Source: Achromobacter xylosoxidans
GTDB lineage: Bacteria; Pseudomonadota; Gammaproteobacteria; Burkholderiales; Burkholderiaceae_B
Reading direction: 5' to 3'
Length of the DNA: 64,000 bases
Assembly (NCBI RefSeq): GCF_001457475.1
Contig: NZ_LN831029.1
Coordinates: forward strand, 682,001 to 746,000
The notes beneath the pieces are model-generated. The model was not told where the DNA came from and did not search any database. It saw only the letters and a program-made list of their open reading frames with translations. A program made the translations under genes and the position numbers. This document shows, one piece after another, positions 1 through 64,000 of this stretch. The stretch's first letter is position 1. Each line of letters starts with the position of its first letter.

Positions 1-1
1 G

Positions 2-646
2 CGCGACGTGCCCGACGCCGACTGGGTGCGCCTGACGCAATCGCAGTTCGGCCCCATCCACATCGCCGAACGCCTCTGGATCGTACCCAGCTGGCACCGC
101 GACAGCCCGGACGTGCCGGGCCTGGAAACGCCCGCCGCCGAGGACGGCGCCATCCACATCGAACTCGATCCGGGCCTGGCCTTCGGCACCGGCAGCCATC
201 CGACCACGCACCTGTGCCTGGCCTGGCTGGAAGCCGAACTGCCCAAGGGCGCGACCCTGCTGGACTACGGCTGCGGCTCGGGCATCCTGGCGATTGCCGC
301 GCGCAAGCTGGGCGCGGGCCCGACCCAGGCCGTCGATATCGACGCCCAGGCGGTGCAGAGCACGGTCTTCAACGCCGAGGTCAACCACGTCGAGCTGCAG
401 GCCATGCTGCCCGACGGCCTGGCCGACGGCACCTTCGAGGTCGTGGTGGCCAACATCCTGTCCAACCCGCTCAAGGTGCTGGCGCCCATGCTGGCCGGCC
501 GCGTGGCCGCCGGCGGCCACCTGGTGCTGTCCGGCGTGCTGGAACGGCAGGCCGAGGAAGTGGCCGCCGCCTACGCGCCCTGGATCGCCATGTCGGTCTG
601 GCGCGCCCGTGATGGCTGGGTCTGCCTGCACGGCCAGAAGGCCTGA
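2..646 (+). CDS. prmA: Ribosomal protein L11 methyltransferase PrmA, 5' end missing
   Basis: This is the C-terminal part of the S-adenosylmethionine-dependent enzyme that methylates ribosomal protein L11. The frame is open from base 2, so the gene starts upstream of the window. About 214 codons are visible against about 290-300 for the family, so roughly the first quarter (the L11-recognition part) is missing. The SAM-binding loop [14 protein letters not shown] is clear, followed by the acidic strand AVDIDAQAV and the substrate-side motif NILSNPL, which together are typical of PrmA. A short gap of 25 bases separates it from the next gene, which is probably co-transcribed. Confidence 0.93.
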
Positions 647-671
647 GCCCGGTTCCGCAGGATCCCGCGCC

Positions 672-2084
672 ATGGCCCTGACCACCCGCTGCCCGCAATG
701 CGGTACATCGTTCAAGGTGGTGCCCGACCAGCTTCGGGTCCGCAACGGCCTGGTGCGCTGCGGCGCCTGCGCCACCGTGTTCGACGGCCGCGCCTGCCTG
801 CTGCCCGAGACGGGCGCGGGCATGCCGGCCGCGGCCATTCCCGCTTCGAACACGCCAATCGCGGCGCCTGCGCCCGCCGCGTCGCAGGCGATCGCCGCGC
901 CGGTCCTGGGGACGCCGCCGGCGCCGCCTGTCGCCGACGGGGCGCCGCCGCCGGTGCGGCGTCCGTCTGTCGAACCGCGCGAGGTCGCGCCCTGGGACGA
1001 CCTGCCCGATGAGCCCGCCTCGCCGGGCATTCATCCGGGAGCCAGCGGCGCGTCCCCGGCCGCCGCCCCGTCTGTCGCGCCGACCGATGAACCGGCCCCC
1101 CGGCCTCTCGCGTCCGCCGTGCCGCCCGCCGTGCTGCGCGGCCGCGACGACATCCGCCGCCGCATCGAACCCGACGCCGCGCTGGCGGAAGAGGGCGACG
1201 ATGACGAAGACGAAAATGAAGACCTGGATCGCTACGACGACGAACCGCGCCTGAGCCATGCGCCGCCGCGCTGGCCGGCGCCGGCCGCGCCGCGCGACGA
1301 GCCCATCGTGGCGGTGCGCGACAGCGCGAACCACGAGGCGCCGCGCCATGCCCGGCCCGCCGAACCGGTATTCGTGGTGCGTGACGACGCGCGGCCCACG
1401 CCGCCCGGCGATGACGATGAGATCGGCCTGCGTCATCCCGATGACGATGACCAGGACGCCGACGACAGGCGCGACCTCGACGGCGCCGCCGAACCGATCC
1501 TGGGAGACACGCGCACGCGCTATTCCAGCGCCACCGACGTCGGTCGCGCGCCGCCCGAATTCCTGGACCAGGATCGCCAGGAGCGCCATGGCCTGCTGCG
1601 CAAGCTGTGGGGCTACGCCTGCCTGATCGGCCTGCTCGCGCTGGGCTTGCAGCTGCTGTACGTGTACCGCATCGACATTGCCAATTCCGTGCCGGTGCTG
1701 CGGCCGGCGCTCGAAGCCGCCTGCAAGCCGCTGGGCTGCACGGTCGGTTACGCGCGCCGCCTGGAGCGCATCGCCATCTCTTCGTCGTCGTTACAGCCGC
1801 CCACGGGCGCGGCCGCCATCGATGACGGCCGCACGCGGCTGGTGCTGAACCTGGTGCTGCGCAATCGCTACGACAAGCCGCAACATTGGCCGGCGCTGGT
1901 GCTGGACCTGACTGATTTGTCGGACACGGTGGTGGTGCGCCGCGTGCTGATGCCCGAGAATTACCTGACGCCCGAACAACTGCGCGGCCCCTTCGGGCCG
2001 GCGGGCGAACTGAAGATTTCCGTGCCGATTGAAGTGACCGGTGTTCAAGTCAACGGCTATCAACTCGACAAGTTCTTTCCTTGA
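672..2084 (+). CDS. Zinc-ribbon membrane protein with DUF3426 domain
   Basis: This 470-residue protein begins with a small MJ0042-type zinc ribbon (Cys7, Cys10, Cys30 and Cys33 in CxxC pairs). About 270 residues of Ala/Pro-rich and then Asp/Glu-rich low-complexity sequence follow. A single membrane helix lies near residues 312-335, and a compact C-terminal domain matches the DUF3426 family found downstream of prmA in many betaproteobacteria. The layout predicts a cytoplasmic zinc ribbon linked through one membrane pass to a periplasmic domain. The molecular role is unknown. The start ATG follows prmA closely, and the stop is 12 bases before the next start. Confidence 0.85.
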   Translation: MALTTRCPQCGTSFKVVPDQLRVRNGLVRCGACATVFDGRACLLPETGAGMPAAAIPASNTPIAAPAPAASQAIAAPVLGTPPAPPVADGAPPPVRRPSVEPREVAPWDDLPDEPASPGIHPGASGASPAAAPSVAPTDEPAPRPLASAVPPAVLRGRDDIRRRIEPDAALAEEGDDDEDENEDLDRYDDEPRLSHAPPRWPAPAAPRDEPIVAVRDSANHEAPRHARPAEPVFVVRDDARPTPPGDDDEIGLRHPDDDDQDADDRRDLDGAAEPILGDTRTRYSSATDVGRAPPEFLDQDRQERHGLLRKLWGYACLIGLLALGLQLLYVYRIDIANSVPVLRPALEAACKPLGCTVGYARRLERIAISSSSLQPPTGAAAIDDGRTRLVLNLVLRNRYDKPQHWPALVLDLTDLSDTVVVRRVLMPENYLTPEQLRGPFGPAGELKISVPIEVTGVQVNGYQLDKFFP

Positions 2085-2096
2085 AGGATGACATTC

Positions 2097-3038
2097 ATGG
2101 CGACCCCCGTTCTGGTCTGCGGTTCGATGGCGTTCGACACCATCGCGGTGTTCGAAGGCCGCTTCAAAGAGCACATCCTGGCCGACCGCATCCAATCCCT
2201 GAGCGTGTCGTTCCTGGTGCCCAGCATGCGCAAGGAATACGGCGGTTGCTCCGGCAACATTGCCTACAACATGAATCTGCTGGGCGGCAAGCCGGTGCCG
2301 GTGGCCACCGTGGGCGAGGACGCCGGTGAATACCTCGAGCGCCTGACCGGCCTGGGCATCGACGTGAGCCGCGTCAAGGTGGTGCCGGGCACGTTCACCG
2401 CGCAATGCTTCATCACCACGGACCTGGACGACAACCAGATCACCGCGTTCCACCCGGGCGCCATGTCGTTCTCGGCCAGCAATGACCTGAGCGATGCCAA
2501 GGCGAGCTGGGGCATCGTCGCCCCGGATGCCAAGGAAGGCATGTTCGCCCACGCCGAACGCCTGCACCGCAGCGGCATCCCCTTCATCTTCGACCTGGGC
2601 CAGGCCATGCCGCTGTTCGACGGCGCCGACCTGGAACGCATGCTCGGCCTGGCCCAGGCCCTGACCGTCAACGATTACGAGGCCGGCGTGGTCGAGCAGC
2701 GCACGGGCCGCAGCATGGCGGACATCGCCACCGGTTTGCAGGCGGTGGTCGTCACCCGCGGCGCCGAAGGCGCCACGCTGCTGACCGAAGGCAAGAGCTT
2801 CCAGATCGAACCGGTGCGCGCCACCCAGGTGGTCGATCCCACCGGCTGCGGCGACGCCCAGCGGGGCGGCCTGCTCTACGGCTTGACCAGCGGCTGGAAT
2901 TGGGAAGACAGCTGCCGCCTGGGCAACGTCATGGGCGCCATCAAGATCGCCTCGCGCGGTCCGCAGAACCATGCCCCGTCGCGCGCCGAGATCGACGCCG
3001 TGCTGCACGCCACCTACGGCATCCACCTGCCGGCCTGA
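2097..3038 (+). CDS. PfkB-family carbohydrate/adenosine kinase
   Basis: This 313-residue protein belongs to the ribokinase/PfkB family. It has the N-terminal glycine-rich region GGCSGNIAYN near residues 45-55 and the C-terminal signature DPTGCGDAQRGG, in which the GxGD anion hole and catalytic Asp are kept. Family members phosphorylate sugars or nucleosides with ATP, and this subgroup is usually annotated as adenosine kinase-like; the substrate cannot be read from the sequence. I chose the second ATG because the Shine-Dalgarno AAGG lies about 9 bases before it but directly abuts the ATG at 2088. The middle Ala/Phe of the usual DTTGAGDAF signature are Cys and Gln here. Confidence 0.85.
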   Translation: MATPVLVCGSMAFDTIAVFEGRFKEHILADRIQSLSVSFLVPSMRKEYGGCSGNIAYNMNLLGGKPVPVATVGEDAGEYLERLTGLGIDVSRVKVVPGTFTAQCFITTDLDDNQITAFHPGAMSFSASNDLSDAKASWGIVAPDAKEGMFAHAERLHRSGIPFIFDLGQAMPLFDGADLERMLGLAQALTVNDYEAGVVEQRTGRSMADIATGLQAVVVTRGAEGATLLTEGKSFQIEPVRATQVVDPTGCGDAQRGGLLYGLTSGWNWEDSCRLGNVMGAIKIASRGPQNHAPSRAEIDAVLHATYGIHLPA

Positions 3039-3258
3039 GCCCGTTTCGGGTTGACGATCCGGCTGCGGCGGGAACCCGGCCGCGTGGCAATGGTCGAATA
3101 GCCGGCAAAAACAGGCCGTGGCGGTTTAGCGCCGCGGCCGGTTCGCAAGCTGGTTTTCCGCCCGTGGCGGTGCGTTTCAGTGTGTTGCACGTTAGGCTGC
3201 CGTCCCCGTAGGGCGGAGTATTATCAGATCGTCGGCTGTGCCCGATCGAGGAGTCCAA

Positions 3259-3762
3259 ATGAACCAAAGCAAAACCTTTTCCTTGTTGACGCCGCGTACC
3301 GGCCGGTGGCTGGCCGTGGCTGCCGTCGTGACCTCGATGGCAGTCCTGGGCGGTTGCGCCAATCGCAGCGCGTCCAGCGGTGTGTATAGCTATGATCAAG
3401 CCCAGCGCGAACAGATCGTCCGCACGGGCACGGTGACGGGCGTGCGCCCCATCGTCATCCAGAACGACAAGTCCAGCGGCGTCGGCATGCTGGCTGGCGG
3501 CGCGCTGGGTGGCGTGGCAGGTAACGCCATCGGTGGCGGCACGGGCCGTACCATCGCCACGGTCGGCGGCGCCATCCTGGGCGCACTGGCCGGCAATGCC
3601 GTGGAAAACCAGGTTGGCAAGAATTCCGGCTACGAAATCACGGTGCGCCTGGATAACGGCGAAACCCGCGTCGTGGCCCAGGAAGCCGATGTGCCGATCA
3701 GCGTCGGCCAGCGTGTGCAGGTCATCAGCGGCGCCGGTCCGACCCGCGTCACGCCGATGTAA
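3259..3762 (+). CDS. Glycine-zipper outer membrane lipoprotein (SlyB/Pcp-like)
   Basis: This 167-residue protein has a signal peptide ending in the lipobox LGGC, so it is predicted to be lipidated on Cys near residue 34. A glycine-zipper segment rich in GGALGGVAGNAIGGG and AILGALAGNAVE follows. The C-terminal beta domain (EITVRLDNGETRVV) is typical of the SlyB/17 kDa surface antigen family. These lipoproteins sit in the outer membrane and are linked to envelope integrity. The start ATG is preceded by GAGGAG. It is monocistronic, with its own terminator directly downstream. Confidence 0.9.
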   Translation: MNQSKTFSLLTPRTGRWLAVAAVVTSMAVLGGCANRSASSGVYSYDQAQREQIVRTGTVTGVRPIVIQNDKSSGVGMLAGGALGGVAGNAIGGGTGRTIATVGGAILGALAGNAVENQVGKNSGYEITVRLDNGETRVVAQEADVPISVGQRVQVISGAGPTRVTPM

Positions 3763-3787
3763 TCCTTCTGGCGCCTGCCACCCCCCG

Positions 3788-3812
3788 AAGCCCGCGCATG
3801 CGGGCTTTTTTT
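3788..3812 (+). terminator. Rho-independent terminator
   Basis: An 8-base stem (AAGCCCGC / GCGGGCTT) with a GCAT loop runs into seven or more T residues, 25 bases after the lipoprotein stop codon. Confidence 0.9.
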
Positions 3813-4177
3813 CGTTCCGGCGGGCGGCTGGACAATCGCCTTGGTGGCTGGGGACAGGGCAGTCAGCGAGGCGAGGAGGGGATTCTGTCGCTCCGCTGCA
3901 ACGCAACACCCGGGATTTACCCCAAGACGTTACCTTTTCGAGCCATTTATAGCGATTTGGTCTGTAAGTTTCATGGCGATTCAACGGTTGAAGTGCCATG
4001 ATGGCACCCGTGAACGAAGTCGCCGCGTGAATTTGATGTAACCAAGTGCATCGGCGACTCCTTCCGGAAGGCTGAAATCTGTCAGACGACTTTCAGCTGA
4101 TTTCTATATACTCGCCGTCCAGAAACTCGGGGCGGGGATGATTTTTGCCAACGAGGCAATGTAACGCCGTACTAGCT
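3813..4177. other. Intergenic region upstream of the dlt-like operon
   Basis: These 365 bases contain no convincing gene and have lower GC content near the right end. A possible -10 element TATATA lies at 4105-4110 without a good -35. A short inverted repeat (GCTGAAA at 4073-4079, TTTCAGC at 4091-4097) flanks 11 bases just upstream and could be an operator. The operon promoter is expected here. Confidence 0.5.
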
Positions 4178-4417
4178 ATGCACACCGAGCAAGAACTCCA
4201 CACCAAGATCGGCGCGATCGTCGAGTCGATCGTCATGAAGAAAGTCACTCCCGATACGCAACTGATTGCCACCGGCCTGGTCGATTCGCTCGCCGCCGTG
4301 GATATCACGCTGGCGGTCGAGGCGGAGTACGGCTGCAGCATCCCGGCTCCCGAGATCGCCGAACATCTGCAGTCGGTACGCACGCTCGCCGGCTATGTCG
4401 CTGCCAATCTTTCGTAA
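4178..4417 (+). CDS. dltC: Acyl carrier protein, DltC-like D-alanyl carrier
   Basis: This 79-residue acyl carrier protein should carry activated D-alanine on a 4'-phosphopantetheine arm attached to Ser37 of the motif GLVDSLAAVD. It has the four-helix carrier pattern and is dominated by acidic and hydrophobic residues. It is the first gene of the operon and overlaps dltD by 23 bases, so the two are translationally coupled. The assignment as a D-alanyl rather than a fatty-acyl carrier rests on the neighbours (DltD, DltB and DltA homologues). I chose the ATG at 4178; an in-frame TTG lies 33 bases upstream. Confidence 0.85.
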   Translation: MHTEQELHTKIGAIVESIVMKKVTPDTQLIATGLVDSLAAVDITLAVEAEYGCSIPAPEIAEHLQSVRTLAGYVAANLS

Positions 4418-5573
4418 TCCCCGCCTGCTGTCCCACGCCGCGGCCGCCATCACGGCGGCGGCGCTGGCGTACGGGGCTTTTTGCGGCGCGGATGACGTAC
4501 TGTCCCGGATTGTCCGCCCCGTTTCCACGGTGGCGTCGGACAAGAACAACTATCTGCCCAACCTGGGGCCGGATTGGGGCACGCAGCACGTCAACCTGAA
4601 TCGCCTGGGCAATGCGCTCAGCGACGGCACGTTGGTGGTGCTGGGTTCGTCCGAGCTGTCCAGCCACGACTTGCGCTTCGTTCCCTACCGTTTCTTCCCC
4701 GAAGAACTGAAGGTACCGACGCTGGCCTATGGGCACGCGATGTTCCAGTCCTACGGCATCGTCAGCGTGCTGGAATCCGTCGCGGATTCACTGACCCCCA
4801 ACACGCGCCTGGTGATCATGGTGTCGCCGGCCTGGTTCGCCTCGGGCGGCCAGCTGCCTCGCAGCGCGTTCGCCGAACACGTCACCGGCCCGGTCTGGGA
4901 TCGTCTCTGGGACAAGCCCAGCACGCGCGAACAGATGCAGAACTGGATCAGCGACAACGCCAACTGGGGCTTGCTCTGGCTGATCGCCAACGGCCAGGTT
5001 GCCGAGCTCAAGGACAAGCTGTCGCTGTGGTGGAACGCGCGCAAGGAACCCGCGCCAGATCGTCCGCGCAGCAAGCTGTCGGTGCCCGCGCATCGCTTCG
5101 TGACATGGCCCTCGTCGGCGCGGCTCAACCCGGGCCAATGGTCGCGCCTTACGCACGAAGCGCGCGAAGTCGAACACCAGCTGGGCGGCAACAACCCCTA
5201 CGACGTGCGCGACGACTACTACAAGCAATACCTGGCGCCCTTGTATTCGCCGGCGCGAAACGAGTTCGCCGACGTCGATCCGCTCACGCGCACCGAGCTG
5301 GGCGACCTGTCGCGTGTCATGGCCCTGTTGCAACGGCGCAAGGTCAAGGCCTACTTCGTGATCCAGCCGTTCAATCCCAAGCTCATCCTCGACGTCGAAC
5401 GCTTCGATCCGGTGGTGGCCGCCATTACCGGCATGTGCCAGCGCTACCAGATGGGTTGCCTGGATATGTACAGCATTCCCTTCGAGCCGGGCATGGTGCG
5501 CGATGACATGCATCTGGCCGAGCTCGGTTGGGCGATGGCGGACCAGGGCATTGCGGAGTACTTTTCCCGATGA
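4395..5573 (+). CDS. dltD: DltD-like D-alanyl transfer protein
   Basis: This 392-residue protein has one N-terminal membrane helix (about residues 12-32) and a large extracytoplasmic SGNH-like domain, as in DltD. The nucleophile motif GSSE lies at residues 84-87. The C-terminal DDMHL motif supplies the Asp-x-x-His pair of the known DltD triad. In Gram-positive bacteria DltD completes D-alanine transfer to teichoic acid outside the membrane; here the acceptor must be another periplasmic or outer-membrane molecule. The ATG lies inside the end of dltC, and the stop overlaps the next start as ATGA. Confidence 0.85.
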   Translation: MSLPIFRNPRLLSHAAAAITAAALAYGAFCGADDVLSRIVRPVSTVASDKNNYLPNLGPDWGTQHVNLNRLGNALSDGTLVVLGSSELSSHDLRFVPYRFFPEELKVPTLAYGHAMFQSYGIVSVLESVADSLTPNTRLVIMVSPAWFASGGQLPRSAFAEHVTGPVWDRLWDKPSTREQMQNWISDNANWGLLWLIANGQVAELKDKLSLWWNARKEPAPDRPRSKLSVPAHRFVTWPSSARLNPGQWSRLTHEAREVEHQLGGNNPYDVRDDYYKQYLAPLYSPARNEFADVDPLTRTELGDLSRVMALLQRRKVKAYFVIQPFNPKLILDVERFDPVVAAITGMCQRYQMGCLDMYSIPFEPGMVRDDMHLAELGWAMADQGIAEYFSR

Positions 5574-5776
5574 ATCTCATTCCAGGCGCCGATGCGGCGC
5601 AAGGCGAAGCCGGCCAGAAGCAGGACGCCCGCAAGGCGGCCAAGGCCTGGGGGCGGCGCTTCTTCTGGCACCTGTGCCTGTATATCGGGGTGATCCTGGT
5701 GTTCGTGCTGCAGGCGCAGCCCACCACGGGCAGCGGCGGACCTATCAAGGTCGAATTCCAATATCAACAGTTCTGA
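5570..5776 (+). CDS. dltX: DltX-like microprotein ending in FxYxxF
   Basis: This 68-residue protein has a charged N-terminus (about 1-30), one membrane helix (about 31-49) and a short extracytoplasmic tail. The tail ends exactly in FQYQQF (residues 63-68), matching the C-terminal FxYxxF motif of DltX. Work on Gram-positive DltX proposes that this Tyr (Tyr65 here) accepts the D-alanyl group from DltB and passes it on. The start overlaps the dltD stop (ATGA), and dltB begins 7 bases after its stop, so it sits inside the coupled operon. It is short enough to be missed in automated annotation. The motif is seen directly; the function is inferred. Confidence 0.8.
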   Translation: MNLIPGADAAQGEAGQKQDARKAAKAWGRRFFWHLCLYIGVILVFVLQAQPTTGSGGPIKVEFQYQQF

Positions 5777-5783
5777 CCGCAGC

Positions 5784-6911
5784 ATGGAATTGTTCGCAAG
5801 TTTGAGCTTTTTCGGCGGCGCCTTGTTCGGCGGGCTGGGCCTGTTGGCATACCGTTCGGTCGGCATGCCGCTGCGCATCGGTTATCGCCACATCATCGGC
5901 GTGATCTGCCTGGGCGTGTGGATGGCGGTGTTCTGGGCGCGTCCCTACCAGCCCATCGCGCTGCTGGCCATCTCGGGCAGCGCGCTGTGGGCCATGCGCC
6001 GCAACTACATCCCGACCTGGCTGGCCGTTGTCATCACCATGACGCCGCTGCTGCTGGTCAAGACGGGCGTGTCGCACCTGGGCGCGATGCTGGGCCTGTC
6101 GTTCGCCACCTTCCGCGCCATCGACGTGCTGCTGTTCGCGCCGCGCAACGAGCGCGTGTCGCCGCTGGACTACTTCATCTACCTGTTCTTCCCCCTGACG
6201 CTGCTGGCCGGCCCGATGTACCGCTGGCGCAATTTCCAGGCCGACCTCAAGCGCGGCTATGAAGGCGTCAACCTGAACACCTGGCTGACCGGCCTGGAAC
6301 TGATCATGCTGGGCGTGATCCAGAAGTTCGGCCTGGCCGAGCTGATCTGGCGCTACGGCTTGTCGACCCTGGACGCCCACGATTATTCGTTCACCGGCGT
6401 GGCGCTGAACGCCTCGCTCTACAGCGCCTACCTGTTCTTCGATTTCGCCGGCTATTCCACCATGGCCATCGGCATCGGCATGCTGTTCGGCTTCACCTTG
6501 CCGATCAACTTCCGCAACCCGCTGGCGACGCTGAATCCCCAGGACTTCTGGCGCCGCTGGCATATCAGCCTGTCCGAATGGCTGCGCGACGTCGTGTTCA
6601 TGCCGATCTACAAGGCGCTGAGCAAGACCTCGTTCTTCTCGCGCCACCGCCTGGCGGCGCAGAACATCGGCATCTTCGCCACGCTGTTGGCCATGGGCGT
6701 ATGGAACGGGTTGTCGGTGCACTACATCGTCAGCGGCCTGATGTTCGGCGCCTATTCGGTCGGTCACAACCTGCTGATCAACGCCGCCCGCACCCGGCCG
6801 GCGCTGCAGGCCACGCTGGCGCGGCCCGTCATGCGTTTCCTCGGACGCGTGCTCACCCTGATCCTGGCCGCCCTGGCGCTCTACGTGTTCAGCGGCCGCA
6901 GCCCCATCTGA
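5784..6911 (+). CDS. dltB: DltB-like MBOAT O-acyltransferase
   Basis: This 375-residue polytopic membrane protein belongs to the MBOAT family. It shows the conserved block DFWRRWHISLSEWLRD with His260, and the following helix pair LLAMGVWNGLSVHYIVSG. DltB moves the D-alanyl group from the carrier protein across the membrane. The usual invariant histidine of the WHG motif is Asn308 here (codon AAC), and the nearest His is His313; the later HG of DltB proteins is also absent (MFG). The carrier-facing MBOAT core otherwise looks intact, with no frameshift. It follows the microprotein by 7 bases and precedes dltA by 16. Confidence 0.85.
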   Translation: MELFASLSFFGGALFGGLGLLAYRSVGMPLRIGYRHIIGVICLGVWMAVFWARPYQPIALLAISGSALWAMRRNYIPTWLAVVITMTPLLLVKTGVSHLGAMLGLSFATFRAIDVLLFAPRNERVSPLDYFIYLFFPLTLLAGPMYRWRNFQADLKRGYEGVNLNTWLTGLELIMLGVIQKFGLAELIWRYGLSTLDAHDYSFTGVALNASLYSAYLFFDFAGYSTMAIGIGMLFGFTLPINFRNPLATLNPQDFWRRWHISLSEWLRDVVFMPIYKALSKTSFFSRHRLAAQNIGIFATLLAMGVWNGLSVHYIVSGLMFGAYSVGHNLLINAARTRPALQATLARPVMRFLGRVLTLILAALALYVFSGRSPI

Positions 6912-6927
6912 CGCCGGGAGTTTCGGC

Positions 6928-8376
6928 ATGCGTTTCGACCTGAAGACTTTCCAGTTCATTGACTCCGCGCGCGCGCCCGACGCGCTCGCGGTGGTCGGCG
7001 CCGACCGCAGCCTGACCTGGGCGCAACTGCGCGAGGAGGCCGAGGCCTGGGCCGCCCAGGCGCGCGAACACGGCGCCGCGCCGGACGTGCCGGTGGCCAT
7101 CTATGGCCACAAGGAAGCGTCGTTCTTCGTTGCCATGGTTGGCGCGCTGCTGATCGGCGCGCCATTCGTGCCGGTCGATACCATCTACCCGCCGGAACGC
7201 CTGCGCCGCATCGTCGAGATCGTGCGCGCCGCCGCCGTCTACGACGCCGCGGCCGGGGGCTTCGAGCCGGGCGAGGGCGCCGAGCTGGCCGAGCGCGGCC
7301 TGGCCTACGTCATGTTCACGTCCGGCAGCACCGGCGACCCCAAGGGCGTGCAGATCGGCCGCGAAAGCGTCGGCCTGCTGGGCGACTGGATGCTGGGCAG
7401 CTTCGGCCTGGGCGAGGCGCCGGTGTTCATGAACCAGGCGCCGTTCAGCTTCGACCTGTCGATGTACGAGGTGTTCGCCACGCTCGCCGCCGGCGGCACT
7501 TGCGTGCTGAACTCCCGCGAACAGATCGGCGCGGCCGCCACCTGGATGGGCCGGCTGGCGCAGAACGGCGTAAGCGTGTGGGTGTCGACGCCGTCGTTCG
7601 CGCACCAGCAACTGGCCAACCGCGACTTCTCGCCGGCCACGCTGCCGACGCTGCGCACCTTCCTGTTCTGCGGCGAGCCGCTGCCGGCCGCGCTGGCGAA
7701 GAAGCTGCGCCAGCGTTTCCCGGACGCGGTCATCCTGAATACCTATGGCCCGACCGAGGCCACCGTTGCCACCACCTGGATCGCCATCACCGATGCCGTG
7801 CTGGCGATGCACGACCCGTTGCCGGTCGGTCATGCCAAGCCGGATTGCGAGCTGCGCATCCAGGACGGCGAGATCTGCATCATCGGCGCCCACGTCATGC
7901 GCGGCTACCTGAACCGCCAGGACCTGAACGAGACCAAGCTGTTCGTGGCCGAGGATGGCCGCCGCGGCTTTCGCACCGGTGACCTGGGTGAGTTGGGCGC
8001 GGACGGGCTGCTGTTCTGCCGTGGCCGCATGGATGACCAGATCAAGTTGAACGGCTATCGCATCGAGCTGGCCGAGATCGACGAGGCCTTGCATGGTCTG
8101 CCGGGCGTGGCGGGCGGCGCCTGCGCGGTGCTGCGCCGGCCCGATGGCACGGCGGTGCGCCTGATTGGATTCGTTGCCGGCACGGCCGCGGGGCGGGATG
8201 ATGCCTGCCTGCTTGAGCAGGATGCGCTGTCGGGTTGGAAGGAGCGGCTGGCGCAGCGCCTGCCGCCCTACATGGTTCCGTCCGAGCTGGTGGCCTGCGT
8301 GGCGCTGCCCATGTCGAACAACCACAAGATCGACCGCAAGAAGCTGATCGATATCTACGCCGCGATTCCGGCGTAG
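6928..8376 (+). CDS. dltA: DltA-like D-alanine--carrier protein ligase
   Basis: This 482-residue enzyme belongs to the adenylate-forming family, which activates D-alanine with ATP and loads it onto the carrier protein. Core motifs are in order: FTSGSTGDPKGV (phosphate loop), NTYGPTEATVA, FRTGDLGE, NGYRIELAEID (hinge and C-domain) and the C-terminal NHKIDRKKL with the catalytic Lys. The length is close to DltA (about 500). There is no condensation, carrier or thioesterase domain, so it is a stand-alone ligase and not a peptide synthetase. It is the last gene of the operon, and the order C-D-X-B-A differs from the Gram-positive order X-A-B-C-D. Confidence 0.87.
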   Translation: MRFDLKTFQFIDSARAPDALAVVGADRSLTWAQLREEAEAWAAQAREHGAAPDVPVAIYGHKEASFFVAMVGALLIGAPFVPVDTIYPPERLRRIVEIVRAAAVYDAAAGGFEPGEGAELAERGLAYVMFTSGSTGDPKGVQIGRESVGLLGDWMLGSFGLGEAPVFMNQAPFSFDLSMYEVFATLAAGGTCVLNSREQIGAAATWMGRLAQNGVSVWVSTPSFAHQQLANRDFSPATLPTLRTFLFCGEPLPAALAKKLRQRFPDAVILNTYGPTEATVATTWIAITDAVLAMHDPLPVGHAKPDCELRIQDGEICIIGAHVMRGYLNRQDLNETKLFVAEDGRRGFRTGDLGELGADGLLFCRGRMDDQIKLNGYRIELAEIDEALHGLPGVAGGACAVLRRPDGTAVRLIGFVAGTAAGRDDACLLEQDALSGWKERLAQRLPPYMVPSELVACVALPMSNNHKIDRKKLIDIYAAIPA

Positions 8377-8405
8377 CGCGCCGGTTGCGGCGCATGGCGG
8401 AAAAT

Positions 8406-8441
8406 GGCCCGGGCGGTATTGCCGGGCCGTTTCCGTTTTTT
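8406..8441 (+). terminator. Terminator of the dlt-like operon
   Basis: A stem of GGCCCGG and CCGGGCC is followed by GTTTCCGTTTTTT. It lies 30 bases after dltA and abuts the convergent yggT stop codon. Confidence 0.8.
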
Positions 8442-9001
8442 CAGACGCCCATCAGGCCGTAGCTCAGGCGCGCCAGGACCATCAGGAGGACCTGCGCCAC
8501 GATCAGCAGTACCAAGGGCGAAAAGTCGATCGAGGTGCGCGGCAGCAGCCGGCGGATGGGATCCAGCATCGGCGCGGTCAGCGCCTGCAGCAGCGGCATC
8601 ATGGGCGCCATCGGGTTGACCCACGACAGCACTGCCTGGATCAGGGTCAGCCACACGATCAGGTTCAAGGCCCACTTGAGCGCCATGAGCAGCGCCGACA
8701 GCATGGCCGAAGGCAGCAATGCGGCCGGGATCAGCGCGCCGATGGCGACCAGCCAGATCAACACCAGATAGACCAGCGCCGACAGCCAGGTTGCCACCAG
8801 GCTGGTCCAGTCGATCTTGTTGCCCGCGGGAATGATCTTGCGCAGGGGCAGCACCAGCCAATTGGTGGCCTGGTAGATGACGCGCGCCAGCGGGTTGAAG
8901 GGATGCAGCCGTATCGCGTGCATCCAGGCGCGGGCGATCAGGGCCGCGCCGAACAGCGTGAATGCGATTTCGAGCAGGAAGCGGAGGATTTCACCGAGCA
9001 T
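8441..9001 (-). CDS. YggT family integral membrane protein
   Basis: This 186-residue membrane protein has two similar halves of paired hydrophobic helices, as in the YggT family. Each half carries the family pattern of a Pro-rich turn after a helix (LPLRKIIPA near residue 55, LDPIRRLLP near residue 150). The family has been linked to osmotic tolerance and membrane biogenesis, but its biochemical role is not established. The gene is convergent with the dlt-like operon. Confidence 0.85.
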   Translation of the reverse strand: MLGEILRFLLEIAFTLFGAALIARAWMHAIRLHPFNPLARVIYQATNWLVLPLRKIIPAGNKIDWTSLVATWLSALVYLVLIWLVAIGALIPAALLPSAMLSALLMALKWALNLIVWLTLIQAVLSWVNPMAPMMPLLQALTAPMLDPIRRLLPRTSIDFSPLVLLIVAQVLLMVLARLSYGLMGV

Positions 9002-9121
9002 GGACGCTATCTACCTAATGAAGACGGCTTTTATTGTCTCACGGCAATGCGGCAACGGTGGCGTCCTGCCCCTCGAGCGGCGTTCTTTCTTGAGGTAGGC
9101 GCGCCAGGCGGCCCGAAATAA

Positions 9122-9149
9122 AAACCGCCTGGCCAAGGCCAGGCGGTTT
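9122..9149 (-). terminator. Bidirectional terminator after the H1-like gene
   Basis: A perfect 13-base stem (AAACCGCCTGGCC / GGCCAGGCGGTTT) with an AA loop lies about 30 bases after the H1-like stop codon. Confidence 0.8.
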
Positions 9150-9179
9150 GAGGCACTGCTGCCGTTGTGACCGGTCCGA

Positions 9180-9812
9180 TTACGGACGGCCACCCGTCGG
9201 GAACGGCCACGACGCGGCGGGGTTCAGCGCGGTCTTCGCGCCCGGAGCGGCTGCCGTGGACGGCGGCGTGACGGGCTTCTTCGGAGCGGCTTTCTTCGCA
9301 GCCGGCTTCTTGGCAGCGGCGGGCTTCGCAGCCGGCTTGGCAGCGGGCTTCTTGGCGGCCGGGGCCTTCTTGGCTACGACTTTCTTGGCAACCGCCTTCT
9401 TGGCGACGGCCTTCTTGGCTACCGCTTTCTTGGCGACGACCTTCTTGGCAACCGCTTTCTTGGCGGGGGCCTTCTTGGCTACCGCTTTCTTGGCGACGGC
9501 CTTCTTGGCGACGGCCTTCTTGGCAACCGCCTTCTTGGCGACGACCTTCTTGGCCGCTGCCTTCTTGGCTACCGGCTTCTTGGCCGCGACTTTCTTGGCG
9601 ACGGCCTTCTTGGCTACCGCTTTCTTCGCGACCTTCTTGGCGGCCGGCTTCTTGGCGGCAACCTTCTTCACCGCCGGCTTCTTGGCGGCGACCTTCTTGA
9701 CGGCTACCTTCTTGACGGCAGCTTTCTTGGCCGGAGCGGCCTTCTTAGCTACTGCCTTCTTGGCGGCGGGCTTCTTCACCGCTTTCTTTACGGCTTTCTT
9801 GGCTGTTGCCAT
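9180..9812 (-). CDS. Histone H1-like DNA-binding protein (BpH1 type)
   Basis: This 210-residue, very basic protein consists almost entirely of degenerate AAKK/AVAKK repeats (units such as KKAVAKKAV and KKVAAKKPA). A short Pro/Ala tail without lysine (about the last 30 residues) ends it. It resembles Bordetella BpH1 and the C-terminal tail of eukaryotic H1, which bind and condense DNA through charge. I chose the second ATG (MATAKK) because AGGAG lies 7 bases before it, while the ATG at 9818 is one base from the AGGAG. Repeat number is expected to vary between strains by slippage. Confidence 0.9.
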
Positions 9813-9843
9813 GGTCATGCTCCTTAGGTTCAGGGGTCCCAGA

Positions 9844-9873
9844 ACTTAAACCCGTGCCCCGATCCGCCAACAA
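9844..9873 (-). promoter_or_regulatory. Candidate sigma-70 promoter of the H1-like gene
   Basis: On the minus strand TTGTTG (9873-9868) and TTAAGT (9849-9844) are separated by 18 bases and lie about 30 bases before the gene start. Confidence 0.45.
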
Positions 9874-10157
9874 GGCGAACCGTGCCCGGGCTATTCATCG
9901 GCGCATGCCGCTGTTCTGTGCGAGCAACAGCTACTACGGTTTGCGCTAATGAATTCGGCACAGCCATTTGATATGGCCCCCGCTCCTTTGGCGCGAGCCA
10001 TTTCAAATGGCGCCGGTGGGCAGCCTGATCACAGACCGCCTACCGCTTGTTCTACGTGTTCGAAAACACCCTGACCTGGGAGATCGCCCTCAAGGCCTGG
10101 CGCGAACGCGACGCTCTTGCAAGAGCGTGCCCGCGCCGGGCCCGAAGGCGAACTGCG
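9874..10157. other. Intergenic region between the H1-like gene and nrdB, with palindromes
   Basis: No gene is supported here. Two related 15-base inverted repeats, GCCATTTGATATGGC (9963-9977) and GCCATTTCAAATGGC (9997-10011), lie 34 bases apart. A perfect 18-base palindrome of ACGCTCTTG and CAAGAGCGT lies at 10111-10128, 30 bases after the nrdB stop. It has no T tract on the minus strand, so it is not a classic terminator for nrdB. Confidence 0.5.
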
Positions 10158-11357
10158 TTACTCCCAGCTCAGCGTGCCACCGGTTTGGTATTCGATCACG
10201 CGAGTTTCAAAAAAGTTGCGTTCCTTCTTAAGGTCGATCATTTCCGCCATCCACGGGAAGGGATTTTCTTCCTGCGGGTACAGCGGTTCGATACCGATTT
10301 GCTGGCAACGACGGTTGGCGATAAAGCGCAGGTAGGATTTGAACATGGGAGCGTTCAAGCCCAACACACCGCGCGGCATCGTGTCTTCGGCGTAAGCGTA
10401 TTCGAGTTCGACCGCTTTGCGGAAGAGTTCTCGAATTTCTTCGCGGAATTCCGGCGTCCATAGATGCGGATTTTCCAGTTTGACGGTGTTGATCAGGTCG
10501 ATGCCGAAATTGCAGTGCATGGATTCATCGCGCAGGATGTACATGTACTGCTCGGCCGCGCCGGTCATCTTGTTCTGGCGACCCAGCGCCAGGATCTGCG
10601 TGAAGCCAACGTAGAAGAACAGGCCTTCCATCAGGCAAGCGAAGACGATCAGCGACTTCAGCAGCGTCTGGTCGGCTTCGGGCGTGCCCGTCTTGAAGTT
10701 GGGGTCCGCGATCGCGTCGATGAACGGAATCAGGAACTCGTCCTTGGCGCGGATGGACGGCACTTCGTTGTAAGCGTTGAAGATCTCCGCTTCGTCCAGG
10801 TCCAGGCTTTCGACGATGTATTGATAGGCGTGCGTGTGGATGGCTTCTTCGAAGGCCTGGCGCAGCAGGAACTGGCGGCATTCGGGGGCCGTGATGTGGC
10901 GGTAGGTGCCCAGCACGATGTTGTTCGCGGCCAGCGAGTCGGCCGTGACGAAGAAACCCAGGTTGCGCTTGACGATGCGGCGTTCGTCCTCGGTGAGCCC
11001 GTTCGGGTTCTTCCAGAGGGCGATGTCGCGCGACATGTTGATTTCTTGCGGCATCCAGTGGTTCGCGCACGTGGCCAGGTATTTCTCCCATGCCCACTTG
11101 TACTTGAACGGCACCAGCTGGTTGACGTCGGTCTGGCCGTTGATGATGCGCTTGTCGGCGACCTTCACGCGTTGCGAGGTGGCGTTGCCGCTGGCCGTCA
11201 GGCCGGCCGCATGCTGCGGCGCGGCCGGGGTCGGCATGGCGGTGTCGCCGAACACGCCGGTCGCCGCCCGGACTTCGGGCGCAGCCTGCCCGCCCGCCGC
11301 GGGCGCGGGGGCTTGTGCAGGTTGCGTGGCGAGGGTGTCGTCTTCCCAATTAATCAT
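10158..11357 (-). CDS. nrdB: Class Ia ribonucleotide reductase small subunit NrdB
   Basis: This 399-residue protein is the radical-generating beta subunit that, with NrdA, reduces ribonucleoside diphosphates to deoxyribonucleotides. Di-iron ligands are visible in [21 protein letters not shown] and [10 protein letters not shown]. The C-terminus is the tail that docks into NrdA. The first about 65 residues are an Ala/Pro-rich extension absent from the E. coli protein. It lies 20 bases after nrdA and is probably co-transcribed from the nrdA promoter. Confidence 0.95.
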
Positions 11358-11377
11358 GATTCATTCTCCGGAGGCGG

Positions 11378-14308
11378 TTATTGGCAGGCTTCGCACTCTT
11401 CGAAGCCGGGGTCGCCCGGCCGCATGGTGCAAACCGCCCCGAGAACTTCGGGTTCCGGCAAAACAGGTGCAGCGGACACGGGGGCGGCGGCGGAAGTGCC
11501 ACCGGCGCTGACGGCGTTCAGTTCGCCGCCGCGTCCCGTCGACTTCTCGGCGCTGGTGGCGCCAAGGGTACGCAGGTAATAGGTCGTCTTCAGGCCACGC
11601 TTCCAGGCCAGCTTGTAGGTGTCGTCCAGCTTCTTGCCGGAGGCGCCGGCCATGTAGATGTTCAGCGACTGGGCTTGATCGATCCACTTCTGGCGACGCG
11701 AGGCGCATTCCACCAGCCAGCTCGGTTCGACTTCGAACGCGGTGGCGTAGAGTTCGCGGAGTTCGGAAGGTACGCGATCGATGCGGGACAGGCTGCCGTC
11801 GAAGTACTTGAGGTCGGCGACCATGACTTCGTCCCAGAGACCGAGTTTCTTCAGGTCACGCACGAGGTAATCGTTAACGACCGTGAACTCGCCGGAGAGA
11901 TTCGATTTGACGTACAAGTTCTGGAAAGTGGGTTCGATGCACGCAGATACACCAATGATATTGGAAATAGTCGCGGTTGGGGCGATTGCGATGCAATTGG
12001 AGTTGCGCATGCCATGTTGTTTGATGCGCGCGCGCAACGCATCCCAATCGAGCGTGCTCGATTCATCGACCTCGACATGACCACCGCGTTCGTCACGCAG
12101 CATCTTCAACGTGTCTTGCGGCAGGATGCCACGCGACCACAGCGAGCCTTCGTACGATTGATAGCGGCCACGTTCTTCGGCCAGCAGGCTCGAGGCCCAG
12201 TAGGCGTGATAGCACACCGCTTCCATCGAGCGGTCGGCGAATTCAACGGCGGCTTGCGACGCGTACGGCACGCGCATCATCTGCAGGCAGTCCTGGAAGC
12301 CCATGATGCCCATGCCCACCGGGCGATGGCGCGCGTTGGAGTTGCGGGCCTTGTCGACGGCGTAATAGTTGATGTCGATGACGTTGTCGAGCATGCGCAT
12401 GGCGATGCTGACGGTGCGCTTGATCTTCTCGTGGTCGAGTTCGAAACCGCCGCCAGCGGCCGGCTTCATGTGCGCGACCAGGTTCACCGACCCCAGGTTG
12501 CAAACCGCGATTTCCGATTCGTTGGTGTTCAGCGTGATCTCGGTGCACAGGTTCGAGCTGTGGACCACACCGACGTGCTGCTGCGGCGAACGGATGTTGC
12601 ACGGATCCTTGAACGTGATCCACGGGTGGCCGGTTTCGAACAGCATCGACAGCATCTTGCGCCACAGGGTCAGCGCCGGCATCTTCTTGAACAGCTTCAG
12701 GTCGCCGCTGGCGACGCGCGCTTCATAGCCGACGTAGGCTTCTTCGAAGGCCTTGCCGTACTTGTCGTGCAGGTCGGGGCAGTCGGACGGCGAGAACAGG
12801 GTCCATTCGCCGCCTTCCATGACGCGCTTCATGAACAGGTCGGGAATCCAGTTCGCCGTGTTCATGTCGTGGGTGCGACGACGCTCGTCGCCGGTGTTCT
12901 TGCGCAGTTCGAGGAATTCCTCGATGTCCAGGTGCCACGATTCCAGGTAGGTGCAGACCGCGCCCTTGCGCTTGCCGCCCTGGTTCACCGCCACGGCGGT
13001 GTCGTTGACGACCTTCAGGAACGGGACCACGCCCTGGCTTTCGCCGTTGGTGCCCTTGATGTGGCTGCGCAGCGCGCGCACCGGGGTCCAGTCGTTGCCC
13101 AGGCCGCCGGCGTACTTGGCCAGCAGGGCGTTTTCCTTGATGGCGTCGTAGATGCCTTCCAGGTCGTCGGAGACGGTGGTCAGGTAGCACGACGACAGCT
13201 GCGAGTGCAGGGTGCCCGAGTTGAACAGCGTCGGGGTCGAGCTCATGAAGTCGAACGACGACAGGATCTCGTAGAACTCGATGGCGCGGGCTTCGCGATC
13301 GGTCTCGCGCAGCGCCAGGCCCATGGCCACGCGCATGAAGAACACCTGCGGCAGTTCGATGCGGGTGCCGCGGATGTGCAGGAAGTAGCGGTCGTACAGG
13401 GTCTGCAGGCCGAGGTAGCCGAACTGCAGGTCGCGCTTGGCGTTCAGCGCCTTGCCCAGCTTGGTCAGGTCGTAGCCGGCCAGGTCGGGCGACAGCAGGC
13501 CGCCTTCGATGCCGCGGGCGATGAAGGTGGGGAAGTACTCGGCGTAGCGGGCGGCCATGCCGTCCTGCGAGACTTCCTCGCCCAGCACTTCCTTGCGGAT
13601 CGTGTGCAGCAGCAGGCGGGCGGTGACCTGGCTGTAGGCCGGGTCCTTCTCGACCAGCGCGCGCGCCGACAGGATGGCGGACTTGAACACTTCGTCGACG
13701 GGGATGCCGTCGTACAGGTTCTTGACCGTTTCCTTCAGGATGGCTTCGGAGTCGATGAATTCGGCCAGGCCTTCACCGGCGGCGACGATGGTGGCGCGCA
13801 GTTCGGCGATGTCCAGCGGACGGCGGACACCCGCATCCGTGACGTGCAGCACGTTTTCCTGCGGCACGGCGTCGACCTTCTGCTGGCCTTCGGCGGCCGC
13901 GGCGGCGGCGCGTTCCTGGGTGCGCTTCTCGCGGTAGAGCACGTAGGCGCGGGCGACGTCGTGCTGGCCCGAGCGCATCAGGGCCAGTTCGACCTGGTCC
14001 TGGATGTCTTCGATATGGAAGGTGCCGCCACCGGGGCGGTTGCGCACCAGCGCGTTGACGGCCTGGGTCGTCAGTTGTTCAACCAGCTCGCGCACGCGGG
14101 CCGAGGCCGCGCCCTGGCCGCCGTTGACGGCCAGGAAGGCCTTGGTCATGGCGATGGCGATCTTGCCGGGTTCGAACCCGACCACCGAGCCATTGCGGCG
14201 GATGATGTTGTAGCTGGCCCATTGCCCGCCGTTGGCGTCGGCAGGGGAATCGGTTTGCGAGGGCGGCACGGCCGAGGGCCGGGTCACAGAGGCGATCGTA
14301 GTCTGCAT
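11378..14308 (-). CDS. nrdA: Class Ia ribonucleotide reductase large subunit NrdA
   Basis: This 976-residue catalytic subunit is much longer than E. coli NrdA (761). The extra N-terminal length holds an ATP-cone (around residues 30-130, start YNIIRRNGSVVGFEPGKIA) and what looks like a second cone-like segment before the barrel. Active-site Cys residues lie in VCNLGSVNL and in NSNCIAIAPTATISNIIG, and the C-terminal redox pair is CEAC. I chose the ATG at 14308 because AGGAG lies 5-6 bases upstream; the upstream ATG at 14356 has no such site. Tandem ATP-cones are known in Pseudomonas NrdA. Confidence 0.95.
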   Translation of the reverse strand: MQTTIASVTRPSAVPPSQTDSPADANGGQWASYNIIRRNGSVVGFEPGKIAIAMTKAFLAVNGGQGAASARVRELVEQLTTQAVNALVRNRPGGGTFHIEDIQDQVELALMRSGQHDVARAYVLYREKRTQERAAAAAAEGQQKVDAVPQENVLHVTDAGVRRPLDIAELRATIVAAGEGLAEFIDSEAILKETVKNLYDGIPVDEVFKSAILSARALVEKDPAYSQVTARLLLHTIRKEVLGEEVSQDGMAARYAEYFPTFIARGIEGGLLSPDLAGYDLTKLGKALNAKRDLQFGYLGLQTLYDRYFLHIRGTRIELPQVFFMRVAMGLALRETDREARAIEFYEILSSFDFMSSTPTLFNSGTLHSQLSSCYLTTVSDDLEGIYDAIKENALLAKYAGGLGNDWTPVRALRSHIKGTNGESQGVVPFLKVVNDTAVAVNQGGKRKGAVCTYLESWHLDIEEFLELRKNTGDERRRTHDMNTANWIPDLFMKRVMEGGEWTLFSPSDCPDLHDKYGKAFEEAYVGYEARVASGDLKLFKKMPALTLWRKMLSMLFETGHPWITFKDPCNIRSPQQHVGVVHSSNLCTEITLNTNESEIAVCNLGSVNLVAHMKPAAGGGFELDHEKIKRTVSIAMRMLDNVIDINYYAVDKARNSNARHRPVGMGIMGFQDCLQMMRVPYASQAAVEFADRSMEAVCYHAYWASSLLAEERGRYQSYEGSLWSRGILPQDTLKMLRDERGGHVEVDESSTLDWDALRARIKQHGMRNSNCIAIAPTATISNIIGVSACIEPTFQNLYVKSNLSGEFTVVNDYLVRDLKKLGLWDEVMVADLKYFDGSLSRIDRVPSELRELYATAFEVEPSWLVECASRRQKWIDQAQSLNIYMAGASGKKLDDTYKLAWKRGLKTTYYLRTLGATSAEKSTGRGGELNAVSAGGTSAAAPVSAAPVLPEPEVLGAVCTMRPGDPGFEECEACQ

Positions 14309-14449
14309 GGAAGCTCCTGTGCGAAAAGCGCGTAGATAGCGACATGACGACGTCATGTCAGGTACGAAATTGGATCTTATTGAGGGGGTCGCAACGCTTG
14401 GACGGACGAATCCGCATGGCGTGGCCGACGAGTATCAGCGGTTAGGCGA

Positions 14450-14496
14450 CCACAAGATGTAGTGTAGCACCCCTCGTTGGACACTAATTCTAGTGA
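14450..14496 (-). promoter_or_regulatory. Tandem NrdR boxes upstream of nrdAB
   Basis: Two 16-base sites, CCACAAGATGTAGTGT (14450-14465) and ACACTAATTCTAGTGA (14481-14496), resemble the NrdR consensus ACACWATATWTWGTGT. They are separated by 15 bases, so they are 31 bases apart start to start, about three helical turns, as in other NrdR targets. The second box covers the -10 element of the nrdA promoter. The cognate repressor gene nrdR is at 51885-52364. Confidence 0.8.
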
Positions 14497-14515
14497 TCGA
14501 GTACGACAGCTACAA
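14487..14515 (-). promoter_or_regulatory. Sigma-70 promoter of nrdAB
   Basis: On the minus strand TTGTAG (14515-14510) and TAGAAT (14492-14487) are spaced by exactly 17 bases. Transcription would start near 14480 and give a leader of about 170 bases before nrdA, in which I see nothing else. Confidence 0.7.
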
Positions 14516-14559
14516 GAAGAAGATAGGATCAGGTTCCCAAAACATTGTTACTAAATGCA

Positions 14560-14587
14560 CTGGGCGCGCCTAGCAAGGCGCGCCCAG
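14560..14587 (-). terminator. Probable terminator of the indolepyruvate oxidoreductase gene
   Basis: A perfect 11-base stem (CTGGGCGCGCC / GGCGCGCCCAG) with a six-base loop lies 25 bases after the stop codon. On the minus strand it is followed by TGCATTTAG, so the T tract is weak. Confidence 0.6.
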
Positions 14588-14611
14588 GAGAATGCCGCTC
14601 AGCGCGAGTGT

Positions 14612-17600
14612 TTATGCGGTTTTCCGCAGGGGTACATCGCGCGGGGCAGGCGCCGTATAGCTTTGCATCAAGCGGGCCAGCTCCGTCCTGTACTTCTCGA
14701 CGTTCGCAGCCTTCACGTGGCCGAAGCCGCGGATGGTTTCTGCAAGGGCGGCGATTGTAGCTGCTTGCGCCAGGTTGTCGCGATTCAACCCTGCGAGCAA
14801 CCGGTCTATGGTCTGGCGATACTCGCCCACCAATGCCCGTTCCATCTTGCGCTCGGCGGTGTGGCCGAACGGATCGAACCAGGTGCCGCGCAGGCGCTTG
14901 AAGCGGGTCAGCAGCTTGAGCGCGGTCATGGTGCGCGGGCCCAGCGTCACCTTGCGCGGCACGCCGGTGCGCGGGTCCTTGCGCGCGAAGATCGGCGGCG
15001 CCATGTGGAAGCGCAGGCTGTAGTCGCCTTCGAACTGGCCCTTGAGCTGGGCCTGGAAGGCCTCGCCCGTATAGAGGCGGGCGACTTCGTATTCGTCCTT
15101 GTAGGCCATCAGCTTGAACAGTCCGCGCGCCACCGCCATGGCCAGGCGCGGCGGCCTGGCGTCGGGCGCCAGCTCGCGCTCGCGCGCGGCGACGCGTTCG
15201 ACCACCTCGCGGTAGGCCTGCGCGTAGGCGGCGTCCTGGTAGGCGGTCAGGTCTTCGACGCGGCGCGCCACGGCGCGCTCGAAGGTTTCCGGCACATGCA
15301 GTTGCACCACCTGGGCGCGCGGGCGCAGCGCGCCTTCCAGCGCTTCGGGTTGGTGCGCGGCCAGGCGGCCGCTGTCGAAGGCCGCGCGGTTGGCGGCCAC
15401 GGCGACGCCATTCAGTTCGATGGCGCGGTTGATGGCGGCCTGCGACAGCGGCACGCCGCCGCGCTGCCAGGCGTAGCCCAGCATGAACATGTTCGACAGG
15501 ATGCTGTCGCCGAACAGCGCCAGCGCGGCCTCGTGCGCATCGATGGCGGCGGTGTGCTCGTCGCCGGCGGCGTGGCGGATCTTGGCCAGCAGCGCTTCCG
15601 GCCGCATGGCGGCGTCCGGGTTGCGGGTGAAATCGGACACCGGGGCGACGTAGGTGTTGACGGTGACCTGCGTGTGGCCGCGGCGCAGCGCGCCGAGCGA
15701 GTCGGGCGCCACGGCGGCGACCGGATCGCACAGGATGGCGGCGTCGGCCTGCTGCCAGTCCAGGCGCACCGGGCCGGCGGCCGCGCCCGCGGGCGCCAGG
15801 CGGATGTGGCTGACGACCGTGCCGCCCTTCTGCGCCAGGCCGGTCAGGTCCAGCACCGCGGCCGACAGGCCTTCCAGGTGCGCAGCCATCGAGACGATGG
15901 CGCCGATGGTGATGACGCCGGTGCCGCCCATGCCCGCCACCAGCAGGCGGTAAGGGCGTTCCAGCGCCGGCGGCTGCGGCAGCGGCAGTTGCTGGATCAG
16001 GTGCTGCAGGCGTTCCTGGTCGGCCTTGGGCGCCGCGCTCTTTCTGGGCTTGCCGCCCATGACCGAGACGAAGCTGGGGCAGAAGCCTTCGGCGCAGGAG
16101 TAGTCCTTGTTGCAGCTGGACTGGTCGATGGCGCGCTTGCGGCCGTAGGGCGTTTCCAGCGGCACCACCGACAGGCAGTTCGATTTCACGCCGCAGTCGC
16201 CGCAGCCCTCGCACACGGCGCTGTTGATCAGCATGCGGCGGGCCGGGTCGGGGAACTGGTTCTTCTTCCTGCGGCGGCGCTTTTCGGCGGCGCAGGTCTG
16301 GTCGTGGATCAGCACGGTGACGCCGGGGATCTCGCGCAGCTCGCGTTGCAGCGCGTCGAGGTCGCGGCGGTGGTGCACCTTGATGCCGGCGCCCAGGTCC
16401 ACGCCCTGGTATTTCTCGGGTTCGTCGCTGGTGACGACGATGCGGGCGACGTTCTCGCCGCGCAGCTGCTGGCAGATCTGCGGCACCGAGATCGGCCCAT
16501 CCACCGGCTGGCCGCCGGTCATGGCGACGGCGTCGTTGAACAGGATCTTGTAGGTGATGTTGGCCTTGGCGGCCACGGCCTGGCGGATCGCCAGGTAGCC
16601 GGAGTGGTAATAGGTGCCTTCCCCCATGTTCTGGAAGATGTGCGGCATCCTGGTGTAGCGCGACAGGCCGATCCAGTCGACCCCTTCGCCGCCCATCTGG
16701 GTCAGGCCGCCAGTGTCGCGGTCCATCCAGGCGGCCATGTAGTGGCAGCCCACGCCCGACAGCGCCTGGCTGCCTTCGGGCACCTTGGTCGAGGTGCTGT
16801 GCGGACAGCCGGAACAGAAGTAGGGCCGGCGGCGCATGCCGTCGGCGTCGTTGGACAGCATGTCCTGGCAGTCGAAGGTGGCCAGGTCGACGCCGGGCTG
16901 CAGGCCGGCGCTGCGCGACAGCCATTGGGCCAGCGGCCGCGCCAGCAGCGACGGGCGCAGCTGGCCGGCGGACGGCACCAGCGTCTCGCCGTCGAAACCC
17001 TTCTTGCCGACCACGGTGGCGCGCTCGGGCAGGTTGAACAGCAGGTCCTTGAGCTGGGTCTCGACCACGGCGCCTTTTTCCTCGATCACGAGGATGTGCG
17101 ACAGGCCGCGCGCGAACTCGAGCATGCGTTCGGCGTCCAGCGGCCAGGTCAGGCCGGGCTTGTAGATGCGCACCGGCGCGTTGGCGGTGACGGTGTCCAC
17201 GCCCAGGCGCGCCAGCGCTTCCATGGCGTCCAGGTGGGCCTTGCCGACGGTGACGATGCCGACGGTGGCCTTGGGCGCCGGACAGGTGAGGCGGTCGATG
17301 CTGTGGCGGCGGGCGAAGGCGGCGACCGCCTTCATGCGCAGGTTCATGCGGGTTTCGACCGCCAGCGACAGGAAGTCGCGGGCGGAGTATTCCAGCGCTT
17401 CCGGCGGCAGGTCCGGATCGGCCGGCATGTCGTAGCTGCGCACCGGCGCGGGCGTGAAGGAGTGGCCGCTCTCGATGGTCTCGGACACGGCCTTGAAGGC
17501 GACCCAGGTGCCGGAGTGGCGCGACAGGGCCCAACCCCACAGGGCGAAGGTTTCGTATTCGTCGATCGAGGCCGGGTGCACGATGGGCATCTGCCAGCCG

Positions 17601-18121
17601 ATCAGCGAGGCCTCGCTGGCGTGCGGGATGGAGGAGGAGACGGCGGTGTGGTCGTCGCCCACCACCACCAGCACGCCGCCATGGCGCGAGGCGCCGGCGG
17701 CGTTGCCGTGGTGCAGGGCATCGCCGGCGCGATCCACGCCGGGGCCCTTGCCGTACCACATGGCGAAGACGCCATCGACGTTGCGGTCGGCGCGCATGCC
17801 GGCCTGCTGCGTGCCCATGACGGCGGTGGCGGCCATGTCTTCGTTGATGCCGGGCAGGAAGGAGATCTGGTTGGCGTCGAGCGCCTTCTGCGCCTTCCAC
17901 ATCGCCATGTCGACGCCGCCCAGGGGCGAGCCGCGGTAGCCGGAGACGAAGCCGGCGGTGTTCAGCCCGCGCTCGCGATCGACGCGGCGCTGGGTCAGCA
18001 TGATGCGCACCAGGGCCTGGGTGCCGGTCAGGAAGATGCGGCCGGTCTGGCGGGTGAGGTTGTCGGCGAGCTGGTAGTCGAGGTCCAGCGCGGGCTCGGG
18101 GGCGGGGGTGCCGTCCATCAT
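14612..18121 (-). CDS. Indolepyruvate ferredoxin oxidoreductase, alpha/beta fusion
   Basis: This 1169-residue protein is a fused 2-oxoacid oxidoreductase that decarboxylates aryl pyruvates to acyl-CoA. The N-terminal half holds the pyrimidine-binding part and the thiamine-diphosphate motif GQPV preceded by NDAVAMTG. A ferredoxin-type cluster motif (CEGCGDCGVKSNC) follows near the middle, then the gamma-type domain starting GGTGVITIGAI, and a C-terminal domain of the kind found only in the bacterial fused enzymes. The start is one of two adjacent ATG codons 5-8 bases after AGGAG. It is divergent from the Lrp-type gene, which is the likely regulator. Confidence 0.88.
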   Translation of the reverse strand: MMDGTPAPEPALDLDYQLADNLTRQTGRIFLTGTQALVRIMLTQRRVDRERGLNTAGFVSGYRGSPLGGVDMAMWKAQKALDANQISFLPGINEDMAATAVMGTQQAGMRADRNVDGVFAMWYGKGPGVDRAGDALHHGNAAGASRHGGVLVVVGDDHTAVSSSIPHASEASLIGWQMPIVHPASIDEYETFALWGWALSRHSGTWVAFKAVSETIESGHSFTPAPVRSYDMPADPDLPPEALEYSARDFLSLAVETRMNLRMKAVAAFARRHSIDRLTCPAPKATVGIVTVGKAHLDAMEALARLGVDTVTANAPVRIYKPGLTWPLDAERMLEFARGLSHILVIEEKGAVVETQLKDLLFNLPERATVVGKKGFDGETLVPSAGQLRPSLLARPLAQWLSRSAGLQPGVDLATFDCQDMLSNDADGMRRRPYFCSGCPHSTSTKVPEGSQALSGVGCHYMAAWMDRDTGGLTQMGGEGVDWIGLSRYTRMPHIFQNMGEGTYYHSGYLAIRQAVAAKANITYKILFNDAVAMTGGQPVDGPISVPQICQQLRGENVARIVVTSDEPEKYQGVDLGAGIKVHHRRDLDALQRELREIPGVTVLIHDQTCAAEKRRRRKKNQFPDPARRMLINSAVCEGCGDCGVKSNCLSVVPLETPYGRKRAIDQSSCNKDYSCAEGFCPSFVSVMGGKPRKSAAPKADQERLQHLIQQLPLPQPPALERPYRLLVAGMGGTGVITIGAIVSMAAHLEGLSAAVLDLTGLAQKGGTVVSHIRLAPAGAAAGPVRLDWQQADAAILCDPVAAVAPDSLGALRRGHTQVTVNTYVAPVSDFTRNPDAAMRPEALLAKIRHAAGDEHTAAIDAHEAALALFGDSILSNMFMLGYAWQRGGVPLSQAAINRAIELNGVAVAANRAAFDSGRLAAHQPEALEGALRPRAQVVQLHVPETFERAVARRVEDLTAYQDAAYAQAYREVVERVAARERELAPDARPPRLAMAVARGLFKLMAYKDEYEVARLYTGEAFQAQLKGQFEGDYSLRFHMAPPIFARKDPRTGVPRKVTLGPRTMTALKLLTRFKRLRGTWFDPFGHTAERKMERALVGEYRQTIDRLLAGLNRDNLAQAATIAALAETIRGFGHVKAANVEKYRTELARLMQSYTAPAPRDVPLRKTA

Positions 18122-18171
18122 GAATGCTCCTGTAGTCGGCACCATGATAGGTTCGCGAGGCATCGGGTTTA

Positions 18172-18202
18172 TTGCGTTTTCGGATCGTGCTATCCCTATA
18201 AT
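18172..18202 (+). promoter_or_regulatory. Candidate promoter of the Lrp-type gene
   Basis: A perfect -10 element TATAAT (18197-18202) is preceded by TTGCGT (18172-18177) with a 19-base spacer. It sits in the 135-base divergent region where a regulator of both genes would bind. Confidence 0.5.
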
Positions 18203-18256
18203 TCGCAATGAATATTTCGTGTTCGCGGAATTTCGACCCAAAAAGGAGACAAGACG

Positions 18257-18706
18257 ATGGACAAGACCGATATCGGCATCCTCAAGGCCCTGCAGGAGGA
18301 TGGCCGGGCCTCGGCACAGCAGCTGTCGGACAAGGTGGGGCTATCGGCGGCGCCGGTGTGGCGGCGGGTGAAGGCGCTGGAGGCCAGCGGCGTGATCCAG
18401 GGTTACAGCGCGCAGGTGGATCGCAGCAAGGTGGGGCTGGGCTGTATGTTCGCGCAGATCAGCCTGGAGCGGCATTCGGCGAATACGGTGGAGAACTTCG
18501 AGCGGTCGGTGCGGGATGCGCCGGAGATTCTCGAATGCTATGCGGTGACGGGGGATTCGGATTTTCTGCTCAAGATTCTTGTGGAGAGTCCGGAGGCTTA
18601 TGACCGGTTCTTGCATCGGTTCTTGTTCAATATGCCGGGGATTCGGCAGACGCGGACGATTGTGGCGTTGCGGGAGATCAAGCATGAGTTGAAGTTGCCT
18701 TTGTAG
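18257..18706 (+). CDS. Lrp/AsnC family transcriptional regulator
   Basis: This 149-residue protein has the N-terminal helix-turn-helix (residues about 5-60, starting DIGILKALQEDGRASAQQLSD) and the C-terminal RAM ligand-binding domain of Lrp/AsnC proteins (about residues 70-145, with CYAVTGDSDFLLKI). Members sense amino acids and often control the adjacent gene. Here that gene is the divergent indolepyruvate oxidoreductase, which acts on transaminated aromatic amino acids; the link is an inference. AAGGAG lies before the start. Confidence 0.9.
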   Translation: MDKTDIGILKALQEDGRASAQQLSDKVGLSAAPVWRRVKALEASGVIQGYSAQVDRSKVGLGCMFAQISLERHSANTVENFERSVRDAPEILECYAVTGDSDFLLKILVESPEAYDRFLHRFLFNMPGIRQTRTIVALREIKHELKLPL

Positions 18707-18747
18707 GGGCTTCTTTATTTGCTTGCGGGGGGTGGGGGTCTTTAGTC

Positions 18748-18925
18748 GCGGGAGCCGGGGCAGGCGGGGGATGGCGGGGCTACGATTGCGGTCCGGAGCC
18801 TTCGCTCCGGACTTGCCTCGGCGGCCCCCCCCTTCCTCATCTTCGTCACAGCCTTCGGCTGTTCCTTCAGATTCCGTCGGGCGCATCTACACGCCCCGCC
18901 ATCCCCCGCCTGCCCCGACTCCCGC
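18748..18925. repeat. Long inverted repeat with nested hairpins
   Basis: Two 33-base arms (18748-18780 and 18893-18925) are inverted copies with a single mismatch. Both carry the core GGGGCAGGCGGGGGATGGCG or its complement. The 112 bases between them contain a 9-base stem (GTCCGGAGC / GCTCCGGAC at 18791-18812) and a 5-base stem (CAGCC / GGCTG at 18849-18861). There is no open frame for a transposase. It may be a small non-autonomous element or a REP-like structure. Confidence 0.7.
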
Positions 18926-19220
18926 TTTTGATGAGACTTAACGGCCGGGCTTTGGGGCGAGTTGTGTACTTGGCGTTTTTGCCGTCAATCTGGGGTGGAG
19001 GGAGGATCTTGCGGGGTCGCCAAAAAGTGGCCGCGCGGGCGGCCGCCTTTTGGCATTTGGGTGTCTTGCGTCGTGGCGGCGGACGCTGCGCGCTGCTGGA
19101 GAGAGGCGTTGCTCGAGGGGGCAATGGCGCGGCGCGATCGTGATGGGAGGGGCTGGTGAATCCTGCGTCATCGCGCTTGATTCGATGGGCGCGATCTTTT
19201 GGTGGTCTCTATATTGCGAC

Positions 19221-19247
19221 GCCCTCTATATATAGAGGGCGTTTCTT
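19221..19247 (+). terminator. Palindromic terminator-like hairpin
   Basis: A perfect 10+10 palindrome (GCCCTCTATA / TATAGAGGGC) is followed on the plus strand by GTTTCTTT. It lies just before the convergent Bug-type gene and could stop transcripts from the left. Confidence 0.55.
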
Positions 19248-19263
19248 TATTTGCTGTGGGCGG

Positions 19264-20244
19264 TTACTGCGGCTGGATGCCGGAGATCTTGATCCATTCC
19301 TTCCAGCGGGCGGTGTCTTCCTTGACGAAGGTGTCGAAGCGGGCGGTGTCCATGGCTTCGGGGGTCAGGCCGAGGGCGCGGAGTTTGTCGGCGGTGGCGG
19401 GGTCGTTGACGGCGGCCTGGGTGGCGGCGTTCATCTTGGCGACGATGTCGGGCGGGGTGCCGGCGGGGGCGGAGATGCCGAGCCAGCCGGCGACGACGAA
19501 GTCGGGGTAGTAGGTCGACATGGTGGGGACGTCGGGCCAGGCGGGGTGGCGCTGGGCGGCGGTGACGGCCAGGGGGGTGAGGCCCTTGCCGTCGATCTGG
19601 CCCATGGCAGTCAGGTAGTCGACGAAGGCGAAGCCGATCTGCTTGCCGCGCAGGTCGGTGATGATCTGGGTGATGTTCTTGTAGCCGGCGGCGCCGATGT
19701 TGATGCCGGCGCGTTGCTTGAAGAGTTCGGACGGCACTTGCGAGGACGAGCTGTAGTAGCCGAAGAAGACTTCGCCGGGATGATTCCTGGCGTACTCCAC
19801 CAGTTCCGGCACGGTGCGATAGGGGCTGTCGGGGGCGACGATGCCGACGGTGCCGAAGGTGCCGAGCATGCCGACCTGCGCGAAGTCCTTTTGCGCGTCG
19901 TAGGGCAGGCGCTTGTAGAGGAACTGGTTGGCGGCGTGGGTCGAGTTGGTGGACAAGAGGAAGGTGTAGCCGTCGGCGGCGGCGTTCCTGGCGGCGTTGG
20001 TGCCGACGATGCCGCCGGCGCCGGGGCGGTCTTCGACGATGACGGTCTGGCCGGTCTGCTTGCCCAGGAACTGGGCGAAGGTGCGGGCGGTGAGGTCGGC
20101 GGCGCCGCCGGCGGCGGATGGCACGATCAGCGTGATGGGTTTTTCGGGCCAGCCGGCGGCGTGCGTGGTGGCGGCCAGCAGCAGGCTGGCGGCGGCGAGC
20201 GCATGGCGCAGGAAGGCGCGGGGCGCGAGGGCGGTGAGGGTCAT
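19264..20244 (-). CDS. Bug/TctC family periplasmic solute-binding protein
   Basis: This 326-residue protein has a Sec signal peptide (cleavage near AAGWPEKP) followed by the tripartite tricarboxylate transporter receptor fold. Motifs typical of Bug proteins are ITLIVPSAAGGAADLTAR, VEDRPGAGG and the C-terminal WLGISAPAGTP. These proteins bind small carboxylates for TctAB importers; no tctA/tctB gene is adjacent, which is usual for the many orphan Bug proteins of Bordetella and Achromobacter. AGGAG lies 6 bases before the chosen ATG. Confidence 0.92.
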   Translation of the reverse strand: MTLTALAPRAFLRHALAAASLLLAATTHAAGWPEKPITLIVPSAAGGAADLTARTFAQFLGKQTGQTVIVEDRPGAGGIVGTNAARNAAADGYTFLLSTNSTHAANQFLYKRLPYDAQKDFAQVGMLGTFGTVGIVAPDSPYRTVPELVEYARNHPGEVFFGYYSSSSQVPSELFKQRAGINIGAAGYKNITQIITDLRGKQIGFAFVDYLTAMGQIDGKGLTPLAVTAAQRHPAWPDVPTMSTYYPDFVVAGWLGISAPAGTPPDIVAKMNAATQAAVNDPATADKLRALGLTPEAMDTARFDTFVKEDTARWKEWIKISGIQPQ

Positions 20245-20387
20245 GCTTGTCTCCTGGGGCGGCGGTGGCGCCGTCATGTTCTATGGCTTGCGGGGTGTGT
20301 CATGGCGCGCTGAGCGCGGGCCGGGTGGATCTGCTTGGGGTTCGTTGGCGGATGTCGATGGTGTCCGGCGTGGGCGGGCGTCGCGGG

Positions 20388-21239
20388 TCAGCCGAACTGC
20401 TGGCGATACCAGTCGAGGATCGCGTCCGCGCCAACCTGCCATTGGTCGCCGTACATCATGCAATGGGGTTGTCCGGCGAGGACGGCGTGGGAAAAGCCGA
20501 ACAGGCGCGCGATGGCGTGGTCCTGGCCGGGGGGATGGCGGTCGTGGGTGTCCAGGCCTGCCTCCAGGCACAGTCCGGGAGCGGCAATGGCGGCGGGGTC
20601 GACGGGCACGCGCAGCAGGTAGCGGTCGTTGAGCACGCGCGGGCTTTCGGGATTCAGGCGTTGGGTGACGGCGCTGACGTCGCGTGTTGGCGTGGTGGCC
20701 AGGAAGCGGGCGCGGATCTCGCTGGCGGCGGGCGCGGCGCGCACGGCGTCGGCGGGCACCGGCGGCAGGCCCATCGCGCCGGGCAGGTTGGCGGGCGGCG
20801 ACGGCGCCATCAGCACCACGCCGGCAACGCGGCGTTGGCTGGCGGCCAGCAGCGCGGGCAGGGCGCCCATGCTGTGGCCCACCACGACGGTGGGCGCGTC
20901 CAGCAGGTCGAGCGCGCTGACGACGTCGGCGGCCAGGTCGGCGATGCCCGTGTCGACGAAGCCGGGCGGCTGCGGCAAGGGGCCGTGGCCGCGCAGGTCG
21001 ATGGCGGCGCAGGCCAGGCCGGCGCGGGCGAAATGGTCCAGATAGTGCGCGTAGCACCAGGCGCCGTGATAGGCGCCGGGCACGAGCAGCAGGCCGGGCC
21101 TGCCGTTGGGCGCGGCGGCGGTCAGCAGCCGGCCCTGGCCGGCAGCGCGGGCGGGCAGCCGGTCGGCGAGGCTGAAGTCGAGCGGATCGACGGCCTGGGC
21201 GCGGGCGGGGGAGAGAGTCGCGGTAGTCATTGCGGCCAT
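20388..21239 (-). CDS. Alpha/beta hydrolase
   Basis: This 283-residue protein has the alpha/beta hydrolase fold: the oxyanion strand LLLVPGAYHGAWCY, the nucleophile elbow GHSMG and a late catalytic His in GQPHCMMYGDQW. The substrate is unknown; it resembles plant esterase/hydroxynitrile lyase-like hydrolases in the region GAYHGAW. It is divergent from the LysR regulator, which probably controls it. The start is uncertain: ATGs at 21239 and 21230 both lack a good ribosome binding site. Confidence 0.8.
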   Translation of the reverse strand: MAAMTTATLSPARAQAVDPLDFSLADRLPARAAGQGRLLTAAAPNGRPGLLLVPGAYHGAWCYAHYLDHFARAGLACAAIDLRGHGPLPQPPGFVDTGIADLAADVVSALDLLDAPTVVVGHSMGALPALLAASQRRVAGVVLMAPSPPANLPGAMGLPPVPADAVRAAPAASEIRARFLATTPTRDVSAVTQRLNPESPRVLNDRYLLRVPVDPAAIAAPGLCLEAGLDTHDRHPPGQDHAIARLFGFSHAVLAGQPHCMMYGDQWQVGADAILDWYRQQFG

Positions 21240-21280
21240 GTTAAGTGCCGCCCTATGATGAGAAAACTTTATTTTTCCTA

Positions 21281-21304
21281 TGATTTGATAAGTTCATCAA
21301 ATCA
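21281..21304. promoter_or_regulatory. Palindromic operator between hydrolase and LysR genes
   Basis: Perfect 9-base arms TGATTTGAT and ATCAAATCA flank the six bases AAGTTC. The site lies 10 bases before the LysR start in the divergent region and is the probable autoregulatory LysR binding site. Confidence 0.65.
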
Positions 21305-21313
21305 GGTGTTCCG

Positions 21314-22213
21314 ATGCCCGCCTTGCCCGAACTTTCCATTGCGCACTACCGCCACTTCCTGCTGGTGGCCGAATTGCGCAGCTTTCGCGCCGCCGCCGCG
21401 CGCGCGTTCCGCTCGCAGCCGGCGCTGTCGCTGTCGATCCGCGAAATGGAGCAACGCCTGGGCCAGCCGCTGTTCGAGCGCCGCAATGGCAACGCGCTGA
21501 CGCGTTTCGGCCAGGACTGCCTGCCGCTGGCGCGCGAGCTGGTCGAGCACCATGATCGCGTGGCCGGCACGTTGGCGGGGCTGGCCGGCAACGAGGCCGG
21601 CACCCTGACCATGGCCTCGGTGGCGACGGTCGCGATGCACTGGTTGCCCGAGCTGGTGGCGGCCTATCGCGAGCGCTATCCGGCGGTGGCGCTGCGCCTG
21701 TTCGACGACAACTCGGAGGGCGTGGAACGCATGGTGCTGGCGGGCGAGGTGGAACTGGGGGTGTGCAGCCCGGTGCTGCGCGACCGGCGGCTGGCGTTCG
21801 AGCCGCTGCTGCGCGACGCATTCGGGCTGGTCTGCCATCGCGGCCATCCCCTGGCGGGGCGCAAGTCCGTGACCTGGCGCGAGATCGCCGGGCTGCCGCT
21901 GGTGGGCACGGTGGCCCATCGCCAATTGGCGGACCATCCGCAGGCCGCATTCATGATGGAGCGCCAGGTGTTCGTGTCCAACATGATGTCGCTGTTGGCG
22001 ATGCTGGAGCGCGGCGTGGGCGTGACGGTGCTGGCGCGGTTGGGGGTGCCGCCGGATTCGCCTGGCCTGGTTTTCGTGCCGCTGGCCCGGCCGCGCATCG
22101 AGCGCGAGCTGGGCATCACCCGGCTGGCTGGCCGCCACCTGTCGCCGGCCGCCGCGCGCATGGAGGAAATGCTGCGCGCCAAGGCCGCGCGCGGTGGTCG
22201 CAGTGTCGCTTGA
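21314..22213 (+). CDS. LysR family transcriptional regulator
   Basis: This 299-residue protein has the N-terminal winged helix-turn-helix (residues about 8-66, AAARAFRSQPALSLSIREME) and the two-lobed substrate-binding domain of the LysR family (about residues 92-290). It is divergently oriented to the hydrolase with only 74 bases between them, a classical LysR arrangement. The ligand cannot be inferred. Confidence 0.92.
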   Translation: MPALPELSIAHYRHFLLVAELRSFRAAAARAFRSQPALSLSIREMEQRLGQPLFERRNGNALTRFGQDCLPLARELVEHHDRVAGTLAGLAGNEAGTLTMASVATVAMHWLPELVAAYRERYPAVALRLFDDNSEGVERMVLAGEVELGVCSPVLRDRRLAFEPLLRDAFGLVCHRGHPLAGRKSVTWREIAGLPLVGTVAHRQLADHPQAAFMMERQVFVSNMMSLLAMLERGVGVTVLARLGVPPDSPGLVFVPLARPRIERELGITRLAGRHLSPAAARMEEMLRAKAARGGRSVA

Positions 22214-22401
22214 AACCAACGCATTTTTGCGCGTGGAGGCCTTAAAACACGGGGTTTTCGGCAAGGACTGTTGCGCAATTGCACACGCCGCCGATCGTCG
22301 TTGATTCTTCACCAGCGCATCTTTAGAGTGCGTGATGTTTGCTGCGCGGGGGCGTGCCGGTTTGAGCGGCGCGGCGCGTCGACAGACGTGTTGAGGAAGT
22401 C

Positions 22402-22908
22402 ATGAGCAGTGTGTATTTGCGTTCGGCGGGCGTGGCCTGCGCCCTTCTGATCCTGGCCGGCTGCGCCGCCCGGAAACCCGCCTCCATCACCGAGGCCCAG
22501 CCGGAGGGCCCGCCCAAGCCGGCCGCGTGCGTACCGGCGAAAAGCGGCGATCCCATGATAGGCACCTGGTATTCGAACTCCAGGCCGAAGGGCGTCAGCG
22601 GTGACTTCCAGGCGCTCACGGTGCTGTACGCCGACGGCCGCATGGCCTACGAAACCCAGCTGAAGATCGGCCGCAAGACGCGCCCGGCGCTGCGCGAGAC
22701 CGGTTGCTGGAGCGTGGTGGACGGCGTCTACACGATGCAGACCACGCAATCGAACGGCGAGATCGTCGACGCCGCCGATCCGATCTACGTCAACCGCTAC
22801 CGTGTCGAGAAAGTCGAGCAGGCCAAGCTGACGCTGCGGGAACTCAAGAGCGGCGGCCAGGTCGTTACCGCGCGCCGCATGCCGCAGGGCTACCGCCTGC
22901 CGTATTGA
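22402..22908 (+). CDS. Hypothetical lipoprotein
   Basis: This 168-residue protein has a signal peptide ending in the lipobox LAGC (Cys21). The mature part begins with a short Pro-rich linker, then a beta-rich domain containing IGTWYSNSRPKG and YADGRMAYETQ, which suggests a small lipocalin-like or beta-barrel fold. I do not recognise the family. It is preceded by a 188-base intergenic gap and stands alone. Confidence 0.75.
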   Translation: MSSVYLRSAGVACALLILAGCAARKPASITEAQPEGPPKPAACVPAKSGDPMIGTWYSNSRPKGVSGDFQALTVLYADGRMAYETQLKIGRKTRPALRETGCWSVVDGVYTMQTTQSNGEIVDAADPIYVNRYRVEKVEQAKLTLRELKSGGQVVTARRMPQGYRLPY

Positions 22909-23037
22909 TCCCGGTCCGGCCGGCCCGGCCGGCAACCCGACGTTGCGCCGGACGGACGGAATCCGCCGGCCGGCGTCGCCAAGCGGGCGCGCCTGCGGTA
23001 AGGTGCGGACTTCGTCCTCCATCCCCGCCGGCCTTCC

Positions 23038-24231
23038 ATGCCCGCCCTCTCTTCCGAAGCGCGCGCCATCGCGCTGCTCGCCCTGGCCGCTTTCGTCAGC
23101 GCCAGCGCCTTTCGTATCTGTGATCCCATGTTGCCGCAGTTGGCCGCCGAGTTCGGCGCCACCACTGGCCAGGCCGCGCGCGCGGTGACCGCGTTCGCCG
23201 TGGCCTACGGCGTATTGCAGATGTTCTTCGGCCCGGTGGGCGACCGCTACGGCAAGTATCGCGTGGTCAGCGTGGCGACGTTTGCCTGCGCGCTGGGCAG
23301 CGCCGGCGCGTTCGTGGCCGAGTCGCTGGACGTGCTGGTGTTCTGCCGCGCCCTGTCGGGCGCGGCGGGGGCCGGCATCGTGCCGCTGTCGATGGCCTGG
23401 ATCGGCGACACCGTGCCGTACGAAAGGCGCCAGGCGACGCTGGCGCGCTTCCTGACCGGGACCATCCTGGGCATGGCGGCCGGACAACTGGCCGGCGGCC
23501 TGTTCGCCGACACCCTGGGCTGGCGCTGGGCCTTCGCGGCGCTGGTGGTCGGCTACCTCGTGGTGGGCACGCTGCTGCAGCTGGAGGTGCGGCGCCAGCG
23601 CGCGCTGGGATTGGGCGTGGTCGACCCCAACGCGCCGCGCCAGGGCTTCGTGGCGCAGGCGCGGCTGGTGCTGGGCACGCCCTGGGCGCGGGTGGTGCTG
23701 GCCACGGTGTTCATCGAGGGCCTGCTGGTGTTCGGCGCCCTGGCGTTCGCGCCGTCGTACCTGCACGAACGCTTCGATATCTCGCTGACCGCGGCCGGCG
23801 CCCTGGTGGCGGTGTACGCCGTGGGCGGGCTGCTGTACACGGTGGTGGCGGGCCGCGTCCTCAAGCGCCTGGGTGAACGTGGCCTGGCGGTCGCGGGCGG
23901 GCTGGTGCTGGGCCTGGCGTTCCTGTCGTACCTGCTGGGGCCGGTGTGGTTGTGGAGCCTGCTGGCCAGCGTGCTGGCGGGCTTCGGCTACTACCTGCTG
24001 CACGCGACGCTGCAGACCAACGCCACCCAGATGGTGCCGTCGGCGCGCGGCACGGCGGTGGCCTGGTTCGCGTCCTGCCTCTTCATGGGGCAGGCGGCCG
24101 GTGTGGCGCTGGCCGGCTCGGTGGTGGACGAGGCCGGCGCGGCGGCGCTGTTCGGCGGCTCGGCCGTGTTGCTGCCGCTGCTGGGCGCGTTCTTCTCGCG
24201 GGCCTTGAAGGCGCGTCCCAAGGCCGCCTGA
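23038..24231 (+). CDS. Major facilitator superfamily transporter
   Basis: This 397-residue protein has twelve predicted membrane helices. The loop 2-3 signature GPVGDRYGKYRVV and the cytoplasmic loop between helices 6 and 7 are typical of MFS drug/metabolite exporters of the DHA1 kind. The substrate is unknown. It is followed by a strong terminator and by the convergent gltX. Confidence 0.9.
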   Translation: MPALSSEARAIALLALAAFVSASAFRICDPMLPQLAAEFGATTGQAARAVTAFAVAYGVLQMFFGPVGDRYGKYRVVSVATFACALGSAGAFVAESLDVLVFCRALSGAAGAGIVPLSMAWIGDTVPYERRQATLARFLTGTILGMAAGQLAGGLFADTLGWRWAFAALVVGYLVVGTLLQLEVRRQRALGLGVVDPNAPRQGFVAQARLVLGTPWARVVLATVFIEGLLVFGALAFAPSYLHERFDISLTAAGALVAVYAVGGLLYTVVAGRVLKRLGERGLAVAGGLVLGLAFLSYLLGPVWLWSLLASVLAGFGYYLLHATLQTNATQMVPSARGTAVAWFASCLFMGQAAGVALAGSVVDEAGAAALFGGSAVLLPLLGAFFSRALKARPKAA

Positions 24232-24249
24232 TACACCCTCTGCGCGATG

Positions 24250-24287
24250 AAAAAAGCCCCGAACGGCCAGGCCGGACGGGGCTTTTT
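24250..24287 (+). terminator. Bidirectional terminator between MFS gene and gltX
   Basis: A stem of AAAAAGCCCCG and CGGGGCTTTTT lies between two convergent genes, with A and T tracts on both sides. Confidence 0.88.
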
Positions 24288-24304
24288 CGTGGGCGGATGA
24301 CCGC

Positions 24305-25711
24305 TCAGATCGCGGCCAGGCGCTGGAGCACGACGTCCTTGCCCAACAGGGCCAGCACCGCGTCCACCGCGGGCGTCTGGGTCTGGCCGGTGACGGCCAC
24401 GCGCAGCGGAATCGCCAGTTGCGGCATTTTCAGGCCGCGATCGGCCAGCACGGCCTTGATCAGCGCCGAGATGGCCTCGCGGGTCCAGTCGGTGCCCTGG
24501 GCGCGCCGGGCGAAATCGGCCAACGCCTCGCGCGCGGCGGCGGTCAGGTGCTGCTCGACCAGTTCCGGCGCGGCCGGCTTGAAGGCGCCGCAGAACAGCA
24601 TGGCGCCGTCGGCCAGCTGTTCCAGGGTCTCGGCGCGGTCCTTGAGCAGGCCCATCACGCCCGGCAGGTCGATCTTTTCCGGATGGCCGCCGCGATGGGC
24701 GACGCGCGGCGCCACGCGTTCGGCCAGTTCGGCGTTGTCCATCTGCTTGATGTAGTGGGCGTTGACCCAGTTCAGCTTCTTCGGGTCCCACTGCGAGGCC
24801 GACTTGGACAGGTGGCGGGTGTCGAACCATTCCACCAGCTGGTCGCGGCTGAAGAGTTCGTCGTCGCCGTGGCTCCAGCCCAGGCGCGCCAGGTAGTTGA
24901 TCATGGCCTCGGGCAGGTAGCCCTCGTTGTCGTACTCCATGACATTGACCGCGCCGTGGCGCTTGGACAGCTTTTCGCCGTCCGGGCCGAGGATCATGGG
25001 CACGTGGCCGTATTCGGGCAGGGTGGCGCCCAGCGCGCGCAGGATGTTGATCTGGCGCGGGGTGTTGTTGACGTGGTCATCGCCGCGCAGCACGTGGGTG
25101 ATGCCCATGTCCCAGTCGTCCACCACCACGCAGAAGTTGTAGGTGGGGGTGCCGTCCGGGCGCGCGATGATCAGGTCGTCCAGCTCGGTGTTGTCGAAGC
25201 TGATGGGGCCCTTGACCATGTCGTTCCAGGCGGTGGCGCCGTCCTGGGGATTCTTGAAGCGCACCACCGGCTTGCGGCCTTCGGGCACCGGCGGCAGGGT
25301 CTTGCCGGGCTCGGGGCGCCAGGTGCCGTCATAACGCGGCTTGTCGCCGCGGGCGCGGGCGGCCTCGCGCATGGCCTCGACTTCCTCGGGCGAGCTGTAG
25401 CAGTGGTAGGCGGTGCCGGCGGCCAGCATCTGCGCCACCACTTCGCGGTAGCGGTCCATGCGCTGCATCTGGTAGAACGGGCCTTCGTCCGGCTGCATGC
25501 CGAGCCAGTCCATGCTGTCCAGGATGGCCTGCACCGCTTCCGGCGTGGAGCGTTCGACGTCCGTGTCTTCGATGCGCAGCACGAAGGTGCCCTTGTGGTG
25601 GCGCGCGAAGGCCCAGGAGAACAGCGCGGTGCGGGCGCCGCCCAGGTGCAGGAAGCCCGTGGGCGAAGGCGCGAAGCGGGTACGGATGGGGGAGGAGGCG
25701 TTGGAAGTCAT
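24305..25711 (-). CDS. gltX: Glutamate--tRNA ligase
   Basis: This 468-residue class I aminoacyl-tRNA synthetase charges tRNA-Glu. The HIGH-type motif is seen in [16 protein letters not shown] and the KMSKS-type motif in KLSKRHG. The length matches the bacterial enzyme. I chose the ATG at 25711; an in-frame TTG lies 9 bases upstream, and neither has a clear Shine-Dalgarno site. Confidence 0.95.
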
Positions 25712-25831
25712 AGGTGGCAATGATAGCGGCTGCGGCGCCGCGAATGCGGCGTCGGACTGGCCCGGATCAAGCGGACGGCGGGGTTGTCTTGTTACGATGG
25801 ACGCTATTTTAGATTAGTGCCTGTTCCCGCC

Positions 25832-28273
25832 ATGCTGCGACACGCTCTTGCCCCGATGTTCGAACCCGGTTCGCTGGTGATCGTCGCCGATCGGCCGCTG
25901 CCGGCGGCGGCTTCCCTGTCGCCTGCGCTCAAGGCGAAAACCACGGTGGTGGCCTGCGAAACCGGCGCCGCGCCCGATCTGCCGGACACGCTCCAGGGCC
26001 TGGCCGCGGGCGAGCGGCCCGACCTGGCCCTGGTTTGCGTTTCGCCCGCCGTGCTGCCCGAGACCCTGCGCCGGCTGTCCCCGCTGGCCCCGCGCTCGGT
26101 CATCCTGTTGCCGCACGAGCTGCCCGACCCGTATCCGCGCGGCACCCTGGCGCTGTGCCGCGCCTGGGCCGAGGAGAACCGCTGTGAACTGCTGGGGCCG
26201 CGCTCGTTCGGCGCCCAGCGCCCGCATGCCGGCCTGAACCTGAGCCAGCATCCGGTGCTGGCGCGCGCCGGCCGCGTGGCGCTGCTGGCGCAGTCGCGCT
26301 CCATCATGGCCGCCGTCATGGACTGGGCCGAGGACGTGCATATCGGCTTTTCCACCGCCGTGTCGCTGGGCGACGAGGCGGTGGTGGGCCTGTCCAAGGT
26401 GCTGGACTACCTGGCCAGCGATCCTCGCACCGACAGCATCGTGCTGTACCTGGAAGACGTCGGGCCGGCGCGCGAGTTCATGAGCACGCTGCGGGCCGCG
26501 GCCAGCGTCAAGCCGGTCATCGTGCTCAAGGCCGGCCGCGCCGACACCGACAGCGCCGACGCCATCTTCGACGCCGCCCTGCGGCGCGCCGGCGCGGTGC
26601 GGGTGCGCTACTTCGTGCAGCTGTTCTCGGCGGTCAAGGTGCTGGGCTACACGCGCCGGCCCAAGGGGCGGCGGGTGGCGCTGATCTCCAACGGCAGCGG
26701 GCCTCCGCAACTGGCCATGGACCTGATCGGCCCGGACGCGGCGGTGCTGCGCGCCGAGCTGGCGCCGGCCACGCAGCGCGCGCTGGCGGCGATGCTGGAG
26801 CCGGACGCGGCCAGCGCCAATCCTGTCATCACCTACGTGCCGCTGACGCCGGAACGCATCCGCGCCATCCTCGACGTGGTGCTGGACGACGCCGGCGTGG
26901 ACGGCGTGCTGGTGCTGCTGGCGCCCGACGCGCTGGCCGACATGCCGGCGGTGGCGCGCGAGCTGGCGCAGATCGCGCCCAAGGCCAGAAAGCCCGTGGT
27001 CACCTGCTTCATGGGCGACGCCGGCATGCGGCCGCTGCGGCGCATGCTGGACGACGCCGGCACCTCGGCCTTCCGCACGCCCGAGTCCGCCGCCGACGCC
27101 TTCGGCGTGCTGGCCACGCACCACTACAACCAGCAACTGCTGTTGCAGACCCAGCCGCCCGAGCCGGCCACCCACGTGCCCGACCTGGCCGCCGCGCGCG
27201 AGATCCTGGCGCGGGTGCGGGCCGATTGCCGGCGCGAACTGAATACCTCCGAGGTCCGCGCGCTGCTGTCCCTGTTCTATGTCCCCTTGCGCGACATGCC
27301 GCTGGACGTGGCGGCGGCCGAACCGGAATCCCGCCCCATGGCGATCCGGGTGCGGCGCGATCCGCAGTTCGGGCCGGTCATCCGCTTCGGCGCCGGCGGC
27401 CCGGACGCGGTGTTGTCGCAATCGGACCGCGGCATCGACCTGCCGCCGCTCAACGGCTTCCTGGCGCGCCAGATGATCGAGCGCAGCCGGCTGTGGCGCC
27501 GGGTGCTGGCGCCGCGCGTCGGCCACCTGGCCGCCGAGGCCTTGCAGCAGGCGCTGGTGCTGGTCTCGGAGATGGTGTCGGAGCTGCCGGACATCGAAAC
27601 GCTCGACATCGACCCGCTGTATGTCGGCGAGACCCATCTGCGCGCCGGCGGCCTGCGCATGACGCTGGCCGAGAAGCCGGGCTGCGAAACGCCCCAGACC
27701 GCCGGCTATCCGCACATGGCCATCCACCCGTACCCGGCGCGCCTGGTGCAGGTGCGCCGCTTCGCCGATGGCATTCCGTGGGTGCTGCGGCCGATCCGCC
27801 CCGAGGACGGCCAGCCGCTGCAGGATTTCATCCGCGGCCTGTCGGAACGCTCGCGCTACATGCGCTTCGTGTCGATGATGCGCGAGCTGACGCCGCGCAT
27901 GGTGTCGCGCTACACCCAGGTGGACTACCACCGCGAGCTGGCGCTGGTGGCCGCCACCCAGGTGCCCAACCCGGCCAACCGCGGCCATCCGCACGAAGTG
28001 CTGGTCGGCTTCGCGCACTACCTGCGCAACCCCGACGGGCGCGGCGCGGAATACGCGCTGGTGATCGGCGACGACTGGCAGCGGCGCGGCCTGGGCCGCC
28101 AGCTGATGACGGCGCTGATCGACGCGGCGCGCGAGCAGGGGCTGGAATACATCGACGGCCTGGTGCTGTCGACCAACCGGCCGATGCTGGCGCTGATGAC
28201 CAGCCTGGGGTTCACCAACGATCCGGATCCGGAAGACCCGACCATGCGGCGGGTCTGGCTCAACCTGCGCTGA
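25832..28273 (+). CDS. Pat-like protein: acyl-CoA ligase-type domain plus GNAT acetyltransferase
   Basis: This 813-residue protein resembles the Pat/PatZ lysine acetyltransferases that control acetyl-CoA synthetase. The first about 460 residues look like CoA-binding and succinyl-CoA-ligase domains (GRVALLAQS, FSTAVSLGDEAVVG, VALISNGSGPPQLAMD). A shortened ATP-grasp-like part follows (about 480-620). The C-terminal GNAT domain (about 640-813) has the acetyl-CoA loop QRRGLGRQL. In PatZ the ligase part is catalytically dead and regulatory. It is shorter than PatZ (about 886). The start is the first ATG; an in-frame GTG lies 15 bases upstream. Confidence 0.8.
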   Translation: MLRHALAPMFEPGSLVIVADRPLPAAASLSPALKAKTTVVACETGAAPDLPDTLQGLAAGERPDLALVCVSPAVLPETLRRLSPLAPRSVILLPHELPDPYPRGTLALCRAWAEENRCELLGPRSFGAQRPHAGLNLSQHPVLARAGRVALLAQSRSIMAAVMDWAEDVHIGFSTAVSLGDEAVVGLSKVLDYLASDPRTDSIVLYLEDVGPAREFMSTLRAAASVKPVIVLKAGRADTDSADAIFDAALRRAGAVRVRYFVQLFSAVKVLGYTRRPKGRRVALISNGSGPPQLAMDLIGPDAAVLRAELAPATQRALAAMLEPDAASANPVITYVPLTPERIRAILDVVLDDAGVDGVLVLLAPDALADMPAVARELAQIAPKARKPVVTCFMGDAGMRPLRRMLDDAGTSAFRTPESAADAFGVLATHHYNQQLLLQTQPPEPATHVPDLAAAREILARVRADCRRELNTSEVRALLSLFYVPLRDMPLDVAAAEPESRPMAIRVRRDPQFGPVIRFGAGGPDAVLSQSDRGIDLPPLNGFLARQMIERSRLWRRVLAPRVGHLAAEALQQALVLVSEMVSELPDIETLDIDPLYVGETHLRAGGLRMTLAEKPGCETPQTAGYPHMAIHPYPARLVQVRRFADGIPWVLRPIRPEDGQPLQDFIRGLSERSRYMRFVSMMRELTPRMVSRYTQVDYHRELALVAATQVPNPANRGHPHEVLVGFAHYLRNPDGRGAEYALVIGDDWQRRGLGRQLMTALIDAAREQGLEYIDGLVLSTNRPMLALMTSLGFTNDPDPEDPTMRRVWLNLR

Positions 28274-28320
28274 GCGCCGCGGCCGGCGCGTGCCGGCGCC
28301 CGGCCGCGGCCATGCCGGCT

Positions 28321-29013
28321 TCAGGCCGTCTTGCGCGCGGCCTGCGCCGGCCGCAGCCGCGTCGACACCTCGTCCACCGACAGCACGTCGCCGAAGAACA
28401 GCAGCCAGCCGTGCAGGGCGTTTTCGTGTTCGGCCGGCGTGACCGCCGCCAGCGCGTCGTCCACCATGATGGTGCGGAAGTCGCGCATCATGGCGTCGCG
28501 CGCGGTCGATTCGCAGCAGACGTTGGTGACCGTGCCGGCGATCAGCAGCGTGTCCACGCCGCGTCCGCGCAGCAGCGGCTCCAGTTCCGACGATCCCGTG
28601 GCCATGGCGCTGTAGAAGCGCTTGGTGACGCGCAGGTCGCTGTCGGCCGGCCGCAGGTCCGGATGCAGGGCGAAGCCCGGTGAGTCGCGGCGCAGGGTCT
28701 CCAGGCGCCGGGCGCTGCGCTCCGGCGTCAGCATCACGCCATGGTGGTGCGACCAGAAGGCATCGGCATTGTCGGAGGCGGTCTGCACCCAGACCACCGT
28801 GCCGCCGGCCGCGCGCACCGCGTCGCACAGGCGGTTGACCGGCGCGATGATGCCGCGCGCCGCCGCGCATTCGCCCTGGTAACCGGGCAGCGTGAAGTAC
28901 TGCTGCATGTCGATCACCACCACCGCGGTGCGGGCGCCGGGCAGGTTGTCGTAGGGATGCAGGCAGCCCTGGCGGGCGATGACGCGGTCCTGCACCCATT
29001 GCGGAATCTGCAT
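28321..29013 (-). CDS. Isochorismatase-like cysteine hydrolase
   Basis: This 230-residue hydrolase has the Asp-Lys-Cys triad of the isochorismatase/nicotinamidase family: Asp in VVVIDMQQYF, Lys in VTKRFYSAM and Cys in GTVTNVCCESTARDA. Members cleave C-N bonds of amides such as ureidoacrylate, biuret or nicotinamide. It is the last gene of an operon with an ABC importer, so it probably acts on the imported compound or a product of it. The gap to the permease gene is 9 bases. Confidence 0.85.
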   Translation of the reverse strand: MQIPQWVQDRVIARQGCLHPYDNLPGARTAVVVIDMQQYFTLPGYQGECAAARGIIAPVNRLCDAVRAAGGTVVWVQTASDNADAFWSHHHGVMLTPERSARRLETLRRDSPGFALHPDLRPADSDLRVTKRFYSAMATGSSELEPLLRGRGVDTLLIAGTVTNVCCESTARDAMMRDFRTIMVDDALAAVTPAEHENALHGWLLFFGDVLSVDEVSTRLRPAQAARKTA

Positions 29014-29022
29014 GGCGGCTCC

Positions 29023-29859
29023 TTATCCGTAGCGCCGCGCCACGGCGGCTTCGATGCGGTACACCACCAGGTACATGACGCTGGAGATCAGCGCCAGCAT
29101 GGCGATGGCGGTCATGACGATGTTCAGCTTGAAGACCTGGCTGCCGTTCATGATGAGAAAGCCCAGGCCCGAGTCGGCCGACTGGAATTCGCCGACGATG
29201 ACGCCCACCAGCGCCAGGCCGATGTTCATCTTCACCGCGGCGATCAGGGTCGGCACGCTGCCGGGCAGCACCACCTTGGTCAGCACCTGCCAGCGGCTGG
29301 CCCCGAAGGTGCGGGCCAGCTTGACCTTGTTCAGGTCGATGGCGCGAAAACCGGCGTACACCACCATGATGGTCACGAACACGGCGATCGCCACGGCCAT
29401 GCCGTAGACCGCGTAGTCCGACCCCAGCCACAGGTAGAAGATCGGCACGAAGGCGATCTTGGGCATGGCATTGGCCACCACCAGGAACGGATCCAGCACC
29501 TTGTACAGGAAGTCCGACCACCACAGCGCGGCGGCAACGATGATGCCGATCACCATGCTGAGCGTGAAGCCCACCAGCGTGGCCGACAGCGTGGTGACGA
29601 TGTGGCGCGCCAGGTTGCCCTGGCTCCACAGTTCCAGGAAGGTCGGCCACAGCGCGCTTGGATAGCTGGTCAGCAGCGGGTTCAGGATGTGCATGCGCGG
29701 CAGGATTTCCCAGGCGCACAGGAACACCACCAGCAGCAGCGCCTGGGCGATGCGGATGTGGCGCCGGCGGGCGCGGTCGCGCCGCAGATAGTCCAGGTAC
29801 TTCTGGCTGGGCGCGGGCACGGCGCGCAGCGGCACGGTGTTGGCGATCGGTGCGTTCAC
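29023..29859 (-). CDS. ABC transporter permease, nitrate/sulfonate/taurine type
   Basis: This 278-residue permease has a basic N-terminal cytoplasmic part, six predicted helices and the EAA-like loop in AFRAIDLNKVKLARTFGAS that docks to the ATPase, as in SsuC/TauC/ThiX permeases. It lies between the ATPase and hydrolase genes with short gaps (3 and 9 bases). Confidence 0.9.
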   Translation of the reverse strand: MNAPIANTVPLRAVPAPSQKYLDYLRRDRARRRHIRIAQALLLVVFLCAWEILPRMHILNPLLTSYPSALWPTFLELWSQGNLARHIVTTLSATLVGFTLSMVIGIIVAAALWWSDFLYKVLDPFLVVANAMPKIAFVPIFYLWLGSDYAVYGMAVAIAVFVTIMVVYAGFRAIDLNKVKLARTFGASRWQVLTKVVLPGSVPTLIAAVKMNIGLALVGVIVGEFQSADSGLGFLIMNGSQVFKLNIVMTAIAMLALISSVMYLVVYRIEAAVARRYG

Positions 29860-29862
29860 GGC

Positions 29863-30675
29863 TCAACCCTCCACATGGACGTCCAGCTCGTCCCAGAGCT
29901 GTTTGAAGTAGGCATTGAATTCCGGCCGCGAGCGGGCCTGGAACGGCGTGGGGCGCGCGCCGTCGCCATAGTGGATGCGGTACTGGCTCTTGAGCCGGCC
30001 GGGCCGGCGCGACAGCACGATGACGCGGTCGGTCATGGCGATGGCCTCGCCGATGTCGTGCGTCACCAGTACCACCGTCTTGCCCTCGCGCCGCAGGATG
30101 TCGACGACCTCGTCGGAGATCGCCAGCCGGGTCTGCGAATCGAGCGCCGAGAATGGCTCGTCCAGCAGGATCACGTCGGGCTCGGTCACCAGCGTGCGCG
30201 CCAGCGCGGCGCGCTGGCGCATGCCGCCCGACAACTGGCGTGGCGTATGCGACAGGAACGCGCCCAGTCCGCACTTTTCCAGCAGGTGCACGGCCCGCGC
30301 CTCGCTGCGCGCATCGCGCCGGCCCTGGATCTCGGCGCCCAGCATGACGTTGTCCAGAATGGTGCGCCACTCGAAAAGATAATCCTGCTGCAGCATGTAG
30401 CCGATGCGCGGATTGGGTTCGGTGACCGCCTGGCCGTCGATCATCACCGTGCCCGAGGTCGGCGCGTGCAGGCCGGCGATCAGCGACAGCAGCGTGCTCT
30501 TGCCACAGCCGCTCTGGCCGATCAGGCTGACGAATTCGCCCGGCGCCAGCGCGAACGACACCTGCGACAGCGCTTCGGTCTCGCCTTCAGGCGTGAAGTA
30601 GCTCAGGCAGACATCGCGCAGTTCGATCTTGGCGGTGGCCGGGTCCGGCTTGAGGTTGTGGACGACGGCGCTCAT
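29863..30675 (-). CDS. ABC transporter ATP-binding protein, SsuB/TauB type
   Basis: This 270-residue ATPase has the Walker A motif GQSGCGKSTLL, signature LSGGMRQRAALAR and Walker B VILLDEPFSALD, followed by the switch His in VTHDIGEA. The start ATG overlaps the upstream stop codon by one base (TGATG), so it is translationally coupled to the binding-protein gene. Confidence 0.93.
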   Translation of the reverse strand: MSAVVHNLKPDPATAKIELRDVCLSYFTPEGETEALSQVSFALAPGEFVSLIGQSGCGKSTLLSLIAGLHAPTSGTVMIDGQAVTEPNPRIGYMLQQDYLFEWRTILDNVMLGAEIQGRRDARSEARAVHLLEKCGLGAFLSHTPRQLSGGMRQRAALARTLVTEPDVILLDEPFSALDSQTRLAISDEVVDILRREGKTVVLVTHDIGEAIAMTDRVIVLSRRPGRLKSQYRIHYGDGARPTPFQARSRPEFNAYFKQLWDELDVHVEG

Positions 30676-31682
30676 CACGGCACCTTCCTGGCGAAGTCCG
30701 CCACCACCACATCCTCGTATTTGACCCGGGCGCCGTCCTTCATCACCGCGCTGGCGACCAGCATGTCCTGCAGCTGGTTCATGGCCTCGGCCGTCACCAG
30801 CGGCGTGGTCTTCCAGATCTGGTACTGCTTGTAGCGCTCGATCGCGTCGGTCACCGCGGCCGCATCCATGCCGGGGAAGTAGCTCATGATCTGCGGCGCC
30901 AGCGTGGCCGCGGGCGTGTCCTTCACGTACTTTTCCGCGCGCGCCACCACGTTGGTCCAGGCCTGGATCACCTTGGGGTTGTCGCGGATGTACTTGTCGG
31001 TGGCGGTGAAGACCGTGTAGTCCACCTGGCCGACCTCATGGCCGACCGAGGCCACGATGTAGCCCTTGCCGTTGCGCACCAGCTCGCCGGCCTCGGGTTC
31101 CAGGAAGATGCCGTACTCGCCCTGGCCCGCCATCCAGGCGCCGGCGCGGGCGGGGATGCCGATGTTGTTGAGCAGCTTGACGTCCTTCTGCGGGTCCAGG
31201 CCGTGCTTGCGCAGCGCGGTCTCCAGGAACACGATGGGGTTCGACCCGGGCCGAAAGCCGATCACCTCCTTGCCCTTGAGCATGCTCCAGTCGAACTTCT
31301 CGACCGGCTTGCGCGCCAGCAGGAAGAAGCCGTCGGTGGCGGTCAACCCGGCGAAGATCTTCGGCTTGACCGGCGATTCGCTGTTTTGCACGTAGATCGA
31401 GGCCTCGGGGCCGATCAGCACGATGTCGGCGCTGCCCGAGAGCAGGGCGGTCATGCCCTTGTCGGTGCCCTGCGAGGTCTTCATGGACACGTCCAGCCCG
31501 GCGTCCTTGAAGTAGCCCTGCGACAGGGCGACGTACTTGGGCACGTACAGGATCGAGCGCACCACCTCTTCGTAGCGCACCTTTACCGGGGGATTGAGGG
31601 CTTCGCCGTGGCTGGCGAACGGGGCGAGGACGGCGGCAAGCAGCGCCGCCGCTGCCAGGCGAGGCAATGGCAAGGGCTTCAC
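30675..31682 (-). CDS. ABC transporter substrate-binding protein, NMT1/SsuA type
   Basis: This 335-residue protein has a signal peptide (cleavage near ASHGEALN) and the NMT1/THI5-like binding fold (YVPKYVALSQGYFKDAGLDV, GTDKGMTALLSGSADIVLIGP). I chose the GTG at 31682 because AGGAG lies 8 bases upstream and the signal peptide begins there (MKPLPLPRL). It is the first gene of an operon with ATPase, permease and isochorismatase-like hydrolase. The ligand is unknown; pyrimidine-like, amide or sulfonate compounds are common in this class. Confidence 0.9.
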   Translation of the reverse strand: MKPLPLPRLAAAALLAAVLAPFASHGEALNPPVKVRYEEVVRSILYVPKYVALSQGYFKDAGLDVSMKTSQGTDKGMTALLSGSADIVLIGPEASIYVQNSESPVKPKIFAGLTATDGFFLLARKPVEKFDWSMLKGKEVIGFRPGSNPIVFLETALRKHGLDPQKDVKLLNNIGIPARAGAWMAGQGEYGIFLEPEAGELVRNGKGYIVASVGHEVGQVDYTVFTATDKYIRDNPKVIQAWTNVVARAEKYVKDTPAATLAPQIMSYFPGMDAAAVTDAIERYKQYQIWKTTPLVTAEAMNQLQDMLVASAVMKDGARVKYEDVVVADFARKVP

Positions 31683-31997
31683 GGGACTTTCTCCTGCGTC
31701 TGAATGCCTCGCCGAAACCCGGCGCGACACGGCCAATGGGATGGATCGACTGCAACAACAGGGAAGCCCGAGGCGATTGCGATCGGGCCGATACGGCTTG
31801 GATTGAATACTATATTCAACCTAGGCGAGCAGCAAGCGTTTTGGTATTGTCGTTTTTCTCTATGGACGAGCGAAGCCGCGCCCCGGAAAATTCGGGGCTG
31901 GAATACCACTTGGTATACAAAGCGGGGAATCCCCGTGCGAACGGCCCGGAGAATCCGGACCCGGGGGAGGGTGGCGGCGCGGCGCGCGCCGCCGGAG
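31683..31997. other. Promoter region of the ABC/hydrolase operon
   Basis: These 315 bases between the operon and the convergently transcribed region of the esterase gene hold no gene. They carry an inverted repeat TTGAATA-CTA-TATTCAA (31803-31819), a second partial palindrome TTGGTATACAA (31910-31920) and a G+C-rich hairpin CCCCG / CGGGG (31881-31897). The AT-rich part near 31800-31850 is the likely promoter. Confidence 0.5.
31803..31819 (-). promoter_or_regulatory. Candidate operator (GntR-like) of the ABC/hydrolase operon
   Basis: Perfect 7-base arms TTGAATA and TATTCAA with a 3-base spacer lie about 120 bases before the operon start. The pattern suits a GntR-type dimer, but no such regulator gene is in the window. 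Confidence 0.4.
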
Positions 31998-32675
31998 TTA
32001 CACCAGCACCTGGTTCAGAAAGCGCGAGATGTCGGCCACTTCCTCGGCGCAGACCGAATGCGGCATGGGGTAGGTGTGCCAGCGCACGTCGTAGCCCAGC
32101 CGTTCCAGTTCGGCCCGCGAGGCCTCGGCGCGCGGCAGCGACACCACCGGGTCATACAGGCCGTGGGCCAGGAAGATGGGAGTGCGCTGGTTGGCGGGAG
32201 CGCGCTCGGCCTCGGCGCTGTCCAGCAGCGGCAGGTAGCCCGACAGGCCCATCATGCCGGCCAGCTTGTCCTGCAGACGCAGGCCGGTGTGCAGGGTCAT
32301 GGCGCAGCCCTGCGAGAAGCCCGCCAGCACGATGTTCGAGGTCGGGATGCCGCGCGCGTTCTCGCGCGCGATCAGCTTGTGGATCGCGGCCTCCGAGGCG
32401 CGGATGCCCTTGGCGTCTTCCACCCGCACCAGATCCATCACCAGGATGTCGTACCAGGAACGCATCGCCATGCCATTGTTGATGGTGACGCGCTGCACGG
32501 GAGCGTTGGGAAATACGAAGCGCACGCCCAGGCCGGCCGGCAGGTCCAGTTCCGGCACGATGGGCGCGAAGTCGTTGCCGTCGGCGCCCAGGCCGTGCAG
32601 CCAGATCACGGCGTGCGTGGGATTGGAGGCGGTTTCGATCTCGATGCAATCGAGCAGGTCGGTGGGGGCGTTCAT
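31998..32675 (-). CDS. Carboxylesterase/phospholipase family hydrolase
   Basis: This 225-residue serine hydrolase belongs to the carboxylesterase/lysophospholipase family of small alpha/beta hydrolases. It has the oxyanion motif VIWLHGLGADGNDF, the nucleophile elbow GFSQG, the acid in AHGLYDPVV and the catalytic His in YPMPHSVCAEE. The family also contains acyl-protein thioesterases. The start is the internal ATG MNAPTD; the upstream ATG at 32690 lies in the gap after darP. Confidence 0.88.
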   Translation of the reverse strand: MNAPTDLLDCIEIETASNPTHAVIWLHGLGADGNDFAPIVPELDLPAGLGVRFVFPNAPVQRVTINNGMAMRSWYDILVMDLVRVEDAKGIRASEAAIHKLIARENARGIPTSNIVLAGFSQGCAMTLHTGLRLQDKLAGMMGLSGYLPLLDSAEAERAPANQRTPIFLAHGLYDPVVSLPRAEASRAELERLGYDVRWHTYPMPHSVCAEEVADISRFLNQVLV

Positions 32676-32690
32676 GGACGGCGGGCGCAA

Positions 32691-33239
32691 TCAGTGGGTG
32701 AGGGTCTTGAGGGCCTGGAACAGGGCGCGATAGTGCTTCTTCTGCGGTTCCTGGCCTTGCAGCAGCGAGGCGTTGGCCAGCTTTTCCTTGCGGGCGGCGC
32801 GAATCACCGCGCGTAGCTGCTGCACATCCGCTTGCGGATTGTCGTTCAGCAGCTTGGTCAGCGCGTCGTCGTCGTCGAGCAGGCGGTCGCGCAGGGTTTC
32901 CAGGCGGTGCATGGCCGCGGTTTCCTCGCGCGAGCCGTTTTCCCACACGTCGAGCTGGGCGCGGATCTCGTCGGCGGGGGCGTCGCGCATCAGCTTGCCC
33001 ACGAAGTGGGTCTGGCGGCGCCGGCCTTCGCGGCTGGTGGTGCGCTGCGCCTCGCGGATCGCCTCGTAGAGGCGTTCGGCCAGGGGCAACTGCTTTAGGC
33101 GTTCGGGGGACAGTTCGATCAGCTGCTTGCCCAGGTCCAGCAGCGCGTGCATTTCACGCTTGACCTGGGACTTGCTGGGACGATCGTAGCCGTTCTCGTC
33201 GTAGCCGTCGGAGGATTCTTCTTCGATGTGGGAATTCAT
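32691..33239 (-). CDS. darP: Ribosome-associated protein DarP/YjgA (DUF615)
   Basis: This 182-residue, charged helical protein matches the DUF615/YjgA family ([36 protein letters not shown]). DarP associates with the 50S subunit and takes part in late subunit assembly. It is divergent from pmbA, with 58 bases between the two start codons, as is common in proteobacteria. Confidence 0.88.
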
Positions 33240-33297
33240 GGAAAACTGCGCAATGACAGACTTGGCTATGATAACCGTCTCTGCAAATTGGACAGCA

Positions 33298-34662
33298 ATG
33301 GTCAAATCCTCCTCCTCCTTGCCGCTGGCGGCCAATCACGCGCGTTTTTCCGAACTCGTCGAGCAAACCCTGGCCTACGCGCGCCAGATCGGCGCCTCGG
33401 ACGCCGCGGCCGAAGTCTCCGAAAGCCTGGGCCTGTCGGTATCGGTGCGCAAGAACGACATCGAGACCGTCGAACAGACCCGTGACCGCTCGCTCGACCT
33501 GACGGTCTACGCCGGCCAGAGCCGCGGTTCCGCCTCGACCTCCGACTTCTCCGAAGCCGCGCTGCGCCAGACGGTCGAGGCCGCCTGGCACATCGCCCGC
33601 CACACCGCCGCCGATCCGGCCGCCGGCCTTCCCGACGCCGACCAGTTGGCCACCGAATTCCCCGACCTCGACCTGCACCGCGCCTGGACGGTTTCCACCG
33701 AGGAAGCCGCCGAGCTGGCGCTGCGCGCCGAACGCGCCGCGCGCGAGGTCGATGCCCGCATCACCAATACCGACGGCGCCACGGTCGGCACCTACGAAGG
33801 CCAGTTCGTCATGGGCAACACCCGTGGCTTCCTGGGCGGCTACCCGTATTCGCGCCACAGTCTGTCGGTGGCGCCCATCGCCGGCCGCGGCAACGGCATG
33901 CAGCGCGACTACTGGTACACCTCCGAGCGCGATCCGGCCAAGCTGGCCACGCCCGAGGCGGTCGGCCGCTACGCCGCCGAGCGCACGCTGTCGCGCCTGT
34001 CGGCGCGCCGCATCCGCACCGGCAAGTTCCCGGTCCTGTTCGAGGCGCCGCTGGCGCTCGGCCTGGTCGGCGCCTTGACGCAGGCCGCCAACGGCGGCGC
34101 GCTGTACCGCAAGGCCAGCTTCCTGCTCGACGCCCTGGGCAAGCCGATCTTCCCCGAACACATCAACCTGACCGAAGACCCGCACATCCGCGGCGCCATG
34201 GGCAGTTCGCCGTTCGACGACGAAGGCGTGCGCACCCGCAAGCGCAACGTGGTCTCGGCCGGCGTGCTGGAAGGCTATTTCCTGTCCTCCTACACCGCGC
34301 GCAAGCTCGGCATGCAGACCACCGGCAACGCGGGCGGTTCGCACAACCTGGTCTTCAGCTCCACGCTGACGCGCCGTGGCGACGATTTCGAGGCGATGCT
34401 CAAGAAGATGGGCACGGGCTTCCTGGTCACCGAGCTGATCGGACAGGGCGTGAACTACGTCACCGGCGACTATTCGCGCGGCGCGTTCGGCTATTGGGTC
34501 GAGAACGGCCAGATCCAGCATGCGGTGCAGGAAGTCACCATCGCCGGCAACCTGTCGGACATGTTCCGCCAGATCGTCGCGGTGGGCGCCGACACCATCT
34601 CGCGCGGCACCAAGACCACCGGTTCGATCCTGATCGAACAGATGGCGATCGCCGGCACCTGA
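33298..34662 (+). CDS. pmbA: Metallopeptidase PmbA/TldE
   Basis: This 454-residue protein is the TldE-type subunit of the TldD/TldE protease, which removes leader peptides and degrades unfolded peptides. It shows [22 protein letters not shown] near the N-terminus and [21 protein letters not shown] near the end, both typical of PmbA. I chose the ATG at 33298: a -10 element TATGAT at 33267-33272 puts the likely transcription start just upstream, and the length matches E. coli PmbA (450). Confidence 0.93.
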
Positions 34663-34795
34663 CCCGGGAACCGCGTCACAACGCTCTTTGCAATCCTTGA
34701 CCGCTCGGGAATTCCTCTAGCCGTCAGCGGCGATGGCAACGTGTAATATCCGGCGGGTATTGCTCAAACTGGTATCGCTGTAGAGGAGCAAAGAG

Positions 34796-36010
34796 ATGCA
34801 ACGACGTTCATTCTTGAAGCAGGCCGGCCTGGGCGCCGTGGCGGCGGGGGCGGCGGTCAGCGCTCCCGCCCTGGCGCAGGATTCCCCCTCGATCAGCTGG
34901 CACCTGGCGTCCGGCTTTCCGGCGGCGCTGGACCTGCGCTTCGGCGCTGGCGAGATTTTCCGCAAATTCGTCTCCGATGCCACCGGCGGCAAGTTCAGCA
35001 TCAAGCAACTGGCCGAAGGCGAGGTCGCGCCCGCGGCGCAACTGATGGACGCGGTCGGCGCCGCCACGGTCGAATGCGCCCACGTGTCATCAGGCATCTA
35101 CTTCGCCAAAAACCCCGCCTTCTGCTTCGATTCGGCGGTGCCGTTCGGGCTGGACGCGGGCCAGATGAATGCCTGGATGCTCGAAGGCGACGGCCTGCGC
35201 CTGATGCGCGAACTGTTCAAGGCGCAGAAGATCATCAACTTTCCGCTCGGCAACACCGGTTCGCAGATGGGCCTGTGGTCCAACCGCGAGATCAAGCGCG
35301 CCACCGATTTGAAAGACCTGAGGATGCGCGTCGACGGCCTGGCGGCGCAGGTGCTGGCGCATCTGGGCGTGCTGCCGCAGCAGACCGGCGCGGCCGCGCA
35401 GGCCAATGACGGGAAGGGCGCCGAGGCCGCCCAGGAGGCCAAGCCGGCAGAAGCCGCCAAGGATCCCAAGGACGCCAAGCCGGCGGAGGGCAGCAAGCCG
35501 ACCGAGGCCGCCAAGCCCGCCGACGCCGCCGCCAAGGCGGGCCCGGACGCCGTGGCCGGCGCCGGCGCCTACGACGACGGCAAGCTCGGCCTGAACAAGG
35601 CTGCCAGGTTCTATTACGGCCCCAGCTGGTGGGCCGCCAGCGAACAGTTGTCGCTCTATATCAATGAAGAGGCCTGGGCCAAGCTGCCCAAGCACTACCA
35701 GGCGGTGGTCGAAGCCGCCGCCCTGGCCGCGCATGCGCGCACCACGGCGGCCTACGCCGCCCGCAATCCGGCCGCGCTGGCCCAACTGGTCGCGGCCGGC
35801 GCGCAGGTGCGCGCCTTGCCGCGCTCTGTCATGGATGCCGCGTTCGAGGCGACCCGGCAGGTCTACAAGGACCTGGGCGAGAAGGACCCGAAATTCAAGG
35901 CGATCCACGACAACTACATGGGTTTTCGCGACAACGCGATGCCCTGGCTCCGCTTGACCGAGGGCGCCTACGACCAGTACCTGGGCGTGGCGCTGTCCGC
36001 TCGCAGTTGA
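34796..36010 (+). CDS. TRAP transporter substrate-binding protein with low-complexity replacement
   Basis: This 404-residue protein has a twin-arginine signal (QRRSFLKQ) and the DctP/TakP fold. The N-terminal lobe is typical (ISWHLASGFPAALD, VSSGIYFAKNPAF, LKDLRMRVDGLAAQVLAHLG). Family members then have about 25 residues of the kind GGEIYxALxxGxIDAxEWVGPYDD. Here residues about 198-256 (35387-35563) are an Ala/Lys/Pro/Glu-rich tract of AEAAK and PAEAAK units, and normal sequence resumes at AYDDGKLGL. No TRAP membrane genes are adjacent. The frame is intact, so it is an in-frame replacement. Confidence 0.85.
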   Translation: MQRRSFLKQAGLGAVAAGAAVSAPALAQDSPSISWHLASGFPAALDLRFGAGEIFRKFVSDATGGKFSIKQLAEGEVAPAAQLMDAVGAATVECAHVSSGIYFAKNPAFCFDSAVPFGLDAGQMNAWMLEGDGLRLMRELFKAQKIINFPLGNTGSQMGLWSNREIKRATDLKDLRMRVDGLAAQVLAHLGVLPQQTGAAAQANDGKGAEAAQEAKPAEAAKDPKDAKPAEGSKPTEAAKPADAAAKAGPDAVAGAGAYDDGKLGLNKAARFYYGPSWWAASEQLSLYINEEAWAKLPKHYQAVVEAAALAAHARTTAAYAARNPAALAQLVAAGAQVRALPRSVMDAAFEATRQVYKDLGEKDPKFKAIHDNYMGFRDNAMPWLRLTEGAYDQYLGVALSARS

Positions 36011-36267
36011 TGGCAGGTCCGGATGCCGAATGGCATTCGGTTGGAGGTGGGGTTTTCGCTGATAACCCCGTGTTTTTTACAAAAAAATGGGCGGTTTTGC
36101 TCCTTTTGTTGAACGGCATTCGAGTTTCGGCCTGATACAAAGGAGTAATATCCCGGGTCTTGACGCGCAAACGTGACGCCTTCAGGCGCCATTGGACGTC
36201 AATCCGGCGGGAACATCCCGGCCTGGATAACCAACATTCCGAGACAGACTTTAAGGTGGTATCAACC

Positions 36268-37422
36268 ATGCAATCCAAGACCAAGAAGCTGCTGGCCGCG
36301 CTGATCGCCGCCGGTATCGTCCCGGCTGCCCATGCGGCCGACATCAAGCTGGGCGTGGCCGAGGCCCTGTCGGGCGGCGCCGCTCAGTACGGCGTGTCGA
36401 TCCGCAACGGTTTCCAACTGGCCGCTGACGAGATCAACGCCGCGGGCGGGATCAATGGCAACAAGATCGTGCTGGTGGTCGAGGACGAGCAAGGCAAGAA
36501 AGAAGAAGCCATCAACGTCTTCAAGAAGCTGATCTTCAAGGACAACGTCCTGATGGTGTTTGGCCCGACGCTGTCGAACTCGGCCCAGGCCGCCGACCCG
36601 ATCGCCCAGGCCGCCAAGACGGTCGCCTTCGGCACCTCCAACACCGCCGACGGCATCACCTCCATCGGCAACTACGTGTTCCGCAACTCGGTCACCGAAG
36701 CCGACGTGCTGCCCGCCACCATCTCCACCGTCAAGGCCAAGACCGGCCTGAAGAACGTGGCGGTGCTGTACGGCAACGACGACGTCTTCACCAAGAGCGG
36801 CTACGACAATTTCAAGAAGGCCCTGGAAGACCAGAAGATCCCGGTCACCACGACCGAAACGTTCGCCAAGGGCGACGTCGACTTCAAGGCCCAGCTGACC
36901 AAGATCAAGGGCACCAACCCCGACGCCATCGTGCTGTCGGCGCTGTTGGCCGAAGGCGCCCCGATCATGGTGCAGGCCCGCCAGCTGGGCCTGAACGTGC
37001 CCGTCATCGGCGGCAACGGCATGAACTCGGTCAAGATCTTCGACCTGGCCCCCGGCGGCGCGTCGAACAACCTGTGGATCGGCAGCCCGTGGTCGATCGA
37101 GAACAAGGCCCCCGAGAACGTCAAGTTCATCGACGCCTACAAGGCCAAGTTCAACGGCGCGCCCGACCAGTTCGCCGCGCAGTCGTACGACGCCATGTAC
37201 ATCGTCGCCCAGGCCCTGAAGAACACCAAGATCTCCGGCGAACTGGCCAAGGACCGCGCCGCCCTGCGCGACGCGCTGCCCTCGGTGCAATGGACCGGCG
37301 CCACCGGCGCCTTCAAGTTCCGCCAGGCCACCGACCGCGCCGGCAAGCCCGCCGGCTACGACGCCGACCAGGCGCCGATCGTCAGCGTGACCAAGGACGG
37401 CAAGTACGTCATCGAGAAGTAA
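36268..37422 (+). CDS. livK: Branched-chain amino acid ABC transporter substrate-binding protein
   Basis: This 384-residue periplasmic protein has a signal peptide (cleavage near AHAADIK) and the Leu/Ile/Val-binding fold (LGVAEALSGGAAQYGVSIRNGFQLAADEINAAGG). It should feed the permease encoded downstream. The ATG at 36268 has AAGGTGG about 8 bases upstream. A strong terminator follows the stop, so livK can be made in excess over the membrane genes. Confidence 0.92.
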   Translation: MQSKTKKLLAALIAAGIVPAAHAADIKLGVAEALSGGAAQYGVSIRNGFQLAADEINAAGGINGNKIVLVVEDEQGKKEEAINVFKKLIFKDNVLMVFGPTLSNSAQAADPIAQAAKTVAFGTSNTADGITSIGNYVFRNSVTEADVLPATISTVKAKTGLKNVAVLYGNDDVFTKSGYDNFKKALEDQKIPVTTTETFAKGDVDFKAQLTKIKGTNPDAIVLSALLAEGAPIMVQARQLGLNVPVIGGNGMNSVKIFDLAPGGASNNLWIGSPWSIENKAPENVKFIDAYKAKFNGAPDQFAAQSYDAMYIVAQALKNTKISGELAKDRAALRDALPSVQWTGATGAFKFRQATDRAGKPAGYDADQAPIVSVTKDGKYVIEK

Positions 37423-37449
37423 GCAGTCAGCATCCCCGCGCGGGGGGAT

Positions 37450-37494
37450 GCGCCTTGCGGACGGCGGCCAGCTGTCGTCCGCAAGGCGCTTTTT
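37450..37494 (+). terminator. Terminator/attenuator between livK and livH
   Basis: A perfect 14-base stem (GCGCCTTGCGGACG / CGTCCGCAAGGCGC) with a 12-base loop is followed by TTTTT. It lies 28 bases after livK and separates the abundant binding protein from the membrane genes. Confidence 0.88.
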
Positions 37495-37539
37495 ATCGTA
37501 GGACTCCCCAGGAATAGAACGGCTCTCTCAGGGCGGCAG

Positions 37540-37639
37540 GTCCACGCAATGCGCGGCGTGGAAGGCCTTACACAGGCCTGCCCCGGGTCCCGAAGCCGTG
37601 CCTGGCGAGCGGCAAGTCCACGCAGGGGGCGCGGCGTGG
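37540..37639 (+). repeat. Two copies of a GTCCACGC...GCGTGG hairpin before livH
   Basis: The element GTCCACGCAATGCGCGGCGTGG (37540-37561) recurs as GTCCACGCAGG-GGGCGCGGCGTGG (37616-37639), 76 bases further. Each copy can form a CCACGC / GCGTGG hairpin. The second is followed by GGGGGCTCTTTTTT, so it looks like a terminator just 22 bases before livH. Confidence 0.6.
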
Positions 37640-37671
37640 GGGCTCTTTTTTGATTTGGAATATGTCCCATC

Positions 37672-38553
37672 ATGTTGGAACAACAATTCGTTAACGCCTT
37701 GTCGCTGGGCTGTGTGTACGCACTGTTCGCGCTGGGCTTCACGCTGGTATTCGGCGTGCTCGGGGTGATCAACCTCGCGCATGGCGCCGTCTTCATGGTG
37801 GGGGCCTACGCGGCGCTCTCCGTGGTGCAGCATTTCGGCCTGCCCCTGTGGGCGGCGCTGATGGTGGCATTTTTCGTCGCCGGCTTCACCGGGGTCATCA
37901 TCGACTACCTGGTGCTCAAGCCGCTGCGCAAGCGTAATGCTCCCCACCTGATCCCCATGATCGCCACGATCGGCGTGGGCATCATCCTGAACAATGGCGC
38001 GCAAGGCATCTTCGGCGCCAGCAACCTGCGCTTCCCGCACGGCACCGTGCCCGAGGAAGTGATCGAGATCGCCGGCCTGCACCTGACCGTGATCGAACTG
38101 GGCATCATCTTCCTGTCGTTCGCGCTGATGGCCCTGCTGATGTTCGTGATGCGTCGCACGCAGTTCGGCCGCGCCCTGCGCGCCATTGCCGAATCGCCCA
38201 AGGCCGCCTGGCTGCTGGGCATCAACGTCGAAAAGCTCTTCATCACCACCTCGTTCGCCGCCGCTGCCCTGGGCGGGGTCGCGGGCGTGCTGATCGGCCT
38301 GTACTCGAACGCGCTGTTCCCGCTGATGGGCCAGCCGATGCTGCACTAGGGCATCGCGGTCATCATCCTGGGCGGCATGGGCGACATTCGTGGCGCCATG
38401 CTGGGCGGGCTGTTCCTGGGCTTCGCTGAAGTGCTGTCGGTGGCCTATATCGGCTCCACCATGCGCGACGCGGTGGCATTCGGCCTGCTGTTCCTGATCC
38501 TGCTGGTGCGCCCGCAAGGTCTGTTCGGCAAAGTGGTTCAACGCAAGGCTTGA
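37672..38553 (+). pseudogene. livH: Branched-chain amino acid permease livH with in-frame amber codon
   Basis: The open frame from 37672 encodes a LivH permease for 225 residues, up to GQPMLH, and then meets TAG at 38347-38349. The same frame continues without any other stop for 67 more codons (GIAVIILGGMGDIRGAMLGG and on to LVRPQGLFGK), ending with TGA at 38551-38553. The complete product would be about 293 residues, the usual LivH length. The position of the stop normally holds Lys (LHKGIAV), so one base change, for example AAG to TAG, explains it. The truncated protein lacks the last two helices. Alternatives are sequencing error or amber suppression. Confidence 0.9.
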
Positions 38554-38555
38554 GT

Positions 38556-39422
38556 ATGAGCGGATTCGAAAACTTCTGGGCCATCTATGGCAACCTGGTG
38601 CTGACGCTCGGCACCAACGCCCTGCTGGCCCTCTCCATCTGGCTGACGCTTGCCTGCGGCATGCTGGCCATGGCCAATGCGGCCTTCATGGGCATCGGCG
38701 CCTACGCGGCGGCGTTGCTCACCATGAACTACGACGTCTCGTTCCCGGTCGCGCTGGCCGGCGGCATGGCGGCGCCGGCCCTGGTGGCGGCGCTGATCGG
38801 CTTGCCGACCTTGCGGCTGTCAGGGGTCTATCTCGCCATGGCCACGCTGGGTTTCGGCGAAGTGGTGCGGGTGACGGTGCTGAACACCGAGTCGATCACC
38901 GGCGGCGCGCTGGGCCTTAACGGCATTCCGCAGCTGACGCAGTGGTGGCACGTCATCCTGGCGGTCGTCATCGTGCTGTTCGTCCTGTGGCGCGTGCGCG
39001 CCTCGAAGATCGGACGCGCCTTCGAGGCCATCCGCGGCGACGAGACCGCGGCCGGCCTGATGGGCATCGACGTGCGCGCCAACAAGATGCTGGCCTTCGT
39101 GGCGGGCGCGATGATCGCCGGCCTGGCCGGCGCGCTGAATGCGCACCTGACCTTCTTCATCGGCCCCAACGAATACGGCTTCGACCGTGGCGTTGAAATC
39201 CTGACGATGGCCATCCTGGGCGGTATCGGCGGTCTGGCCGGTCCGGTGCTGGGCAGCTTCATCATCACCGTGCTGCCCGAGCTGCTGCGCGGGTTCGCGG
39301 ATTTCCGCCTGGTCATCAACGGAGTGATCCTGGTGGTGATTGTGCTTTTCCTGCCGCAAGGCATCTGGGATCCGGCGCGCTTCAAGCGCTGGATGCGTCA
39401 AGGAGGCAAGCGCCATGCTTGA
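38556..39422 (+). CDS. livM: Branched-chain amino acid ABC transporter permease LivM
   Basis: This 288-residue membrane protein is the second permease of the LIV importer, with hydrophobic helices throughout and the conserved loop ASKIGRAFEAIRGDETAAGLMGI that contacts the ATPases. It starts 3 bases after the livH stop; a TTG at 38550 is an alternative start. Its end overlaps livG by 8 bases. Confidence 0.92.
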   Translation: MSGFENFWAIYGNLVLTLGTNALLALSIWLTLACGMLAMANAAFMGIGAYAAALLTMNYDVSFPVALAGGMAAPALVAALIGLPTLRLSGVYLAMATLGFGEVVRVTVLNTESITGGALGLNGIPQLTQWWHVILAVVIVLFVLWRVRASKIGRAFEAIRGDETAAGLMGIDVRANKMLAFVAGAMIAGLAGALNAHLTFFIGPNEYGFDRGVEILTMAILGGIGGLAGPVLGSFIITVLPELLRGFADFRLVINGVILVVIVLFLPQGIWDPARFKRWMRQGGKRHA

Positions 39423-40203
39423 GCTGACCTCCGTTTCCAAGAGCTTCGGCGGCCTGCACGTGCTGCATGACGTCAGCCTGTCGGTGCCCGAAGGCGCGAT
39501 CTTCGGCCTGATCGGTCCCAACGGCGCCGGCAAGACCACGGTGTTCAACCTGATCACCGGCCTGCTGCCGCCCAGCGGCGGCGGCATCGCCTTCAATGGC
39601 GAAAGCCTGCTGCGTCGCAAGCCGCACGCCATCACCCGCATGGGCATCGCCCGCACCTTCCAGAACATCCGTCTCTTCAAGGAGATGACGCTGCTGGAGA
39701 ACGTGGTGGTGGGCGCCTACCGCCACATGAACTACGGCTTCCCCAGCCTGCTGCTGGGCCTGCCGGGCTACCGCGAGCACGAAAAGCGCGCCCGCGAGCG
39801 CGCCCACGAGCTGCTGACGTGGATGCGCCTGGACCACAAGGCCAACGACCTGGCCGACAACCTGTCGTACGGCGAGCAGCGCCGCCTGGAGCTGGCGCGC
39901 GCGCTGGCCACCGAGCCCAAGCTGCTGCTGCTGGACGAACCGGTCGCAGGCATGAACACCGGCGAGCGCGCCGAGCTGATGCGCGAGATCCTGGCGATCC
40001 GCGACCGCGGCTACACCATCCTCATGATCGAGCACGACATGCGCTTCGTGATGGGGCTGTGCGAGCGCATCGCGGTGCTGAACTTCGGCAAGATCATCGC
40101 TTGCGGCGGGCCTGAAGAGATCCGCAACAACGAGCAGGTCATCGAGGCCTACCTGGGCCGCGAGGACGACGACGACATCGACAACGCGGAGGCCGCACAA
40201 TGA
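39415..40203 (+). CDS. livG: Branched-chain amino acid ABC transporter ATP-binding protein LivG
   Basis: This 262-residue ATPase has the Walker A motif GPNGAGKTT, the signature LSYGEQRRLELARAL, Walker B LLLLDEPVAGMN and the switch His in IEHDM. AAGGAGG lies 8 bases before the ATG, inside livM. Its stop overlaps the livF start as ATGA. Confidence 0.94.
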   Translation: MLELTSVSKSFGGLHVLHDVSLSVPEGAIFGLIGPNGAGKTTVFNLITGLLPPSGGGIAFNGESLLRRKPHAITRMGIARTFQNIRLFKEMTLLENVVVGAYRHMNYGFPSLLLGLPGYREHEKRARERAHELLTWMRLDHKANDLADNLSYGEQRRLELARALATEPKLLLLDEPVAGMNTGERAELMREILAIRDRGYTILMIEHDMRFVMGLCERIAVLNFGKIIACGGPEEIRNNEQVIEAYLGREDDDDIDNAEAAQ

Positions 40204-40913
40204 GCAGCGCAATGCTGGAAGTCCGCGGACTCGAGGTCAACTACGGCCATATCGAAGCCGTCCGCGGCATCGACCTGGACCTGGAAGCCAAGGAAATCAC
40301 CGCCCTGGTCGGCGCCAACGGCGCCGGCAAATCGACCACGCTGCTGGCGCTGTCGGGCCTGCTGCCCAAGGCGCGCGGCAAGATCCTGTTCGAAGGCGAG
40401 GACGTCACCAACCTGGCGCCGCACCAGCTGGTGGCGCGCGGCATCGTCCAGGTGCCGGAAGGCCGGGCCATCCTCACCACCATGACCGTGTTGGAAAACC
40501 TCGAGCTGGGCGCTTACCGCCGCGGCCTGAAGAACATCGATTCGGACCTGGAATACGTCTTCAACCTGTTCCCGCGCCTGAAAGAGCGGATCACCGGCAT
40601 CGCCGGCAATCTCTCCGGCGGCGAACAGCAGATGCTGGCGATCGGCCGCGCCCTGATGGCCAAGCCGCGCCTGTTGCTGCTGGACGAACCGTCGATGGGC
40701 CTGGCGCCGATCGTGGTGCAGGAAATCTTCCGCTCGCTGCGGGCGATCAACGCCGACGGCCTGACCCTGTTCCTGGTGGAGCAGAACGTGCGCCAGGCGC
40801 TCAAGATCGCCCAGCACGGCTACGTGCTGGAGAACGGCGCCATGGCGCTGTCGGGCACCGGCCGCGGGCTGTTGGGCCATCCGCGGGTGCTGGAAGCCTA
40901 CCTGGGCGCCTGA
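40200..40913 (+). CDS. livF: Branched-chain amino acid ABC transporter ATP-binding protein LivF
   Basis: This 237-residue ATPase pairs with LivG. It has Walker A GANGAGKSTT, signature LSGGEQQMLAIGRAL and Walker B LLLLDEPSMGLAP, as in LivF. It is the last gene of the operon. No classic terminator is seen directly after it. Confidence 0.94.
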   Translation: MSSAMLEVRGLEVNYGHIEAVRGIDLDLEAKEITALVGANGAGKSTTLLALSGLLPKARGKILFEGEDVTNLAPHQLVARGIVQVPEGRAILTTMTVLENLELGAYRRGLKNIDSDLEYVFNLFPRLKERITGIAGNLSGGEQQMLAIGRALMAKPRLLLLDEPSMGLAPIVVQEIFRSLRAINADGLTLFLVEQNVRQALKIAQHGYVLENGAMALSGTGRGLLGHPRVLEAYLGA

Positions 40914-41275
40914 TCCGCGCGGTGGAACGGGGAAGGGGCGCTGGAGCGCTGGCGGGGTTCCCGGCGGCGTGCACTTGCGTCCCCTTTAAAAATGCGACAG
41001 TCGTTTCCCTCGGAACGGCTGTCCATCCACCTGGATTCGATCGCGGCTGCCCATTTTTTGAGCATCCGTGGTAGAATTTCAGGCTTTCCCTCATTTTGAC
41101 CATTGCACGGGCGGGTAATAACGCTTAGGCGGGACGTCGATAGGGACCGTGGGTTGGCTGAAACCCGGCACTGAAACCCAGTTGCTGGAAAGATGCCGGC
41201 TCCATTGTCTAGTTGAGGGAAAAAGCCTGGCTGGATCGTCCAGTCAGAGACCATTTTTCATATCTAGGAACCATC
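40914..41275 (+). other. Leader/promoter region of rplM-rpsI
   Basis: No gene is seen in these 362 bases. A -10-like TAGAAT lies at 41072-41077, which would give a 5' leader of nearly 190 bases before rplM. The leader can form hairpins (for example GGCTGG / CCAGTC near 41226-41245). Long leaders in front of ribosomal protein genes often bind the protein product, but I recognise no known motif. Confidence 0.4.
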
Positions 41276-41704
41276 ATGAAGACCTTTGTGGCCAAGCCGC
41301 ATGAAGTCCAACGTGACTGGTTTGTGATCGACGCCAAGGGCAAAGTCCTCGGTCGTGTGGCCAGCGAAGTCGCACGTCGTCTGCGTGGCAAGCACAAACC
41401 TGAATTCACGCCGCACGTTGATACCGGCGATTACATCGTCATCATCAACGCTTCCGATATCGTCGTTACCGGTACCAAGGCGAAGGACAAGAAGTACTTC
41501 CGCCACACCACGTACCCGGGCGGTATCCGCGAAACGAACTTCGAGAAGATGCAAGAGCGTTTTCCCGGTCGCGCCATCCAGAAGGCCGTCAAGGGCATGC
41601 TGCCCAAGGGTCCTCTGGGCTACGCCATGATCAAGAAGCTGAAGGTCTATGCCGGTGCCGAGCACCCGCACACCGCCCAGCAGCCCAAGACGCTGGATAT
41701 CTAA
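41276..41704 (+). CDS. rplM: 50S ribosomal protein L13
   Basis: This 142-residue protein is L13, a primary binding protein of the large subunit, at exactly the usual length (start [24 protein letters not shown] region [10 protein letters not shown]). It is in the classical rplM-rpsI operon, 9 bases before rpsI. Confidence 0.97.
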
Positions 41705-41713
41705 GGAAACGCC

Positions 41714-42106
41714 ATGATCGGTAACTGGAACTACGGAACCGGCCGTCGCAAAACTTCGGTGGCTCGCGTTTTCATCAAGAAGGGCACCGGCAAGATCGTC
41801 GTCAACGGCAAGCCCGTCGACGAATTCTTCGCCCGTGAAACCGGCCGCATGGTCGTGCGCCAGCCGCTGGAACTGACCGGCCACCTGGAATCGTTCGACA
41901 TCAAGGTCAACGTGCACGGCGGCGGTGAAACCGGCCAGGCCGGCGCAGTCCGTCACGGCATCACGCGTGCCCTGATCGACTACGACGCGACCCTGAAGCC
42001 CGCGCTGTCGCAAGCTGGTTTCGTGACCCGCGATGCCCGCGAAGTCGAACGCAAGAAGGTCGGCTTCCGCAAGGCGCGCCGTCGCAAGCAGTTCAGCAAG
42101 CGTTAA
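41714..42106 (+). CDS. rpsI: 30S ribosomal protein S9
   Basis: This 130-residue protein is S9 of the small subunit. It has [18 protein letters not shown] at the N-terminus and the conserved basic tail [17 protein letters not shown] that contacts tRNA in the P site. It is followed by a strong terminator. Confidence 0.97.
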
Positions 42107-42114
42107 TCGCTGCG

Positions 42115-42145
42115 AAAAAAGCCCGCCTCGTGCGGGCTTTTTTTT
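42115..42145 (+). terminator. Terminator of rplM-rpsI
   Basis: The stem AAAAGCCCGC / GCGGGCTTTT is followed by eight T residues, 8 bases after rpsI. Confidence 0.92.
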
Positions 42146-42275
42146 ACATGCCCCAGCTCGCGGAACTCCGCGGGCATCGTCCGGTCGGACATCGGTTGCC
42201 GCGCTTTCATGCGCGGCGGCAAGGCCGGTTGTCCGAGCGATACAATCGAGCCTCGTTCTACGAAGAGCACACATC

Positions 42276-43340
42276 ATGGCCCAAGCATCGAACTCCCGTA
42301 TCAAGGTTGGCATCGTCGGCGGCACCGGTTACACCGGCGTCGAACTGCTGCGCTTGCTGTCGCAGCATCCCCACGTGGAATTGACCGCCATCACGTCCCG
42401 CAAGGAAGACGGGCTGCCGGTGGCCGACATGTACCCGAACCTGCGCGGCCGCGTGCAGATCGCCTTTTCCTCGCCGGAAAAGGCCACGCTGACCGACTGC
42501 GACGTGGTGTTCTTCGCCACGCCCCACGGCGTGGCCATGGCCCAGGCTCAGGAACTGATCGCCGCCGGCACCAAGGTCATCGACCTGGCCGCGGACTTCC
42601 GCCTGCAGGACGTGCCCACCTTCGAACGCTGGTACAAGATTCCCCATACCTGCCCGGACATCCTGGCTGAATCCCAGTACGGCCTGGTCGAGCTGAACCG
42701 CGAAGCCATTGCCAAGGCGCGCGTGATCGGCAACCCGGGCTGCTACCCGACCACCGTGCTGCTGGGTCTGGCCCCGCTGCTCGAGGGCGGCAAGCAACTG
42801 GTGGATGCGCAGACCCTGATCGCCGACTGCAAGTCGGGCGTGTCCGGCGCCGGCCGCAAGGCCGAAGTCGGCTCGCTGTTCTCCGAGGCATCCGACAACT
42901 TCAAGGCCTACGGCGTGGCCGGCCACCGTCACCATCCCGAAATCGTCGCCCAGCTCGAGAAGATCGCCGGCGGCAAGGTTGGCCTGACCTTCGTGCCGCA
43001 CCTGGTGCCGATGATCCGTGGCATGTACTCGACCATCTACGCCCGCATCAAGCCCGAGGCGCGCGACACCGACTTCCAGGCCCTGTTCGAGCAGCGCTAC
43101 GCCGATGAAGCGTTCGTCGACGTCATGCCCGCCGGCAGCCTGCCCGAGACGCGCTCGGTGCGCGCTTCCAACAACCTGCGCATCGCACTGTCGCGCCCGG
43201 GCGGCGGCGACCAGCTCATCATCATGGTGGTGCAGGACAACCTGGTGAAGGGCGCGGCCGGCCAGGCGGTGCAGAACATGAACCTGATGTTCGGTTTCCC
43301 CGAGACCGTCGGCCTGGACCAGGTCGCGATCCTGCCCTGA
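42276..43340 (+). CDS. argC: N-acetyl-gamma-glutamyl-phosphate reductase
   Basis: This 354-residue NADPH-dependent enzyme carries out the third step of arginine biosynthesis. The nucleotide-binding loop [17 protein letters not shown] and the active-site Cys in GNPGCYPT are clear. The length fits the long type of ArgC. The chosen ATG starts the conserved domain directly; the open frame extends upstream over the rpsI terminator and is not coding there. Confidence 0.95.
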
Positions 43341-43380
43341 CGTCCGGCCGGGCCGGCGGTGTGCCGCCGGCCCGCTCCCC

Positions 43381-44127
43381 ATGTCCAACGATTCCTCCGC
43401 GACGCCTCGAACTTCCCGTGCCGGCCTCGGCCTGCGGGTCGCCGCCGGCGTGCTGGCCGGTGTGCTGGTGGGCGCGGCGGCGGGCTATTACTACGCGCGC
43501 GGCGTCTACCAACCCAAGGACGCCGTCGTGCTCAGCGCGGCGCAGGTCGAGACGCGCGACGAAGCCATGCGCCAGCAGGCGGTGCAATTGCGCTACCTGC
43601 GCGGCCAGCTCGATACCGCCGACGGCGAGCTGGTGATCGAGCGCTCGGCGCGCCAGGAACTCGAAACCCAGCTGCACGCCGCGCAGGCCGAGATCGGCCG
43701 CGTGCGCGACCAGCTGGCGTTCTATGAACAACTGCTGCCCCCGGGGCCCGAAGGCACCGTGGACATCCGCGGCGCCCAGATCGACCGCGAAGGCGGCGGG
43801 CTGCGCTACAAGGTGCTGCTGATGCGCAGCGGCCGCAATGGCGCCGCCCCGTTCGCCGGCACGCTGCGGTTCCAGGCCGTCGGCACGCTCAAGGGCGAAA
43901 CCGTCACCGTGGACCTGGCGCCGATGCAGGTCAAGGCCGAAAGCGGTCCCGTGCCCGCCACCGGCGAAACCACCACCGCGGCGTCGCTGGCCTTGCAGTT
44001 CGACCAGTACCAGCGCAGCCAGGGCGTCCTGGCCGTGCCCGAGGGATTTGTCCCCGAAAGCGTCACCATCAGTGTCCTGGAGGGCGATGTGGTCCGCGCC
44101 TCCCGCAGCGTCAAGCTCGAACTTTGA
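43381..44127 (+). CDS. Membrane-anchored coiled-coil protein of unknown function (DUF6776-like)
   Basis: This 248-residue protein has one N-terminal membrane helix (about residues 20-40). A predicted coiled coil follows (about 55-115, rich in Glu, Gln, Arg and Leu), then a beta-rich C-terminal domain (about 125-245). The same type of gene sits between argC and erpA in other betaproteobacteria and is annotated as DUF6776. The role is unknown. A link to the envelope or cell division is only a guess from topology. Confidence 0.75.
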   Translation: MSNDSSATPRTSRAGLGLRVAAGVLAGVLVGAAAGYYYARGVYQPKDAVVLSAAQVETRDEAMRQQAVQLRYLRGQLDTADGELVIERSARQELETQLHAAQAEIGRVRDQLAFYEQLLPPGPEGTVDIRGAQIDREGGGLRYKVLLMRSGRNGAAPFAGTLRFQAVGTLKGETVTVDLAPMQVKAESGPVPATGETTTAASLALQFDQYQRSQGVLAVPEGFVPESVTISVLEGDVVRASRSVKLEL

Positions 44128-44212
44128 GTCCGGGCGGCGCTGCGCTATAGTGACTACATGCGAGCGGCGCAGCCGCTCATCGGAATACGGCCCCAGCGGC
44201 CAGGAGTGAATC

Positions 44213-44584
44213 ATGAATGCAGTGACCGAAACCGTCGACCTGCAGGCTGCCCCGCCTGCTCCCCTGGTGTTCACCGACTCGGCTGCCGCCAAGGTCAAGG
44301 ACCTGCTGGCCGAGGAAGGCAACCCCGAGCTGAAGCTGCGCGTGTTCGTGCAGGGCGGCGGCTGTTCGGGTTTCCAGTACGGTTTCACGTTCGACGAAGT
44401 CGTCAACGAAGACGACACCGTGCTGGACAAGGCCGGCGTGCAGCTGCTGGTCGACCCCATGAGCTTCCAGTACCTGGTCGGCGCCGAGATCGACTACAAG
44501 GAAGACCTGGAAGGCGCCCAGTTCGTCATCCGCAATCCCAACGCCAGCACCACCTGCGGCTGCGGCTCGTCGTTCTCGGTGTAA
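44213..44584 (+). CDS. erpA: Iron-sulfur cluster insertion protein ErpA
   Basis: This 123-residue A-type carrier delivers Fe-S clusters to target apoproteins. The three conserved cysteines are in [11 protein letters not shown] and the C-terminal [14 protein letters not shown] lies 6-7 bases before the start. A strong terminator follows. Confidence 0.95.
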
Positions 44585-44636
44585 GCCGGTAGCGGCGTTG
44601 CGCCGCGATGGCGGCGGGCCACGCCCGCTCGGCCAC

Positions 44637-44670
44637 AAAAAAAGCCCTTCGGTTTTCCGAAGGGCTTTTT
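44637..44670 (+). terminator. Bidirectional terminator between erpA and anmK
   Basis: The stem AAAAAGCCCTTCGG / CCGAAGGGCTTTTT with a four-base loop lies between the two convergent genes. Confidence 0.92.
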
Positions 44671-44689
44671 GTCGTGCGGGCGGCGCGCG

Positions 44690-45799
44690 TCAGGCGGGAT
44701 ACAAGGCGCCCAGGATGCGCGCGCCACGCGCACCGGTGACGCCGGGCAGGCCGGCGGGGCGGCGCGCCAGGAAGGCCTGGGCCAGCCAGGCGAACGCCAG
44801 CGCCTCCACCTGTTGCGCCGGGACGCCCAGCGCGTCGGTGGCATGCACCGGGCGCTGCAGGCAATACGCCAACTCACGCATCAGTCCGGGGTTGCAGGCG
44901 CCGCCGCCGCAGACATAGAGCTCGCGCACGTCCGTGCCGGCGGCGTCGATGGCGTTGGCGACGGTGCGGGCCGTCAGGCGTTGCAGGGTGGCCTGCACGT
45001 CCTGCGGCGCCGGCCTGGGACCATCGTAGGCGGCCAGCCGGTCGTCCAGCCAGCGCATGTTGAACAGGTCGCGGCCGGTCGATTTGGGCGGCGGCAGCGC
45101 GAACCACGGTTCGCTCGCGATCAGTTGCTCCAGGAGCGGCGCCAGCACCTGGCCGCTGGCGGCCCAGCGGCCGTCGGCGTCATAGGATTGGCCCAGGTGC
45201 CGCTGGCACCAGCCGTCCAGGAAGACATTGGCCGGGCCCGTGTCAAAGCCGCGTGGCGGCTGGTCCGGCGCCAGCAGCGTGACGTTGGCGATGCCGCCCA
45301 GGTTCAGCACCGCGCGGCCTTGCGGCGCGCCGAACACGGCGGCGTGGAAGGGCGGCACCAGCGGCGCGCCCTGGCCGCCGGCGGCCACGTCGCGGCTGCG
45401 GAAGTCCGCCACCACGTCGATGCCGGTCAGCTCCGCCAGCAGGGCGGGCGCGTTCAATTGCACGGTATAGCCGCTGTCGGGGCGGTGGCGTACCGTCTGG
45501 CCATGGGCGCCGATGGCGGCAACGTCCCGCGCTTGCAGCTTGGCGCCGGCCAGCAGGTCCGCCACCACCTGCGCATACAGGCGGGCCAGTTCGTTGGCGG
45601 CGAGCGCGGCGCGGGCCAGTTCGTCGTCGCCGGCAAGGTTCAGGGCCAGGAACTCGGCCCGCAGCGCGGCGGGCATCGACAGGCTGGCGCTGGCCAGCAC
45701 CTGCGGCGGCTGGCCGTCGCGCAGTCGCGCCAGGACACCGTCGACGCCGTCCACGCTGGTGCCGGACATCAGGCCGATGAAATGCTGGGGTGTCGTCAT
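44690..45799 (-). CDS. anmK: Anhydro-N-acetylmuramic acid kinase
   Basis: This 369-residue kinase hydrolyses and phosphorylates anhydro-MurNAc to MurNAc-6-phosphate for peptidoglycan recycling. The N-terminal signature FIGLMSGTSVDGVDGVLAR and the motif LNLGGIANVTLL are typical of AnmK. It is next to the M23 peptidase gene, so two murein functions lie together. Confidence 0.94.
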   Translation of the reverse strand: MTTPQHFIGLMSGTSVDGVDGVLARLRDGQPPQVLASASLSMPAALRAEFLALNLAGDDELARAALAANELARLYAQVVADLLAGAKLQARDVAAIGAHGQTVRHRPDSGYTVQLNAPALLAELTGIDVVADFRSRDVAAGGQGAPLVPPFHAAVFGAPQGRAVLNLGGIANVTLLAPDQPPRGFDTGPANVFLDGWCQRHLGQSYDADGRWAASGQVLAPLLEQLIASEPWFALPPPKSTGRDLFNMRWLDDRLAAYDGPRPAPQDVQATLQRLTARTVANAIDAAGTDVRELYVCGGGACNPGLMRELAYCLQRPVHATDALGVPAQQVEALAFAWLAQAFLARRPAGLPGVTGARGARILGALYPA

Positions 45800-45815
45800 G
45801 TCAGGAGCCGCCTGT

Positions 45816-45851
45816 AAAAAAAGCGGCCCGGCATCGAGATGCGCGGGCCGC
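45816..45851 (-). terminator. Terminator of the M23 peptidase gene
   Basis: On the minus strand a stem GCGGCCCG / CGGGCCGC is followed by seven T residues, 27 bases after the peptidase stop and 16 bases before anmK, so the two genes are probably separate units. Confidence 0.85.
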
Positions 45852-45878
45852 CTTGCGGATGCGTGATGCAGGTCCGGC

Positions 45879-47288
45879 TCAGCGGCTGGCCACGTTGGTC
45901 AGCGCGTCGGGCAGGGTCTGCTGGAATTCGGTGAGCAGCTGGATCTGCTGCTTGTACGGCGCCACGGCCTGATTGAAGGCGCGGATTTCGGCCGGTTCCA
46001 GGGCGCGGGCGACGGGCAGGTCGACCGACAACGGGTCGATCGGCTGGTTGTCGACGCGGAACTCGTAGTGCAGGTGCGGACCGGTGGCCCAGCCGGTGGC
46101 GCCGACGTAGCCGATCAGTTGCCCTTGCGAGATTTTGCTGCCCTTGGTGATGCCTTCGGCGATGCGGCTCTGGTGCGCGTAGAGCGTCGAGTACTTGCCG
46201 TGGTGCTTGACGATGACCACGTTGCCGTAGCCGTTCTGCCAGCCGGCGAATTCCACCGTGCCGTCGGCCGTGGAGTGGATCGGCGTGCCCGACGGCGCGG
46301 CATAGTCCACGCCCTTGTGCCCCGTCCAGGTCTTGTGGATGGGGTGCATGCGCATGCCGAAGGTGGAGCTGATGCGGCTGAACTTCAGGGCGGTGCGCAG
46401 GAACGCGCCGCGCAGGCTGGTGCCGTCGAAGTCGTAGTACGAGCCGGTCTTGTTGTCGGCGCTGAACCAGACGGCGGAGTAAGTCTTGCCGCCGTTGATG
46501 AATTCCAGGGCCAGCACGCGGCCGGCGCCGGCGTAGCGGCCGTCGTGCGAGCGCACTTCGTAGACCACGCGGAACTGGTCGCCCTGGCGCAGGTCGCGCA
46601 GGAAGTCGATCTTGGCGCTGAGGATGTCGGCCATCTGCATGGTGACCGAATCGGGGATGCCGGCGGCATCGGTGGCGCCGAACAGCGAGGACCGGATCGT
46701 GCCCACGGCGACGCGGGTCTGGCGATCGGTGCTTTCGGTGATTTCCTCGGCCTTGTAGCCGGCGTCGGTGCGCGCCACGTGCAGCATGCGGGTGACGACC
46801 TGGCCGTCGGCCTCGTTGCCCGGCGTGTGGATGTAGCGCAGCCAGATCAGGTTGCCTTCGGCGTCGGTCGCGGCCTGCACCGACCGGCCCGGGTACAGCT
46901 TGTAGATGCTGCGCGCGCTGGCGTCGTGGGTCAGGAAGGTCTGCAGGTCCGGGGAGTCCAGCTCCAGGCGCTGCAGCACGGCGGCCAGCGTGTCGCCCGC
47001 GCGGATGCGGGTTTCGCTGATGTAGGGCGCGGCGCTGGGCGTGCTGACTTCGACCTGTTCGGTGGTCAGCGGCAGGATGCTCTGGATGACGCGGGACGGG
47101 GGGAGTTCGCTGCGGTCGGGTTGCTGCACCATGCCCAAGGCGGCGGCGCCGGCAAACAGACCCATGGCGGTGACGAGGAGAGTGCGGCGGAAAAGTCCCG
47201 AGCGATGCGGCTTGGGCTCGACGGGCGCAAATACGGCGGCAACTTTGCGTTTGATGCTACTCGCCAGGTCGTGGAGGCCACGATTCAT
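45879..47288 (-). CDS. M23 family murein endopeptidase
   Basis: This 469-residue protein has one N-terminal membrane helix (about residues 34-55) after a basic cytoplasmic start. An OapA/LysM-like domain follows (about 85-150, TRIRAGDTLAAVLQRL). The C-terminal LytM domain has the zinc ligands in SSTFGMRMHP, GVDYAAP and GPHLHYEF, all of which are intact. It resembles MepM-type D,D-endopeptidases that cut peptidoglycan cross-links. It is divergent from tyrS. Confidence 0.92.
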   Translation of the reverse strand: MNRGLHDLASSIKRKVAAVFAPVEPKPHRSGLFRRTLLVTAMGLFAGAAALGMVQQPDRSELPPSRVIQSILPLTTEQVEVSTPSAAPYISETRIRAGDTLAAVLQRLELDSPDLQTFLTHDASARSIYKLYPGRSVQAATDAEGNLIWLRYIHTPGNEADGQVVTRMLHVARTDAGYKAEEITESTDRQTRVAVGTIRSSLFGATDAAGIPDSVTMQMADILSAKIDFLRDLRQGDQFRVVYEVRSHDGRYAGAGRVLALEFINGGKTYSAVWFSADNKTGSYYDFDGTSLRGAFLRTALKFSRISSTFGMRMHPIHKTWTGHKGVDYAAPSGTPIHSTADGTVEFAGWQNGYGNVVIVKHHGKYSTLYAHQSRIAEGITKGSKISQGQLIGYVGATGWATGPHLHYEFRVDNQPIDPLSVDLPVARALEPAEIRAFNQAVAPYKQQIQLLTEFQQTLPDALTNVASR

Positions 47289-47545
47289 CGTGAAGATACC
47301 CTCTCAGGTGGCATGAGCTCGCAGGGTGCGTGACACGAACGGCCCCCGCGCGCCACGTTTTCCGGGGCAAGGGCTGGCGCGGGGCGCATCTTGTGAACAA
47401 CGGGTGGTAACCGGAGCACAACTGCGTATATATGACAGTTGCGTATGATTAGGGCGGTATCCTAGCTGATTCGGCTAGAATTTTCGATAGTTTTCGTCAC
47501 TTTTTACACCTTTTTATCGGCTGAAGCCGTTGCGGCCCCCCAAAA

Positions 47546-48775
47546 ATGTCACCCTCCGAAGCCCCCATCACCCCCGAAGTCGAAGCCGATCTGCGTATTG
47601 CCAAGCGCGGATGCGATGAGTTGCTGGTCGAAGCCGAATTCGCCCGCAAGCTGGCCCGCAGCCGCGCCACCGGCGTGCCGCTGCGCATCAAGCTGGGGCT
47701 GGACCCGACCGCGCCGGACATCCACCTGGGCCATACCGTGGTGCTCAACAAGATGCGCCAGTTGCAGGACCTGGGCCATGAGGTCATTTTCCTGATCGGC
47801 GACTTCACCTCGACCATCGGCGACCCCAGCGGCCGCAACAGCACCCGCCCGCCGCTCACGCGCGAGCAGATCGAGGCCAACGCCAAGACCTACTATGCGC
47901 AGGCCAGCCTGGTGCTGGATCCGGCTCGCACCGAGATCCGTTACAACTCGGAGTGGTGCGACCCGCTGGGCGCGCGCGGCATGATCCAGCTGGCGTCGCG
48001 CTACACCGTGGCGCGCATGATGGAACGCGAGGATTTCACCAAGCGCTTCAAGGGCGGCATCCCGATCTCGGTGCATGAATTCCTGTACCCGCTGATGCAG
48101 GGTTACGACTCGGTGGCGCTGAAGTCCGATCTGGAGCTGGGGGGCACCGATCAGAAGTTCAACCTGCTGGTCGGCCGCGAGCTGCAGAAGGAGTATGGGC
48201 AGGAGCCGCAGTGCATCCTGACGATGCCGCTGCTGGTCGGCACCGACGGCGTCGAGAAGATGTCCAAGTCCAAGGGCAACTACATCGGCATTTCGGAGTC
48301 GCCCGATTCGATGTTCGGCAAGCTGATGTCGATTTCCGACACGCTGATGTGGCGCTACTTCGAGCTGCTGTCGTTCCGCTCGCTGGAAGACATCGCCGCG
48401 CTGCGCCAGGAGATCGACGGCGGCCGCAATCCGCGCGACGCCAAGGTCATGCTGGCCCAGGAAATCATCACCCGTTTCCACTCGGCCAAGGCGGCCGAGG
48501 ACGCCCTGGCCGCGTTCGAGGCGCGTTTCCGCGACGGCGCGATTCCGGAGGACATGCCCGAGGTCAGCATCGGCGGCGCGCCGGTCGGCATCCTCAAACT
48601 GTTGCGCGAGGCTGGCCTGGTGGCTTCGGGTTCCGAGGCGCAGCGCAACGTCGAGCAGGGCGGGGTGCGCGTCAATGGCGACCGGGTCGAAGACAAATCG
48701 TTGCAACTGCCTGCGGGGACTTACGTGGTCCAGGTGGGCAAGCGCAAGTTCGCGCGTGTTAAGTTGAACCCATAA
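47546..48775 (+). CDS. tyrS: Tyrosine--tRNA ligase
   Basis: This 409-residue class I synthetase charges tRNA-Tyr. The HIGH-type motif is in [14 protein letters not shown] and the KMSKS motif in [13 protein letters not shown]-terminal S4 RNA-binding domain starts near residue 345 ([20 protein letters not shown]). The form matches the TyrZ-like group common in Gram-negatives. Confidence 0.96.
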
Positions 48776-48847
48776 TCGCGAAGATTTTGATACGCTGGAG
48801 GGACGTTCAAGGCTGGGATGCCTTCGCAGCACTTCAAGGAGCACGAC

Positions 48848-49504
48848 ATGAAACTTTCGAGTTTGTCTTTTTCCGATAACGAGTCGATTCCGGAGCGCTA
48901 CGCCTTCGGCAAGATCGATGCGCAATCGCACGTCGCGCTGGCTGACAACTACAACCCGCAGTTTTCCTGGGACGACGTCCCGGCGGGTACGCAGTCGTTC
49001 GCCTTGATCTGCCACGACCCGGACGTTCCCTCCAAGCCCGACGACGTCAACCAGGAGGGCCGTGAAGTGCCGGCCGACCTGCCGCGGGTCGATTTCTTCC
49101 ATTGGGTGCTGGTCGACCTGGCGGCCGACATGCGCGAGATCGACGAAGGCGCCTTTTCCAGCGGCATCACGCCGCGTGGCAAGGGCGGCCCGCTGGCGCC
49201 GCTGGATGCCCGCCAGGGCATCAACTCGTACTCGTCCTGGTTCGCCAACGACCACGACATGAGCGGCGACTATTTCGGCTATGACGGCCCATGCCCGCCC
49301 TGGAACGACGCACTGGTGCACCGCTACGTGTTCACGCTGTACGCGCTGGACGTCCATACGCTGAACCTGCAGGGTTCGTTCACCGGCGAGGACGCGCTGC
49401 GCGCCATCCAGAAGCACGTGCTGGCGCAGGCGTCGCTGACCGGCACCTACACGCTCAACCCGAAGCTGGCGCCCAAGCAGATCGGGGCGACCTCGGCGTC
49501 CTGA
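48848..49504 (+). CDS. YbhB/YbcL family phosphatidylethanolamine-binding-like protein
   Basis: This 218-residue protein belongs to the bacterial PEBP/Raf-kinase-inhibitor-like family (FSWDDVPAGTQSFALICHDPDVP, FFHWVLVDLAAD and GYDGPCPPWND). Its function is unclear. It is longer than E. coli YbhB (158) because of inserts between the conserved blocks. CAAGGAGC lies about 5 bases before the chosen ATG. Confidence 0.88.
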   Translation: MKLSSLSFSDNESIPERYAFGKIDAQSHVALADNYNPQFSWDDVPAGTQSFALICHDPDVPSKPDDVNQEGREVPADLPRVDFFHWVLVDLAADMREIDEGAFSSGITPRGKGGPLAPLDARQGINSYSSWFANDHDMSGDYFGYDGPCPPWNDALVHRYVFTLYALDVHTLNLQGSFTGEDALRAIQKHVLAQASLTGTYTLNPKLAPKQIGATSAS

Positions 49505-49519
49505 TTCCTCGCGATCAGC

Positions 49520-49554
49520 AAAAAGGGCCGCATCAATGCGGCCCTTTTTTATTT
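49520..49554 (+). terminator. Terminator after the YbhB-like gene
   Basis: A stem of AAAAGGGCCGCAT and ATGCGGCCCTTTT lies between two convergent genes. Confidence 0.9.
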
Positions 49555-49583
49555 CCCGGCCATCCGCCGGATGCGCGGCGCCT

Positions 49584-50222
49584 TCAGGCGCCGGCGCGTT
49601 TCAGGCGCAGCAGCGCCACGCCGAAGGCGACGAACACCGAGCCCACTGCCCGGTTGATCCAGCGCAGCGCGCGTGGCTGCTGGAACAGGCGGCGGGCGCG
49701 GCGCGCCAGCAGGCCGTAGGCCAGCAGCGATGGCAGCGACAGGCCCATGAAGATGCCGGTCAGGATGAAGAACTGCGGCAGCAGCGGCTCGGCCGCGTTC
49801 AGGAACTGCGGGAACAGTGCGGTGAAGAACAGGATGGGCTTGGGATTCAGGCCGGCCACGAGGGTGGCCTCCAGGTACAGCGCCAGCGCGCCGCGCGGCG
49901 GGCGGCCCTGGCTGTCCGGCGGCAGCGCGGCCACGCTGCTGCGGCCCAGCAGGTGGCGCAGGCCCAGGTAGATCAGGTAGGCGGCGCCGGCGATCTTGAG
50001 GAGGGCGAACAGCAGGGCGGACGATTGCAGCACCACGCCCAGGCCCAGCATGGCGGCGCCGGACAGCAGGAACAGGCCGGTGATATTGCCCAGCGACGAC
50101 GGCAGCACGGCGCGCAGGCCGCCGGCGGCGCCATTGCGCATGGCAAGGATGCTGGCGGGGCCAGGGGTGACGACGCTGACGGCGGCGACCAGGGTGTAGG
50201 CGAGCAAAGTCTGGGTTTGCAT
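49584..50222 (-). CDS. LysE/RhtB family amino acid exporter
   Basis: This 212-residue membrane protein has six predicted helices and the family motif TPGPASILAMRNGAAGGLRA near residues 19-38. Members export amino acids such as lysine, homoserine or threonine. The gene is divergent from glyA. Confidence 0.88.
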   Translation of the reverse strand: MQTQTLLAYTLVAAVSVVTPGPASILAMRNGAAGGLRAVLPSSLGNITGLFLLSGAAMLGLGVVLQSSALLFALLKIAGAAYLIYLGLRHLLGRSSVAALPPDSQGRPPRGALALYLEATLVAGLNPKPILFFTALFPQFLNAAEPLLPQFFILTGIFMGLSLPSLLAYGLLARRARRLFQQPRALRWINRAVGSVFVAFGVALLRLKRAGA

Positions 50223-50427
50223 GAAAGTTTCTCAAGTCGGATTGAGAGGGTTTTCCTGCCACGGACGGATCGCGGAAATTTCGCGCCCTTGGCGGGAATT
50301 TTGCCGCCATTCGGGGCATTTTGGCGACAGGGGAAGCGGCGGTACGCGGTAAACTATTCGTCATTATCCGGGTTTACCCACCCGGGCGCAGTTTTCTCCT
50401 CTCTTACCGCCTCAGGAACCCCCCGTC

Positions 50428-51678
50428 ATGTTTGACCGCAACCTCACCCTCTCCAAGGCTGACCCGGACGTCTGGGCCGCCGTCCAGAAGGAAGACGTTC
50501 GCCAAGAGCAGCACATCGAGCTGATCGCTTCGGAGAACTACGCCAGCCCGGCCGTCATGGAAGCCCAGGGCACGCAGCTCACGAACAAGTACGCCGAAGG
50601 CTACCCGGGCAAGCGCTACTACGGCGGTTGCGAATACGTCGACGTGGTCGAGCAGCTGGCCATCGACCGCCTGAAGCAGATCTTCGGCGCCGAAGCCGCC
50701 AACGTGCAGCCCAACTCGGGTTCGCAAGCCAACCAGGGCGTGTACATGGCCGTCCTGAAGCCGGGCGACACCGTGCTGGGCATGAGCCTGGCCGAAGGCG
50801 GCCACCTGACGCACGGCGCGTCGGTCAACGCCTCGGGCAAGCTGTACAACTTCATCTCGTACGGCCTGGACGAAAACGAAGTCCTGAACTACGCCCAGGT
50901 CGAGCAGCTGGCCAAGGAACACAAGCCCAAGCTGATCGTCGCCGGCGCCTCGGCCTACGCCCTGCACATCGACTTCGAGCGCATGGCCCGCATCGCCCAC
51001 GACAACGGCGCGCTGTTCATGGTCGACATCGCCCACTACGCCGGCCTGGTCGCCGGCGGCGCGTACCCCAACCCGGTGCCGCACGCCGACTTCGTCACCT
51101 CGACCACGCACAAGTCGCTGCGCGGCCCGCGCGGCGGCGTCATCATGATGAAGGCCGAATACGAGAAGATCATCAACTCGGCCATCTTCCCCGGCATCCA
51201 GGGCGGTCCGCTGATGCACGTCATCGCCGGCAAGGCCGTGGCCTTCAAGGAAGCGCTGGAACCCGAATTCAAGACCTACGCGCAACAAGTGGTCAAGAAC
51301 GCCAAGGTGCTGGCCGACACGCTGGTCAAGCGCGGCCTGCGCATCGTTTCGGGCCGCACCGAAAGCCACGTCATGCTGGTGGACCTGCGTGCCAAGGGCA
51401 TCACGGGCAAGGAAGCCGAAGCCGTGCTGGGCCAGGCTCATATCACCGTCAACAAGAACGCCATCCCGAACGATCCGGAAAAGCCCTTCGTGACCAGCGG
51501 CATCCGCCTGGGCACGCCGGCCATGACGACCCGCGGCTTCACCGAAGCCGAGGCCGAGCTGACGGCCAACCTGATCGCCGACGTGCTGGACAACCCGCGT
51601 GACGAAGCCAACATCGCCGCCGTGCGCGCCAAGGTCAATGAGCTGACCTCGCGCCTGCCGGTGTACGGCAAGAAGTGA
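50428..51678 (+). CDS. glyA: Serine hydroxymethyltransferase
   Basis: This 416-residue PLP enzyme interconverts serine and glycine with tetrahydrofolate. The Schiff-base lysine lies in [13 protein letters not shown], and the N-terminal region [19 protein letters not shown] is typical. It is followed by its own terminator and then by nrdR, a conserved neighbourhood. Confidence 0.97.
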
Positions 51679-51712
51679 TGCGGCGGCGGATCTTTCCCGC
51701 CGGCACATGACG

Positions 51713-51746
51713 AGGACGGCTCCGCAAGGGGCCGTCCTTTTGTTTT
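51713..51746 (+). terminator. Terminator after glyA
   Basis: A stem AGGACGGC / GCCGTCCT is followed by TTTGTTTT, 35 bases after the glyA stop. Confidence 0.85.
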
Positions 51747-51884
51747 CGGGCCAATGGCGCTTGCGCGCCGGCGGTCATCGTGGCAAAAATAATAGGGACG
51801 AATTTGTCATAGTCGCCACGGATCGACTGTCGCCTCGTTACAATGTGGGCGAATTATTGCTTTCCGTGTTTTCAGGGATCACAC

Positions 51885-52364
51885 ATGCGGTGTCCATTTT
51901 GCGGCAACTCCGAAACGCAGGTCGTCGACAGCCGTGTCTCGGAAGAGGGCGACGCCATCCGTCGCCGGCGCCGCTGCCAGTCCTGTGACAAGCGCTTCAC
52001 CACCTACGAGCGGGTGGAGCTGGCGATGCCGTCCGTGGTCAAGCGCAACGGCAGCCGCAGCGACTACGATCCCGCCAAGCTGCGCGCCAGCCTGAGCCTG
52101 GCGCTGCGCAAGCGCCCGGTCAGCACCGAGGACGTGGACGCCGCCGTCGCCCGCATCGAGGAACAACTCCTGGCCAGCGGGCTGCGCGAAGTGGCTTCCG
52201 GGCATATCGGCGAACTGGTCATGAACGAGCTGCGCAAGCTCGACAAGGTGGCCTACGTGCGCTTTGCGTCGGTGTACAAGAGCTTCGAGGACATCGGCGA
52301 ATTCGTCGAGGCGATCCGCGAGATGCAGGGGCCGGTGCTGCCCGCCAAGCTGCGCAAGGAATGA
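51885..52364 (+). CDS. nrdR: Transcriptional repressor NrdR
   Basis: This 159-residue repressor of ribonucleotide reductase genes has a zinc ribbon (Cys3, Cys6, Cys31 and Cys34 in MRCPFCGN and [12 protein letters not shown]) and an ATP-cone domain (about residues 49-139) that senses ATP/dATP. Its length is typical. The likely targets in this window are the paired boxes at 14450-14496. Confidence 0.96.
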
Positions 52365-52411
52365 GGGCGCCGCGCGGCGCCTGAGGGGCGCGGATTGACT
52401 CGCAAGGCGCG

Positions 52412-53371
52412 CTACAGCGCGGGTGTCCGCGCCATGCTGGGCGTCTGCGGCTGGAATCGGCGCCACACGCGGCGCAGGTGCTGGGCCGAGCCGAATCCGG
52501 ATTTCTCCGCTACCATCTCCAGGTTCAAGCGGGTTTCGCGCAGCATGTCGCGCGCCAGCGCCACGCGTATCTGATACAGGTAGTCCATCGGCGTGCAGCC
52601 GGCGTGCTCGCGGAACAGCCGCGTCAGGTGGCGCGAACTGGTGTGGGCCTGCTCGGCCAGCGACTGCGCCGACCACGGCGCCGCCGGGTTGCGCACCACC
52701 GCGTCCTGGACCCGGTGCACACCGGGATGCATGTGGTTGCGGTGTTCCAGCCAGGGCGACAGGGCCGAGTCGGTGCCGGCGCGGCGCTGGTAGACCACCA
52801 TGTCGCGCGCCACTTCACTGGCCACGCGCGGGCCGCAGTGGCGCGACACCATGTGCAGCGCCAGGTCGATGCCGGCGGTGATGCCGGCGCTGCTGACCAG
52901 GTTGCCGTCTTCGACGAAGATGCGGTTGTCGTGCAGCCGGGCGGACGGATCCATGTCGGCCAATTGCGCCAGGCAGCTGTGGTGCGTGGTGCATTCGCGC
53001 TGGCGCGTCAGGCCGGCCGCGGCGGCGAACAGGGCGCCGGCGCAGACGGTCATCAGCGTGAAGCCGTCGACCGGATGGCGCGCCGCCAGCCAGTCGATGA
53101 TGACGCGGGCCTCGGGCTCGTCCAGGCGGATGTGCTTGCCCACCACCCCGGACACGATCACCAGCGCCTCGGGCGGCAGCTTCTGGGGCAGGGGCTGGAT
53201 CCGCGCCAGGTGCAGGCCGGGAATGCCGCTTTCCACTTCGGTCGAGGGGCCGCAGAAATGCTGCGCGAAGGCGTCCGGGCACAGCTTGTTGGCAACCCGG
53301 AACGCCTCGGCCGGCCCGGCCACGTCGAGCAGCACGATTCCCCGCGGCAACACGAAGTACACGGGAATCAT
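52412..53371 (-). CDS. GlxA-type transcriptional regulator (DJ-1/PfpI plus AraC domain)
   Basis: This 319-residue protein has an N-terminal DJ-1/PfpI-like domain (about residues 1-190, with VCAGALFAAAAGLTRQRECTTH around the nucleophile elbow) and a C-terminal AraC helix-turn-helix pair (about 220-310, HTSSRHLTRLFREHAGCTP). It is 12 bases downstream of a hydrolase gene on the same strand and may regulate it. Confidence 0.88.
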   Translation of the reverse strand: MIPVYFVLPRGIVLLDVAGPAEAFRVANKLCPDAFAQHFCGPSTEVESGIPGLHLARIQPLPQKLPPEALVIVSGVVGKHIRLDEPEARVIIDWLAARHPVDGFTLMTVCAGALFAAAAGLTRQRECTTHHSCLAQLADMDPSARLHDNRIFVEDGNLVSSAGITAGIDLALHMVSRHCGPRVASEVARDMVVYQRRAGTDSALSPWLEHRNHMHPGVHRVQDAVVRNPAAPWSAQSLAEQAHTSSRHLTRLFREHAGCTPMDYLYQIRVALARDMLRETRLNLEMVAEKSGFGSAQHLRRVWRRFQPQTPSMARTPAL

Positions 53372-53383
53372 GGCGGCGTGTCC

Positions 53384-53953
53384 TTATTGCGCGTCGGCGA
53401 AGACGTCGGCAGCGCGGGCGATGCGGGCAAAGCGGCCCTGCAGCACAAGTTCGGTGGCGTCGCGGATCTCGGCCGGCGTGTAGTGCTTGCCCGACGGACT
53501 CTGCATGGCGAAAGTCAGCGTGGCGTCGGTCGGGAACACCACCTTGAAGCCGTCGTCGCTGGCATGGCGGGTGGTGGTCTCGCAGCACTGTTCGGTGCGG
53601 ATGCCGCTGACGATGACGCCCTCGATGCCGTGCTTGCGCAGCCAGTCCCGCAGCGTGGCGCCGTCGGCGTCCTTGGCGTAGAGGGAGGAATGCACGGTCT
53701 TGTGGAACACGGCGTCGGGCTCGATGCGCAGTTCCTTCAATGTCTTGACATGGCCGGAGGCCAGCGAGAATGGGTTGGCTGGATCGTTGGCGGCGCTGGT
53801 GTGAAACACCTGCAGCACCGGGATGTCGCGGGCACGGGCGGCGTCGATCAGGCCCTGGAGTTGCGAGACGAATGCCGGATATTCCGACTCGTCCCAAAAC
53901 GGACGCTGGCGGAAGGAATCCTGGACGTCGATGACGATCAATGCTTGTTTCAT
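53384..53953 (-). CDS. Isochorismatase-like cysteine hydrolase
   Basis: This 189-residue hydrolase has the Asp-Lys-Cys triad of the family: Asp in LIVIDVQDSF, Lys in FHKTVHSSL and Cys in GIRTEQCCETTTRHA. The substrate is unknown. It precedes the GlxA-type gene in one unit. The start MKQAL is the first ATG that begins the family fold. Two upstream GTG/ATG options lengthen it with unlikely sequence. Confidence 0.86.
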   Translation of the reverse strand: MKQALIVIDVQDSFRQRPFWDESEYPAFVSQLQGLIDAARARDIPVLQVFHTSAANDPANPFSLASGHVKTLKELRIEPDAVFHKTVHSSLYAKDADGATLRDWLRKHGIEGVIVSGIRTEQCCETTTRHASDDGFKVVFPTDATLTFAMQSPSGKHYTPAEIRDATELVLQGRFARIARAADVFADAQ

Positions 53954-54154
53954 GGCGGCGGGCTCCGTGCCTTGGAATTTCGAGAGATACGTGGCGTATT
54001 GTGGGCCTGCCCCGGCGGCGGGGCGAGGCCGTCCCGAGACCAGCATCGGCCCAAAACGGACATGACTGCCGGGCCGCTTGAACGATCATAGCGCGCCGGC
54101 GCGGAACGGCAAGCGCGGCGTGCCGGCGATCCGCCGCGGACATACAATCCGTGC

Positions 54155-55315
54155 ATGATGAAGAACCCCAGCGAATCCGACGACCTGTCCTGGATGCGGC
54201 GCGCCCTGGCCCTGGCGCAGACCGTCATGTACTCGACCGCGCCCAACCCCCGGGTGGGCTGCGTCATCGTGCGCGATGGCCGCGTGCTGGGCGAGGGCGC
54301 CACCCAGCCTCCCGGCGGCCCGCATGCCGAAGTGTGCGCGCTGCGCGACGCGCAGGCGCGCGGCGAATCGGTGGCGGGCGCCACCGTCTACGTCACGCTG
54401 GAGCCGTGCAGTCATTTCGGCCGCACGCCGCCCTGCGTGGACGCCTTGCTGGCGGCCGCGCCGGCGCGGGTGGTGGTGGCGATCGGCGATCCCAACCCGC
54501 TGGTCAATGGCAAGGGGCTGGCGCGCCTGCGCGAGGCTGGTATCGCCGTCACCACCGGCATCTGCCGCGAAGAGGCGCTGGCCCTGAACGCCGGTTTCAT
54601 TTCGCGCATGAGCCGGGGGCTGCCGTGGACCTGGCTCAAGATGGCGACATCGCTGGATGGCCGCAGCGCCCTGCATAACGGCCTGTCGCAATGGATCACC
54701 GGCCCCGAGGCGCGCGCCGACGGGCATCTCTGGCGCGCGCGCAGCTGCGTGGTGCTGACCGGCATCGGTACCGTGCTCAAGGACGATCCGCAACTGACCG
54801 TGCGCAGCGTGCAGACGCCGCGCCAGCCGCGCCGGGCGGTGGTCGACGGGCGCTTCGAGATTCCCGAGGACGCGCGCCTGTTCGACGGCGGCGAGGTCAT
54901 CGTGTTCACGGCGCGGGTCGACGCCGCCAAGCAGGCGCGGCTGGAAGCCAGGAACGTCCGCGTGGTGTCGATGCCCGCCGCCGAGCCCGACCGCGTGGAC
55001 CTGCCGGCGATGATGCGCTGGCTGGCCGCGCAGCAGTTCAATGAAGTCCACGTCGAGGCCGGCGCCGGTTTGAGCGGCGCGCTGGTGGCGGCCGGCTGCG
55101 TCGACGAGCTGCTGATATATATGGCGCCGATGTTGCTGGGCGACGCCGCCGGCGTGGTCAGGCTGCCGCTGCTGGAGCGGCTGGACGCCGCCCCGCGCTA
55201 CGAATTCATCGAGGCGCAGCGGGTGGCGGCAGACCTGCGCGTGCGCGCCCGGGTGCCGGAGCATTGGCGCGGACTGTTGCGGCGGGTCGAATTGCCCGCC
55301 GTTCAGACGCCCTAG
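54155..55315 (+). CDS. ribD: Bifunctional riboflavin biosynthesis deaminase/reductase RibD
   Basis: This 386-residue enzyme carries out the second and third steps of riboflavin synthesis. The N-terminal deaminase (about residues 12-150) has the zinc motifs PHAEVCAL and EPCSHFGRTPPC. The C-terminal reductase (about 155-386) has LKMATSLDGRSAL and VEAGAGLSGAL. ATGs at 54155 and 54158 are both possible. Its last four bases overlap the convergent large lipoprotein gene. In many proteobacteria it follows nrdR directly; here two minus-strand genes intervene. Confidence 0.95.
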   Translation: MMKNPSESDDLSWMRRALALAQTVMYSTAPNPRVGCVIVRDGRVLGEGATQPPGGPHAEVCALRDAQARGESVAGATVYVTLEPCSHFGRTPPCVDALLAAAPARVVVAIGDPNPLVNGKGLARLREAGIAVTTGICREEALALNAGFISRMSRGLPWTWLKMATSLDGRSALHNGLSQWITGPEARADGHLWRARSCVVLTGIGTVLKDDPQLTVRSVQTPRQPRRAVVDGRFEIPEDARLFDGGEVIVFTARVDAAKQARLEARNVRVVSMPAAEPDRVDLPAMMRWLAAQQFNEVHVEAGAGLSGALVAAGCVDELLIYMAPMLLGDAAGVVRLPLLERLDAAPRYEFIEAQRVAADLRVRARVPEHWRGLLRRVELPAVQTP

Positions 55316-57768
55316 CGCTTGCCGCCGCGGGCCGCCGGGGTGGCGCTGCGCCAGGCCCACAGCGCGGCGCCGAGCGCCGCCAGCGCAAGCAGGCCGCCGG
55401 CCAGCAACAGGCCGGGATGCTGCTGGCGCGCGCGCTCCCAGGCTTTCCATGCCTGGATGTAGTGAAAGCGCGCGGCCGATTGGAAGTCCGGTTCAGGGCA
55501 TTCGCGGCCGAAGGTGTCGCTGAAGGGCACCCGGGCGCCCTGGTCCACGTAGCGCAGATAGATGGCGGAGGCGCGTTCCGGCGTGTCGTCGATGACGTAA
55601 CGCGCGCCGCGGCACAGCACGGCGGCGAAGGCCTGCGAGCGGCTGGGCAGTTCGTCGGCCGCCTTCATCGCGTAGTCGGCGGCGATCTGGCGGTAGTGGT
55701 AGCGCACGTTGGGGCGCGCCTCGCTGGCGGCATAGCGCTTGCGTTCTTCCTGTGTCACATAGGGGCCCGGCAGGTCGGCCTCGGCGCGCTGCAACGGGGT
55801 ATCCAGCGGCATGCCGGCGTCGGCGCGGGCTTCGCGCCACCACGGGTTGGCGTCGCGACCCGCGCCGGCTGAATAGTTGCCGTCATAGACGGCGTAGTCC
55901 GGGCCCTGTTCATAGCCCATGATGCGGATGCCGTCGCGGCGCGCCAGCGTTGCCGCCTGGTACCAGGCCTGGGCACGGGCGGTGCGGCCCCAGGCGCTGC
56001 CCGCCGTCCGCAGGGCGTCGCCGTACCGGGCGGCGCGCTGGCGCACGTCGGACTCCTGGATCTTCCATGCGTCGTCGTCGTAGCCCCCGCTGGCAAAGCG
56101 CGGATCGGAATCGGCCGGAAAGTAGGGCAGGGCCTCGGCCACGCGGCCCTCGCGCACCAGGCGCCGCGCCAGCAGCTGGCGCAGGCGGTCATGCGCGGGC
56201 GGGGGGTTCAGGCGGCTCCATTGATAGAACTGTTCGGGCGTATAGCGGCTGAAGCCGGCCGGACGCGCAGGCGCCGGCGCGGGCGGCGGCAGGCGGTCGA
56301 CATAGGCCTTGAGCTCCTCGGTCGTGAGCACGCGTTCGGCCACGTAGGCGGCGTCGTTCCAGTAGGGCGACAGGGGCCAGCCTTCATCGTCCGGGTTGGC
56401 GCCGTCGCGGGTCGCGGCGGCGCGGTACAGCTGGTCCAGCGCTTCCACGTACTGGCCGCGTGACAGCGACAGCACGCCTTGTTCGGCCTTGAGCAGGGAG
56501 GCCGATCCAGGTTCGAGACTGCCATCGGCCCGCGGGAATGCCGCGATCGCGCGGGCATAGGCCTGGGCGGCGAGTTCGTTGTCACCGCGGCGGATGGCCA
56601 GTTTGGCGCGCACCCACCAGGCCAATGCCGTGTCGAGCCGCTCGGCCAGGGTCTGGGCGAGATCGTAGCGGCCCACGCGATAGGCCAGCGCCGCGACCCG
56701 ATCGGCATCGGCGATGCGTTGCGGGTCCTGGGTCTGCAACGCGGCCACGAGCGATTGCAGCGCCGGGTTGGGCGCGACGTTGGGCGCGCCGCCGGCGGCA
56801 TCGGCCAGGCTCAGGCGGCCGGTCTGTTCGAAGTTGGCGAACGGGTCGCGGGCGCTGTCCGGCTTGCCGTCGACGATATCGCCGATACGGGCCAGGCCAT
56901 ACGCCACCAGCAGGCGTTGGCCCACCGGGTCGTCGATCAGGCGGCCGGCTCGCGCCGCCGAGGCCAGCGCCCAGTCGGCGATCAGGCGCAGCGATTCGCG
57001 CCCGCTGATCGAGTCGCGGGCGGCCTGGGCGGCGTACAGGCGCACCGCCTGATGCAGGTTGGCCGGGGCGATGGCGTCCAGGCAGGGCGTTGCATTGACC
57101 ACGTCTTCATACGCGCATTGTCCCAGGCTGCCGGTCAGCGACAGCCGCGCCTGCTGGCCGTAGCTGGCAACGGCCAGGCCGAGCGGATCGGGCGCGCCTT
57201 GCAGCGCCATCTCGCGCACGCGCGCATAGTCCTGCGCCGCCGTGCCCGGGTTCCCGGTTTCGGCCAGCATGTAGGCGGCCCAGACGCTGCGCGTCGCCGC
57301 CTGCTCGGCGGGCAGCGCCAGGATTGCCCGCAGGCGCTGGCGCGCCCGTTCCCAGCGCTGCTCGTGCGGGGCCTGCGGCGCTGTGTGGTAGTCGACCGCG
57401 GCCGCGGCATAGAGGCGGACCGCTTCAGGCAGGCCGGCGCCCGCGGCGTACGCCTGCTCGCCGTCCGGACGGGTGCGCATCAACCGCAGCTGGTCGAGCT
57501 GTGCCGGGGTGAGCGCGGGGTCGTAGGCTTCCGGGATGGCGTCGGAGCGGTAGCTGCCGTCCGGCAGCAGTGGTGATTCATTGGCGCGCAGCGAGTCCGT
57601 GGCGGGGACCAGGCGCATCGCCTCGTAGGCGAACGAATTGGCGGGCGTGCCCTGCAGCGTGCCGGCGCGGTCGTCCAGCAGCTGTGGCGGGAAGTCGGGA
57701 CCGCAGGCAATGACGATGCCCGCGCCGGCCAGCAGCAAGGCGGCGATCAGCGATTTACGGTTGTACAT
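55312..57768 (-). CDS. Large uncharacterised lipoprotein with repeat-like helices and C-terminal anchor
   Basis: This 818-residue protein begins with a signal-like helix and a possible lipobox ending in IAC (Cys22). A long helical region of TPR/Sel1-like character (about residues 100-560, with many A-x-x-Y/A-L pairs) follows. The end has one hydrophobic helix and a basic tail (about 790-818, RSATPAARGGKR), so it may be anchored at both ends. I do not recognise the family. Its start overlaps the end of the DUF3142 gene by 14 bases, so the two form an operon and probably act together. Confidence 0.78.
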   Translation of the reverse strand: MYNRKSLIAALLLAGAGIVIACGPDFPPQLLDDRAGTLQGTPANSFAYEAMRLVPATDSLRANESPLLPDGSYRSDAIPEAYDPALTPAQLDQLRLMRTRPDGEQAYAAGAGLPEAVRLYAAAAVDYHTAPQAPHEQRWERARQRLRAILALPAEQAATRSVWAAYMLAETGNPGTAAQDYARVREMALQGAPDPLGLAVASYGQQARLSLTGSLGQCAYEDVVNATPCLDAIAPANLHQAVRLYAAQAARDSISGRESLRLIADWALASAARAGRLIDDPVGQRLLVAYGLARIGDIVDGKPDSARDPFANFEQTGRLSLADAAGGAPNVAPNPALQSLVAALQTQDPQRIADADRVAALAYRVGRYDLAQTLAERLDTALAWWVRAKLAIRRGDNELAAQAYARAIAAFPRADGSLEPGSASLLKAEQGVLSLSRGQYVEALDQLYRAAATRDGANPDDEGWPLSPYWNDAAYVAERVLTTEELKAYVDRLPPPAPAPARPAGFSRYTPEQFYQWSRLNPPPAHDRLRQLLARRLVREGRVAEALPYFPADSDPRFASGGYDDDAWKIQESDVRQRAARYGDALRTAGSAWGRTARAQAWYQAATLARRDGIRIMGYEQGPDYAVYDGNYSAGAGRDANPWWREARADAGMPLDTPLQRAEADLPGPYVTQEERKRYAASEARPNVRYHYRQIAADYAMKAADELPSRSQAFAAVLCRGARYVIDDTPERASAIYLRYVDQGARVPFSDTFGRECPEPDFQSAARFHYIQAWKAWERARQQHPGLLLAGGLLALAALGAALWAWRSATPAARGGKR

Positions 57769-58951
57769 GGAAGCTCGGGGTTGCGGCGTCACAGCGGATC
57801 CATCCTATGGCGCGTTCGGCGCCGGCGCGCAGCAGGCCATCCCGCGCGCGCCGAAGATACCCGCCCTGCCGATCATATTCAAGGGTGTAGCCGTTGATGC
57901 CGTCGGCGGCGCGGCAGCGGGCGTCCAGCCTGACGATGAAGGGCAGCGGCGCATCGGTGTTGCCACGGTTGGACAGCAACACGTCGCGCGCGCCGCCCGG
58001 CCCTGGCGCAGCGGCCGCGACCGCGAGCGCCGGCGTCAGGGGGTGGCGCGCCAGCACCGCGCGCCAGGTCGGCAGGCTCCAGGCGCGCGTGTCCGCCTGG
58101 GTCGGCAGGCGGAACCAGGCGATGCCCGCCAGCCCGGCCGGCCGATCGCGGTCGAGCGTGGCGACAAAGGCCGCGATGGTGTCGGGCGCGACCAGCAGTT
58201 CCGCCGAACGGCCGCCCGGTATCAACGCAGGCCGTTCGCTTTCGACGGCGACGATCTGGCCTTGTTCGTCCCACGCGACGCGGCTGCCGTAGGCTGGCAG
58301 CGCCACCCGCCAGGGCTTTGCGGTGCGGTCGGCGTAGGCAGCGAGCCAGGCGCGCGCGCGCCTGGCGTCGAACAGCGACCCTTGCGCCGGATTCAATACG
58401 GCGTGGACCTGCAGCACGGTTTCGTCCGGCACCGCCAGCAATTCGGTCAGCGCGGCGCTTTCCAGCCAGGTGGGCAGGGCGGTGATGGACAGCCGCAAGT
58501 CCTGCGGCAGGCGGGCCTTGAGCTTGGCCAGCAGCGCGGTGTAGGCCGGTAATCGCGCCGTGGGGCAGTCGTAGTCGATCTCCAGGCCGGCCAGCGTGAT
58601 GCCGGCGCCGCGCCAGGCCGAGAGCAGGGCGGCCGCGCGCGCGTCGATGTCGGCCTCGCTCAGGGCGCCGAAGCGACCGTCGAGCCGCAGCACCAGCACG
58701 ACGGGACGCCCGGTTGCCGCCAGCGCGGCCAGGTCGGGCGTTGCCTCGAACCAGGCGCCGTCGGCGCGCAGTTCGGCCGCCAGCACGCGCCACGCGCGCA
58801 GCATGTCGGCGCTGTCAGCCAGTGCGTGGTTCAGCGCGGGCGTCCAGCGCCGCTGCCAGACGTAGGCATCGTTGGGCAAGGGAGGGGCGTTGCGTTCGCA
58901 GGCTGCCAGCAGCAGCAGTCCGCACAGAACCGCCAGACGCCAACAGCGCAT
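57755..58951 (-). CDS. DUF3142-family lipoprotein
   Basis: This 398-residue protein has a signal peptide with lipobox LAAC (Cys18) and a fold resembling DUF3142 and glycoside-hydrolase-like TIM barrels (LAGLEIDYDCPTARLPAYTALLAKL, DLRLSITALPTWL, LPAYGSRVAW). The Asp/Glu in LEIDYD would be the obvious acidic active-site candidates. Function is unknown. It is the first gene of the pair with the large lipoprotein. Confidence 0.78.
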   Translation of the reverse strand: MRCWRLAVLCGLLLLAACERNAPPLPNDAYVWQRRWTPALNHALADSADMLRAWRVLAAELRADGAWFEATPDLAALAATGRPVVLVLRLDGRFGALSEADIDARAAALLSAWRGAGITLAGLEIDYDCPTARLPAYTALLAKLKARLPQDLRLSITALPTWLESAALTELLAVPDETVLQVHAVLNPAQGSLFDARRARAWLAAYADRTAKPWRVALPAYGSRVAWDEQGQIVAVESERPALIPGGRSAELLVAPDTIAAFVATLDRDRPAGLAGIAWFRLPTQADTRAWSLPTWRAVLARHPLTPALAVAAAAPGPGGARDVLLSNRGNTDAPLPFIVRLDARCRAADGINGYTLEYDRQGGYLRRARDGLLRAGAERAIGWIRCDAATPSFHVQP

Positions 58952-59816
58952 CGACGCGCGGGCGATGCGCGGCCGGTCCGGGACAGGGCGCGGGCGTGGC
59001 AACATGATGTGCGGACGGTGTTTGAAAAAGCGGCGCGCGGCGGCTGCGGCGGTTGCGTGATTCTATCCTTGACGGCGCCAGGGGTATTAGCACTCTCATG
59101 TCTTGGCTGCCAATCGATGCCGCGATAGCGCAGCGCGATCGAGTCGATAGCGTTTGCCCGCGCGGCTTGCGGCGTGATCGCAGCAAGTTTGAGAGCGATT
59201 CCCCGACGCCGCTCCAAGGGTTGTCGATTGGTATTTTTTTACCGTGACGCCCCAAATGAATTGCCACAAAACCGTCAATTGGGCTTAAGCTAGGCCATGA
59301 CTTGGCGCTACGCGCTCATGGCCCGATCCATAACCCGCCACGCGCCCTCGTCACCACGGATTCCAGTGTCGCGTACCGGCGCTTTCACACACCGGACCGA
59401 TACTTGCTGAACGTAGTCGCTTTGCGCCGTTCAGACCGTTCGCTGCCATCGCATAGCGAACGCACCGGACCTGTTGTCCGGATCATAAGAATCCACCGGG
59501 ATATCTCATCCCTTCAAATCATTGCTGACCATTTCATGCGTGGCTGCATCCTGCGCCCGTTCTACAGCAATATGCTGAAGGCGTACGAGTGAACTTATTC
59601 ACGTTGGTTGCAATCCCTGACGGAACTTGTGTCCGAACGGTGCAGCCTAAACGGAAAGGGCCCGATCGTGCTCTTGGTTGATGTGTGGCGAAAGCAACAT
59701 ACGACCGTGCCGAAATTGCTTATAGCGCGTTGACCCTAGTCACGCTGAAGCACTGAGGCACACAATGGGGACACGTAGGGACGTCATGGCTTTTTCGCGT
59801 GTTGTAGGAGGTTTCC
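58952..59816. other. Long intergenic region before prkA, rich in hairpins
   Basis: These 865 bases separate divergent genes. GC content drops clearly between about 59060 and 59816. I see no convincing gene: the 96-codon frame at 59302-59592 has no ribosome binding site and atypical composition. The region holds a cluster of stem-loops at 59293-59481 and must contain the divergent promoters of the DUF3142 and prkA operons. Confidence 0.6.
59293..59481 (+). ncRNA. Candidate structured RNA: four consecutive stem-loops
   Basis: Four perfect stems follow one another: GGCCATGA/TCATGGCC (59293-59323), CTGAACG/CGTTCAG (59407-59434), GTTCGCT/AGCGAAC (59438-59461) and CCGGAC/GTCCGG (59465-59481). A weak sigma-70-like pair (TTGCCA at 59261, TTAAGC at 59285) lies just upstream. 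No T tract follows, so a stand-alone RNA or a long 5' leader of prkA are both possible. I recognise no known family. Confidence 0.3.
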
Positions 59817-61742
59817 GTGCAAAACATCGTCGAAGGCTTCAAGTCGCAGTATGCAAGAGAGCAGGAGTCGGAACTTTCCCTCGAGGAATATCTGAACCTC
59901 GCCAAGCGTGACCCGATGGCATATGCCAGCCCCGCTGAGCGCATGCTGGCGGCGATTGGCGAACCTGAAATCGTGGATACGCGCAACGACCCACGTCTTT
60001 CCCGTTTGTTTTCCAACCGGACCATCCGACGCTATCCGGCGTTCCAGGAGTTCTACGGCATGGAGGACGTCATCGGGCAGATCGTGGCGTTCTTCAAGCA
60101 CGCCGCGCAGGGACTGGAAGAGCGCAAGCAAATCCTCTATCTGCTAGGGCCCGTCGGCGGCGGCAAGTCGTCCATCGCCGAACGCCTCAAGGTGCTGATG
60201 GAGCGCTTCCCCATCTACGCGCTCAAGGGCTCGCCGGTGAACGAGTCGCCGCTGGGCCTGTTCCATCCGGAACGCTTCGGCGACACGCTCGAAAAGGAAT
60301 ACGGCATTCCGCGCCGCTACCTCACGGGCATCATGTCGCCGTGGGCGGTCAAGCGGCTGAAGGAGTTCGACGGCGACATCTCGCAGTTCCGCGTGGTGCG
60401 CCTGAACCCGTCGGTGCTGCGCCAGGTGGCGATCGCCAAGACCGAACCGGGCGACGAGAACAACCAGGACATCTCGTCGCTGGTCGGCAAGGTCGACATC
60501 CGCAAGCTCGATCGCCATTCGCAGGACGACCCGGACGCCTACAGCTATTCCGGCGGCCTGTGCCTGGCCAACCAGGGCCTGCTCGAGTTCGTGGAAATGT
60601 TCAAGGCGCCGATCAAGATGCTGCATCCGCTCTTGACGGCGACCCAGGAAGGCAACTTCAAGGGCACCGAGGGTTTCTCGGCGATCCCGTTCAACGGTTG
60701 CATCCTGGCGCACTCGAACGAGTCTGAATGGCAGACCTTCCGCAACAACAAGCACAACGAGGCGTTCCTCGACCGTATCTATATCGTCAAGGTGCCTTAC
60801 TGCCTGCAGGTCTCGGAAGAAGTCCGCATCTACGAGAAGCTGCTGCATCACAGCTCGCTGTCGACGGCGCCGTGCGCGCCGGGAACGCTGGACATGATGG
60901 CGCAGTTCTCGGTGCTGACCCGGCTGAAGGAGCCGGAGAATTCCAGCATCTACTCGAAGCTGCGCGTCTATGACGGCGAAAGCCTGAAGGACGTCGACCC
61001 GAAGGCCAAGGCGTTGCAGGAGTACAAGGACTACGCCGGCACCGACGAGGGCATGAACGGGGTCTCGACACGCTTCGCGTACAAGATCCTGTCCAGCGTC
61101 TTCAACTACGACCAGACCGAGGTGGCGGCCAATCCGGTGCACCTGATGTACGTGCTGGAGCAGCGCATCGGGCGCGAGGACTATCCGGAGGAAATCCGCC
61201 GGCGCTACCTGGAGTTCATCAAGGGCTTCCTGGCGCCGCGCTATGCCGAGTTCATCGGCAAGGAGATCCAGACGGCGTACCTCGAGTCGTACTCGGAGTA
61301 TGGCCAAAACATCTTCGACCGCTACGTCACGTTCGCCGACTGCTGGATCCAGGACGAGGAATTCCGTGACCCGGAAACCGGCGAGAGCTTCGACCGCAGC
61401 GCCCTGAACGACGAACTGGAGAAGATCGAGAAGCCGGCCGGCATCGCCAATCCGAAGGACTTCCGCAACGAGATCGTGAACTTCGTGCTGCGGGCGCGCG
61501 CCAACAACAACGGCCGCAACCCGACCTGGACCAGCTATGAAAAGCTGCGCGAAGTGATCGAGAAGAAGATGTTCTCGAACACGGAAGACCTGCTGCCGGT
61601 GATCTCGTTCAACGCCAAGGCGTCGGCCGAGGACAAGACCAAGCACCAGAGCTTCGTCGACCGGATGGTGGAGAAGGGCTACACGGAAAAGCAGGTCAGG
61701 CTGCTGTGCGAGTGGTATCTCCGTGTGAGGAAGTCTTCCTGA
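59817..61742 (+). CDS. prkA: PrkA family serine protein kinase (YeaG-like)
   Basis: This 641-residue protein has an AAA-type ATPase domain with the P-loop GPVGGGKSSIAERL (residues 111-124) and the C-terminal kinase-like domain of PrkA/YeaG. In enteric bacteria YeaG/YeaH are made in stationary phase and nitrogen starvation. The start is the GTG at 59817 because TAGGAGG lies 6 bases upstream. The gene is first in the prkA-yeaH-spoVR operon. Confidence 0.93.
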   Translation: MQNIVEGFKSQYAREQESELSLEEYLNLAKRDPMAYASPAERMLAAIGEPEIVDTRNDPRLSRLFSNRTIRRYPAFQEFYGMEDVIGQIVAFFKHAAQGLEERKQILYLLGPVGGGKSSIAERLKVLMERFPIYALKGSPVNESPLGLFHPERFGDTLEKEYGIPRRYLTGIMSPWAVKRLKEFDGDISQFRVVRLNPSVLRQVAIAKTEPGDENNQDISSLVGKVDIRKLDRHSQDDPDAYSYSGGLCLANQGLLEFVEMFKAPIKMLHPLLTATQEGNFKGTEGFSAIPFNGCILAHSNESEWQTFRNNKHNEAFLDRIYIVKVPYCLQVSEEVRIYEKLLHHSSLSTAPCAPGTLDMMAQFSVLTRLKEPENSSIYSKLRVYDGESLKDVDPKAKALQEYKDYAGTDEGMNGVSTRFAYKILSSVFNYDQTEVAANPVHLMYVLEQRIGREDYPEEIRRRYLEFIKGFLAPRYAEFIGKEIQTAYLESYSEYGQNIFDRYVTFADCWIQDEEFRDPETGESFDRSALNDELEKIEKPAGIANPKDFRNEIVNFVLRARANNNGRNPTWTSYEKLREVIEKKMFSNTEDLLPVISFNAKASAEDKTKHQSFVDRMVEKGYTEKQVRLLCEWYLRVRKSS

Positions 61743-61754
61743 GCGAGGTGAATC

Positions 61755-63014
61755 ATGAATTCACTGATCGATCGCCGTCTTAACGGGCGCAACAAGAGCG
61801 CCGTTAACCGGGAGCGCTTTCTGCGGCGTTACAAGGACCAGATCCGCAAGGCGGTCCACGGGATGATCCGCGACCGCTCGATCCAGGACATGGATCAGGG
61901 CGGCGAGATCAACCTGCCCGCCCGCGATATTTCCGAGCCGACGTTCCGGCACGGCGCGGGCGGCGACCGGGAAATGGTGCATCCGGGCAACCGCGAGTTC
62001 GCCAAGGGCGATACGTTCGACCGGCCCCAGGGAGGAGAAGGCCAGGGCGGTTCCGAGCCCGGCGAAGGCGAGTCTGTCGATCAGTTCACCTTCAGCCTGT
62101 CGCGGGCGGAATTCCTCAACCTGTTCTTCGAAGACCTGGAACTGCCTCACCTGGCCCGCAACACGCTGGGCGAGGTCAGCCAGAAGAAATGGCAACGCGC
62201 CGGCTACACCACCACCGGCTCGCCCAGCATGCTCAGCATCAGCCGCACGCTGAAGTCGTCGCTGGCGCGGCGGGTGGCGTTGAGCGTGAAGGCGCGGGCC
62301 GACCTCGAGGACGCGGAGGAGCGCCTGGCCAAGGCCAAGGCGGCGGGCGCGCCCGCGGACCAGATCAAGGCCCTGGAACAGGATGTCGAGGACTGCCGCG
62401 AGCGCCTGGCCCGCGTGCCGTTCCTGGACGACCTGGACCTGCGCTACCGCAATCGCGTGTCGGTATCGATCCCGATGGCGCGCGCGGTCATGTTCTGCCT
62501 GATGGACGTGTCCGGCTCGATGGACGAGGGCAAGAAGGACCTGGCCAAGCGCTTTTTCACGCTGCTGTATCTGTTCCTGTCGCGCAAGTACGAGCACGTG
62601 GACCTGGTCTTCATCCGCCACACCGACAACGCCGAGGAAGTGGACGAGCAGACGTTTTTCTACGATCCCAAGAGCGGCGGCACCATCGTGCTGTCGGCGC
62701 TGGAACTGATGCGCGAGATCGTCGAGAAGCGCTATCCGCCCACCGCCTGGAATGTGTACGCGGCGCAGGCCAGCGACGGCGACTCGTTCGGCGCCGACGC
62801 CGGCAAGAGCGCGCGCTTCCTGGCCGAGCACCTGTTGCCAGCCACGCGCTACTTTGCCTATATCGAGGTTCCCGACTCGCAGGAGGCGCGCAAGAGCAGC
62901 CTGTGGGCGGAGTATGAACAGAAGCTGGAGCCGCATTTCGTGATGCGGCGGATTTGCGAGCGCGGGGAGATCTATCCCGTGTTCCATGACCTGTTCAAGA
63001 AGGAAACCGCATGA
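61755..63014 (+). CDS. yeaH: DUF444 (YeaH) von Willebrand-type protein
   Basis: This 419-residue protein belongs to the YeaH/YhbH (DUF444) family that accompanies PrkA. A helical, Gly/Glu-rich N-terminal third is followed by a coiled-coil stretch (about residues 178-215) and a VWA-like domain with the metal motif DVSGS near residue 251. It starts 12 bases after prkA and overlaps spoVR by 4 bases (ATGA). Confidence 0.93.
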   Translation: MNSLIDRRLNGRNKSAVNRERFLRRYKDQIRKAVHGMIRDRSIQDMDQGGEINLPARDISEPTFRHGAGGDREMVHPGNREFAKGDTFDRPQGGEGQGGSEPGEGESVDQFTFSLSRAEFLNLFFEDLELPHLARNTLGEVSQKKWQRAGYTTTGSPSMLSISRTLKSSLARRVALSVKARADLEDAEERLAKAKAAGAPADQIKALEQDVEDCRERLARVPFLDDLDLRYRNRVSVSIPMARAVMFCLMDVSGSMDEGKKDLAKRFFTLLYLFLSRKYEHVDLVFIRHTDNAEEVDEQTFFYDPKSGGTIVLSALELMREIVEKRYPPTAWNVYAAQASDGDSFGADAGKSARFLAEHLLPATRYFAYIEVPDSQEARKSSLWAEYEQKLEPHFVMRRICERGEIYPVFHDLFKKETA

Positions 63015-64000
63015 ATGCCATCCTGGGCGCACTGGTGGAGCCGGAATCGGCCGACAGCCCCCGGCCGTTGTCGCAAGGTTCCGAATGGACGTTCGAACTG
63101 ATCCAGTCCTATGACGAAGCGATCTCGCGGGTCGCGCGCGAGTACGGGCTGGACACCTATCCGAACCAGATCGAGGTCATCACCTCGGAGCAGATGCTGG
63201 ACGCGTATGCGTCGGCGGGCCTGCCCATCGGTTATCCGCACTGGTCGTACGGCAAGGAGTTCATCCGCAACGAGCAGTTCTACCGGCGCGGCATGCAGGG
63301 CCTGGCCTACGAGATCGTGATCAATTCCAACCCCTGCATCGCGTATCTCATGGAAGAGAACTCCATGACCATGCAGGCGCTGGTGATCGCGCACGCCTGC
63401 TATGGCCACAACTCCTTCTTCAAGGGCAACTACCTGTTCCGCCAGTGGACCGACGCCGACGGCGTGCTGGACTACCTGGTGTTCGCCCGCAAGTACGTGA
63501 TGGATTGCGAGGACCGCTACGGCATCGATGCGGTGGAGGCGCTGCTGGATTCCTGCCATGCGCTGTCGCACCATGGCGTGGACCGCTACAAGCGGCCGAC
63601 GCCGATCTCGTACAAGGAAGAGGCCGCGCGCCAGGCCGAACGCCAGGAACACGCGCGCCTGCAATACAACGACCTGTGGCGCACACTGCCGCGGCTGGAG
63701 GCCGACAAGGACGAGCGGGTCGCCGCGTCGGTGTTCCCGCCCGAGCCGGAAGAGAACCTGCTGTACTTCATCGAGAAGTATTCGCCCAAGCTGGCGCCGT
63801 GGCAGAAGGAGCTGGTGCGCATCGTGCGCAAGATCGCCCAGTATTTCTATCCGCAGACCCAGACCAAGGTCATGAACGAGGGCTGGGCCACGTTCTGGCA
63901 CTACACCATCCTGAACCGGCTGCACGAGAAGGGGCTGGTCAACGATGGCTTCATGATGGAGTTCCTGCAGAGCCACACCAACGTCGTCAGCCAGCGCGGT
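63011..64000 (+). CDS. spoVR: SpoVR family protein, 3' end missing
   Basis: This gene runs off the window; 330 codons are visible of a family length near 500. The conserved regions YPNQIEVITSEQMLDAY, IAHACYGHNSFFKGN and NEGWATFWHY are clear. SpoVR (YcgB in E. coli) is needed for spore cortex formation in Bacillus. In non-sporulating bacteria it is found with PrkA and DUF444, as here, and its role there is unknown. The start ATG overlaps the yeaH stop. Confidence 0.93.
   Translation, partial: MNAILGALVEPESADSPRPLSQGSEWTFELIQSYDEAISRVAREYGLDTYPNQIEVITSEQMLDAYASAGLPIGYPHWSYGKEFIRNEQFYRRGMQGLAYEIVINSNPCIAYLMEENSMTMQALVIAHACYGHNSFFKGNYLFRQWTDADGVLDYLVFARKYVMDCEDRYGIDAVEALLDSCHALSHHGVDRYKRPTPISYKEEAARQAERQEHARLQYNDLWRTLPRLEADKDERVAASVFPPEPEENLLYFIEKYSPKLAPWQKELVRIVRKIAQYFYPQTQTKVMNEGWATFWHYTILNRLHEKGLVNDGFMMEFLQSHTNVVSQRG

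Follow-up and report, generated by a model that had tools for sequence, protein, structure and literature searches.

A five-gene dlt operon of Achromobacter with a probable role in D-alanylating the cell envelope through a tyrosine of a membrane microprotein

MBOAT proteins take part in Wnt, Hedgehog and ghrelin acylation, in fat synthesis and in the acetylation of alginate and peptidoglycan, and the family is defined by a single histidine, described in reviews as invariant or as universally conserved. In canonical members this helix histidine is described as essential (PMC12148441, PMC8316800). The five-part Dlt system and its acyl-tyrosine relay are already known in Gram-positive bacteria, where the dltXABCD loci of S. 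thermophilus and S. aureus have the same five components and the same DltB fold as the locus studied here. Gram-positive DltX also carries an acyl-shuttle tail, given as FXYXXF (PMC12148441) and reading FIYNEF in the Gram-positive loci that we compared. PatA-PatB and AlgI share the MBOAT fold and carry the acyl group on the tyrosine of a C-terminal hexapeptide (PMC12148441), as has been proposed for DltX. The tail of PatA and AlgI (FLYFQF and similar) is fused to the MBOAT, whereas it is a separate protein in the DNA analysed here.

Loci named dlt or dra are also known in Gram-negative bacteria, in which teichoic acid is not expected. In Bordetella pertussis, D-alanine incorporation into the outer membrane is described as needing the dra locus (BP2987-BP2991; PMC9858536, PMC4448142), and a dltB mutant of D. 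dadantii is reported as polymyxin-sensitive, with 99% mortality in polymyxin, its aphid killing being not significantly changed (PMC3544676). Kamar 2017 (PMC5541007) presents DltX as a Firmicute family and notes dlt genes in Dickeya and Pectobacterium. The gene order is X-A-B-C-D in Gram-positives, as against C-D-X-B-A here and D-X-B-A-C in enterobacteria. For soft-rot enterobacteria, Pandin reportedly named DltX in 2016 within operons of the order dltDXBAC, so that a Gram-negative DltX would not be wholly new.

The window, that is, the whole stretch of 64,000 nucleotides of Achromobacter xylosoxidans DNA that was analysed, contains a complete operon of this kind (Table 1). A sequence-only reading of this DNA had proposed five Dlt-like genes in the order C-D-X-B-A at 4178-8376, and this is borne out by the ORF frames and by the family matches; neighbouring genes overlap by 23 and 4 bases or stand 7 and 16 bases apart, exactly as it had claimed. 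DltC matches the carrier family PF00550 (E 1.8e-8), the dltC ATG falling within a longer frame that starts at TTG, and DltD matches PF04914 (E 8.2e-59). The MBOAT fold is present in DltB (PF03062, E 7e-16), which also matches TIGR04091 with E 1e-61 and 209 bits, under that model's 375-bit cut-off, and DltA matches TIGR01734 (E 1e-115, again under the model cut-off). With A, B, C, D and X all together in one operon, the locus has the make-up of a Dlt system, and its probable function is to D-alanylate the cell envelope through a tyrosine on the product of its smallest gene.

Table 1. Coordinates of the operon, of selected sites and of flanking hairpins, numbered from the first letter of the window
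Feature	Position	Strand	Description
Terminator-like hairpin	3787..3808	+	Upstream of the operon; consensus match only
dltC	4178..4417	+	D-alanyl carrier protein, 79 aa; phosphopantetheine Ser37 at 4286-4288; PF00550
dltD	4395..5573	+	Membrane-anchored SGNH transferase, 392 aa; Ser86, Asp370, His373; PF04914
dltX-like microprotein	5570..5776	+	68 aa; tail FQYQQF; Tyr65 at 5762-5764
dltB	5784..6911	+	MBOAT, 375 aa
DltB His260	6561-6563		Re-entrant loop
DltB Asn308	6705-6707		MBOAT His position
DltB Ser317	6732-6734		Tyr345 position
dltA	6928..8376	+	D-alanine-carrier ligase, 482 aa; pocket Cys248 at 7669-7671
Terminator-like hairpin	8411..8432	+	Downstream of dltA; consensus match only

The small protein of 68 residues at 5570-5776, with FQYQQF as its last six residues, was confirmed. 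For comparison we used the best 80 of at least 567 confirmed loci from a scan of named genomes with a DltB alignment, namely 28 from Burkholderiales, 3 from Photorhabdus, 24 from other enterobacteria (counting L092, which is labelled Chryseobacterium and is enterobacterial by sequence), 4 from Campylobacterota and 21 from Bacteroidota or similar (including L132, labelled Chlorobiota, and L135, labelled uncultured bacterium only). In 77 of these 80 loci, a search guided by the motif revealed an ORF between dltD and dltB whose product ends in [FY]xYxxF; in the other three (L121, L138 and L141) the contig begins at dltB, so the expected conservation of the small frame and of its last six residues in relatives holds. 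The small gene of L114 has a decayed start. The tyrosine at position 3 and the final phenylalanine are present in 77/77 tails, but the exact FxYxxF motif does not hold throughout, position 1 being Phe in 72 and Tyr in 5. Since the Gram-positive tails compared (four FIYNEF, one YIYNDF) also include a first-position Tyr, this variant lies within the range of the DltX family. Position 4 is Asn in Gram-positives, in contrast to the Gln (72), Ala (3) or Glu (2) of the Gram-negative branch. The tail is also present in all of 29 further loci, partly of the same species (18 FQYQQF, 6 YEYQQF and 5 FEYQ[KQ]F). The same 80 loci hold 15,399 other closed ORFs, of which 1 has an [FY]xYxxF ending, and within the window the small protein is the one stop-to-stop stretch among 951 (at least 30 codons) that ends in FxYxxF. 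The 4-base overlap of dltD and dltX recurs in 60 loci, and nine comparisons of the last 41 codons of dltX gave pN/pS values between 0 and 0.43, which shows constraint. On these comparative grounds, the small frame is a real microprotein gene.

Aligned by hhalign, 25 of the Gram-negative proteins and five Gram-positive DltX proteins gave a probability of 93.1 and E 3.3e-7 over 38 columns, and the alignment spans both the helix and the tail. The DltX-like identity that had been suggested is thereby upheld, and by this profile comparison the small protein is a homologue of DltX, although it escapes Pfam. At E <= 1 the window protein had no match in Pfam or NCBIfam, PF12459 included; PF12459 matches 8 of the 25 Gram-negative members (best E 4.6e-4), and 3 of ten members that were scanned singly, all of them under the 25-bit cut-off. 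A PDB sequence search with the window DltX at E <= 10 gave one unrelated weak match only. The first ~27 residues of the window DltX represent an addition in Achromobacter whose length varies, and many relatives begin at MKRFFWH. The A. xylosoxidans protein P0049 has its first 28 residues in common with the window DltX, and the hypothetical protein AXYL_00632 of A. xylosoxidans A8 is a relative. The variable N-terminus is followed by one predicted membrane helix at about residues 31-48, and because Lys and Arg precede this helix and a polar tail follows it, the positive-inside rule would place the N-terminus in the cytoplasm and the tail in the periplasm.

The main departure from the known systems lies in DltB. 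In an alignment with the solved S. thermophilus DltB, whose residue numbering agrees with the residues named in PMC11035591, His336 stands opposite Asn308 (WHG vs WNG) and His289 opposite His260. The His336 column is Asn in 80/80 of the best loci. We also compared 239 listed database DltB proteins, which come from two lists of at least 120 each with one protein shared and in part overlap the 80 loci; one is frame-broken at the helix site, and the 238 readable ones have Asn in 236, Thr in 1, Asp in 1 and His in none. Asn at this site is thus not absolute, two listed proteins having Thr or Asp. In the controls His336 is kept, in 9/9 Gram-positive DltB and in 30/30 readable AlgI/PatA-like proteins, which retain WHG where the window DltB has Asn. 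The loop histidine (His260) is kept in 80/80 best loci and in 239/239 listed proteins. Among the other active-site residues listed in PMC11035591, Tyr345 is replaced by Ser in 80/80 best loci and Phe400 by Leu, Ile or Met, and Asp249, Phe250, Tyr253, Trp285, His289, Trp335 and Phe403 are all kept in 80/80. Gram-positive DltB thus has His336 and Tyr345, whereas the Gram-negative branch has Asn and Ser. Of the active-site marks of MBOAT membership, the histidine of helix TM6' is missing and the Asn, Asp or His of loop 2 is present as His260. As judged from these alignments, the whole DltB branch, which covers several Gram-negative phyla, has replaced the MBOAT histidine.

The same WNG, together with the loop histidine, is found in B. 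pertussis DltB (P0180 and P0184, with 81% identity to the DltB of B. hinzii) and in that of B. bronchiseptica (P0179), B. holmesii and B. avium, and the Bordetella species compared have the microprotein as well, as in the window. Dickeya and Pectobacterium loci combine a WNG DltB with the tail FEYQKF and, unlike the window, have the carrier gene last; the Dickeya DltB sequences compared are those of D. parazeae, with WNG and the loop histidine, and D. undicola (L098), which shares WNG. Because the B. pertussis and Dickeya DltB proteins share the change and these systems show reported phenotypes, DltB with Asn would appear to work, as far as the dra and D. dadantii phenotype reports go.

The partner proteins keep their catalytic residues. 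Ser37 of DltC is conserved in 74/74 aligned loci and Ser86, Asp370 and His373 of DltD in 75/75 (2 short rows left out), and all four are present in the window. With these residues intact, the change in DltB does not look like decay. The closest solved relatives of DltA are the DltA structures 3fcc/3dhv (E 1e-92), and Cys248 of the window DltA aligns with Cys269 of Bacillus cereus DltA, a pocket residue which we take to be linked to the choice of D-alanine. This Cys is found in 27/27 readable Burkholderiales loci and is Ile in 24/24 enterobacterial loci. Since DltA is nearest to solved DltA enzymes and keeps the pocket Cys, D-alanine is the likely donor in the window genome.

The reading that we prefer, with a probability of about 0.65, is a Dlt relay from DltC to DltB, to Tyr65 of DltX, to Ser86 of DltD and on to an envelope acceptor, in which His260 would act as the base. 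As its family and its pocket Cys suggest, DltA would load D-Ala onto DltC, which would dock at the cytoplasmic face of DltB, and the DltX tail would enter DltB through its periplasmic mouth. Tyr65 would then be deprotonated by His260, on the re-entrant loop, and the thioester carbonyl would be held by Asn308, in a mirrored version of the usual pair, where the helix histidine acts as base and an Asn, Asp or His of the loop plays the assisting part. The D-alanyl-Tyr tail would pass D-Ala to the Ser86-Asp370-His373 site of DltD, and DltD would hand it on to the envelope acceptor. We propose the mirrored pair because both residues are kept and because His289 sits beside the bound inhibitor in the solved DltB (PMC11035591). 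We also lean towards a working MBOAT branch without the catalytic histidine, in which the mirrored pair would have co-evolved with the separate DltX tail and with the Tyr-to-Ser change in the pocket.

With Asn in place of the catalytic histidine, DltB would need a different catalytic residue, and this could in principle be another histidine, above all His313, with His260 keeping an assisting role. His313 lies five residues from the site, at the start of the next helix, and is present in the window and in 54 of the best 80 loci, but the other best loci have Asn (20), Tyr (5) or Arg (1) at this position, and His is found there in 27/120 and 63/119 listed proteins, the remainder having Arg, Asn, Gln, Lys, Asp and others. 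The loop histidine is the sole histidine of the active-site columns kept in all 80 best loci and all 239 listed proteins. His313, not being conserved, was rejected as the replacement base, and we regard a working relay with a substitute histidine as unlikely. It is similarly improbable that DltB is a conduit through which loaded DltC offers D-Ala to DltX or DltD, with no need for the histidine. Tyr345 is lost together with the histidine, and loss of the hallmark histidine marks HHATL, a mammalian MBOAT suspected to be inactive, which has Leu at this site (PMC5831804). In Gram-negative DltB, by contrast, the residue is Asn, conserved across phyla and in operons with intact partners; the loop histidine and most of the aromatic cluster (Trp285, Trp335, Phe250, Tyr253 and Phe403) are kept in 80/80 best loci, and a conduit would not require the acyl-acceptor tail, yet the tail is kept. 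The textbook relay of the sequence-only reading, with nothing unusual about DltB, has the five components, their order and the other catalytic residues in its favour and fits the conserved residues of DltC and DltD, but it is contradicted at the DltB step by Asn in the His336 column of 80/80 best loci, and as DltB cannot be a textbook enzyme with this histidine missing, we consider it very improbable.

If the relay with His260 as base is right, the MBOAT histidine would be a common solution and not a requirement, and a branch that lacks it would be a natural experiment on the role of that residue, with a mechanism that is directly testable. A literature search limited to open-licence papers returned no report of Asn in Gram-negative DltB and none of DltX tail conservation across phyla. 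It is now settled which small gene should be sought in Gram-negative dlt/dra loci, where it usually goes unnamed, as a hypothetical protein. We also predict that m-AMSA and other inhibitors whose action on Gram-positive DltB uses His336 and Tyr345 may fail on the Gram-negative enzyme.

Around the operon, the terminator-like sites are not enriched (3 seen vs 3.2 expected from shuffles), no sigma-70-type promoter was found in a scan of 3700-8600, and Rfam at gathering scores gave no match in 3000-9500. A search for an acceptor gene through shared neighbours, in which 2,089 flanking ORFs of the best 80 loci were clustered over ~4 kb only and which therefore covers near and not distant genes, gave no operon-adjoining family in more than two taxon groups; two clusters, with 3 and 2 loci, spanned two groups.

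As for distribution, the operon's DltB is found in 43/43 genomes of the genus Achromobacter (one of them a fragment), in 8/15 genomes of the genus of B. hinzii, in 24/200 genomes sampled from the family, with E <= 5e-143 for the matches, and in 10/149 from the enterobacterial family, of which one has internal stops. A quick tree was made with the site column left in and with 32 of the branch's rows, and it carries a long-branch warning for L047. One WNG protein, P0266, carries the label Bacillota, so that the branch may not be strictly Gram-negative.

The Cys found at the pocket position of Gram-positive DltA is also present in the DltA of the window. Among the best 80 of 567 confirmed dlt loci, this position is occupied by Ile in all 24 enterobacterial loci (24/24, within L092-L117), and 12 of the 21 Bacteroidota-type loci have Met, Ala or Ile there. 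Since the pocket Cys is replaced in the DltA proteins of these enterobacterial and 12 Bacteroidota-type loci, the amino acid that they load may, judging by sequence, be other than D-alanine.

Alignment of the database relatives of DltB showed that two proteins, P0221 and P0224, carry Thr or Asp in place of Asn308 of the window, making them natural variants of value for the study of DltB mechanism. Another relative, P0266, contains the WNG motif and comes from a metagenome bin labelled Bacillota; it could originate from a diderm lineage or from a misbinned contig.

The PF05433 lipoprotein gene preceding the operon was not conserved as a dlt neighbour outside the window's own group when flanking ORFs were examined in the best 80 of the 567 loci.

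Features in the window and in dlt loci of other genomes
Feature	Position	Strand	Remark
Glycine-zipper outer-membrane lipoprotein	3238-3762		PF05433; directly upstream of dlt operon
DltA pocket Cys codon	7669-7671		
YGGT-family membrane protein	8441-9001	-	downstream of dlt operon
Histone-H1-like (HC2) protein	9180-9818	-	rich in Lys/Ala; downstream of dlt operon
Tandem dltD-like genes, Sulfurovum	L125:240-2872		ahead of dltX
Bacteriocin gene and dltB, Ligilactobacillus murinus plasmid	L159:2280-3688		

Two dlt operons appear to be decaying: that of Candidatus Symbiopectobacterium (L114), with a short dltA, a broken dltX start and no dltC found in the locus, and that of genome G624 (L156), with internal stops in dltB. 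The Sulfurovum locus has a tandem pair of dltD-like genes. Finally, the L. murinus plasmid bears dltB without other dlt genes directly 3' of a gene for a bactofencin A-like cationic bacteriocin, an arrangement suggesting that the plasmid-borne DltB serves in self-protection.
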